Assembly: GCA_024644875.1 (NCBI GenBank)
Contig: JAHEGY010000037.1
Span: 1 to 40,065 of the forward strand
DNA from: Cyclobacteriaceae bacterium
Lineage (GTDB): Bacteria; Bacteroidota; Bacteroidia; Cytophagales; Cyclobacteriaceae
Reading direction: 5' to 3'
DNA: 40,065 nt
A program made the translations under genes and the position numbers. This document shows positions 1 through 40,065 of the stretch, one piece after another. Under the pieces are notes generated by a model that ran no database searches, was not told the DNA's origin, and was given only the letters and a program-made list of their open reading frames with translations. The number at the start of each line of letters is the position of its first letter. The first letter of the stretch is position 1.

Positions 1-7
1 ATTTTTG

Positions 8-80
8 CACGGGTGGAGAGACTCGAACTCCCAGCCAATGGTTTTGGAGACCACTACTCTACCAATTGAGCTACACCCGT
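8..80 (-). tRNA. tRNA-Trp (CCA anticodon)
   Basis: The minus strand folds into a 73-nt cloverleaf. The 7-bp acceptor pairs ACGGGTG with CACCCGT, the discriminator is G, and the anticodon loop CTCCAAA carries CCA for tryptophan. The 3' CCA is not encoded. It follows tuf on the same strand. In many bacteria tRNA-Trp sits between tuf and secE-nusG-rplK, so secE is expected just beyond the left edge (inference). Confidence 0.95.
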
Positions 81-118
81 CTATCGCCCAAAAGGGCTGC
101 AAAGGTAGTTACTTTTTT

Positions 119-162
119 AAAAAGAAACAAATGCGTTCTGTGATTTTAGAAACGCATTTGTT
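119..162 (-). terminator. Intrinsic terminator after tuf
   Basis: On the minus strand a perfect 12-bp inverted repeat (bases 126-137 with 151-162) encloses a 13-nt loop and is followed by a T-rich stretch (TCTTTTT, 125 down to 119). It starts 18 nt past the tuf stop codon and lies before tRNA-Trp. It would end or attenuate the tuf transcript, so tRNA-Trp and the genes after it may depend on read-through or another promoter. Confidence 0.75.
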
Positions 163-179
163 CTTTTCATTATCTATTG

Positions 180-1367
180 TTATTCAATAATTTCAGTAAC
201 CTGACCTGAACCAACCGTTCTGCCACCTTCACGAATAGCGAACCTCAAACCTTTTTCCATAGCAATGGAGTTAATGAGCTCAACCTCGATGGTAACATTG
301 TCACCTGGCATAACCATTTCAACACCTTCCGGAAGTTTGATCTCTCCAGTAACGTCTGTAGTTCTGAAATAGAACTGCGGTCGGTATTTTGTAAAGAACG
401 GAGTGTGCCGCCCACCTTCTTCTTTTGAGAGCACATAAACCTCAGCTTTGAATTTCAGGTGAGGCTTAACAGAACCCGGCTTACAGATAACCATTCCTCT
501 TCGGATCTCATCCTTGTCGATACCTCTTAAAAGAAGACCAGTATTATCACCCGCTTCTCCCCTGTCAAGGATCTTACGGAACATCTCAACACCTGTTACT
601 ACTGATTTAAGATTTTCTGCTCCCATACCAAGAATATCAACAGCATCACCGGAGTTAATAACGCCACGCTCAATTCTTCCGGTGGCAACAGTACCTCGAC
701 CGGTTATTGAGAAAACGTCTTCAACTGGCATCAAGAAATCCTTGTCAATTAATCTCTCTGGTATCGGAATATATTCATCTACAGCCTCCATCAGTTCCTT
801 GACCTTCTCGACCCACTCAGCTTCACCATTCAGTGCGCCCAGTGCTGATCCCCGGATTATCGGTATATCATCTCCCGGAAATTCATACTCACTCAGGAGT
901 TCCCTGACTTCCATTTCTACAAGATCAAGCAATTCCTCGTCGTCAACAAGGTCTACCTTATTCATAAAAATCACCAATGCTGGCACACCTACCTGTCGTG
1001 CAAGCAAGATGTGTTCTCTTGTTTGCGGCATAGGGCCGTCTGTGGCAGCCACAACAACAATTGCACCATCCATCTGTGCAGCACCAGTTACCATGTTCTT
1101 CACATAGTCGGCGTGACCAGGACAATCAACGTGGGCATAATGCCTGTTGGATGTCTGGTATTCCACGTGTGCCGTGTTAATGGTTATTCCTCTTTCTTTT
1201 TCTTCCGGTGCATTATCAATAGAAGAAAAATCCCGCTCTTCAGCAAGCCCACTCTCTGATAATACTTTCGTTATAGCCGCCGTCAAGGTAGTCTTACCAT
1301 GGTCAACGTGACCTATCGTACCTATGTTCACGTGCGGTTTGGAACGATCAAAGGTTTCTTTAGCCAT
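180..1367 (-). CDS. tuf: Translation elongation factor Tu
   Basis: EF-Tu is the GTPase that delivers aminoacyl-tRNA to the ribosomal A site. The 395-residue product has the normal family length. The P-loop GHVDHGKT is at residues 19-26, followed by the switch II DCPGH motif and the NKVD guanine-specificity motif, then the beta-barrel domains II and III ending in a typical [13 protein letters not shown] tail. No truncation or odd substitution in the GTPase motifs was seen. It lies downstream of tRNA-Tyr, tRNA-Gly and tRNA-Thr on the same strand, a common arrangement for tuf next to the ribosomal rplKAJL-rpoBC region, and is followed by a terminator hairpin and tRNA-Trp. The upstream gap of 275 bp may hold its own promoter or leader. 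Confidence 0.98.
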
Positions 1368-1642
1368 GTTTGAAAATTATCTAATTTGGTTACAAAATGA
1401 TTAAAATAAATTCTTTTTTAACTTAAAGGTCAGGTTTATAAATAGTCATATAAAATGATACTAAATCAAACCTGCCTAATCAGCCAATCTATAAAATTAC
1501 TAAAAGATTAACTTCATATCAATTTTTAATAGCAATTCAGGATAATGATAGAATCAAAATACGGCCAGCCAGCAGGCAAACCGGATCTGAGTCAGGATCA
1601 TAATCTTCAAATCTATTAAAGAACAAATTGAACTCTAAATCG
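1368..1642 (-). other. tuf leader / intergenic region
   Basis: This AT-rich stretch between tRNA-Thr and tuf has no credible open reading frame. It has a 7-bp inverted repeat (CAGGTTT at 1431-1437, AAACCTG at 1468-1474) with a 30-nt spacer. It also has one exact minus-strand TAnnTTTG box (TAGATTTG, 1608-1615), but no TTTG at the expected -33 spacing. It may be a tuf-specific promoter and 5' leader, or simply the spacer where the tRNA precursor is cut off. Confidence 0.35.
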
Positions 1643-1714
1643 AGCCAATGACGGGAATTGAACCCGTGACCTCTTCCTTACCAAGGAAGCGCTCTACCCC
1701 TGAGCTACATCGGC
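1643..1714 (-). tRNA. tRNA-Thr (GGT anticodon)
   Basis: A 72-nt minus-strand cloverleaf has acceptor GCCGATG paired with CATTGGC (one G-U), a U discriminator and anticodon loop TTGGTAA, giving GGT (threonine). CCA is not encoded. It lies 11 nt downstream of tRNA-Gly, so both are likely processed from one precursor. Confidence 0.96.
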
Positions 1715-1725
1715 TTAGGGTTTTG

Positions 1726-1798
1726 AGCGGGCGACGAGGCTCGAACCCGCGACCTACAGCTTGGAAGGCTGTCGCTCTACCAACTGAGCTACGCCCGC
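1726..1798 (-). tRNA. tRNA-Gly (TCC anticodon)
   Basis: A 73-nt minus-strand cloverleaf has acceptor GCGGGCG paired with CGCCCGC, a U discriminator, and anticodon stem ACAGC/GCTGT around loop CTTCCAA, giving TCC (glycine). It is the middle gene of the Tyr-Gly-Thr cluster upstream of tuf. Confidence 0.96.
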
Positions 1799-1908
1799 AA
1801 AATATTCAGCAATTTGCCGTCATTACTTTACCCTGTTTGTTAATATTCTTCTTCAAAATAATATTTGAAAGTCATATATTTCAGAACAGTAAATCGTCAA
1901 ATAAACTG

Positions 1909-1991
1909 TGGGGGGAGAAGGATTCGAACCTTCGAAGGCGTACGCCAATGGATTTACAGTCCATCCCAGTTGACCGCTTTGGTATCCCCCC
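1909..1991 (-). tRNA. tRNA-Tyr (GTA anticodon)
   Basis: An 83-nt minus-strand tRNA has acceptor GGGGGGA paired with TCCCCCC, anticodon loop CTGTAAA giving GTA (tyrosine), and the long class II variable arm expected of bacterial tRNA-Tyr. It is the first gene of the tRNA-tuf unit. Confidence 0.96.
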
Positions 1992-2013
1992 AAAATTATG
2001 CTCAATTCAATAC

Positions 2014-2061
2014 TTAAAAAAACGCCCTTTTACAAAATCCAAATTTGGGTTTTGCAAAGGG
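2014..2061 (-). terminator. Terminator-like hairpin at head of tRNA operon
   Basis: On the minus strand, CCCTTTGCAAAACC (from 2061) pairs imperfectly with GGATTTTGTAAAAGGG around an AAATTT loop, and is followed by CG and seven Ts. This is a good intrinsic terminator. It lies about 150 nt past the end of the aminopeptidase gene and 22 nt before tRNA-Tyr. It could end the aminopeptidase transcript. Because the consensus promoter at 2066-2096 would start transcription at about its first base, it could also act as an attenuator of the tRNA operon. Confidence 0.65.
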
Positions 2062-2065
2062 AATG

Positions 2066-2096
2066 CAAAATTATACTCTTTTTTCTTTTAATCAAA
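2066..2096 (-). promoter_or_regulatory. Consensus Bacteroidota promoter of tRNA-Tyr-Gly-Thr-tuf
   Basis: On the minus strand TTTG (2093-2096) is followed by exactly 19 nt and then TAATTTTG (2066-2073). This matches the Bacteroidota housekeeping promoter TTTG-N19-21-TAnnTTTG at every defined base. Transcription would begin near 2059 and read through a hairpin into tRNA-Tyr. It is the best promoter match I found in the window. Confidence 0.7.
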
Positions 2097-2212
2097 TATT
2101 TGGTATAAATAAATTAATTAAAACAATTGAGGTATATTGTTTTAATTTGATACGACTCATTAATATTGCGATTCTACATATAAAACACTGAATACCTGCC
2201 ACTTACTTAAGG

Positions 2213-4750
2213 CTAGAAAAGTGACTGGTATAACTGCTTTAGGTATTCGTCAGGTTCCTGATTCTTGATATCCTCCCTTAATCCATCCACCCCACTAAGA
2301 TCACTTAGTAAACCCAGGGCCTGATAGGCTGCCAGCCGGACATATATTTTGTCATGGTTCCTGGCAAAATCTTCTAATATTACAATGCCTTTCCGTTGTG
2401 TCAATTCGGGAGCATGCATCATGTATTCACCAAAATACTGAAGAAGATACCATAATCCATCACTTTGTGCATAATTCATTTTATCAATAAACCATGAATA
2501 CTTCCCTCTGATAGCTGCATCAATGTAAAAACTGGCCAATGGTATGACAATGTTTATATTATTGTATGTTTCATATTGTGAAGCTAAGCTTTTAAATTCC
2601 TCAGGATCCAGTGAAGAATAGATATATATGGCCGATCCTGCAACCATATATGAGCTGTCATTAAGCGCATTGCGGTATACTTCTATATGATCACCCCCAC
2701 TTAATGAATTTAAGACATGCAGGGCATCTGCCCTGACAAGGGATTTCTCATCTTTTGTGGCCAGGGAGAGCACCTCATCGATCAGCAGGTTTTTATCTTC
2801 CTCAGCCAGATCCTCAACCTTATCAATCGCCATCTGCCTGAAAACCCAGAATTCATCTTTTAAAGCAGCTTTTACTATCAGATTTTTAATACTATCATTG
2901 TTACAATTCAACAATGTGTCCAATGCATCGTGCTTTGATAAAAATTTATCCGTATTAAAATACTGGTAGGTATATTCTTCAAGATTCTTCTTGTGCCGGA
3001 TCTCAGCAAGCAACTTCTGGGAGGCATCGAATAATACCAATTTTGGCCTTTCCCTTACCGGCAATTCAAAGGATTGATATATTTCATCCACTACAACATA
3101 ATAAGATTCAATTCCTCCGCCTGTATAGACATCTATTGTAACAGGCAATCGATATACAGGTGCAATTTCAAGGTCCTGTAACTGAGATACCGATATCGTG
3201 AGCGTGGAATCATTGAATTGTTCTTCAATATTTAAAACAGGGTGCCCTGCAGCAAGGTACCATTGATTAAAAAACCAGTTCAGGTCTTCTCCTGTCACCT
3301 CTTCAAAAACCAGACGCAAGTCGTGGACCTCAACAGATGAGAACTTATGTTTTTTAATATATCTATTCAAAGATTCAAAAAAGGCTTCATCTCCTATGTA
3401 TTCCCTTAGCATGTTAAGGATCAATCCCCCTTTTGCATAAGAATGGTTATCAAAGACATCTTCTTTATCATCATAATAAAACCTTATAAGATCCACCTGC
3501 TTTTCTAATGATTCATCAAGGTATTGCTGGAACTCATCAAGGGCATGCTTATCGGCTTCATAAGCTCCATATTTATATTCATACCATAAGTATTCCGCAT
3601 AATTAGCGAATCCTTCGTTTAAGGTAATATTAGCCCATGATTCACAGGTAACCAGGTCCCCGAACCAATGATGTGCCAATTCATGTGCAATAATTCTTTC
3701 AAAATGATAATCAATGAGTTCCCGGCTGTCAACATTCATATCATCATAAAACACGGAGGCAGTTGTGTTTTCCATAGCGCCAGAAACATAGTCTCTGACA
3801 ACAACCTGAGCGTACTTTGGCCATACATAATCAAAACCATACTTATCTGAAAAGAAAGACAGCATTTCAGGCGTAGCTCCAAATATATTCTTAGAATACT
3901 TTGCATAATCCTTTTCCATATAGTAGCTGACGGGAATATCATTCCATTGATCTTCATAAACTCCAAATTCGCCAACTGCTATCATAAAAAGATATGGCGC
4001 ATGGGGAAGATCCATTTTCCAGTAATCTGTACGTGTACTGTCACCATTGAACTTGGAATAAACCAACTCTCCGTTAGATAGTGTAGTATATTTTTCATGA
4101 ACAGTCAGAAAAACCTCCTGGGTAGTCCTTTCATTTGGAGAATCAATAGTCGGGAACCAGCATGAATTTGCCTCGGTCTCTCCCTGGGTCCATGCCTGTG
4201 TGGGCTTATACTTATCTGAACCATCATGATTAATAAAATACAAGCCCTGGTCAGATTCGATGGCCAGGCTACCTGAGGTTTCCCTTTCCGTTGGTTTAGC
4301 CGTGTATTTTATTTCCAGGAAGATATCCTGATCTCGTTTATAGAGTGTATCAAGATTAATCAATAATTGAAGCCCATCATAAAAATAATTTAAATCACGT
4401 TTACCTGTTCCTTTTATAAGTTTGATGTGGTGTATATCAAAATTTTTTGCATCCAGAATAACTTTATCCTGCGGATTGAAATAAGGTTTCAGCTTTAAAG
4501 TGGCCAGACCATTTAACCTTTGTTTCTCCCAGTCCAGGGAAATTTCCAGTTTCGTATGAAGCAAGTCCATTAAACGAGTCCTGCTCGCCCGGTATAAAGG
4601 GTATTCCAGCGGCCGCTCATCCACAATTTCAATGCTATCGGTTGTATCCACAACTGCATAAGCATTATCCTCAATTGGGGTATTGCTCTGCTTAACCTTA
4701 CATCCGAAAATCAATAACACTAATGATGCTGCAATTACAAAGTAGCGCAT
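2213..4750 (-). CDS. M1 family zinc aminopeptidase, lipoprotein
   Basis: This is probably a periplasmic or surface metallo-aminopeptidase that removes N-terminal residues from peptides. The 845-residue product starts with a lipoprotein signal (hydrophobic stretch then LIFGC). The peptidase shows the substrate-anchoring GAMEN motif at 324-328, the zinc site HELAH at 356-360 with the third ligand E379 exactly 18 residues further, and a likely catalytic tyrosine Y438 in NHSYAKGG. Residues from about 600 onward look alpha-helical and repetitive, like the HEAT-type C-terminal domain of larger M1 enzymes. All catalytic residues are present, so it should be active. It is transcribed alone and divergently from pyrH; a TAACTTTG box (4813-4820) lies upstream. 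The natural substrate cannot be read from sequence. Confidence 0.92.
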   Translation of the reverse strand: MRYFVIAASLVLLIFGCKVKQSNTPIEDNAYAVVDTTDSIEIVDERPLEYPLYRASRTRLMDLLHTKLEISLDWEKQRLNGLATLKLKPYFNPQDKVILDAKNFDIHHIKLIKGTGKRDLNYFYDGLQLLINLDTLYKRDQDIFLEIKYTAKPTERETSGSLAIESDQGLYFINHDGSDKYKPTQAWTQGETEANSCWFPTIDSPNERTTQEVFLTVHEKYTTLSNGELVYSKFNGDSTRTDYWKMDLPHAPYLFMIAVGEFGVYEDQWNDIPVSYYMEKDYAKYSKNIFGATPEMLSFFSDKYGFDYVWPKYAQVVVRDYVSGAMENTTASVFYDDMNVDSRELIDYHFERIIAHELAHHWFGDLVTCESWANITLNEGFANYAEYLWYEYKYGAYEADKHALDEFQQYLDESLEKQVDLIRFYYDDKEDVFDNHSYAKGGLILNMLREYIGDEAFFESLNRYIKKHKFSSVEVHDLRLVFEEVTGEDLNWFFNQWYLAAGHPVLNIEEQFNDSTLTISVSQLQDLEIAPVYRLPVTIDVYTGGGIESYYVVVDEIYQSFELPVRERPKLVLFDASQKLLAEIRHKKNLEEYTYQYFNTDKFLSKHDALDTLLNCNNDSIKNLIVKAALKDEFWVFRQMAIDKVEDLAEEDKNLLIDEVLSLATKDEKSLVRADALHVLNSLSGGDHIEVYRNALNDSSYMVAGSAIYIYSSLDPEEFKSLASQYETYNNINIVIPLASFYIDAAIRGKYSWFIDKMNYAQSDGLWYLLQYFGEYMMHAPELTQRKGIVILEDFARNHDKIYVRLAAYQALGLLSDLSGVDGLREDIKNQEPDEYLKQLYQSLF

Positions 4751-4948
4751 ATGTGTGTTTTTAAAAACAGGTGAAATAGATATTTTATTAAAATTTTTAT
4801 TGCAAAACCATGCAAAGTTAACTTCTAATATTGATTTAGTGGGAATACTATAGGTAATTTCAATGCAGAAAATTTAATCCAATTAGAAATTAGATTTTTT
4901 TAAAGGGCTTGCAATGTTATATTTGTGTAGATATTGAAATATTATGGC
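4751..4948. promoter_or_regulatory. Divergent promoter region, aminopeptidase / pyrH
   Basis: This 198-bp gap separates two divergent genes. It holds TAACTTTG on the minus strand (4813-4820) facing the aminopeptidase and TATATTTG on the plus strand (4918-4925) facing pyrH; both match TAnnTTTG exactly. Neither has a clean TTTG at -33. If the plus box is used, the pyrH leader would be only about 17 nt. Confidence 0.5.
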
Positions 4949-5653
4949 ATGAAGTATAAACGTATATTACTGAAATTGAGTGGTGAAGCGTTAATGGGTG
5001 AACAGAAATTTGGCATTGACCCTCAAAGGCTGGAGCAATATTCCCAGGAAATTAAAAAAGTTAAAGATCTCGGAATTGAAATAGCAATTGTCATTGGCGG
5101 AGGAAATATTTTCAGGGGTATAACTGCAGAGGAAAGTGGTATTGACAGGGTTCAGGGTGATTATATGGGTATGCTGGCTACCGTAATAAATGGAATGGCT
5201 TTACAAAGTGCTCTTGAAAAGGCCGGAATGTTTACCAGATTGATGTCCGGGTTCAAAATCGAACAGGTTTGTGAACAATTCATCCGAAGAAGGGCAATCA
5301 GGCACCTGGAAAAAGGCAGAATTGTAATATTTGGTGCCGGAATAGGAAATCCTTACTTTACCACGGATACAACAGCGAGTTTAAGAGCCGTAGAAATAAT
5401 CGCAGATGTGGTTTTAAAAGGTACACGGGTTGATGGTTTATACACTGCTGATCCTGAGAAGGACCCATCCGCCACACGGTTTTCTAATATATCGTTCCAG
5501 GAAGTTTTTGAGAATGGGTATAAGGTCATGGATATGACAGCTTTCGCACTTTGTCAGGAAAATAACCTGCCAATTATTATATTTGACATGAATAAACCAG
5601 GTAATCTTTTGAAAATTATTGAAGGTGAAAAAGTTGGAACACTGGTTCACTGA
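4949..5653 (+). CDS. pyrH: UMP kinase
   Basis: UMP kinase phosphorylates UMP to UDP in pyrimidine nucleotide synthesis. The protein begins [17 protein letters not shown], the hallmark start of the bacterial amino-acid-kinase-fold enzyme, and continues with the glycine-rich [10 protein letters not shown] loop, the TARGET-site region around [15 protein letters not shown], and a conserved DMTAFALC segment. The ATG at 4949 is preferred over an in-frame TTG at 4934, because family members start at this MKYKR-type residue. It is followed 25 nt later by frr, the usual pyrH-frr pair (often with tsf and rpsB upstream, not seen here). Confidence 0.97.
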
Positions 5654-5678
5654 TTTTTTATTATAAAGAACAATACAA

Positions 5679-6239
5679 ATGGAAGAAATTGAACTTTACA
5701 TCGACGAGGCCAAAGAGCTAATGGAAAAAGCCATTCAACATGTAAATTATACCTTTGGAAAAATAAGAGCCGGTAAAGCTACTCCAGGAATGCTGGATGG
5801 GATTATGGTTGAATATTATGGCAATCCAACACCATTGAACCAGGTTTCATCCATCAATACTCCTGATGCCAGATCGATTATTATTAAACCCTGGGAAAAG
5901 AATATAATACCGGAAATTGAAAAATCTATTATAAATAGTGACATTGGATTGAATCCCCAAAATGACGGTGAAATTATCAGATTAAATGTTCCCGCTTTAT
6001 CTGAGGAACGAAGACTTCAACTGGTAAAACAGGCAAAGCATGAGGCAGAGCAGGGAAGGATAAGTGTCAGAAACGTGAGGAAAGATACCAATGATCACCT
6101 CAGGAAACTTTTAAAAGAACATGTTTCTGAGGATGCCATCAAAAATGCTGAAATTGATGTTCAGGAACTTACCGATAAATATATCGAGAAAATTGATGAG
6201 TTACTGGGCAATAAGGAAAAGGACATAATGACAGTTTAA
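5679..6239 (+). CDS. frr: Ribosome recycling factor
   Basis: RRF, with EF-G, splits the post-termination ribosome. The 186-residue product has the standard length. It has an N-terminal helix, the domain II segment with GKATPGMLDGIMVEYYG, and the conserved RLNVPALSEERR and VRNVRKDTND stretches of the three-helix bundle. It directly follows pyrH on the same strand and is almost certainly co-transcribed with it. It converges with nadD, with 21 nt between the stop codons and no clear terminator. Confidence 0.98.
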   Translation: MEEIELYIDEAKELMEKAIQHVNYTFGKIRAGKATPGMLDGIMVEYYGNPTPLNQVSSINTPDARSIIIKPWEKNIIPEIEKSIINSDIGLNPQNDGEIIRLNVPALSEERRLQLVKQAKHEAEQGRISVRNVRKDTNDHLRKLLKEHVSEDAIKNAEIDVQELTDKYIEKIDELLGNKEKDIMTV

Positions 6240-6260
6240 TATTTAAAAATCCCCTGTTTA

Positions 6261-6836
6261 TTATATATACAGTTTTCTATCTCTGATAAATTCAGCCACT
6301 TTATCAGGGACGAGGTACTTGATAGATTTTCCCAGTTTTACGTTCCTTCGAATAAAAGATGAGGAAATATCAATTTTAGGGGCATCAACAAAGGTAACAT
6401 TACGATGAGTCTTAAGTTCTGTGTCCTTTGTATGCGGCCTTGGGTAGACTATTAATCCGTAATTATCAAGAATGATCTCATAATTCTTCCACTTTTTAAA
6501 GCTCACCAGATTATCTTCTCCAATTATGATGCGGAAATCATGACCCGGATATCTTTCTTCCATGTGAACGAGTGTGTTTATTGTATAATTTGGTTTTGGG
6601 AGATGGAATTCAATATCAACCGCCTTAAAATTGTGCTGATCCTCAATGGCCCGTTCAACCATATCTATTCGATCAAACTCATGGATGAGTGATTTGCTTT
6701 GCCTTTTATGCGGATTGAGCGGTGAAACGACAAACCAGATTTCATCTACATCGGTATACTCATAGATTGTGTTGGATACGATCAGATGCCCATTATGAAT
6801 AGGATTAAATGAACCAAAAAAAAGTCCTGTTTTCAA
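6261..6836 (-). CDS. nadD: Nicotinate-nucleotide adenylyltransferase
   Basis: NadD transfers AMP to nicotinate mononucleotide to form deamido-NAD in NAD synthesis. The protein starts KTGLFFGSFNPIHNGH, the nucleotidyltransferase H-x-G-H signature, and ends with SSSFIRRNVKLGKSIKYLVP, the ISSTxIR-type motif of the family. At 191 residues it has normal length. Its start codon must be TTG at 6836: the codon just before it is the in-frame TAA stop of gmk (6837-6839), and no ATG lies between that stop and the essential GSFNP motif. Translation therefore probably depends on coupling to gmk. Confidence 0.95.
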   Translation of the reverse strand: MKTGLFFGSFNPIHNGHLIVSNTIYEYTDVDEIWFVVSPLNPHKRQSKSLIHEFDRIDMVERAIEDQHNFKAVDIEFHLPKPNYTINTLVHMEERYPGHDFRIIIGEDNLVSFKKWKNYEIILDNYGLIVYPRPHTKDTELKTHRNVTFVDAPKIDISSSFIRRNVKLGKSIKYLVPDKVAEFIRDRKLYI

Positions 6837-7412
6837 TTAAATCTTTTTTAAGAATTTTTTTACGATCTCTTCTGTTTCCTGTTTAGCGATTTGAAGGACA
6901 TCGTTAGTAATAACCACATCAAAATTTGATTGATATCCCATCTCTGATTCCACCTTTTCAATTCTTTCCTTTAAGCTTTCATTATCTTCAGTACCTCTTG
7001 CTTTCAGTCTCTGCTCCAGTTCAGAAATATCCTGAACTCTTATAAATATTGATAACCCATCCTCTTTAAAATATTTTTTCAATTGAATCGCACCTTTCAC
7101 ATCTACGTCAAATATTATAACCTTCCCATCAGCCCAGATCCTTTCTACTTCTGATTTTAAAGTGCCATATAATGTTCCAGAATAAACTTCTTCCCATTCC
7201 ACAAAATCTCCATTATTTATCCTATCCATCATTTCTTCTTTACTCAGGAAATAATAATCCCGTTTATCAGTTTCTCCCTCCCTACTCTTCCTGGAAGTGG
7301 CTGATATTGAGAATTGTAATTGAGGGATCCTATTCAGTAAATATTTTACTATTGTGGTTTTTCCGGATCCTGACGGTGCGGCAACAATTATTGCTTTCTT
7401 AGCTGACATCAT
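6837..7412 (-). CDS. gmk: Guanylate kinase
   Basis: Guanylate kinase converts GMP to GDP. The 191-residue product has the P-loop APSGSGKTT near the N-terminus, the GMP-binding SATSRKSREGE segment, and the family-typical YGT, DVDVKGA and KARGTE motifs. The start is one of two tandem ATGs (7412 or 7409), both inside the last codons of the upstream anti-sigma gene (14-nt overlap from 7412). Its TAA stop abuts the nadD TTG in the same frame. It sits in a four-gene minus-strand operon with an ECF sigma factor and its anti-sigma factor. Confidence 0.97.
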   Translation of the reverse strand: MMSAKKAIIVAAPSGSGKTTIVKYLLNRIPQLQFSISATSRKSREGETDKRDYYFLSKEEMMDRINNGDFVEWEEVYSGTLYGTLKSEVERIWADGKVIIFDVDVKGAIQLKKYFKEDGLSIFIRVQDISELEQRLKARGTEDNESLKERIEKVESEMGYQSNFDVVITNDVLQIAKQETEEIVKKFLKKI

Positions 7413-7692
7413 CAGAAGGATTTAAGAAAGAGTCCTTCACCCTTTTTTTCAACTCAACGATCAACTCTTCAGGTGCCTCTTTTACCTCCAGTTTTTTTCG
7501 AATAGCTGCCCGGATAGATTGTTCCAGTTTGTAATATTGGGCGCAGTCAAGGCAGTCCCGAACATGTGCATAAAAAAAAGCTTCTTCGTCCTTGTTTGCT
7601 TCACCATCAATAACCAGGTTTATCACATGAATACATTTTTCATGATCGGGACAAGGTTTCTTAACATTTTTCAATTTTTCTCTGCGTGCCAT
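7399..7692 (-). CDS. Zinc-binding anti-sigma factor (ZAS type)
   Basis: This small 97-residue soluble protein has no membrane segment. It contains C20, then H43-x3-C47-x2-C50 (YAHVRDCLDC), the zinc-binding anti-sigma (zf-HC2/ZAS) pattern seen in redox-responsive anti-sigma factors such as RsrA. It starts 9 nt after the ECF sigma factor, its likely partner, and overlaps gmk by 14 nt. The intact Cys/His set suggests it binds zinc and may sense oxidants, but this is inference from the family. A charged tail (EELIVELKKRVKDSF) follows the zinc motif. Confidence 0.82.
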   Translation of the reverse strand: MARREKLKNVKKPCPDHEKCIHVINLVIDGEANKDEEAFFYAHVRDCLDCAQYYKLEQSIRAAIRKKLEVKEAPEELIVELKKRVKDSFLNPSDDVS

Positions 7693-7701
7693 TTTAATAT
7701 T

Positions 7702-8280
7702 CTATTTATATCCCATTGATCCGGCATACCTCTTTAACTTTTCCCTGAGCAGATTTCTTGCCCTGTGTAAGCGGGATCTGATCGTGCCTATTGGTACATC
7801 AAGGATCAATGCCATTTCTTCATAAGAAAATCCCTCAATGTCACATAATATTATCACTGTTCTAAAATCTACTTCCAGAGAATTTAAGGCAATGGATACT
7901 TCATCGCCGATCATCTCTTTTATTGCTTCCACCTGAAGATTAGAAGTGATCATATGATTCAATTCATCAGAATTATAGAAAGCCTCAACCTCCTGGTAAT
8001 CTATCTTTACAGGCTCTTTATTCTTCTTTCGAAATTCATTTATAAAACTGTTCTTTAAAATTCGGAACAACCAGGCCTTCGCATTAGTTCCCTTTTCGAA
8101 AGAATCAATAAATCTAAATGATTTTAAATAGGTTTCCTGGACCAGATCCTTTGCATCATCTTCATCAAATGTAATCCTGTAGGCGAAATTATATATGGAA
8201 TGAATATGAGGGAGAAATTCCAGTTCGAAGATTTCAACTTTTTGGTTAGGAGAATATCGTAGTGGGGTTCTCTTTCTCAT
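7702..8280 (-). CDS. RNA polymerase sigma factor, ECF subfamily
   Basis: This is an alternative sigma factor. Region 2 (about residues 25-90) contains YNFAYRITFDEDDAKDLVQE and the following aromatic FIDSFEKGTNAKAWLFRI, which bind core and the -10 element. Region 4 (about 125-180) ends in a helix-turn-helix GFSYEEMALILDVPIGTIRSRLHRAR. The ATG at 8280 is preferred; an in-frame TTG at 8289 is possible. A TAACTTTG box at 8287-8294 lies so close to the start that the transcript would be nearly leaderless if it is used. It heads an operon with a ZAS anti-sigma factor, gmk and nadD, and resembles the SigR/RpoE-like stress class. The regulon is unknown. Confidence 0.93.
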   Translation of the reverse strand: MRKRTPLRYSPNQKVEIFELEFLPHIHSIYNFAYRITFDEDDAKDLVQETYLKSFRFIDSFEKGTNAKAWLFRILKNSFINEFRKKNKEPVKIDYQEVEAFYNSDELNHMITSNLQVEAIKEMIGDEVSIALNSLEVDFRTVIILCDIEGFSYEEMALILDVPIGTIRSRLHRARNLLREKLKRYAGSMGYK

Positions 8281-8380
8281 CTTAATCAAAGTTACATAAT
8301 TATTTAAATGATGCCATATACAATTATATCAGAAATTGCACTAAAACAACATTCTTGCGAAATAGGTTCAGGTTTTTGTA

Positions 8381-8388
8381 TAATTTTG
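8381..8388 (+). promoter_or_regulatory. Candidate -7 box for acyltransferase gene
   Basis: TAATTTTG matches TAnnTTTG exactly and lies 30 nt upstream of the ATG at 8419. A TTG occurs 23 nt further upstream (8355-8357), slightly longer than the usual 19-21 nt spacing. Confidence 0.45.
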
Positions 8389-8418
8389 TAAAGCAATGCA
8401 ATAATCTTACACAATTTG

Positions 8419-9264
8419 ATGATACTTTTTAAATTGATCAGCTGGTTGCCTTTCTGGTTACTTTATTTAATCTCTGACCTGATGGCATTTTTTGCTGAAT
8501 ATATTTTACGATACAGATCGGCTGTGATCCTGAAAAACCTAAGGAAATCCTTCCCGGATAAATCCGAAGCGGAAATCAGAAAGATAAAATCCAGATATTA
8601 TAAAAATTTAACAGATGTAGCCCTTGAAACCTTTAAACTACTCAGTATATCAAAGGAGGAATTCACCAAAAGGATGAAAATTCTTAATGTTGAAAAGGTC
8701 AACGATCTATATAACAAAAATATTTCTGTAATAGCAACGACATCTCATCTTTGTAACTGGGAATGGATGCTGGCCATTTGTGCGGTTCATTTCAAACCTT
8801 CAATCGATGCGGTATATCAGGAAATAAAAAATAGTTTTTTCGATAAACTGATGATCCGGATTCGCAGCAGGTTCGGATCCATACCCGTTGAAAAGAAACA
8901 AGTATTTCGTGAAAGCCTGAAAAAGAGAAATTTACCACATGTGATTGCATTGGTTGCAGATCAGTCACCACCCAGGTCGGATGAGCAGGTAATATGGGCC
9001 CCTTTCCTGAATCAGGATACGGTTTTTTATGCAGGCATGGCAAGACTGGCGAAATCATTTAACTGGCCTATTGTATTTGGTGAAATGAGACGGCTGGGTC
9101 GCGGTTATTATGAAATGGAGTTTAAGGATATTTGCCTCAACCCGGAAGCTCTTAATGATGAACAGATTATAAGCAAGTACGCGGAGATGGTTGAAATCTC
9201 TATCAGGGAAAATCCTGAAAGCTGGCTCTGGTCACATAACAGATGGAAAAGGAACAGATTATAA
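8419..9264 (+). CDS. LpxL/HtrB-like lysophospholipid/lipid A acyltransferase
   Basis: Members of this family add a secondary acyl chain to lipid A or its precursor at the inner membrane. The product (281 residues from ATG 8419; a TTG sits one codon earlier) begins with a hydrophobic anchor LLYLISDLMAFFAEYIL. The catalytic H-x4-E motif is present as HLCNWE (H110, E115). Later segments GSIPVEKKQ and ALVADQSPPR match family blocks. It is close to two glycosyltransferases, a Wzi protein and an MsbA-like exporter, supporting a role in LPS. Bacteroidota lipid A is often made with such single acyltransferases; the exact acyl position cannot be told. Confidence 0.88.
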   Translation: MILFKLISWLPFWLLYLISDLMAFFAEYILRYRSAVILKNLRKSFPDKSEAEIRKIKSRYYKNLTDVALETFKLLSISKEEFTKRMKILNVEKVNDLYNKNISVIATTSHLCNWEWMLAICAVHFKPSIDAVYQEIKNSFFDKLMIRIRSRFGSIPVEKKQVFRESLKKRNLPHVIALVADQSPPRSDEQVIWAPFLNQDTVFYAGMARLAKSFNWPIVFGEMRRLGRGYYEMEFKDICLNPEALNDEQIISKYAEMVEISIRENPESWLWSHNRWKRNRL

Positions 9265-9293
9265 TATTGTTTGTTAAACAATGCATAAAAAAA

Positions 9294-10256
9294 TTACTTG
9301 AATTTTCCCCCAATATCCCGTTGAATTTCAGTAATAACCTTTTTAAGATTTTTTCTTTTATTCATGGGGACCTGATACGTGTTCAGTTTCCCTAGCACCC
9401 TGAAGAATTCTCTGTATCCCGGATATATATGAGATAAATTAAAGGTGTAAAATAGCTTATAATACAGGGATTTGATATAGGTGGAAATCCGGAATAATAT
9501 TTCATTATAGCCCGTAAGGTACAGATAGCTCAATATAAGCCGGTTACGTTTGGATATGAGATTAACAAAATCTTTTGAGTGGTATTTACTTATGGTTGCG
9601 GAATGTTTATGGAAGCATTGTGCTTCCGGGTTGAAATATAGCTTCCAACCAGAAAGCCATGCCCTAAGAGACAGATCAACATCTTCCAGATAAAAAGGAT
9701 GATATATATCGAGAAACCCTTGAAGTTCCAACATTTTTTCCCTGTCCACAATTGCATTACCTCCACATAAATAAAATGTAAATACGGGTTCATCCCAATT
9801 TTCAATCTCCGGCATCCTGAGATCTTTATAATTCAGTCCGGATACAGAAATCCGGGGCCATTTTATTCCTTCTATAATTACTCCGCTCAATTCATCCTTA
9901 ATTATTCCCATGACACCAAATGTCCCTGGATGCTCAAAATATTTCAGTGATGTTGAAATGTACTTTTTATCCAGTTTGATGTCATTGTTAAGTAATAAAA
10001 CAAGATCATAATTTGCTTTTTCAAGGCCAGCATTGATAGAAGGTCCAAATCCGATATTTTCTACATTCTGAATCATTATTGTCTCAGGATAATTGCTCTT
10101 CAGGAAATCAATAGAACCATCCGAGGAGGCATCATCAACAATAATGATTTCTGAACGGGGAACCGCGCCCAGGGATTGGATAACAAAAGGAAGATTTTCT
10201 TCTAATAATTCTTTCCCGTTGAAGCTGGGTATAATTACTGAAACACTTTTTGACAT
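9294..10256 (-). CDS. Glycosyltransferase family 2
   Basis: This is an inverting GT-A sugar transferase of the rhamnosyltransferase-like kind. The N-terminus VSVIIPSFNG, the VDDASSDGS nucleotide-binding stretch, the NNDIKLD metal-site region and the FYLEDVDLSLRAW block are all visible within 320 residues. There are no obvious transmembrane anchors, so it is likely cytoplasmic or peripheral. Only 18 nt separates it from the wzi-like gene upstream on the same strand, so they are probably co-transcribed. The sugar and acceptor are unknown, but the context favours surface polysaccharide or LPS assembly. Confidence 0.9.
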   Translation of the reverse strand: MSKSVSVIIPSFNGKELLEENLPFVIQSLGAVPRSEIIIVDDASSDGSIDFLKSNYPETIMIQNVENIGFGPSINAGLEKANYDLVLLLNNDIKLDKKYISTSLKYFEHPGTFGVMGIIKDELSGVIIEGIKWPRISVSGLNYKDLRMPEIENWDEPVFTFYLCGGNAIVDREKMLELQGFLDIYHPFYLEDVDLSLRAWLSGWKLYFNPEAQCFHKHSATISKYHSKDFVNLISKRNRLILSYLYLTGYNEILFRISTYIKSLYYKLFYTFNLSHIYPGYREFFRVLGKLNTYQVPMNKRKNLKKVITEIQRDIGGKFK

Positions 10257-10274
10257 TGATAGAGCATGTTGAGG

Positions 10275-11891
10275 TTATTTCTTTCGCGACTTTTTGAGAT
10301 TTACCAGGCCACTATATCTCAAGCCCAGAAGACCCCCAAAATTATCAATAATCTGTCCGAAATCATAGGAAACAGCAGCCTGAAGGCTTAGGCCTTTAAC
10401 TTTGACGAACCTGTAATCTATTTCAAACAGGCTGTACCATTGCGTCTTTGTCCCTTTATAGTACCAATCAAAATCAGGATCCAGAACGATGCCGTCCCAT
10501 TTGTACCTTCCTTCATATTCCTGCCAGGAACCGTAATTCTGGGTGTAGGTAAATTTAGCCCAATAGCTAAGCCTGGGATTAATTGCACCTTCAAAACCAA
10601 AATGGTGAGCCTTGACCCGGTTATTTACAACATACTCTCCACTAATATTTGAACCAGTATATTTTAACATTTGCGGCTTTGTATGAAAGATTGACATGCC
10701 CATAATTCTACCCTGATAGATATTCCGATAATTATTGTTATTGTAATAATCTACCCGCCCTCCAAATCTGTGTCCATAATTAACTTCATCTTCCAGAAAT
10801 TCATACCAGTCTATCACATCGAATCCTGAAACCTCATATCCCAGATCTGTATAGTATTGCTCGAGCCAGAGCCTGTCATCATCCCTGAAGGGAAATAATA
10901 TTTTTCCATCAACTACAGGATCAGGAGTCCCTTCTCCTACCTGGTTGGTCGTTGAGACATATTCATACAGCGCTTTCCTGATAAAAGGAAGCTTTGTCTC
11001 CACGATGACCCCAATGTAATTATCCTTGTTGTATTTAAACCATTTGTGATATCCCCCACTGTCATTAATGGGTTTCTGCTGATATAATTGAAATTTTAAT
11101 CCTTTGATCCTGAAGTTGAGCCCCCAATCGAATATTCCCATATGTTCCCCATAGGCGTTGGCAGCCTCTCCCTTTTGACCGGCCACATTGGATCCCCTGG
11201 CAAAGAAGGCTGACCAGAAATCATACGGAATTTCCGTCCCGTCGCTTTTGCTTCCTCCATAAATCCCCAGATGAGCAATACCCAGGTGCAAATTCACAGG
11301 CAATTTATTTGATCGTATATATGCATATTTCTCCTGAACATATGAATCGCTTATTAGGCTATGTTCAAACCTGTCGTCCTCTAACCATCCATGATTAAAT
11401 GCCCCCATCACCTGTACATAGCCCTTGGTAAAAGGCACATCTACATACTCGTAGAAACCTATTCCCACCCTGGGATAAGACAAAGCGTTGTTGCTGACGA
11501 TGAAAGAACCTACAGAAAGCTTTTCACTGTACTGACCGATGGTATATTCCTGTCTCCCGGCGATTATTTTCAGTTTTCCATACCTTAAATTAAGATATCC
11601 CTGATAAATAAGGTTTCTCTTTACATTCAGTGTAAAAGCTGCATCAAACCCAATCTCAATCCCAAATCTTTTTCCAAAAGACATGGGCATACTGAATCCA
11701 GGAACCAGCATCAGGTTGTTGGTGGTATCACTGAACATCCCGTAGCGGTTACTCACTATCCAGTGAGGGGGGTAGCCTTCTGTACCCATGGCAGCGTATC
11801 CCTGAACATGATATTCCAGGGAATCTATCCCTGAAAAGGATAAATGAGCCATTAGAATGAAAAAGAAAATCAGAAATCTTTTCAGGATCAT
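10275..11891 (-). CDS. Wzi-like capsule assembly outer-membrane protein
   Basis: This 538-residue protein has an N-terminal signal peptide (KRFLIFFFILMAHLSFS) and then many short amphipathic, aromatic-rich strands typical of an outer-membrane beta-barrel. The stretch HVQGYAAMGTEGYPPHWIVS near the N-terminus, the GRQEYTIG and SNNALSYPRVGIGFYEYVDV segments and the overall length match the Bacteroidota Caps_assemb_Wzi family. E. coli Wzi is an outer-membrane lectin that attaches capsule; homologues here may anchor capsule or another polysaccharide. It is divergent from the glycosyltransferase at 12078 and followed closely by a GT2 gene. A TAACTTTG box lies upstream (11968-11975). Confidence 0.87.
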   Translation of the reverse strand: MILKRFLIFFFILMAHLSFSGIDSLEYHVQGYAAMGTEGYPPHWIVSNRYGMFSDTTNNLMLVPGFSMPMSFGKRFGIEIGFDAAFTLNVKRNLIYQGYLNLRYGKLKIIAGRQEYTIGQYSEKLSVGSFIVSNNALSYPRVGIGFYEYVDVPFTKGYVQVMGAFNHGWLEDDRFEHSLISDSYVQEKYAYIRSNKLPVNLHLGIAHLGIYGGSKSDGTEIPYDFWSAFFARGSNVAGQKGEAANAYGEHMGIFDWGLNFRIKGLKFQLYQQKPINDSGGYHKWFKYNKDNYIGVIVETKLPFIRKALYEYVSTTNQVGEGTPDPVVDGKILFPFRDDDRLWLEQYYTDLGYEVSGFDVIDWYEFLEDEVNYGHRFGGRVDYYNNNNYRNIYQGRIMGMSIFHTKPQMLKYTGSNISGEYVVNNRVKAHHFGFEGAINPRLSYWAKFTYTQNYGSWQEYEGRYKWDGIVLDPDFDWYYKGTKTQWYSLFEIDYRFVKVKGLSLQAAVSYDFGQIIDNFGGLLGLRYSGLVNLKKSRKK

Positions 11892-11967
11892 CCAGGATTT
11901 TTGTTAAAAATACGAATTATAAACTATTGTAAATTTTTAGTAAGGTAGAAATATGGTTTTGGCACCG

Positions 11968-11975
11968 CAAAGTTA
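11968..11975 (-). promoter_or_regulatory. Candidate -7 box for wzi-like gene
   Basis: Minus-strand TAACTTTG matches TAnnTTTG and lies 76 nt upstream of the wzi-like ATG. The same octamer precedes the M1 aminopeptidase and the sigma factor. No TTTG was found at the expected -33 distance, so this is a half-supported promoter. Confidence 0.4.
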
Positions 11976-12077
11976 ACGAATTTGTGCAAATAGTTATTTT
12001 GATATTTAAAAGAAGGATCAGAAAGTATTTTCCTATATTCACAGATATATAACTGATCGATCTGACAGATATTATAC

Positions 12078-13142
12078 ATGTTCAAGGTGCTTTTAGATAT
12101 GGGTAAGTTGAAAAATCCCAATTCCGGACTGGGTCAGTTCAGTTATTATTATGGAAAGCACATTTCAGATATAGAAAATAAAGATCTGTACTTTAATTTT
12201 CTTGTCCCGGAATCAAAAACTGGAATATTCGGGAAGGATTATGGGTATGAAAATACATCATTGCTCAGAAGAATTGCTCCTTTTTTTTGTAAAAAATATG
12301 ATCTCTGGCATGCATTACATCAGGATTCCTCCTTTTTACCGGCTGACACAAAATCTCCCTCCATCCTGACCATTCATGACCTTAATTTTCTGAAAGAAAA
12401 AAGTCGGTCAAAAGCGAAGAGACGTTTGAGGAAATTACAAAAAAAAGTTGAGCGTGCATCAGCTGTAACATTCATTTCACATTATACAGCTAAAATCTCC
12501 ATGGAGAATCTTAATCTTCAAGGAAAAATCTCACGTGTTATTTATAACGGAGTAGATATTGATTCTGATAAAGAAGTTACAAGGCCATCTTACCTTCCCA
12601 AAGGAAAATATTTACTGGCCCTGGGGATGGTGCTTAAAAAAAAGAATTTTCATGTTTTAGTAGACCTTATTGAAAAGATTGAAGGGTATAATTTAGTTAT
12701 AGCTGGTGAGAAATCATCTGAATATGCCAGGATGATTATAAATACTGTCAATGATCGGCATCTTCAGAATAAGGTGATATTGCCTGGCACTGTATCCGAA
12801 GATGATAAGATTTTTCTATATAAAAACTGCTCGGCCTTTCTTTTTCCTTCGAGGGTGGAAGGATTTGGCTTACCTGTAATTGAAGCGATGAGGTTTGGAA
12901 AACCTGTTTTTATATCCAATGAAACGAGTTTGCCTGAAATAGGAGGTGATCTTGCCTTTTACTGGAATTACTTCGATCCGGATTATATGGCAGAAATCTT
13001 CAGATCGAAAATACGAGAATATGAAGAGAACGAAGAGGAAATGAAAAATAAACTTATTCAGTATTCCAAAAAATATGATTGGAAGAAAAGTATAAAACAG
13101 TATTCTGACCTTTATATGGAAGTTTTAAATAATCAAAATTAA
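12078..13142 (+). CDS. Glycosyltransferase, GT4-type (GT-B fold)
   Basis: The product is a 354-residue retaining sugar transferase of the GT-B fold. The N-terminal half has the glycine-rich NSGLGQFSYYYGKH acceptor-side loop and a SILTIHDLNF strand. The C-terminal half has VIYNGVD and the sugar-nucleotide EX7E motif, E261 in EGFGLPVIE to E269. There is no membrane anchor. Its neighbours (GT2, Wzi, LpxL-like acyltransferase, MsbA-like exporter) place it in LPS or polysaccharide synthesis. The gene is divergent from the wzi-like gene, with a 186-bp spacer. Substrate specificity is not recognisable. Confidence 0.9.
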   Translation: MFKVLLDMGKLKNPNSGLGQFSYYYGKHISDIENKDLYFNFLVPESKTGIFGKDYGYENTSLLRRIAPFFCKKYDLWHALHQDSSFLPADTKSPSILTIHDLNFLKEKSRSKAKRRLRKLQKKVERASAVTFISHYTAKISMENLNLQGKISRVIYNGVDIDSDKEVTRPSYLPKGKYLLALGMVLKKKNFHVLVDLIEKIEGYNLVIAGEKSSEYARMIINTVNDRHLQNKVILPGTVSEDDKIFLYKNCSAFLFPSRVEGFGLPVIEAMRFGKPVFISNETSLPEIGGDLAFYWNYFDPDYMAEIFRSKIREYEENEEEMKNKLIQYSKKYDWKKSIKQYSDLYMEVLNNQN

Positions 13143-13156
13143 GTGTTTTTATAGAC

Positions 13157-13164
13157 TATATTTG
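13157..13164 (+). promoter_or_regulatory. Candidate -7 box for ABC exporter gene
   Basis: TATATTTG matches TAnnTTTG exactly, 15 nt after the upstream glycosyltransferase stop and about 100 nt before the ABC exporter start. No -33 TTTG is visible at the usual distance. It suggests the exporter can be transcribed separately. Confidence 0.4.
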
Positions 13165-13266
13165 AAGTTATCCGGTTCTCCAGGAAGTTATGTTGAACTA
13201 ATTAATCTAAAAAATACGCCTCAATAAAAATTCAACCATTATTTTTGTCAAACATTAAATAAATCA

Positions 13267-15099
13267 ATGAAGATACTCTTGCGAATTCTTTCCTATGTAA
13301 GACCCCTGAATTTCTATCTGCCACAATTCTTCCTTTATACTTTCTTAGGCGTTTTTTTCGGATTACTGAATCTCACCTTATTAAAACCACTATTTGATAT
13401 AATATTCAACCAGATAGATCCGGAATTATTAACGACCTATTCATCAAAGCCGGTATTCACTCCCAGTTTTGAGTATATCATACATGCATTTTATTATTAC
13501 TTAATTCAGGTCACATCGAAATTTGGTGATTATGGATCACTTATTTTCATTTGTTTTATTATTATTTCCGCAAACCTTCTGGCTAATACTTTTCGTTATC
13601 TTTCTCATATAATTACAGGTATTATCAGGGCCAAAACCGTTAAAAACCTCAGGCAGGATTTTTTCAGCAAAGTAAGTCACCTGCATATTGGATTTTTCTC
13701 CAGCGAACGTAAAGGAGATATCATGTCCAGGATCAGTAATGACGTTCAGGAGATTGAGAATTCAATTACCCAGGTACTGGAAGTCACGTTCAGGGACCCT
13801 ATAGCAATTATTTTATCATTCACTTACTTATTCTGGAGATCCCCCAGCTTAACATTTTTTACATTATTAATGATCCCGATTGCGGCTACTATTATTACTG
13901 TAATAGCCGCAAAATTAAGGAAAACTTCGAAAGCCACTCAGGAGTCACTGGGGCGGATTGTCAATCAAACTGAAGAAATGATATCCGGACTCAGGATAAT
14001 AAAAGCTTTCAATGCTGTTTCCTTTATAAATAGTCAATTTAAGAAGGAAACATACAAATATGCCAGAACGTATATCTCTCTGATCAGGAAAAGAGATCTG
14101 GCATCTCCATTATCTGAATTTGTGGGTGTAATATTTGTAGCAGCCATCCTTGTTTATGGCGGATTTCTTGTATTGAACCAACAATCAAACCTTGATGCTT
14201 CCGGGTTTATAACCTATATCATTGTATTTTCACAGGTACTTACCCCGGCTAAGAGTATCTCAAAAGCAATAGCCAACATTCAAAGAGGAATAGTATCAGG
14301 AGAACGATTATTTAAGATAATTGACATTGAACCGGATATTAAAAATAAACCTGATGCAATAACCAAAGAACAGTTCAGGGAAAAAATTGAATTTCAGAAC
14401 GTATCTTTCTCATACGGTGAAAGCCCTGTTCTTAAAAATATCAACCTGGTAATTCCTAAAGGAGAAACAATTGCGCTTGTTGGACCTTCCGGAGGGGGAA
14501 AATCATCTTTGGTAGATTTGATCCCAAGATTTTATGATATACAATCCGGGAAGTTAATGATGGACAATACTGAAATAAGGGATATTGATTTAATTTCTCT
14601 GAGGAATCTGATGGGTATCGTAACCCAGGAATCCATTCTTTTTAACGATACTATTTTCAATAATATAGCATTTGGCCTGAACAATATTAGTGAGGAGGAT
14701 GTGGAACAAGCTGCAAAAGTGGCCAATGCACATGAGTTTATTATTCAGACAAAGGATGGATACCATACCAATATAGGTGAAAGAGGCAGTAAACTTTCTG
14801 GCGGGCAGCGTCAACGTATCAGCATTGCTAGGGCAATATTAAATGATCCTGCTATTCTGATCCTCGATGAAGCTACATCAGCCCTGGATTCAGAATCAGA
14901 AAAACTTGTACAGGATGCCCTGGATAACCTGATGAAGGGAAGAACCTCTATTGTCATTGCTCACAGATTGAGTACTATTCAGAAGGCGGATCATATTGTT
15001 GTGTTGAAGGACGGTGAAATTGTGGAAGAAGGAAATCACGACGAACTTATAATAATGAATGGTTTGTACAAGAAATTAAGTGAAATGCAATCATTCTAA
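13267..15099 (+). CDS. MsbA-like ABC exporter (fused TMD-NBD)
   Basis: This half-transporter of 610 residues has an N-terminal six-helix exporter domain (about residues 15-330) and a C-terminal ATPase. The ATPase shows Walker A GPSGGGKSS (406-414), the LSGGQRQR signature, Walker B ILILDEATSALD and a switch histidine in IVIAHRLSTI. It would work as a homodimer flipping a lipid-linked substrate across the inner membrane. Its position after LPS-type glycosyltransferases and an acyltransferase fits lipid A-core flipping (MsbA role), but a multidrug or lipid exporter cannot be excluded, since Bacteroidota carry several such paralogues. Confidence 0.88.
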   Translation: MKILLRILSYVRPLNFYLPQFFLYTFLGVFFGLLNLTLLKPLFDIIFNQIDPELLTTYSSKPVFTPSFEYIIHAFYYYLIQVTSKFGDYGSLIFICFIIISANLLANTFRYLSHIITGIIRAKTVKNLRQDFFSKVSHLHIGFFSSERKGDIMSRISNDVQEIENSITQVLEVTFRDPIAIILSFTYLFWRSPSLTFFTLLMIPIAATIITVIAAKLRKTSKATQESLGRIVNQTEEMISGLRIIKAFNAVSFINSQFKKETYKYARTYISLIRKRDLASPLSEFVGVIFVAAILVYGGFLVLNQQSNLDASGFITYIIVFSQVLTPAKSISKAIANIQRGIVSGERLFKIIDIEPDIKNKPDAITKEQFREKIEFQNVSFSYGESPVLKNINLVIPKGETIALVGPSGGGKSSLVDLIPRFYDIQSGKLMMDNTEIRDIDLISLRNLMGIVTQESILFNDTIFNNIAFGLNNISEEDVEQAAKVANAHEFIIQTKDGYHTNIGERGSKLSGGQRQRISIARAILNDPAILILDEATSALDSESEKLVQDALDNLMKGRTSIVIAHRLSTIQKADHIVVLKDGEIVEEGNHDELIIMNGLYKKLSEMQSF

Positions 15100-15173
15100 A
15101 TATTGAATTCAATAATTTTACGGGTTAAGGAATAAGGTAATCTTTTAATTAATATTTGATTTTTTAATGTATA

Positions 15174-16430
15174 ATGAAATTAAATAAATACTCATTCGGA
15201 ATAGGTGATAGATTTGCCCGCCAGGGTCTTGCACAACTAATGGCTTTTCAAAAATCACTTGAAAACAATTTACTTATCACTCCGGTCTGGAACAAATCGT
15301 ACCGGGAGCATAAAACAGTCCATTCGATTCCTCAGTCAGTCCGGAATGAAGCAGATGAGGCGGTAAAAGTATCCGGATGGGAGCATGAATACAGGGTTGA
15401 TGCGGATCATATAAATCTCACTAATGTAGAAGATTTTATAGAATCTTCAGATTTTTTCACAATAGATGTTGCTGAATACATCAATAGCAAAGTTGAAGAA
15501 GAAGAAATTGAACAGTTCATAAAAATAAATTCAAAATTTATAGGAGAAATCGAAATTCCATCCATACCGGAGCCATTTTACATCGGGAGGGATTTCCTTT
15601 GGCATATCGGTGAAAAATTTTTAGGTGCCATTATGGAAGCAGCTAAAATCTATCAGTATATTAAAGTAAAAAAAGGGCCTTCCTTTATTGCTGAAGTATC
15701 CATGGATGAGGTTGAAGAGCCGCAAACTCCAGTTGAACTATTTATGATCCTGTCAGGGCTAGCTCAATATGGTGTTGAAATTCAAACCATTGCCCCGAAG
15801 TTCACCGGCAGGTTTAACAAAGGAGTAGATTATGTGGGCGATGTTAAAACTTTTCAGAAAGAATTTGAAGAAGATCTTCTTGTTATCGATTATGCTATCA
15901 GAGAATTTAATTTGCCTGCTAATCTTAAGCTCAGCGTTCATTCCGGAAGTGACAAATTTTCTATTTATGAATCTATTCACAATACAATTAAAAAGTACGA
16001 CAAGGGGGTCCATGTTAAGACAGCAGGGACTACCTGGCTCGAAGAACTTGCAGGCCTTGCATTATCAGGAAGGCAAGGCCTGGATTTGGCAAAAGAAATT
16101 TACAGCAAGGCACTCGTCAGATACGATGAATTGACGGGGCCTTACGCCACAGTGATCAATATCCGGAGAGAAAATTTACCACAGCCTAAGGAAGTAAACC
16201 GCTGGGATAGTATTAAATTTTCACAAACTTTAAGGCATGATCAGAACAATCCGAATTATAATCCGGAATTTCGCCAATTACTGCATGTTGCCTATAAGAT
16301 TGCTGCTGAGTCCGGGGATCAATTCATCAGCCTGGTAAATGACAACAAGGATATTATCGGGCCTCTCGTCACCGAAAACATTTTAAATAAGCATATAGAT
16401 CCAATATTTTCAGGGAAAAAAATAGTCTAA
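15174..16430 (+). CDS. uxaE: Tagaturonate epimerase family protein (UxaE)
   Basis: UxaE interconverts D-tagaturonate and D-fructuronate, linking galacturonate to the glucuronate branch without UxaB/UxaA. The 418-residue protein begins with a SFGIGDRFARQGLAQL block, followed by ITPVWNKSYREHK and a VDADHI segment, then FTIDVAEYI, all of which I recognise from the UxaE family described in Thermotoga. Its stop codon overlaps the uxaC start by one base (TAATG), indicating translational coupling. The neighbours uxaC, eda and a TRAP transporter fit hexuronate breakdown. The assignment rests on remembered family motifs; an in vitro activity is not implied. Confidence 0.85.
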   Translation: MKLNKYSFGIGDRFARQGLAQLMAFQKSLENNLLITPVWNKSYREHKTVHSIPQSVRNEADEAVKVSGWEHEYRVDADHINLTNVEDFIESSDFFTIDVAEYINSKVEEEEIEQFIKINSKFIGEIEIPSIPEPFYIGRDFLWHIGEKFLGAIMEAAKIYQYIKVKKGPSFIAEVSMDEVEEPQTPVELFMILSGLAQYGVEIQTIAPKFTGRFNKGVDYVGDVKTFQKEFEEDLLVIDYAIREFNLPANLKLSVHSGSDKFSIYESIHNTIKKYDKGVHVKTAGTTWLEELAGLALSGRQGLDLAKEIYSKALVRYDELTGPYATVINIRRENLPQPKEVNRWDSIKFSQTLRHDQNNPNYNPEFRQLLHVAYKIAAESGDQFISLVNDNKDIIGPLVTENILNKHIDPIFSGKKIV

Positions 16431-17839
16431 TGAAAGAATTTTTATCCGAAGATTTCCTGCTTGATTCAGATATGTCCAGGTCCTTATATTTCGACCATGC
16501 AAGCAAAATGCCCATCATTGATTATCACTGCCATTTGCCACCGGATGAAATTGCAATGAATAAGAATTTTCAAAATCTGACGAAGATATGGTTAGACGGT
16601 GACCATTATAAATGGAGAGCCATGCGAACCAATGGTATTGAGGAGAAATATATTACAGGCAACGCAGGGGATTACGAGAAATTCGAAAAATGGGCGGAAA
16701 CAGTTCCATATACTATGAGAAATCCATTATATCATTGGACACACATGGAATTAAGAAATCCTTTTGGTATAACAGAACTCTTGGATGCCGGGACAGCCAA
16801 AAGCATATACGATCAATGCACTGAGCTTTTAAATTCTGAACATTTCAGCACCAGGAATCTATTGAAGAAATTCAAAGTTGAAGTAGTGTGCACCACGGAT
16901 GATCCCACTGATACATTGGAACATCATGCAAAGATCAGGGAAGATGGATTTGAAACGATGGTATTGCCAGCATTCAGACCTGATAAGGCTATGGCTGCTG
17001 ATGACGTGGTTTTATATAATGAATATCTTGATAAGCTTTCAGATATGTCCAATGTTGATATAAAAGATCTGCAAACCTTAATCGATGCACTAAAATCAAG
17101 GCATGATTATTTTCACTACATGGGTGCCCGGCTTTCTGATCACGGACTGGAAGAAATGTATTCAAGCAGTTTCAAAAAGCTCGAAATTAAGAAGATATTC
17201 AACAGCATCAGGTCAGGTGTTTCTGTATCCAAAAAGAAATTGATGAAATTTAAGTCTGCATTATTAATTTATCTGGCCGAAATGGACCATGAAAAAGGGT
17301 GGACCCAACAATTTCACCTCGGGGCTCTAAGAAATAATAACTCAAGGATGGCATCTGTTTTAGGGCCGGATACCGGATTTGATTCCATAGGAGATAAAGA
17401 GATGGCCAGACCCGTATCTAAATTTCTAAATAATCTAGACAAAACAAATACACTTCCAAAAACGATACTTTATAATTTGAATCCCAGAGATAATTATTTA
17501 TTTGCGACAATGGTCGGGAATTTTAATGATGGTTCAGTGCCCGGTAAGATACAATATGGATCAGGTTGGTGGTTTTTGGATCAAAAGGATGGTATGGAAT
17601 GGCAATTAAATGCCTTGTCAAATCTCGGACTGCTGAGCCGGTTTGTCGGCATGCTTACAGACTCCAGAAGTTTCCTGTCCTATCCAAGGCATGATTATTT
17701 TCGAAGAATATTATGTAATTTAATTGGAAATGATGTGGAAAATGGTTTATTACCGGGTGATCCTGCCTGGTTAGGTCAAATGATAGAGAATATTTCATAT
17801 CATAATGCAAAAAACTTTTTCAACTTTAAATCAAAATAA
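16430..17839 (+). CDS. uxaC: Glucuronate (uronate) isomerase
   Basis: UxaC isomerises D-glucuronate to D-fructuronate and D-galacturonate to D-tagaturonate. The 469-residue product has normal length. It belongs to the amidohydrolase-like fold: IIDYHCHLPPDE carries H33-x-H35, and the family blocks WLDGDHYKWRAMR, VCTTDDPTDTLEHH and MVGNFNDGSVPGKIQYGSGWW are all clear. It overlaps uxaE by one base and is 2 nt before eda, so it is the core of one transcript. No truncation or substitution at the metal-site histidines was seen. Confidence 0.97.
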   Translation: MKEFLSEDFLLDSDMSRSLYFDHASKMPIIDYHCHLPPDEIAMNKNFQNLTKIWLDGDHYKWRAMRTNGIEEKYITGNAGDYEKFEKWAETVPYTMRNPLYHWTHMELRNPFGITELLDAGTAKSIYDQCTELLNSEHFSTRNLLKKFKVEVVCTTDDPTDTLEHHAKIREDGFETMVLPAFRPDKAMAADDVVLYNEYLDKLSDMSNVDIKDLQTLIDALKSRHDYFHYMGARLSDHGLEEMYSSSFKKLEIKKIFNSIRSGVSVSKKKLMKFKSALLIYLAEMDHEKGWTQQFHLGALRNNNSRMASVLGPDTGFDSIGDKEMARPVSKFLNNLDKTNTLPKTILYNLNPRDNYLFATMVGNFNDGSVPGKIQYGSGWWFLDQKDGMEWQLNALSNLGLLSRFVGMLTDSRSFLSYPRHDYFRRILCNLIGNDVENGLLPGDPAWLGQMIENISYHNAKNFFNFKSK

Positions 17840-17841
17840 AT

Positions 17842-18516
17842 ATGGCTCGCTTTAAAAGATTGGAAGTCTACAATAAAATTGTTGATACGGGCATAATTCC
17901 TGTTTTTTATAATAAAGATGCTAATACATGTAAAAAGATCATGAAAGCATGCTATGAAGGTGGTGCCAGGATATTTGAATTTACGAACAGGGGAGACTTT
18001 GCACATGAAGTTTTTTCAGAGATCAGCCATTATGTAGCAGAAAATTTACCGGATATGGTTATTGGTGTGGGATCTGTTGTTGATGGGGCTACAGCATCAT
18101 TATATATTCAATTGGGCGCTGATTTTATTGTATCACCCGTTTTAAAGGAAGATATGGCTATCCTGTGCAACCGGCGAAAAATACCATGGATGCCAGGATG
18201 TGGAACTTTGACCGAAATCGCTAAAGCTGAGGAATTAGGAGCAGAAATAGTTAAGATCTTTCCTGCAAGCCAGATTGGCGGGCCGTCATTCATCAAAAAT
18301 ATTAAAGGACCTTGCCCCTGGACCAATATTTTACCAACCGGGGGCGTCAAGCCAACTGAGGAGAACCTGTCAGAATGGTTTAATGCAGGCGCTTTTTGCG
18401 TGGGAATGGGTTCCCAGCTATTTGTTAAAACATCTGATGGTGAATTTGATTATCCGGGTATTGTACAGAATATGAAGACATCGATCGAAGTCTATAAAAA
18501 GATCAGGTTTAAATAA
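17842..18516 (+). CDS. eda: KDPG / KHG aldolase
   Basis: This class I aldolase cleaves 2-keto-3-deoxy-6-phosphogluconate to pyruvate and glyceraldehyde 3-phosphate, the last step of hexuronate catabolism. The 224-residue product has the base E46 in RIFEFTNRG, the phosphate/carboxylate-binding PWMPGCGTLTE block, the Schiff-base lysine K138 in EIVKIFPAS, and the NILPTGGV loop. E. coli Eda uses the equivalent glutamate and lysine. It starts 2 nt after uxaC. The kinase and dehydratase that would make its substrate are not in the window. Confidence 0.95.
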   Translation: MARFKRLEVYNKIVDTGIIPVFYNKDANTCKKIMKACYEGGARIFEFTNRGDFAHEVFSEISHYVAENLPDMVIGVGSVVDGATASLYIQLGADFIVSPVLKEDMAILCNRRKIPWMPGCGTLTEIAKAEELGAEIVKIFPASQIGGPSFIKNIKGPCPWTNILPTGGVKPTEENLSEWFNAGAFCVGMGSQLFVKTSDGEFDYPGIVQNMKTSIEVYKKIRFK

Positions 18517-18548
18517 TCCGATTGCGGGTGAATTATGATTCAGTAGAA

Positions 18549-19553
18549 ATGGGTATAACAATCTTGAAGTTAGGACAGGCAGGGAAGTACACCGCAATAG
18601 TCTTTCTTTTTATGGCTCTGTTAAGTGGATGTAAAGAATTGAGGGATAAGAGGTATCTAAAACTTGCTCACACTTTACCGCCCGATCATCCTGTTCATGA
18701 AGCCATGGTATTTATGGCGGAGAGGTGTTCAGAACTATCGAAAGGTAAAATGGAAATCGAGATCTATCCCAGCGAACAACTTGGATCTGAACAACAGTGC
18801 GTTGAACTTTTGCAGATCGGAAGTCTTGCCATTACCAAAGTTTCAGCTGCCGTAATGGAAAGTTTTACCGAGGATTACAAAGTACTTGGATTACCATATA
18901 TCTTCAGGGATAGCGCTCATGCTGTTAATGTGCTGGATGGGGAGATAGGGCGGGAATTATTATTAAGTACAGAAAATCGATACATCCGTGGCCTGTGTTT
19001 TTATGATGCCGGCAGCAGAAGTTTCTATACAATAGATAAACCCATATTAAATCCTTCTGATCTGGAAGGCATGAAGATCCGTGTAATGAAGAGTAAAACC
19101 GCCATGGATATGGTTAAAGCGCTTGGAGGCTCCCCAACACCAATATCCTATGGTGAATTATACACTGCCTTGCAAAGCGGGGTGGTCGACGGCGCAGAGA
19201 ACAACCCACCTAGTTTCTATACTTCCCACCATTATGAGGTGTGTAAACATTACGCACTTGATGAGCATACCGCCGTACCGGATGTTCTGATCATCAGCCA
19301 GCACATATGGAATAAATTAAGCGATCAGGAAAAATCATGGATCCAACAGGCTGCAACTGAATCAGTGGCATTAGAAAGGAAACTATGGTCTGAATCAGTT
19401 AAAAAATCCCTTGCAGAGGTTCAAAAGGCAGGAGTAACCGTTTATTATCCTGACAAATCCCTCTTTGCAGAAAAAGTAGATGAAGTTTATGACTCCTATA
19501 AGGATCAGGAAAGATTATACAGTTATATTAAAAGGATACAGGCGGCTCAATAG
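18549..19553 (+). CDS. dctP: TRAP transporter solute-binding protein, DctP family
   Basis: This is the extracytoplasmic binding subunit of a TRAP transporter. From ATG 18549 the protein is 334 residues with a lipobox LLSGC (C28), so it should be a membrane-anchored lipoprotein, not a free periplasmic protein. The family blocks LAHTLPPDHPVHEAM, MKIRVMKSK (with the conserved substrate-carboxylate-binding arginine) and YTALQSGVVDGAENN are present. TTG 18522 or GTG 18528 are possible earlier starts, but the ATG gives a better signal. Its place after uxaE-uxaC-eda suggests a uronate or aldonate ligand (inference). Confidence 0.93.
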   Translation: MGITILKLGQAGKYTAIVFLFMALLSGCKELRDKRYLKLAHTLPPDHPVHEAMVFMAERCSELSKGKMEIEIYPSEQLGSEQQCVELLQIGSLAITKVSAAVMESFTEDYKVLGLPYIFRDSAHAVNVLDGEIGRELLLSTENRYIRGLCFYDAGSRSFYTIDKPILNPSDLEGMKIRVMKSKTAMDMVKALGGSPTPISYGELYTALQSGVVDGAENNPPSFYTSHHYEVCKHYALDEHTAVPDVLIISQHIWNKLSDQEKSWIQQAATESVALERKLWSESVKKSLAEVQKAGVTVYYPDKSLFAEKVDEVYDSYKDQERLYSYIKRIQAAQ

Positions 19554-19563
19554 ATCTCTAAAT

Positions 19564-20040
19564 ATGAAATTGCGCAGACATGTAGATTCAATCCTTGAAA
19601 AACTGCTTATTTTATTGCTGAGCATTCTGGTGATTGATGTATTGTGGCAGGTAATAAGCCGATATATTCTGTCCTCCCCGAGTTCCTTCACTGATGAACT
19701 TGCCGGCTTTCTATTGATCTGGGTGAGTCTCTTTGGGGCGGCATACGTTACTGGCCGGCAGGAACATTTGGCAATTGATTTGCTGCTTCAGAAGTCTAAC
19801 ATTAAGAATAAAACCAGACTGGAATTGTTTATACACGTTGCAATTTTCCTGTTTTCTTTTTTTGTGCTGGTAATTGGAGGGGCCTGGCTGGTCTATTCAA
19901 GATTTATCTTGGAAGTAAAATCGGCAGCACTACAACTGCCATTGGGATATGTATATATCGTTCTTCCTGTTAGCGGACTAATTATTCTGTTTTATTCAAT
20001 AGATAACAGTTTGAATTTGTTAAAATCAGAAAATAAATAA
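19564..20040 (+). CDS. dctQ: TRAP transporter small permease, DctQ family
   Basis: This 158-residue membrane protein has four predicted hydrophobic segments. It carries the DctQ block FTDELAGFLLIWVSLFGAAY and a GRQEHLAIDLLL loop after it. DctQ is the small membrane subunit of TRAP transporters and contacts DctM and the binding protein. The ATG at 19564, 10 nt after the dctP stop, is chosen over an earlier in-frame ATG inside dctP, because the hydrophobic core starts shortly after it. It precedes dctM by 7 nt, in the standard P-Q-M order. Confidence 0.92.
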   Translation: MKLRRHVDSILEKLLILLLSILVIDVLWQVISRYILSSPSSFTDELAGFLLIWVSLFGAAYVTGRQEHLAIDLLLQKSNIKNKTRLELFIHVAIFLFSFFVLVIGGAWLVYSRFILEVKSAALQLPLGYVYIVLPVSGLIILFYSIDNSLNLLKSENK

Positions 20041-20047
20041 AGTTTAC

Positions 20048-21514
20048 ATGGAATATTTGGGGGTATTAATATTGGTGGCGAGTTTTATTTTTCTGTTATC
20101 CATAGGTGTTCCGATTGCTTACTCAATTGGTATTTCCGGCATACTGACCATGCTGGTTAGTATTGATTCATTACCAGCTTTCACCACTTTTGCCCAGCGA
20201 ATGGCTACTGGTCTTGACAGTTTTGCTCTATTGGCCATACCCTTTTTCATTCTGGCAGGCTATATAATGAATTCAGGCGGGATCGCCCACAGGTTGATTG
20301 ATTTTGCAAAAGTACTGGTAGGCGGGTTAACGGGTGGGCTGGCCTACGTAAATGTGATCGCTAATATGCTTTTTGGAGCAATTTCCGGCTCATCGGCAGC
20401 AGCAGCCTCTGCTATTGGGAGTATCATGGGACCGGAAATGGATAAAGAAAAGTACGATAGAAATTTTAGTGCAGCAGTAAATATAAGTTCAGCGACGACT
20501 GGTTTATCCATTCCACCAAGTAATGTTCTTATTGTTTATTCCCTGGCAAGTGGTGGTGCTTCAATTACGGCCTTATTTCTTGCTGGGTATATCCCCGGAA
20601 TTCTGACAGGTATTGCTATAATGATCACTTCCATGTCTCTTTTGATCTATCAGAAAAAAGGCATCAAAGGTGTTGCGTTTTCCCTTTTAAAAATATTAAT
20701 AATTTCAGTCCTTATTTTGATACTTATCAGTGCTATGCTCTATGCACATAATAATTTTTCATCCACCATGTATCGATTTATCTGGATCCTTTTAATAGGG
20801 ATATTCATTTTATTCTCAGGATGGAAGATCAGGAAAAATAAGGAAAAAACATTCCTGGGATTAAAGAAATTCTGGGCTGCTTTCCCAAGCCTTATGATGC
20901 TTGTAATTGTCATAGGTGGTATTGTGGCAGGTTTTTTTACCGCAACCGAAGCCTCTGCTATTGCGGTATTGTATGCTTTGATCCTTGCACTTTTGTATAG
21001 GGAGATCACCTACAAAGACCTGCCTGAAATTTTACTTCAATCGGTAAGAACTACATCCATAGTGATGTTGCTGGTAGCGGCCTGTATGGGCCTTTCATGG
21101 ATCATGGCTTATGAGAACATCCCCCAAAATGTCAGTGCCGGATTGTTGAGCATCAGTGATAACCCATTCATCATATTACTGATAATAAATTTGATTCTAT
21201 TGTTCGTAGGTGTATTTATGGATATGACGCCTGCAGTGCTGATATTCACCCCCATATTCCTCCCGATAGTCCAGACACAATTGGGATTATCACCTATTCA
21301 TTTTGGAATTATTATGGTGCTTAACTTAAGTGTTGGTTTATGCACTCCTCCGGTTGGCTCAGTATTGTTTATTGGCTGCAGTGTCGCTGGAGTTAAAATT
21401 CAGGATGTAATTAAGCCTTTGCTCCCGATGTTTATAGCAATGATTGCTGTTCTTATGCTGGTGACTTATCTCCCGGATCTGTCCCTTTGGTTGCCTGAAT
21501 TATTCGGATACTAA
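20048..21514 (+). CDS. dctM: TRAP transporter large permease, DctM family, with extra insert
   Basis: This is the ion-coupled transport subunit, 488 residues and almost entirely hydrophobic. Family blocks include the GVPIAYSIGISG start, AIPFFILAGYIMNSGGIA, MLFGAISGSSAAAASAIG, SIPPSNVLIVYSLASGG and NLSVGLCTPPVGSVLFIGC. DctM proteins are usually about 425-430 residues. Here about 60 extra residues (roughly 208-268) with two additional hydrophobic stretches lie between the SLLIYQKKG segment and the conserved FWAAFPSLMMLVIVIGGI block. Both sides of the insert align with the family, so it is not a frameshift. Transport of hexuronates is inferred from the operon. Confidence 0.93.
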   Translation: MEYLGVLILVASFIFLLSIGVPIAYSIGISGILTMLVSIDSLPAFTTFAQRMATGLDSFALLAIPFFILAGYIMNSGGIAHRLIDFAKVLVGGLTGGLAYVNVIANMLFGAISGSSAAAASAIGSIMGPEMDKEKYDRNFSAAVNISSATTGLSIPPSNVLIVYSLASGGASITALFLAGYIPGILTGIAIMITSMSLLIYQKKGIKGVAFSLLKILIISVLILILISAMLYAHNNFSSTMYRFIWILLIGIFILFSGWKIRKNKEKTFLGLKKFWAAFPSLMMLVIVIGGIVAGFFTATEASAIAVLYALILALLYREITYKDLPEILLQSVRTTSIVMLLVAACMGLSWIMAYENIPQNVSAGLLSISDNPFIILLIINLILLFVGVFMDMTPAVLIFTPIFLPIVQTQLGLSPIHFGIIMVLNLSVGLCTPPVGSVLFIGCSVAGVKIQDVIKPLLPMFIAMIAVLMLVTYLPDLSLWLPELFGY

Positions 21515-21540
21515 AAAAAAATCCCGCTATGAACGGGATA
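21515..21540 (-). terminator. Terminator of the CBS-domain gene, overlapping its stop
   Basis: On the minus strand ATCCCG (21540 down) pairs with CGGGAT across a TTCATAG loop that contains the TAG stop codon of the CBS gene, and is followed by eight or nine Ts. It is a compact intrinsic terminator for the CBS gene. On the plus strand there is no T-tract, so it would not efficiently end the dctM transcript. Confidence 0.7.
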
Positions 21541-22027
21541 CTTTAACTTCATTCTGCCAGGTCGTAACATCCATGGCTTTTACAGCTCTTAAGATATCCC
21601 TGCGGCTGACCTGCCCAACCAGGCGTCCTTTATCGTCTGTAACAGGAAACCTTTTATAGTTTTTCTTCAGAAATTCATTGGCTACATCTACAACATCCGC
21701 TTCAACACTAACTGTTTTTAGATTCGTAGTCATATATTTCGATACTTTACTGGTTGATATGGGCTGGTTATGATAAACGCTATCAATAATAACCGTGATA
21801 CAATCTTTTTCCGAGATCATCCCAACCAATTCCTTTTTTTCATTTAAAACAGGGGCTCCGGAGATCTGATGTTCGATCATGCTATCAATAGCTTTCATTA
21901 TATCTGTTTCCGGGGTAAATGTAATCAGATCGGTAGTCATGTACTTTGTCACCGGCTCATAGTTTGAGCTCGTACCGACCTTTGATTCGCTGTCTCCTTT
22001 TCTTACTAATTTTGGTTTAAAATTCAT
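21527..22027 (-). CDS. CBS-domain pair protein
   Basis: This soluble 166-residue protein consists almost only of two CBS domains, about residues 28-85 and 95-155. It shows repeated MTTDLITFTPETDI / MTTNLKTVSVEADV starts and LVGMISEKDC / LVGQVSRRDI ends. Stand-alone CBS pairs bind adenine nucleotides and often regulate other enzymes or transporters. No effector domain is attached. It converges with the TRAP operon; a functional link is not shown. Its stop codon lies in a terminator loop. Confidence 0.88.
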   Translation of the reverse strand: MNFKPKLVRKGDSESKVGTSSNYEPVTKYMTTDLITFTPETDIMKAIDSMIEHQISGAPVLNEKKELVGMISEKDCITVIIDSVYHNQPISTSKVSKYMTTNLKTVSVEADVVDVANEFLKKNYKRFPVTDDKGRLVGQVSRRDILRAVKAMDVTTWQNEVKVSRS

Positions 22028-22248
22028 ATTTATTAATGTTTGGTATAGTGTTCTTGTGCTAATATTTTATTATGCTTTTGATAGGCATAGCCTGTAAAAG
22101 TATGCATTTTTTTCATGATTCCAAAATATTGGTATTGCCAGATTATGATCTTTTAGTTAAGGAGGGATGAATTCATTAACCAGTCCTTATGTAGATGGAA
22201 TTCATATAAATACCTATCTTTATGATCAAATACTAATTATATTTTTGT
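22028..22248. other. Divergent intergenic region
   Basis: This 221-bp AT-rich spacer lies between the divergent CBS and SGNH-hydrolase genes. A plus-strand TATTTTTG box (22240-22247) matches TAnnTTTG but ends 1 nt before the ATG, so its use would give a leaderless message. A small AGGC/GCCT repeat lies near 22085. I see no coding sequence or known RNA here. Confidence 0.3.
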
Positions 22249-22899
22249 ATGATGAAAGTGGTCATTGCTCTTGTCTCTTTGATTTTGTTTTTCGAAGACA
22301 ATCCTGATCCATTGCGGTTTCAGGATGAAATTAATACGTATAAAAAGGCTGATAAAACTGATCCTCCTCCTGATGGATGTTTTTTGTTTATTGGGAGTTC
22401 CTCTATGCGAATGTGGAAATCACTACGGGAAGATTTCAAAGATTATCCGGTAATTAACAGAGGCTTTGGAGGATCGCATTTCTCAGATGCCATATACTAT
22501 TTTGAAGACTTGATTCTCGCATATAATCCTGAGAAGATCGTTATTTATGAAGGAGATAATGATATAGCTGGCAATAAAAGTCCCAAAACAATCATGAAGG
22601 ACCTTAAAGAACTTCTTAGAATGATTCGAGGTAATCTGGACCATCCGGATATCGCTATTATCTCCGCAAAACCAAGTCCAAGAAGATGGGATTTAAAAGA
22701 TAAATATGAAAAATTAAATGCGAAATTTAAAAAGCTTGCCAGTAAAAATGAGGATTTAACATATATTGATGTTTATACAGATATGCTAAATGAGAAAGGC
22801 TTTCCGGAACCAGAACTTTTTCTGGAAGATAGTCTTCATATGACCGAAAAAGGTTACCAGATCTGGAAAGAACAAATACGGTCTTTTGTTGAAAATTAG
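22249..22899 (+). CDS. SGNH/GDSL-type hydrolase, probably exported
   Basis: This putative esterase has 216 residues. A short hydrophobic N-terminus (VVIALVSLILFF) could be a signal peptide or anchor. The SGNH blocks are GSSS around S51 (nucleophile), RGFGGS with an oxyanion glycine, the EGDND block with the oxyanion asparagine, and DSLHMTEKGY with D194 and H197 completing the triad. It resembles the PAF-acetylhydrolase-like GDSL subgroup. The start is one of two tandem ATGs (22249 or 22252). The next gene starts 31 nt later. Natural substrate unknown; carbohydrate or lipid esters are possible. Confidence 0.85.
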   Translation: MMKVVIALVSLILFFEDNPDPLRFQDEINTYKKADKTDPPPDGCFLFIGSSSMRMWKSLREDFKDYPVINRGFGGSHFSDAIYYFEDLILAYNPEKIVIYEGDNDIAGNKSPKTIMKDLKELLRMIRGNLDHPDIAIISAKPSPRRWDLKDKYEKLNAKFKKLASKNEDLTYIDVYTDMLNEKGFPEPELFLEDSLHMTEKGYQIWKEQIRSFVEN

Positions 22900-22930
22900 A
22901 TTTCCCGAAACAAACCCCATGCACTCAACA

Positions 22931-23599
22931 ATGAAATCTCTTGTAATATTACCCTTAGTTTTAGTTTCTTTCAATACCTTTCCTCAGGATTGGTTTACAG
23001 TGCATGCCCAAGGTGAAAGTATCCCCGGGTATGTTCTTGGAATAGCCGGTGATACCATCATGGGAGCGGTTAAATATGACTACCCTGTAGTTATGCAGAA
23101 AAGAGTATACTTTAATCCCTTGCAGGGATCTGCAGATATGAAAGAATATACTCCCGAAAATATAAGAGGCTATTCTATAAATGAAAAATTATGGGTCAGC
23201 ACCACAGTAGTTATGGAAACCTATAATGGACAATATAAATTCAAGAGGTTTGGAATACTTGAATCTGATCCCGGGCCAATTTCCCTTTTGCGCGTATTTG
23301 ATGAGCAGGATAAACTTAAAAAGAAAATTAACAGTGAAGAGGCTGAAAGAATGACTAAGAACATCATGTTAGATTATCCTGAAAACTCACTTAAAAGCCT
23401 GTATATCAAGAAGACGGACGGAGAGGCTGAATTGCTATCGGCTAAATCCTTCAGAAAATCATTTATATCGAAAATAAGGATATATGTTGGTGATTTTGAT
23501 GATTTGATGAAAAAAATTGAATCTAAACAATATCAAATAAAAGATATAAGAAAGATCGTTACCGAATATAATAATTGGTTTGAATCGAAGTTTCAATAA
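22931..23599 (+). CDS. Secreted protein of unknown function
   Basis: I do not recognise a characterised family. From ATG 22931 (another in-frame ATG is at 22919) the product is 222 residues with a signal peptide (SLVILPLVLVSFNTFPQ). The mature part opens with a GYVLGIAGDTIMGAVKYDY strand-rich stretch, a pattern I have seen in uncharacterised Bacteroidota secreted proteins, and ends in a charged region (SKQYQIKDIRKIVTEYNNW) likely to be helical. It follows the SGNH hydrolase by 31 nt on the same strand and may be co-expressed. It converges with the GIN-domain lipoprotein gene, with only 2 nt between the stops. Confidence 0.7.
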   Translation: MKSLVILPLVLVSFNTFPQDWFTVHAQGESIPGYVLGIAGDTIMGAVKYDYPVVMQKRVYFNPLQGSADMKEYTPENIRGYSINEKLWVSTTVVMETYNGQYKFKRFGILESDPGPISLLRVFDEQDKLKKKINSEEAERMTKNIMLDYPENSLKSLYIKKTDGEAELLSAKSFRKSFISKIRIYVGDFDDLMKKIESKQYQIKDIRKIVTEYNNWFESKFQ

Positions 23600-23601
23600 A
23601 A

Positions 23602-24339
23602 TTAATCTGATAAGTAGATTAATTGTCCTGTGCTTCTTACCGTTACATCAAGCGTTTCCGGTTCATGGAAATAATAAACATTACCTGTGCTTTGAATTAT
23701 TCCTTCGAGTTTATTCACAGGATATAATTCGACTCTATTTGAGCCATTGTGATCAATTATTATATCTATAGCAGAAAGGTTTCTGGCAAGGAAACGACTG
23801 TCAGCTGTAATGATCAGATCAAGAAAATCTGCATTTCCACTAAAAGTGAAATTCGAAATATATTTTGACTCCACAAACAGAGAATCCAGATCAATATTCA
23901 TGTCAAAATTCCCTGTCCCATCGGAGAAAATACTCAGATTTTCTAGAATCAAAGTTTCTTTAGAATAAATATTGGCAAAATCGAAGATCTCTATTCCGGA
24001 AATATTGTTGGAAAATATATAGACACCCGGATTTTCCGGAGATCTGACCCAATTGCATGAATTATCATTTGTAATGGTGAGTGTCCTATCTTCGACAGTG
24101 AGATGAATTTGAGGGATAAGATTTTTCCCGGCTTTTATTACTATACGCTGCTCCGTTGAGTTAATTAAATAAATGTCTACCTCATCAAATGCCTTGATAA
24201 TAATAAAAGAATCAAGTTGAATTTCCTGTTCGATAAGCTCACCCGGCTTCTTAAAACAACCAAACGCGTTCTCGCTGTCACAACTCGAAAAAGTTAAAGC
24301 ACAACAAACAATCGATATGAATACGATCAGCCTTATCAT
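23602..24339 (-). CDS. GIN-domain lipoprotein (DUF2807 family)
   Basis: This 245-residue lipoprotein (signal with TFSSC lipobox) has repeated short beta-strand motifs such as LILENLSIFSDGTGNFDMNI and ESKYISNFTFSGNADFLDLI, typical of the putative auto-transporter adhesin head GIN domain. The fold is expected to be a right-handed beta-helix facing the periplasm or surface. The role of such proteins in Bacteroidota is not defined. It starts 3 nt after the PagL-like gene and is surely co-transcribed with it. Confidence 0.8.
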   Translation of the reverse strand: MIRLIVFISIVCCALTFSSCDSENAFGCFKKPGELIEQEIQLDSFIIIKAFDEVDIYLINSTEQRIVIKAGKNLIPQIHLTVEDRTLTITNDNSCNWVRSPENPGVYIFSNNISGIEIFDFANIYSKETLILENLSIFSDGTGNFDMNIDLDSLFVESKYISNFTFSGNADFLDLIITADSRFLARNLSAIDIIIDHNGSNRVELYPVNKLEGIIQSTGNVYYFHEPETLDVTVRSTGQLIYLSD

Positions 24340-24342
24340 TAA

Positions 24343-25440
24343 TTATATTGTTATTCCTATCCCCCATTCAGAATGATCAGCCTTCGCAAAATGTGTAATG
24401 AATCCATAATGCAGATATACATTTTTTCCGAAATAAAATTTGAGTGCTATGCGCTGATATACTATTTTATCTGTTTTATAAGGACGATAAATGTAAAATC
24501 CAAGCTGTGTCAGGAGTGAGATATTATTCATTTTTAACTCGTGACCGGCGATTAACCCAACTCTTTTATGATCAAGTGTATTGGGATCTAGATCTCCCTG
24601 CCTCATTTCTTCTTTTAAAGCATTGTTACTGAATCCGTCCAATCCCGCATTGATAATGCTTATTTTCGATACTTGCTTATTTACGTAAAAAGTAAGCACA
24701 TAGACGGAAAAATACGGGCCACCAATTGGCGGAATTTTCTTTAATCCATAACTGAAATTAATATTATATTTTAATCTCTTATCCCAGGTATAATTTTCAT
24801 CAACAGGCAAGTATTCAGGTGTAATACTATTAAGACGATAGGTGCAACCCAAATTAGCTGAAACGATATTGATCCCTTTATTGGGTTGAGTTAAAGCGGC
24901 CACTGAGAAATGAGAAAGCGTCAATGCCCCGGTTATTTTCCACCTCTCTGTGAGTTTATAATTCAATCCCAAACGTAATTGCATATCATTCGTGACAGGC
25001 CCTCCAACCCCTATATTCTGATTATTTGTTTCACGATCATAGGGTTTTGTATGAAATCCAATGCCCGTACCGATCTTTAAAAGGGCCTCAAATTTCCTGG
25101 TTCTTTTTAAAATAAAATCCATATAAAAAGTCCCGGCAAAAGACTCTCCGAGCATATCATTACCATAGTTGAAATATGAAAAAGCAAAACCAACATCAGG
25201 ATATTTAAAGACCGATTCCCATACCTGATTTCCATAGGTATTTTTATTGATCAAAACTTCAGCCCCGGTAGTGATTCCCTGTGAGATATGTCCCATATAC
25301 CGGTCATGCTTGACAACAAATCCCGTAAACATATTGGCCCCTACCGAATAAGTGTATTTTGGAGTCTTTTTTACAGACTGAGCAAATGCCTTGCTAAATA
25401 GACTAAAAAAGCAGAATATTGCGAGCAGAGAATATTTCAA
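24343..25440 (-). CDS. PagL-like lipid A deacylase (acyloxyacyl hydrolase family)
   Basis: This is a 365-residue outer-membrane beta-barrel candidate with a signal peptide (SLLAIFCFFSLFSKAFAQ). The block ITGALTLSHFSVAALTQPNK matches the PagL active-site strand, with H177 and S179 as candidate catalytic residues; GTGIGFHTKPYDR is another family block. PagL removes an ester-linked acyl chain from lipid A. The acid of the PagL triad, expected about 12 residues after the serine, is N191 here, and the residue after the serine is V, not N. The start must be TTG at 25440, because an in-frame TGA lies six codons upstream and no ATG precedes the signal. It forms an operon with the GIN lipoprotein. Confidence 0.78.
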   Translation of the reverse strand: MKYSLLAIFCFFSLFSKAFAQSVKKTPKYTYSVGANMFTGFVVKHDRYMGHISQGITTGAEVLINKNTYGNQVWESVFKYPDVGFAFSYFNYGNDMLGESFAGTFYMDFILKRTRKFEALLKIGTGIGFHTKPYDRETNNQNIGVGGPVTNDMQLRLGLNYKLTERWKITGALTLSHFSVAALTQPNKGINIVSANLGCTYRLNSITPEYLPVDENYTWDKRLKYNINFSYGLKKIPPIGGPYFSVYVLTFYVNKQVSKISIINAGLDGFSNNALKEEMRQGDLDPNTLDHKRVGLIAGHELKMNNISLLTQLGFYIYRPYKTDKIVYQRIALKFYFGKNVYLHYGFITHFAKADHSEWGIGITI

Positions 25441-25487
25441 AATTCCAGATTCATTTCAGGCTACTAATTTAAGATAATTTTTCTTTT

Positions 25488-26177
25488 ATGTCATTGAAAG
25501 GTAAAATTGCTATTGTTACAGGTTGTTCTAAAGGAATAGGTCTTTCCACTACAATATCATTGTTAAACAAGGGCGTGAAAGTGGCTGGCTGGAGCAGGAC
25601 TCCACCCCCTTTGGCACATGAAGAATTTACACATTTTCAAACGGATGTTGCAATTTATAAATCTGTGCAAAAATCTTTTCAGGAAACTATACTCAAATAT
25701 GGCCAGGCCGATATACTGATAAACAATGCCGGCTTAGGATATGTCTCTGAGTTTGAAGAACTGGAACCGGCTAAATGGCTTCAAATGTTTGACGTTAATG
25801 TTCATGGCATGTATTATTGCTCAAGAGTGGTAGTTCCTGGGATGAAGCAGAAAGGATCCGGTCACATCGTGAATATCGGTTCTATAGCCGGAACCACAGC
25901 GGTTAAAAATATGGTCGGTTATGCTGCCACGAAACATGCCGTAACCGGAATGTCGCATTCCCTGTTTATGGAATTACGGGAATTTGGGATCAAGGTAACA
26001 TGTATCTATCCCGGTTCAGTAAAAACCAGTTTTTTCGATAATATAGATGAAATCGATGCCCATGACAACATGATGAATCCGGAAGATATCACAGGCACTA
26101 TTATGCATGTCCTGGAATCTACGGGCAATTATCACCATGTGGATATTGAAGTGCGTCCTTTAAAACCAAAAGGCTAA
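25488..26177 (+). CDS. Short-chain dehydrogenase/reductase
   Basis: This is an NAD(P)-dependent oxidoreductase of 229 residues with the classical SDR layout: TGCSKGIG cofactor loop (11-18), NNAGLG, a catalytic serine in NIGSIAGTTA, and Y145-x3-K149 in GYAATKHAV. The segment after beta-2 (WSRT) has an arginine, suggesting possible NADP preference. It is divergent from the PagL-like gene and only 38 nt before gldA on the same strand. Substrate is unknown. Confidence 0.92.
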   Translation: MSLKGKIAIVTGCSKGIGLSTTISLLNKGVKVAGWSRTPPPLAHEEFTHFQTDVAIYKSVQKSFQETILKYGQADILINNAGLGYVSEFEELEPAKWLQMFDVNVHGMYYCSRVVVPGMKQKGSGHIVNIGSIAGTTAVKNMVGYAATKHAVTGMSHSLFMELREFGIKVTCIYPGSVKTSFFDNIDEIDAHDNMMNPEDITGTIMHVLESTGNYHHVDIEVRPLKPKG

Positions 26178-26215
26178 TTTGATAAAAATTTTGTATTTTC
26201 ACCATTATTACAAGT

Positions 26216-27145
26216 ATGTCGGTTGAAGTAGTAAATCTGACTAAAATATTTAACCAGCAAAAGGCTGTAAACGACATTACCTTCTCCGTAAGGAAGGGAG
26301 AGATCCTTGGCTTTTTAGGGCCTAATGGTGCTGGAAAATCTACAACCATGAAGATGGCAACCACCTATTTGCCTCCAACTTCCGGTAGCGTATTAATTAA
26401 TGGAATTGACGTGATAAAAGATCCCCTGTCAGTCAGAAAAATTATTGGTTATTTGCCGGAACACAATCCTTTATACCTGGATATGTATATAAAGGAATAT
26501 CTTGAATTTGTAGCTTCATTGCATGGGATCAAAGGAAAATTACTAAAATCAAAAATTCAGGATATCATAGCGATGACTGGTCTTGAACTGGAAAAAAGAA
26601 AAAAAATAGGCCAATTATCGAAAGGCTACAGACAACGTGTTGGCCTGGCACAGGCCATGATCCATGATCCGGAAGTCTTGATATTAGATGAACCGACTTC
26701 AGGACTGGATCCTAACCAGATTGTTGAGATCAGGGAATTGATCAAGGATTTCAGCAAACAGAAAACTGTGATATTCTCAACACATATCATGCAGGAGGTC
26801 CAGGCAATGTGCGACAGGGTAGTTATTATTGACCGGGGAGAGATTGTAGCAGATGATAAAGTGGAAAACCTGAAGGGTAAACCTTCAGATCAACAAGTGG
26901 TTACCGTTGAGTTTGAAGTTGCCCCCGATATAGATATTTTCAAAAATATAAAAGGTATCCGTAACCTGGAACGTGAAGGAAATAAAGTTAAGATCTTTGT
27001 TGATCCTGACATGGATATCAGAAGCGATATTTTCAAGCTGGCCAGCGAGAAAAATCTTTCGTTGATTGGTTTACAAAAAGAGGATGCCTCGTTGGAAAAT
27101 ATATTTCAACAACTCACTAAAGACAATATTAAGGAACCGGAATAA
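26216..27145 (+). CDS. gldA: ABC transporter ATPase, gliding-associated GldA
   Basis: This is the ATPase of the Gld-type ABC transporter. The 309-residue product has Walker A GPNGAGKST (35-43), the signature LSKGYRQR, Walker B VLILDEPTSGLD and an FSTHIMQE H-loop, followed by a C-terminal extension of about 90 residues. It is followed without a gap by gldF (TAATG overlap) and gldG. In Flavobacterium johnsoniae GldA, GldF and GldG are needed for gliding, but the same module is widespread in non-gliding Bacteroidota and other bacteria, where the substrate is unknown. No other gld genes were found in this window. Confidence 0.9.
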   Translation: MSVEVVNLTKIFNQQKAVNDITFSVRKGEILGFLGPNGAGKSTTMKMATTYLPPTSGSVLINGIDVIKDPLSVRKIIGYLPEHNPLYLDMYIKEYLEFVASLHGIKGKLLKSKIQDIIAMTGLELEKRKKIGQLSKGYRQRVGLAQAMIHDPEVLILDEPTSGLDPNQIVEIRELIKDFSKQKTVIFSTHIMQEVQAMCDRVVIIDRGEIVADDKVENLKGKPSDQQVVTVEFEVAPDIDIFKNIKGIRNLEREGNKVKIFVDPDMDIRSDIFKLASEKNLSLIGLQKEDASLENIFQQLTKDNIKEPE

Positions 27146-27873
27146 TGTATCAGGTATTTAAAAAAGAATTTAATGGCTTTCTGAATTCCTTTGTGGCATA
27201 TATCGCTATATCCGTTTTTCTTGTTGGGATAGGTTTACTCATGTGGGTTTTTCCGGACACCAGTGTCCTGAGCTACGGATTTGCCGACCTCGAGACACTG
27301 TTTACCTTTGGCCCTTATGTATTTATGTTCCTGGTGCCCGCGATCACTATGCGCATGTTTGCTGACGAAAGAAAAAGCGGGACTCTCGAACTATTACTCA
27401 CCAAGCCTTTAACTGACCTGCAAATTATCCTGGGGAAGTATTTTGCCGGATTTCTTCTACTCGTATTTTCACTGATCCCGACATTGTTATATTACTTTTC
27501 TATATATCAGCTGGGAAATCCACCAGGCAATATTGATACTGCGGGGGTTATTGGCTCATACATTGGCTTAATTCTCCTGGGTGGAGTATTCATTTCCATA
27601 GGTGTGTTTGCCTCTTCCCTGACCGACAACCAGATTGTATCATTTATATTTGCACTGTTCTTCTGCTTCATATTTTATTATGGTTTTCAGGCTATTTCCG
27701 GTATTAATATTTGGGGTAAGTATTCAGGCACCCTGGAAGAAATGGGCATACTCTATCACTACAATTATATGAGCAAAGGTCTGATCGACTTAAGAAATGT
27801 AATTTACTTTTTTAGTGTTATCAGCATCATGATAATGCTTACAAAACTAAAACTCAGCAGTAGAAAATGGTAA
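27145..27873 (+). CDS. gldF: ABC transporter permease GldF
   Basis: This 242-residue integral membrane protein of the ABC-2 type has about six hydrophobic segments. The MRMFADERKSGTLELLLTKP loop is characteristic of GldF/NosY-like permeases. It overlaps gldA by one base and gldG by 7 bases, so translation is coupled. It is the membrane partner of GldA. Confidence 0.92.
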   Translation: MYQVFKKEFNGFLNSFVAYIAISVFLVGIGLLMWVFPDTSVLSYGFADLETLFTFGPYVFMFLVPAITMRMFADERKSGTLELLLTKPLTDLQIILGKYFAGFLLLVFSLIPTLLYYFSIYQLGNPPGNIDTAGVIGSYIGLILLGGVFISIGVFASSLTDNQIVSFIFALFFCFIFYYGFQAISGINIWGKYSGTLEEMGILYHYNYMSKGLIDLRNVIYFFSVISIMIMLTKLKLSSRKW

Positions 27874-29555
27874 ACTTTGGAAGTAAAAAGCTGGAAGATC
27901 TCCTGAAGTTCGGGATTGGCATTTTGCTGATCGTAAACTTCAATATTTTCTTTTCAAAGTCTACTGTCCGCTTTGACCTCACTGAAGAGAAAAGATTTAC
28001 CATATCGGATGCCACTATTGAGTTATTGGAGTCCCTTAATGATGTGGTATATGTGGATGTCTACCTGGAAGGAAATTTCCCACCCGGGTTCCAGCGCTTG
28101 CAAAAAGCCGTTCGGCAAACCCTGGATGATTTCAGGGTTTATGCAGGCGATAACGTTCAGTACCGTTTTATTGATCCGGAGGATTTCCAGGGCCAGGAGG
28201 GGAAACAGAACCTGATCCAGTCATTAGGTGAAAAGGGAATACAACCGACAAACCTGTTTGCCAATGAAGACGGGAAACGAACTGAACGATTAATCTTCCC
28301 GGGGGCAGTCATGTCATTCGCAGGAAGTGAAGAAGGTGTAATGCTGTTAAAAGGTAATAAATCTTCACCTCCACAGGAAAGGCTTAATCAATCCATTGAA
28401 GGTATCGAATATGAATTGGCTTCAACCATAAATAGACTGGTAAATATCGACAGGATGAGAGTCGGGCTGATAAAAGGACATGGGGAATTAGATTCACTGG
28501 ATATATATGCCATCAGAAATGAATTATTAAAGAAATACGATGTATTTGATGTGGACCTAAGAAAGAAAAAAGAACTGAGTGGATACGATGCAATAATCCT
28601 GGCCAAACCCAGGCTTTTCTTCAGTGAGCAGGACCTGTATAAGCTGGATCAGTTTATAATGAATGGCGGGAAGGCCATAATGCTGTTGGATATGCTTGAT
28701 GTGAATCTCGATAGTATTAATAGTGAGGGAACCATAGGATATCCACTAAAGACAAACCTTGACAATCTATTGTTCAAATATGGTGTCCGGATCAATAAGG
28801 ATTATTTGCTGGACCTGTCTTCCGGAGGTTTCCCGGTTGTGGTAGGAAATATGGGAAATGATCCGCAGGTCCAGATGATGCCATGGCCATTTTACCCTGT
28901 TGTAAATCAGTTTTCTGATCATCCCATCGTAAGGAATCTGGATGCAGTTTATTTAAAATTTACCAGTTCTATAGATACTGTCAGGTCTGATAATGTGAAA
29001 AAGACCCCATTAATGTTTTCCTCGGCATATACAAAAACCGTTACATCACCAGTCAGGATCAGTTTGAATGACCTGAGAAAAGAAATGTCACCTGAAATTT
29101 TTAATCAGGGATCGAAACCACTGGCCTACCTCCTGGAAGGTGAATTCACATCGGTTTTTAAAAATAGGTTTATACCTGAAGGATTTGAGAAATCCTTGTT
29201 CAAGGATCAGAGCCCGAAAACAGCCATTATTATCTGTGCTGATGGTGACTTGTTTAAAAATGAAATAAATCCAAAAACAAATGTGCCTTTTGACTTGGGT
29301 TATGATCCATACCTGCAGGCTGAATTTGCCAACAAAGATTTTATAATCAATGGTTTATCCTATCTGATAGATGAGAACAACCTCATATTAACCAGGAATA
29401 AAGAAATAATGATCCGTCCGCTTGACAAAATAAAGGCAGAGGAACAAAAGCTAAAATGGCAAATCATAAACCTGCTGGTTCCCATAATTGCTATTGTACT
29501 ATACGGTTTTCTGAGGCATTATCATCGTATGCGGAAATATTCAACAAAGATTTAA
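27867..29555 (+). CDS. gldG: GldG, periplasmic component of GldAFG transporter
   Basis: The 562-residue product has an N-terminal membrane segment (LLIVNFNIFFS), a large extracytoplasmic region with the RFDLTEEKRFTISD start typical of GldG, a GHGELDS motif in the ABC_transp_aux-like domain, and a C-terminal membrane helix (LLVPIIAIVLYGFL). It overlaps gldF by 7 nt and ends 3 nt before the DUF4340 gene. The length matches GldG of Bacteroidota. Confidence 0.9.
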   Translation: MVNFGSKKLEDLLKFGIGILLIVNFNIFFSKSTVRFDLTEEKRFTISDATIELLESLNDVVYVDVYLEGNFPPGFQRLQKAVRQTLDDFRVYAGDNVQYRFIDPEDFQGQEGKQNLIQSLGEKGIQPTNLFANEDGKRTERLIFPGAVMSFAGSEEGVMLLKGNKSSPPQERLNQSIEGIEYELASTINRLVNIDRMRVGLIKGHGELDSLDIYAIRNELLKKYDVFDVDLRKKKELSGYDAIILAKPRLFFSEQDLYKLDQFIMNGGKAIMLLDMLDVNLDSINSEGTIGYPLKTNLDNLLFKYGVRINKDYLLDLSSGGFPVVVGNMGNDPQVQMMPWPFYPVVNQFSDHPIVRNLDAVYLKFTSSIDTVRSDNVKKTPLMFSSAYTKTVTSPVRISLNDLRKEMSPEIFNQGSKPLAYLLEGEFTSVFKNRFIPEGFEKSLFKDQSPKTAIIICADGDLFKNEINPKTNVPFDLGYDPYLQAEFANKDFIINGLSYLIDENNLILTRNKEIMIRPLDKIKAEEQKLKWQIINLLVPIIAIVLYGFLRHYHRMRKYSTKI

Positions 29556-29558
29556 TCA

Positions 29559-30497
29559 ATGCATAGAAGAAAGAATTTTATATTGCTAATAATATTTTTG
29601 ATCTTGCTGGGATGGACAGTGGTTTATATTAATCTTGAACAAAAACAGGAAGGCCTTTCAATTGATGAATTGAAATTTTCAGTAACGGATACTGCAGCAC
29701 TTGATCAGATAATTATTACTGGCAATGAATTCACCAATGTTCTATCCAAAGGATCAGGAGAGTGGAAAGTAAATGATACCTATTCCCTGGATCCATCAAT
29801 GCACAAGGTACTCATGTCGGTGCTTAACCAGGTAAGGGTAAAAAGAACTGTTCCCAAGACCGATCTTAAAAAAATTTCTGAGGATATATTAAATAATGGT
29901 TTCAAAATAGAAATTATAAGCTCATCGGAACGTAATCGTGTTTTCTATGCAGGAGGAAATGGCATTTCTCTTTCATATTTTATGGGAGAAGACGAAGTAC
30001 CTTATATTGTTCATTTACCAGGTTATGAAAGCTACGTTACAGGAATATTTGAAGTGGCTGAAAATGACTGGCGGGATCGTTTGATTTTTAAGACCTCATG
30101 GCTCGGTATTAAATCACTGGACCTGTTTTATCCGGGCAACACTACCCATAACATCAGCATAAGGGCAGAAAACAATTTATACACTGTTACAGGGATTACT
30201 CAATTGGACACGGCCCGTTTAATGGGATTTCTGGATAAGATCAGTTATTTCTATACTGACCAATATATCGACGCTGGCCAGGTGGAAGCATACGATAGTT
30301 TGAAAAAAACGAAACCTTTTGCACTCTTTGAAGTTAATTCACTAGGAATGGAGGAACCTGTTAAAATAAAATTTTATCCCCAGATCCCAGATGATAATGT
30401 GATTATGGGAGTACTAAAGGATGAACAGATGTGCTTATTCTCATCAAACAGGTTAGAACCGATATTTATAAAGCGGGATGATCTGGCTGTCAGGTAA
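29559..30497 (+). CDS. DUF4340 domain protein
   Basis: This 312-residue protein has one N-terminal membrane anchor (FILLIIFLILLGWTVVYI) and an extracytoplasmic region. The DLKKISEDILNNGFKIEI and VAENDWRDRLIF blocks fit DUF4340. DUF4340 proteins are commonly encoded next to GldG-like ABC components, and here the gene follows gldG by 3 nt, so it is likely a fourth subunit or accessory of that transporter. Its molecular function is not known. Confidence 0.82.
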   Translation: MHRRKNFILLIIFLILLGWTVVYINLEQKQEGLSIDELKFSVTDTAALDQIIITGNEFTNVLSKGSGEWKVNDTYSLDPSMHKVLMSVLNQVRVKRTVPKTDLKKISEDILNNGFKIEIISSSERNRVFYAGGNGISLSYFMGEDEVPYIVHLPGYESYVTGIFEVAENDWRDRLIFKTSWLGIKSLDLFYPGNTTHNISIRAENNLYTVTGITQLDTARLMGFLDKISYFYTDQYIDAGQVEAYDSLKKTKPFALFEVNSLGMEEPVKIKFYPQIPDDNVIMGVLKDEQMCLFSSNRLEPIFIKRDDLAVR

Positions 30498-30520
30498 ATC
30501 TCCCGGAGAAAAATAATAAT

Positions 30521-30958
30521 ATGAAACATATAAAACTAGTACTGTTTTTATTCGTGATTAGCATGGCCACCTATTCAAATATAAAGGCTGAGGAGGGAGA
30601 GATAGGCATCACAATCAAGGGAATTGAAAATAAGGGTGGAGTTATGATGATTGCACTCTTCAATGAGGATGATGAATTTCTAAAAACTCCATCATATTAT
30701 CAGGAGGTGGTTGTATCCGAAGAGACGGAGATAGAAGTGGTGTTCAAAGACATTCCTTACCAAAGATATGCTATAAGTATTTATCATGATTTAAATGAAA
30801 ATGGTGAGCTGGATTCGAATATGATCAGGATCCCAAAAGAACCTATCGGGTTCTCTAATGGTTATTTCCCTAAGTTTGGCCCGCCAAAATTCAAAAACGC
30901 AGCCTTTGATCTGAATCAGCAAGATATCAGATTGGCGGTTAATTTAAGATCTTATTAA
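30521..30958 (+). CDS. DUF2141 domain secreted protein
   Basis: This small exported protein of 145 residues has a signal peptide (LVLFLFVISMATYSNIKA), then IGITIKGIENKGGVMMIALF and AISIYHDLNENGELD, the hallmark blocks of DUF2141. The fold is probably a beta-sandwich. Function is unknown. It is 23 nt after the DUF4340 gene and may share the transcript. Confidence 0.85.
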   Translation: MKHIKLVLFLFVISMATYSNIKAEEGEIGITIKGIENKGGVMMIALFNEDDEFLKTPSYYQEVVVSEETEIEVVFKDIPYQRYAISIYHDLNENGELDSNMIRIPKEPIGFSNGYFPKFGPPKFKNAAFDLNQQDIRLAVNLRSY

Positions 30959-31055
30959 TACCTTGGAACTGAAATACTAATCTGCGTAATAAGTAAAAAA
31001 TTTCAATATTTTCTTCTCAATTTATTATCTTACAATTATTTAGGATCTAATAATT

Positions 31056-31766
31056 ATGAAAAGAAAAAATATATATAGATCTGATGAAAGAGGTTTTGCC
31101 AATCATGGATGGCTTAAGACACATCATATGTTCAGTTTTGCAAATTACTATGATGTAGATAGAATGGGTTTCGGTGTTTTAAGGGTTCTGAATGATGATA
31201 TCGTTGAACCTGGCATGGGTTTTGGGACACACCCACATGATAATATGGAAATAATTTCCATTCCATTGAAAGGAATAATGGCCCATAAAGATAGCCAGGG
31301 TAATGAATCAACAATAAAGGCAGGAGATATTCAGGTTATGTCAGCCGGGACAGGATTAACACATTCTGAATATAATTTCTCAAAAGAAATGGATTTGAAT
31401 TTCCTTCAGATCTGGATTTTTCCAAAAACATACAACATAGCCCCCAGTTATGAAGAAAAAACCTTTCATTACCCAAAAGATAAATGGGTCCTTGTTGCCA
31501 GTCCTGACAAGTCGCAGAACAGTCTTCCCATAAACCAGGATTGTTATTTATACCTTGGGAAATTCTCAAAAAATAATTCTGTACGATACACAAGAAAATC
31601 CAATTCAAATGGACTTTTTGTTTTTATTGTTGAAGGAAAGGCAACCATCGAACATGAATCCCTGCATAAACGGGACGCTATTGGAATTGAGAATCCTGAA
31701 GAAATCAGTATTGACCTGGAAGAAGATTCATTTATTCTGTTAATTGACCTGCCAATGGACAGATAG
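31056..31766 (+). CDS. Pirin family protein (YhhW-like)
   Basis: This bicupin has 236 residues. The N-terminal cupin has the metal ligands H59 and H61 (FGTHPHDN) and H103 and E105 (GLTHSE), spaced as in pirin and the quercetinase YhhW. The C-terminal cupin lacks such residues. E. coli YhhW has quercetin 2,3-dioxygenase activity in vitro; the role in the cell is unclear. It appears to be a single-gene unit. Confidence 0.92.
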   Translation: MKRKNIYRSDERGFANHGWLKTHHMFSFANYYDVDRMGFGVLRVLNDDIVEPGMGFGTHPHDNMEIISIPLKGIMAHKDSQGNESTIKAGDIQVMSAGTGLTHSEYNFSKEMDLNFLQIWIFPKTYNIAPSYEEKTFHYPKDKWVLVASPDKSQNSLPINQDCYLYLGKFSKNNSVRYTRKSNSNGLFVFIVEGKATIEHESLHKRDAIGIENPEEISIDLEEDSFILLIDLPMDR

Positions 31767-31786
31767 GAGGTTGAAAGGTGTAATAA

Positions 31787-32761
31787 TTATTTGGTTCTTT
31801 CAATAGTAAATTGAACCAGATCAATGAGTGATCTTTTGTAGACAGAATCCTTAAAATTATCTAATATCTTCAAGGCTTCCTGCTGATAATTAGTCATTTG
31901 CTCAATGGCATACTGAATACCCCCTGAATTTTTCACATATTGAATAATCTCGTTAACAGCCTTCTTTTTATGGCTTTTATTCTTGATTTTATAGATGATT
32001 TCTTTCTTTTCAAGCCAGGATGATTTTTGCAATGCATGGATCAGGGGCAGGGTCATTTTCTTTTCTTTAATATCTATGCCCAAAGGTTTACCGATTTCAA
32101 GGTCGCCATAGTCAAAGAGGTCATCCTTGATCTGAAAGGCCATACCCACATTCTCTCCAAATGATTTCATCAGCTTGACGGATTCATCATCCGCGCCTCC
32201 TGAAGCTGCACCTACAGCACAGCAGGAAGCAATCAAAGAAGCTGTTTTCTGTCTTATTATATCGTAATAAACCTGTTCTGTAATATCCAGATTCCTGGCC
32301 TTCTCCATTTGCAGCAATTCTCCCTCACTCATTTCGCGAACGGCATCAGAAACGATCTTCAGCAAATCATAATCTTCATTATTGATAGATAATAACAATC
32401 CCCTGGATAAAAGATAATCTCCTACGAGAACGGCAATCTTGTTCTTCCATAATGCATTTATTGAGAAAAATCCCCGCCGAAACATGGAATCATCGACAAC
32501 GTCATCATGTACCAGTGTGGCTGTATGAAGTAATTCAATCAATGATGCGCCCCTGTAACTTGTTTCTGTAATCTGGCCTGCCACCCCTGAAGATAAAAAA
32601 ACGAACATGGGCCTCATTTGCTTCCCCTTCCGCTTAACAATATAAGTCATTATCCTGTCAAGGAGCATCACCTTGCTTTTCATTGAATTGTAGAACTTCT
32701 TCTCGAAGCTTTCCATTTCAGCAGCAATGGGAGATTGTATTTCCTTAATGGTTAACGGCAT
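31787..32761 (-). CDS. trans-Polyprenyl diphosphate synthase
   Basis: The enzyme adds isopentenyl diphosphate units to make the long isoprenoid chain of menaquinone (Bacteroidota) or a related carrier. From ATG 32761 the protein is 324 residues; an in-frame TTG lies 9 codons earlier. The first aspartate motif DDVVD (86-90) and second KDDLFDYGD motif are intact, with the GKQMRP block before them. Small residues upstream of the first motif fit a long-chain product, but the length cannot be fixed by eye. Octaprenyl or heptaprenyl synthase (ispB/hepT) are possible names. It is divergent from the alpha/beta hydrolase. Confidence 0.9.
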   Translation of the reverse strand: MPLTIKEIQSPIAAEMESFEKKFYNSMKSKVMLLDRIMTYIVKRKGKQMRPMFVFLSSGVAGQITETSYRGASLIELLHTATLVHDDVVDDSMFRRGFFSINALWKNKIAVLVGDYLLSRGLLLSINNEDYDLLKIVSDAVREMSEGELLQMEKARNLDITEQVYYDIIRQKTASLIASCCAVGAASGGADDESVKLMKSFGENVGMAFQIKDDLFDYGDLEIGKPLGIDIKEKKMTLPLIHALQKSSWLEKKEIIYKIKNKSHKKKAVNEIIQYVKNSGGIQYAIEQMTNYQQEALKILDNFKDSVYKRSLIDLVQFTIERTK

Positions 32762-32801
32762 TTGAAAAAATCCTATACAAGTATACAATCTAAAAGTTCA
32801 T

Positions 32802-33719
32802 ATGCAAAGTTTAAAATTTTATAATTGTAATGAAAATCTTGAAATAGAACTCAACATGGAAAATATTCAAAAGCTGGATCAAGTTATTCTGGAATCAAAG
32901 TATAAAAACAGGCCATTTTCGCTGGATGTAACGTACAGGCAGGATGGTTTGCCTAAACCAATAATTCTCCATATCCATGGATTCAAGGGATTTAAGGATT
33001 GGGGATATTTTAATCAACTAGCTGATTTTGCAGCTGGAAATGGATTTGTCTTTATAAAAATGAATTTTTCCCACAATGGTACAACCCCGGATGACCCATT
33101 GGATTTTATTGATCTTGAAGCTTTTGGATCTAATAATTTCTCAATTGAACAGAGCGATATCGGAACAGTTATCGATTATGTCTTTTCAGATGATTTCATG
33201 CTGCATGAAAATGAATTGGACCTGGGAAGGTTCTATCTTACCGGACATAGCCGGGGAGGTGCAGCGGTAATTTTAAAGGGATATCATGATAAAAGGGTAA
33301 AAGGTGTTGCTTCCTGGGCAGGGATAAACAACCTGTCCAGCCATTTCAGCATGAATGAAATTGATGAATGGAAAGAAAAGGGTGTTATTTATATTGAAAA
33401 CAGTCGGACAAAACAACATATGCCCCTCTATTATCAACTTGTTGAAGATTATGAGAAAAATAAAGACTTCTTGAATTTGCCACATGCCATAAAAAATTTT
33501 ATGAAGCCTTTGTGTATAATACATGGCTCGGAAGATCCTACGGTACCGGTACGTGTTGCCTATCTTACTCAAAAATGGAATCCGAATATTGAATTACATA
33601 TTATCGAAGGAGCCGACCACGTATTTAATGGTGGTCATCCCTGGACAAGTCAGGAATTACCGGAAAATGCTACTACTGTCATGAATTTAACATTGGATTT
33701 CTTTAATTCATTAAAGTGA
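32802..33719 (+). CDS. Alpha/beta hydrolase
   Basis: This 305-residue soluble hydrolase has the oxyanion strand HIHGFKGFKDWG, nucleophile elbow GHSRGG (S150), acid in GSEDPTVP and catalytic histidine in GADHVFNGG, so a complete triad is present. It resembles prolyl-oligopeptidase-like or acetyl-esterase alpha/beta hydrolases. The start may instead be the in-frame ATG at 32856. No signal peptide is visible, so a cytoplasmic role is likely. Substrate is unknown. Confidence 0.87.
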   Translation: MQSLKFYNCNENLEIELNMENIQKLDQVILESKYKNRPFSLDVTYRQDGLPKPIILHIHGFKGFKDWGYFNQLADFAAGNGFVFIKMNFSHNGTTPDDPLDFIDLEAFGSNNFSIEQSDIGTVIDYVFSDDFMLHENELDLGRFYLTGHSRGGAAVILKGYHDKRVKGVASWAGINNLSSHFSMNEIDEWKEKGVIYIENSRTKQHMPLYYQLVEDYEKNKDFLNLPHAIKNFMKPLCIIHGSEDPTVPVRVAYLTQKWNPNIELHIIEGADHVFNGGHPWTSQELPENATTVMNLTLDFFNSLK

Positions 33720-34039
33720 GGCGTATTTCGTAAAAAAGTATTCCATATCAGCGATATCAGATCCCTATCCTTAAGCTTGAAGATTAGCTTCTGAATATAT
33801 CAGACCTGGATTATTTCTGTCCTGGAGAATTACCAGCGTTTAATTAATTCATGCAATTTCATCAGGGTTAATGGTAATCTTTGATATAATACTTCCCGGT
33901 CATGTATGAAACTTAAAATTTTATAGTTTCTTACCAGGTCCGATCAATAAAAACATTTCCACAGCTTTAAACCATTTCATGCAAGTGTTGTCAAAGGGTA
34001 AAATTCAACTGGAAAATGTTTAACCAAATAATTAAAACT
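33720..34039. other. Non-coding spacer with palindrome
   Basis: About 320 bp without a supported gene. It includes a near-perfect 23-nt palindrome (33908-33930, arms GAAACT and AGTTTC around an AT-rich core) and two copies of TTCATGCAA about 130 bp apart (near 33848 and 33977). No terminator with a T-tract was found after the hydrolase. It may carry the promoter or leader of the small basic protein gene. Confidence 0.4.
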
Positions 34040-34354
34040 ATGAAAAAGGGAATTTTAATAATCGGATTTTGTCTCGCGACATTTAGCCTTGCCAATGCAC
34101 AGAACACACCTGGGATCAGACACACCCAGAAACACCAGACAATGAGAATCAGTCAGGGTGTAAAAAGTGGGGAACTAACGAAACATGAAACCAGGAGATT
34201 GGTAAGGGAGCAAAAACATATTCGGCATGAAAAGCGTTTAGCGAAAGCTGATGGTAAGGTCACAAGACGAGAACGCAAAAATATCCGTCACGAGCAGCGG
34301 GTTGCTAACCGTGACATTTATCGACAAAAACACGATAAGCAGGATCGAAATTAA
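34040..34354 (+). CDS. Small, very basic secreted protein with duplicated motif
   Basis: From ATG 34040 (an earlier in-frame ATG is at 34016) the product is 104 residues with a signal peptide (LIIGFCLATFSLANAQ). The mature part is rich in Arg, Lys, His and Gln. It holds two related units: GELTKHETRRLVREQKHIR and GKVTRRERKNIRHEQRVA, each a G-x-[LV]-T turn followed by a charged helix. Similar small basic proteins are common but uncharacterised in Bacteroidota. It is followed by a strong terminator, so it is probably transcribed alone. Function is unknown. Confidence 0.75.
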   Translation: MKKGILIIGFCLATFSLANAQNTPGIRHTQKHQTMRISQGVKSGELTKHETRRLVREQKHIRHEKRLAKADGKVTRRERKNIRHEQRVANRDIYRQKHDKQDRN

Positions 34355-34398
34355 TGCTCAGGTTTTCTCATAAAAGTTAAGGTAAATCCTTCAAAATG

Positions 34399-34437
34399 AA
34401 CTCATGGTCAGCATTCAGGCCATGAGTTTTATTTTTT
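34399..34437 (+). terminator. Intrinsic terminator after the small basic protein
   Basis: AACTCATGG (34399-34407) pairs perfectly with CCATGAGTT (34420-34428) around a 12-nt loop and is followed by a T-rich run to 34437. It is 45 nt past the stop codon of the small basic protein. Confidence 0.85.
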
Positions 34438-34492
34438 GAAGTAAGCAGTGGGTTTTTCAGGATAGTTAGGGTGGAAGTACAGTAAGGACAGG

Positions 34493-34642
34493 CTAGTCTT
34501 CAAATACTTTCTCGATTCTCTGGGTAATTTTCTTTTCAATCTGATTGGCCTGGGATTTTATATGTGTACCGGCAAAACACTCGGCAATAACTATGATTGC
34601 TACGATCATTCCTAATATCACATATATTAATTTCTTGCCCAT
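34493..34642 (-). CDS. Possible tiny single-pass membrane protein
   Basis: A 49-residue reading frame from ATG 34642 (a possible earlier ATG is at 34681) has one membrane helix, LIYVILGMIVAIIVIAECFA, preceded by a positive GKK, and a charged amphipathic tail HIKSQANQIEKKITQRIEKVF. The positive-inside pattern and clean helix argue for a real protein, but there is no homology evidence and the gene stands alone between a terminator and valS. Confidence 0.45.
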   Translation of the reverse strand: MGKKLIYVILGMIVAIIVIAECFAGTHIKSQANQIEKKITQRIEKVFED

Positions 34643-34763
34643 AAGTTTTTGATTTCTTATAATATATAGATCAATAAACATACCAAAAGGTTTAAAGCCT
34701 CTGAAAAAAAAATGTTAAAAAAGGTTAATAAAGAATGGTATCACTTATGCCCATATTTTTAAC

Positions 34764-34771
34764 TAATTTTG
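34764..34771 (+). promoter_or_regulatory. Candidate -7 box for valS
   Basis: TAATTTTG matches TAnnTTTG and ends 33 nt before the valS ATG. No TTTG is seen at the -33 distance. Confidence 0.45.
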
Positions 34772-34804
34772 CGCCTGTTTAAACATTACAAATAATTTCA
34801 AATT

Positions 34805-37495
34805 ATGGCTTTATCAAAGAAGTATGATCCAAAGCAGGTTGAAGACAGGCTTTATAAGCAATGGATGGATAAGAGATTCTTTCATGCCCGGCCTGATAAA
34901 GATAAAAAATCATACAGCATTGTAATACCGCCACCCAATGTTACAGGTGTTTTACATATGGGCCATATGCTGAATAATACCATACAGGACATTTTAATCA
35001 GAAAAGCCAGGATGGAAGGTATGGAGGCCTGTTGGGTTCCGGGAACAGATCATGCTTCTATTGCTACTGAAGCCAAGGTTGTTGGTATGCTCAGGGAAAA
35101 AGGTGTTAAAAAATCCGATCTTGACCGTGACAGGTTTATGGAGCATGCCTGGGAATGGAAAGAAAAATACGGAGGTATCATACTTGAACAGCTTAAGAAA
35201 TTAGGAGCTTCATGTGACTGGGACAGGACCAGTTTTACTATGGACCCGGAATATTATGAGGCGGTTATCCGGGTTTTTGTTGACTTTTATAAAAAAGGAT
35301 ATATATACAGAGGCTTGAGAATGATCAATTGGGATTGTGAAGCCAGGACCGCATTATCGAATGAAGAAGTCATTTATAAGGAAGAGGGTGAACAAACAAA
35401 TTTATTCTATATCAGATACCAGGTAAAAGATGAAGACAACAGATGGGTCATAGTAGCTACAGTCCGGCCTGAAACAATTCTGGGAGATACAGCCATAGCG
35501 GTCAATCCACATGATGAAAGATACAAAGACCTTATAGGGAAGAAAGTCCTGGTACCAATAATTGATAGAGAAATACCGGTTATAGCCGATGAATATGTTG
35601 ATATGGAATTCGGAACAGGGTGTCTTAAGATAACCCCAGCCCACGATCCCAATGATTATGAGATTGGATTAAGCCATAACCTCCCTGTTATTGACACGAT
35701 CAATGATGATGGCACCCTGAATGAAAAGTGTGAAGTTGAAAAATATATAGGCCTTGACAGGTTTAAAGTACGAAAATTAGTAGTAAAAGACCTCGAAGAT
35801 CTTGATCAGCTTGTAAAAGTAGAAGCTTTCAATACTCGAATCGGACGGTCAGAAAGGACCGACAGTATAGTAGAGCCAAAACTTTCGCTTCAGTGGTTTA
35901 TCAAAATGAAAGAGGTTTCAAAAAAAGCGCTTGAAGCGGTTGAAACAAATGAAGTATCCCTCCATCCTCCAAAATTCAAAAATACATACAGATACTGGAT
36001 GGAAAATGTTCGTGACTGGTGCATATCACGGCAATTATGGTGGGGTCATAGAATCCCTGCATATTATTATGGAAAAGATCAGGATGATTATGTGGTGGCC
36101 GAGTCATTGGATGAAGCTTTGTCCATGGCCAGGAAAAAATCAGGTAATGATTCTTTAACGGCCAGGGACCTCACGCAGGATGAAGACGTTCTGGATACAT
36201 GGGCATCATCCTGGCTCTGGCCGATGCAGGTGTTTAATGGTCTGGGTAACGGATTTTTCGATAAGGAAAAAGGAAAGATCATAAAGGGATCCAATCCTGA
36301 CCTGGATTACTTTTATCCTACAAACGTTTTAGTAACAGCTCCGGATATACTGTTTTTCTGGGTAGCCAGAATGATCATAGCCGGATACGAATATATGGAT
36401 GAAAAACCATTTAAGGATGTGTATCTAACGGGTATGGTCAGGGATATTAAACGAAGGAAAATGTCTAAATCGCTGGGGAACTCTCCCGATCCTATCGAAT
36501 TGATCGATGAATATGGAGCCGATGGTGTCAGAACAGGCATGCTTTTTAGCTCTCCGGCTGGTAATGACCTGCTATTTGATATAAAATTATGTGAACAGGG
36601 AAGAAATTTCGCCAATAAGATCTGGAATGCTTACCGCTTGATAGATGGCTGGAATGTTGATGAATCCCTGGTCAACCAGGATCACGACATTGCGGTGAAG
36701 TGGTTTGAATCCAAAATGTATCAATCCCTTGAATCGGTAGAGGACAGTTTTTCGAAATATAGAATGTCTGATGCTTTATTGGCTATATACCGTTTAATCT
36801 GGGAAGATTTTTGTTCATGGTACCTGGAATTGATCAAACCAGGATTTGAAGAACCGATCGATAAAAAAACATATTATGCAACACAGGGTTTCCTCGAGAA
36901 CCTAATGAAAATACTTCACCCCTTTATGCCGTTTATAACGGAGGAAATATACCGGAATATGGCTACAAGACAGAAGGACGATTTCATTATCAAGGCCGAC
37001 TATCCAAAAGCCGGGAATTATGATAAAAAGATCATTGAGGAAGCTGATGAAACTTTTGGGATAATTTCCAACATCAGAAATATCCGGAACAGCAGAGGTA
37101 TTTCCCAAAAGCAACCAATATCTTTATTTATCAAAACCACGAATAAAGATCGGTTCTCTACGTTTGAACATTCTTTGAAAAAGCTTGCCAACCTCGAGGA
37201 AATAAAATTTGTGGATGAGAAAATACCGGGTACCATTCATTTTATAATAAAGACCGATGAATTTTACATACCGGTTGAAGGAGAATTTGACCCTAAAAAA
37301 CAAATTGAGGAACTGGAAAAGGAATTGGCTTATACAAAAGGGTTTCTGGCATCTATATTAAAAAAACTTAACAATGAGAATTTTGTTAATAATGCCCCCG
37401 AAAAGGTAGTCCTGAATGAGGAAAAAAAGAAATCTGATGCTGAAGGAAAAATACAAAAACTTGAAGAAAGTCTCAAAAACTTAAAATCCAGTTGA
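34805..37495 (+). CDS. valS: Valyl-tRNA synthetase
   Basis: This class I synthetase charges tRNA-Val. The 896-residue product has the HIGH-type motif HMGH at 51-54 in PPPNVTGVLHMGH, the editing (CP1) domain with a VATVRPETILGDTAIAV block, the KMSKS loop at 552-556, the anticodon-binding helical domain, and a C-terminal coiled-coil arm rich in Glu and Lys typical of ValRS. All key motifs are intact. It appears to be a single-gene unit or the head of a short operon with the next gene. Confidence 0.98.
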   Translation: MALSKKYDPKQVEDRLYKQWMDKRFFHARPDKDKKSYSIVIPPPNVTGVLHMGHMLNNTIQDILIRKARMEGMEACWVPGTDHASIATEAKVVGMLREKGVKKSDLDRDRFMEHAWEWKEKYGGIILEQLKKLGASCDWDRTSFTMDPEYYEAVIRVFVDFYKKGYIYRGLRMINWDCEARTALSNEEVIYKEEGEQTNLFYIRYQVKDEDNRWVIVATVRPETILGDTAIAVNPHDERYKDLIGKKVLVPIIDREIPVIADEYVDMEFGTGCLKITPAHDPNDYEIGLSHNLPVIDTINDDGTLNEKCEVEKYIGLDRFKVRKLVVKDLEDLDQLVKVEAFNTRIGRSERTDSIVEPKLSLQWFIKMKEVSKKALEAVETNEVSLHPPKFKNTYRYWMENVRDWCISRQLWWGHRIPAYYYGKDQDDYVVAESLDEALSMARKKSGNDSLTARDLTQDEDVLDTWASSWLWPMQVFNGLGNGFFDKEKGKIIKGSNPDLDYFYPTNVLVTAPDILFFWVARMIIAGYEYMDEKPFKDVYLTGMVRDIKRRKMSKSLGNSPDPIELIDEYGADGVRTGMLFSSPAGNDLLFDIKLCEQGRNFANKIWNAYRLIDGWNVDESLVNQDHDIAVKWFESKMYQSLESVEDSFSKYRMSDALLAIYRLIWEDFCSWYLELIKPGFEEPIDKKTYYATQGFLENLMKILHPFMPFITEEIYRNMATRQKDDFIIKADYPKAGNYDKKIIEEADETFGIISNIRNIRNSRGISQKQPISLFIKTTNKDRFSTFEHSLKKLANLEEIKFVDEKIPGTIHFIIKTDEFYIPVEGEFDPKKQIEELEKELAYTKGFLASILKKLNNENFVNNAPEKVVLNEEKKKSDAEGKIQKLEESLKNLKSS

Positions 37496-37517
37496 TAAAT
37501 TATTCTCTAATTTTTAT

Positions 37518-37525
37518 TATATTTG
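37518..37525 (+). promoter_or_regulatory. Candidate -7 box after valS
   Basis: TATATTTG matches TAnnTTTG exactly, 27 nt before the ATG at 37553. A TTG lies 23 nt upstream (37492-37494), 2 nt longer than the usual spacing. This suggests the gene after valS has its own promoter. Confidence 0.45.
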
Positions 37526-37552
37526 ACTGAGGGCCAATATATTAAGGCTCAA

Positions 37553-38056
37553 ATGGATACAAAATTATTCACATTAGATAAAAACTACTTATTAAAGGAA
37601 GTGCAGATCAAAGTCAGGGCAAAGCTTCTCAGGCAACTTGTCTCTGATATTAAGGTTCTGTACCTGGAAAAATTCAATCCGCTTGGACTGGTTGATGAAA
37701 CGATCATAATACTGAAAAATACCGAATGCCAGGATATCGATTACCTGAATTCTTTTTATTATGAGCTTGCCGGGATCTATAGATTAAAATATGGGGAAAA
37801 TCAGCTTGAATTCCTTTTCGATGGCTCATCACATTACATCAAATATGAGAAAGAGTGGCGCAGGAAGTTCCAGAAATGGATGAATGAATTTTCACATCAT
37901 AAACATTTTGTGCGGGCAATTTTAGAAGGTTCTTACCTGGATACCCAGGAAAACAGTAAAAAAAATATTCAGATACGCTTAAAGTTATTCCTCGAGCAAT
38001 ATTTTCATTTAAGGGTTTATAAATATCGAGGGATCAGAAGATTAAGATCAGCCTGA
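37553..38056 (+). CDS. Conserved-looking protein of unknown function
   Basis: I do not recognise this family. From ATG 37553 the product is 167 residues, soluble and basic near its C-terminus (YKYRGIRRLRSA). It has no signal peptide or membrane segment. It is rich in aromatic and charged residues (ELAGIYRLKYGENQLEFLFD, KYEKEWRRKFQKWMNEF) and is probably alpha-helical. A TTG at 37523 would add 10 residues but overlaps the candidate promoter box. It follows valS by 57 nt and converges with dapF, 10 nt apart. Codon use looks like that of its neighbours. Confidence 0.7.
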   Translation: MDTKLFTLDKNYLLKEVQIKVRAKLLRQLVSDIKVLYLEKFNPLGLVDETIIILKNTECQDIDYLNSFYYELAGIYRLKYGENQLEFLFDGSSHYIKYEKEWRRKFQKWMNEFSHHKHFVRAILEGSYLDTQENSKKNIQIRLKLFLEQYFHLRVYKYRGIRRLRSA

Positions 38057-38066
38057 TGACCTTGCA

Positions 38067-38843
38067 TTAAACTAATACAATTCCTTCAAATACCTTTTCA
38101 GCTGGTCCGATCAAATATATACTCTGAAACACTCCTTCCCGAACCTGCTCAAAACGGACAGTTAGTTCACCACCTAATGTCATTATTTTAACCTCTCCTT
38201 TCTTCAGGTTTTTCCCAAATGCCAGCGCTGAAGCCGTAACCCCCGTGCCACAGGACAGCGTTTCATTCTCAACGCCTCTTTCATAAGTCCGGACAAAAAT
38301 CTCCCCCTTGCCCCTCAACTGAACGAAATTTACATTTGTCCCTTCAGGTGCGAATTCATTACTTTCCCTGATCTGCTTACCCGTTTCCAAAATACTATAA
38401 TTTTCAACATTTTCTACAAATCGAACATAATGAGGTGATCCGGTATTCAGGAAAAGGTCTTCCTTTTCTGTAGGTATTATATCAGTTACATCCGGCATTC
38501 TGAGATGAACCAGATCATTTTCAATAATGGCATGGAGAGGACCCTCAATGGTTAAAAAGGTAGTTTCAAACTCTATCATATTTAAGTGATGGCCAAACAT
38601 AACGGCACATCTGCTGCCGTTGCCACATAAACTCTTTGAACCGTCAGGGTTAATATAGATCATTTCAAAATCATATTCGGGATGATCTTCGATCAGTATC
38701 AATCCATCAGATCCTATTCCAAATTTCCTGTCGCAAAGTCTGGCAATTAATTCTAGATCATTTTGATTGAAGATCCCATTTCGATTATCGATCATAACGA
38801 AATCATTACCGGTACCTTGATATTTTGAAAATTTCAACTCCAT
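38067..38843 (-). CDS. dapF: Diaminopimelate epimerase
   Basis: DapF converts LL- to meso-diaminopimelate for peptidoglycan and lysine. The 258-residue product starts with the typical FSKYQGTGNDFVMIDN block. Both catalytic cysteines are present: the first in SLCGNGSRC and the second in LSCGTGVTASA. The length is near the family norm. The gene is on the same strand as rplS, but the rplS terminator lies between them, so it probably has a separate promoter. Confidence 0.97.
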   Translation of the reverse strand: MELKFSKYQGTGNDFVMIDNRNGIFNQNDLELIARLCDRKFGIGSDGLILIEDHPEYDFEMIYINPDGSKSLCGNGSRCAVMFGHHLNMIEFETTFLTIEGPLHAIIENDLVHLRMPDVTDIIPTEKEDLFLNTGSPHYVRFVENVENYSILETGKQIRESNEFAPEGTNVNFVQLRGKGEIFVRTYERGVENETLSCGTGVTASALAFGKNLKKGEVKIMTLGGELTVRFEQVREGVFQSIYLIGPAEKVFEGIVLV

Positions 38844-38858
38844 TTTAACTCAATATAG

Positions 38859-38886
38859 AAAAAAAAAGCCGGCTAATGGGCCGGCT
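38859..38886 (-). terminator. Intrinsic terminator of the trmD-rplS transcript
   Basis: On the minus strand AGCCGGC (38886 down) pairs with GCCGGCT (to 38867) across a 6-nt loop and is followed by nine Ts. The GC-rich stem stands out in this AT-rich region. It lies 22 nt past the rplS stop codon. Confidence 0.9.
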
Positions 38887-38908
38887 AATCAATATATCAT
38901 TGAAATAT

Positions 38909-39262
38909 TTATATTTTTTCCTTGACCTTGGCTGCTTTTCCTTGCTTACCACGGAGATAAAATAACCTGGCCCTTCTTACATGTCCTTTCCTGATTATCT
39001 CAATTTTATCGATACTGGGAGACAGGATAGGAAAAATCCTTTCTACACCTACACCATTTGAGATTTTTCGTACGGTAAATGTCTCTCCATTCGTATTGGT
39101 ATGTCTGCGCTGTATTACGGTACCCTGGAATTGCTGAATACGCTCCTTATTCCCTTCTTTAATCTTTACGTGAATGTTTACAGTATCGCCAGCTTTAAAA
39201 TCAGGATGCTTAGATTCCTTCTCGAGAAATTCCTTTTCTACTTCTTTAATTAGATCGCTCAT
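38909..39262 (-). CDS. rplS: 50S ribosomal protein L19
   Basis: L19 lies at the 30S-50S interface. The 117-residue protein has the canonical [46 protein letters not shown] and [20 protein letters not shown] blocks. It follows trmD in the conserved rpsP-rimM-trmD-rplS order, with a 73-nt gap that holds a candidate promoter, and is followed by a strong terminator. Confidence 0.98.
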
Positions 39263-39296
39263 GACCGTTTTCTTATTATAATTTGGAAATGGAGTG

Positions 39297-39304
39297 CAAA
39301 TATA
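39297..39304 (-). promoter_or_regulatory. Candidate -7 box for rplS
   Basis: Minus-strand TATATTTG matches TAnnTTTG, 34 nt upstream of the rplS ATG inside the trmD-rplS gap. No -33 TTTG is found at the usual spacing. It may give rplS an extra transcription start over trmD. Confidence 0.4.
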
Positions 39305-39335
39305 ATGATTTTAATTAAATACGTCCTTACTCCAA

Positions 39336-40025
39336 TTATTTATTTTGTTCTTTTTTAATGAGGTCCGGCCTTCGCAATTTGGTTCTTTCTACAGATTGCT
39401 CAAATCTCCATTCTTCTATCTTCTTTTCATTTCCGGATAACAATATTGACGGGACAACCATACCCTGAAATTTCTCTGGCCGGGTAAATACCGGAGGTGC
39501 GATAAGCCCATCCTGAAAGGAATCAGAAAGTGCAGAGGATTCATCATTTATTGCCCCCGGAAGCAATCTGACAACAGCATCTGTAATTACGGCGGCTCCC
39601 AGTTCCCCACCAGTTAGAACATAATTACCGATACTGATCTCGCGTGTAATAAAATTTTGTCTGACCCTTTCATCAACACCTTTATAATGTCCGGCGAGAA
39701 GTATTAGATTATCTTTAAGTGACAGTTCATTTGCTATTCCCTGATCAAATATCTGTCCATCAGGGCTTAGATAAATAATCTCATCATAGGTCCGATCTTT
39801 CTTAAGTGAGTTGATGCAATTGGCTATGGGCTCTATCATCAACACCATCCCGGCCCCTCCACCATAAGCATAATCATCCACTTTCCGGCGTTTATCAGTT
39901 GAAAAATCATGCAGGTTATGCACCTCGATCTCTACTATGTCTCGGTCTCTGGCACGTTTCACAATAGATTCATTAAGAGGACTGGTAATCAAATCAGGCT
40001 GACATGTTATAATATCAATTCGCAT
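39336..40025 (-). CDS. trmD: tRNA (guanine37-N1)-methyltransferase
   Basis: TrmD methylates G37 in tRNAs to prevent frameshifting. The 229-residue SPOUT enzyme has the [13 protein letters not shown] block, the knot segments [11 protein letters not shown] and [13 protein letters not shown], and the SAM-binding [13 protein letters not shown] stretch. It starts 5 nt after the end of a partial rimM and is followed by rplS, the standard order. Confidence 0.98.
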
Positions 40026-40030
40026 AATGG

Positions 40031-40065
40031 TCAGGGATTAAGGTATACATCTAACAGTCCATCCG
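40031..40065 (-). CDS. rimM: Ribosome maturation factor RimM, C-terminal end only
   Basis: The last 10 codons before a TGA at 40033-40031 read [10 protein letters not shown]. This resembles the (P)EGLLDLYL-type C-terminus of RimM as I remember it, and the position directly before trmD is where rimM belongs. The rest lies beyond the window edge. Confidence 0.65.

Follow-up and report, generated by a model that had tools for sequence, protein, structure and literature searches.

Contact between the gmk stop codon and a UUG start of nadD in a Cyclobacteriaceae genome: an ordinary gene pair in a family in which the nadD start appears often to be weak

Does the direct contact between the stop codon of gmk and the start codon of nadD have a function of its own, or is it one arrangement among many of an ordinary gene pair? 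The question was raised by the window analysed here, a stretch of 40,065 nucleotides from a Cyclobacteriaceae bacterium (assembly GCA_024644875.1, contig JAHEGY010000037.1). Both genes lie on its minus strand and encode proteins of 191 aa: gmk, guanylate kinase, starts with ATG and occupies 6837-7412 (TIGR03263; PF00625), and nadD, nicotinate-nucleotide adenylyltransferase, starts with TTG and occupies 6261-6836 (TIGR00482; PF01467). NadD scored 174.9 bits against TIGR00482 over residues 5-190 (curated cut-off 112.45) and Gmk scored 197.1 bits against TIGR03263 over residues 6-185 (curated cut-off 160.45), which places each protein within its family, and we regard both predicted identities as firm.

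The sequence and the open reading frame list place the contact at 6834-6839 of the minus strand, where the gmk stop TAA (6839-6837) is followed directly by the nadD start TTG (6836-6834), exactly as the initial annotation had described, in the context ...AAA AAG ATT TAA TTG AAA ACA GGA CTT TTT TTT GGT TCA TTT AAT CCT. The annotation had also pointed out that stop and start abut in a single frame. This is true, but it is not a separate observation, since a spacing of 0 automatically puts the two genes in one frame; contact and shared frame are therefore one fact and not two. Its claim that TTG must be the start of nadD held up. In the nadD frame this TTG is the sole ATG, GTG or TTG codon ahead of the GSFNP motif, and a start farther upstream is ruled out because the in-frame TAA blocks it. 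The start codon lies at the same place in relatives, seven codons ahead of GSFNP, in 37 of the 39 family (Cyclobacteriaceae) genomes and in 18 of the 20 other Cytophagales genomes. Exclusion and the shared position together support the assignment of UUG as the predicted start of nadD.

The exact contact was seen in the window alone. Of the 35 family genomes with a measurable gmk-nadD distance, none of the other 34 had a spacing of 0, and neither did any of the 11 other Cytophagales genomes in which the distance could be measured. Across the family the spacing ranged from -4 to +179 and was 20 nt or less in 26 of the 35 measurable genomes. In the same-genus relative G001, the sole other genome compared for the genus, gmk ends with TGA and TTG follows after 4 nt, the gmk stop being in another frame. 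Algoriphagus formosus (locus L034) has its nadD TTG 3 nt past the end of gmk. When spacing was measured from alignment starts at 139 loci, gmk lay upstream on the same strand at 90, within 250 nt at 78 of these, and zero spacing occurred at the window's own locus only. The family and order counts derive from 59 genomes searched, 55 of which contained nadD, and from four more family genomes added afterwards; the genomes with no nadD match (G024 and G032 in the family, G047 and G057 in the rest of the order) are outside the counts, and 9 of 135 loci, of the Pedobacter type, were missed by the motif pattern and are outside the family counts. A crude open reading frame scan of 306,824 bp of the same genome (the window plus 266,759) returned 62 co-directional pairs within 30 nt of each other. 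Two of them had a spacing of 0, and both read TAA followed by TTG. The second is formed by a DksA/TraR zinc-finger gene and scpB, which has a TTG start (L196 (G000:C59), minus strand, 786). Because the same contact occurs twice in one genome, it is uncommon but not singular. The exact contact at gmk-nadD looks like a local accident.

The start codon itself was then compared among genomes. No ATG was present within 25 codons before GSFNP in 21 of the 39 family genomes (15 TTG and 6 GTG), while nadD started with ATG in 18; the corresponding non-ATG count in the rest of the order was 2 of 20 (p 0.0015). Control genes of the family seldom lacked ATG: gmk in 1 of 35, coaD in 1 of 30, adk in 0 of 30 and coaE in 1 of 30, the last by a looser rule that accepts any ATG within about 21 codons and finds one in 29 of 30. 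Automatic start choice for coaE gave 25 ATG, 3 TTG, 1 GTG and 1 without a start. For coaD, adk and coaE, 41 genomes were searched per gene and the 30 best loci used, and the ATG rule reached 25 codons for nadD, 21 for gmk and coaE, and 19 for coaD and adk. Pooled, nadD at 21/39 stood against 3/125 for the controls (Fisher p 5e-13, relatedness ignored). The starts of coaE mostly overlap the preceding gene and are nevertheless mostly ATG; hence close packing by itself does not lead to non-ATG starts. A tmk control based on the dTMP kinase model TIGR00041 was left out, as a match at E 1e-20 was obtained in just 5 of 41 family genomes (4 over the cut-off), compared with 11 of 14 control genomes. 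As a separate observation, these matches are consistent with a divergent dTMP kinase, which the family may use.

The crude scan of the same genome put the background far above the level in the four control genes, with TTG or GTG as the first start in 17 of the 62 tight pairs, a figure that overstates such starts because the leftmost start was taken. The nadD count of 21/39 still exceeds this background (p 0.011). In one clade, which comprises ten genera and has 100/100 support, every nadD start is non-ATG, at spacings of -4 to +13. A tree was built from 59 rows of NadD joined to Gmk; the family does not form a single clade in it, 25 of its 56 inner branches lack resolution and the bootstrap is not settled. 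Explaining the distribution of ATG and non-ATG starts on this tree takes no fewer than 11 changes, 7 of them within the family. Labels shuffled on the same tree needed 18.4 changes on average, and in 0 of 500 shuffles was 11 reached. Branches with strong support require a minimum of 5 changes, and any change may be a gain or a loss of ATG as far as this tree can tell. Judging from these comparisons of predicted starts, a weak nadD start recurs through much of the family, a mild lineage-specific twist on an otherwise ordinary pair. Literature searches returned no paper on a TTG start of nadD or on TTG start codons in Cyclobacteriaceae, and the titles and abstract openings retrieved for the gmk-nadD operon, a Gmk-NadD fusion and non-AUG or UUG starts held nothing on the gmk-nadD pair.

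The relation between this start and the distance to gmk was also considered. Family genomes with nadD no more than 20 nt from gmk comprised 16 non-ATG and 10 ATG starts, and those beyond 20 nt comprised 1 and 8, respectively (p 0.018, relatedness uncorrected); a single clade supplies ten of these 16 close pairs with a non-ATG start. Four family genomes had no gmk upstream in the examined stretch, which was about 2,000 nt for G005, G012 and G025 and 616 nt, to the contig end, for G022. In all four, nadD still starts with TTG or GTG, and gmk coupling is therefore not what keeps the start weak. The nearest upstream long open reading frame ends 45 nt (G012), 18 nt (G022), 11 nt (G025) and 61 nt (G005) before nadD in these genomes, so that coupling to another gene is possible.

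We consider it probable that gmk and nadD are an ordinary co-directional pair in which nadD carries an inherited weak UUG, and that the spacing of exactly 0 is just one among the many that the family tolerates, with no special function; this judgement covers the reading as a whole. Its observed parts are the TTG as sole possible start, the reappearance of this start in related genomes and a spacing that varies among them. NadD would be translated from a UUG inherited as a weak start within this branch of the Cytophagales. The two genes are co-directional with stop and start in contact, as in coupled pairs whose stop and start codons overlap or lie very near each other, and since the spacing is 0 they are likely to share one mRNA. 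A ribosome that has terminated at the UAA would cover the adjacent UUG, a geometry favouring handover, and ribosomes ending gmk there would probably supply part of the initiations of nadD. The weak UUG, in turn, would hold NadD output below that of Gmk. Reinitiation by the same ribosome, as the initial annotation had proposed, is plausible by analogy with reporter tests, in which, according to the available part of PMC10666635, reinitiation depends strongly on distance and is strong only at very short distances. The same portion of that source gives the losses in Escherichia coli relative to the native overlap as 5 to 70% for a 2-nt gap, 40 to 80% for 14 nt and nearly all for 38 nt. Several observations count against the ordinary-pair reading, namely the 18 of 39 family genomes with ATG, the 17/62 background, the weak start kept where gmk is missing upstream, the origin of most close non-ATG pairs in a single clade, and the T at position -3 of the window's nadD start, which has A at -6. 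In Bacteroidetes, translation starts with no Shine-Dalgarno sequence and A is preferred at both of these positions, as stated in the accessible part of PMC6847099.

The strongest competitor is initiation that takes place without any coupling to gmk, the 30S subunits finding the nadD UUG de novo on A/U-rich, unstructured mRNA. The junction is indeed rich in A and U and folds no better than shuffled sequences, relatives tolerate spacings up to +179, G005 has its TTG start 61 nt past the end of the nearest upstream same-strand long frame, and the initiation without Shine-Dalgarno sequences just described would suit this mode. The concentration of non-ATG starts near gmk speaks against it, with the uncorrected relatedness noted above, as would the handover favoured by a ribosome covering the UUG. 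We judge uncoupled initiation to be unlikely. Selection might also act on the start itself: the nadD start of the family could be kept weak (UUG or GUG) to throttle NAD synthesis even away from gmk, and coupling to gmk, where it occurs, would then tie NAD output to guanine-nucleotide synthesis. We put this forward as a tentative idea that we think less likely than not.

A sequencing error had been named in the initial annotation as something that would refute its claim, and an error of assembly or base calling, with a true sequence that carries ATG or a spacer, was considered here. In favour of an error, the assembly is a draft in 254 contigs, but both frames are intact and full length, and TTG stands at the same place in G001 and in 13 other family genomes. 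Because the same-genus genome has TTG there too, an error is an unlikely source of this codon; we dropped it as a candidate and consider the error explanation as a whole very improbable. Relatives with a normal ATG and a spacer, which the annotation had named beside it, do occur in part of the family, where ATG starts and spacings other than 0 are found as given above; the remaining part has the weak start.

The initial annotation had further suggested that reading through the stop would yield a Gmk-NadD fusion, and that relatives be searched for such fusions. Stop and start share a frame with nothing between them, as would be needed if ribosomes read through the UAA often or in a programmed way. 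However, UAA is a poor stop codon for read-through, and the contact is missing from the other family and order genomes in which the distance could be measured. None of the 90 loci with an upstream gmk has it in one open frame with nadD. A survey of 118 genomes of the phylum, each of which gave a nadD match (in one genome divided between two contigs), likewise produced no fusion: the nadD open frame reached at least 331 codons in four and was at most 264 in the rest, too short for both enzymes. With the window's Gmk as query, a weak one for distant relatives, the four long nadD frames and two more gave no match at E 1e-3. Predicted folding of the mRNA at the junction was not above that of shuffled sequences (z +1.09; 170 of 200 shuffles folded at least as well), and a special RNA structure at the junction was dropped as a candidate on this ground. 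Since the contact is not conserved and no fusion was found in the 90 loci or in the 118 phylum genomes, the idea of a functional fusion made by read-through has no support, was dropped and seems to us scarcely credible.

The genes preceding the pair run in the same direction on the minus strand. A small protein of 97 aa (7399-7692) resembles RsrA-type anti-sigma factors, with 39.3 bits against TIGR03988, below the cut-off of 62.5, and no Pfam match. Its gene shares 14 nt with the start of gmk (7399-7412), and gmk may therefore be coupled to it. Farther upstream lies an ECF-type sigma factor of 195 aa as listed (7702-8289; PF04542, PF08281; TIGR02937 at 86.1 bits, cut-off 42.9). A close match to this sigma factor (E 1e-20 or better) was present at 33 of 35 family loci with an upstream gmk and at 6 of 20 other order loci; the RsrA-like candidate between the sigma factor gene and gmk is weakly conserved.

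Little depends on the contact itself, which is confirmed as sequence and ordinary as biology; the weak nadD start of the family is the only part worth noting. Non-ATG starts in excess across the family at a single essential gene of NAD synthesis, next to a gmk that starts with ATG, would give a simple example in nature with which to ask if a weak start codon is retained as a means of limiting an enzyme, and if contact between genes makes up for the weakness where Shine-Dalgarno sequences are not used. Among known systems, the pair resembles the termination-reinitiation coupled pairs described in the portions available of PMC6728339, PMC10666635 and PMC12548453 in that its genes are co-directional with stop and start touching, and some relatives have gmk and nadD in the classic 4-nt overlap (ATGA, GTGA or TTGA). 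It differs in its spacing of 0, the commonest being -4 or -1, and in its UUG start. Close gene spacing is widespread according to the same portions of these sources, and the gmk-nadD contact is thus another instance of a known arrangement. The gene order, with gmk upstream on the same strand, is that of Cytophagales and other Bacteroidota, in which spacing and start codon vary; zero spacing was seen in the window alone. The DksA/TraR-scpB contact of the same genome shares the six bases, the geometry and the TTG start of gmk-nadD, and involves genes unrelated to gmk and nadD.
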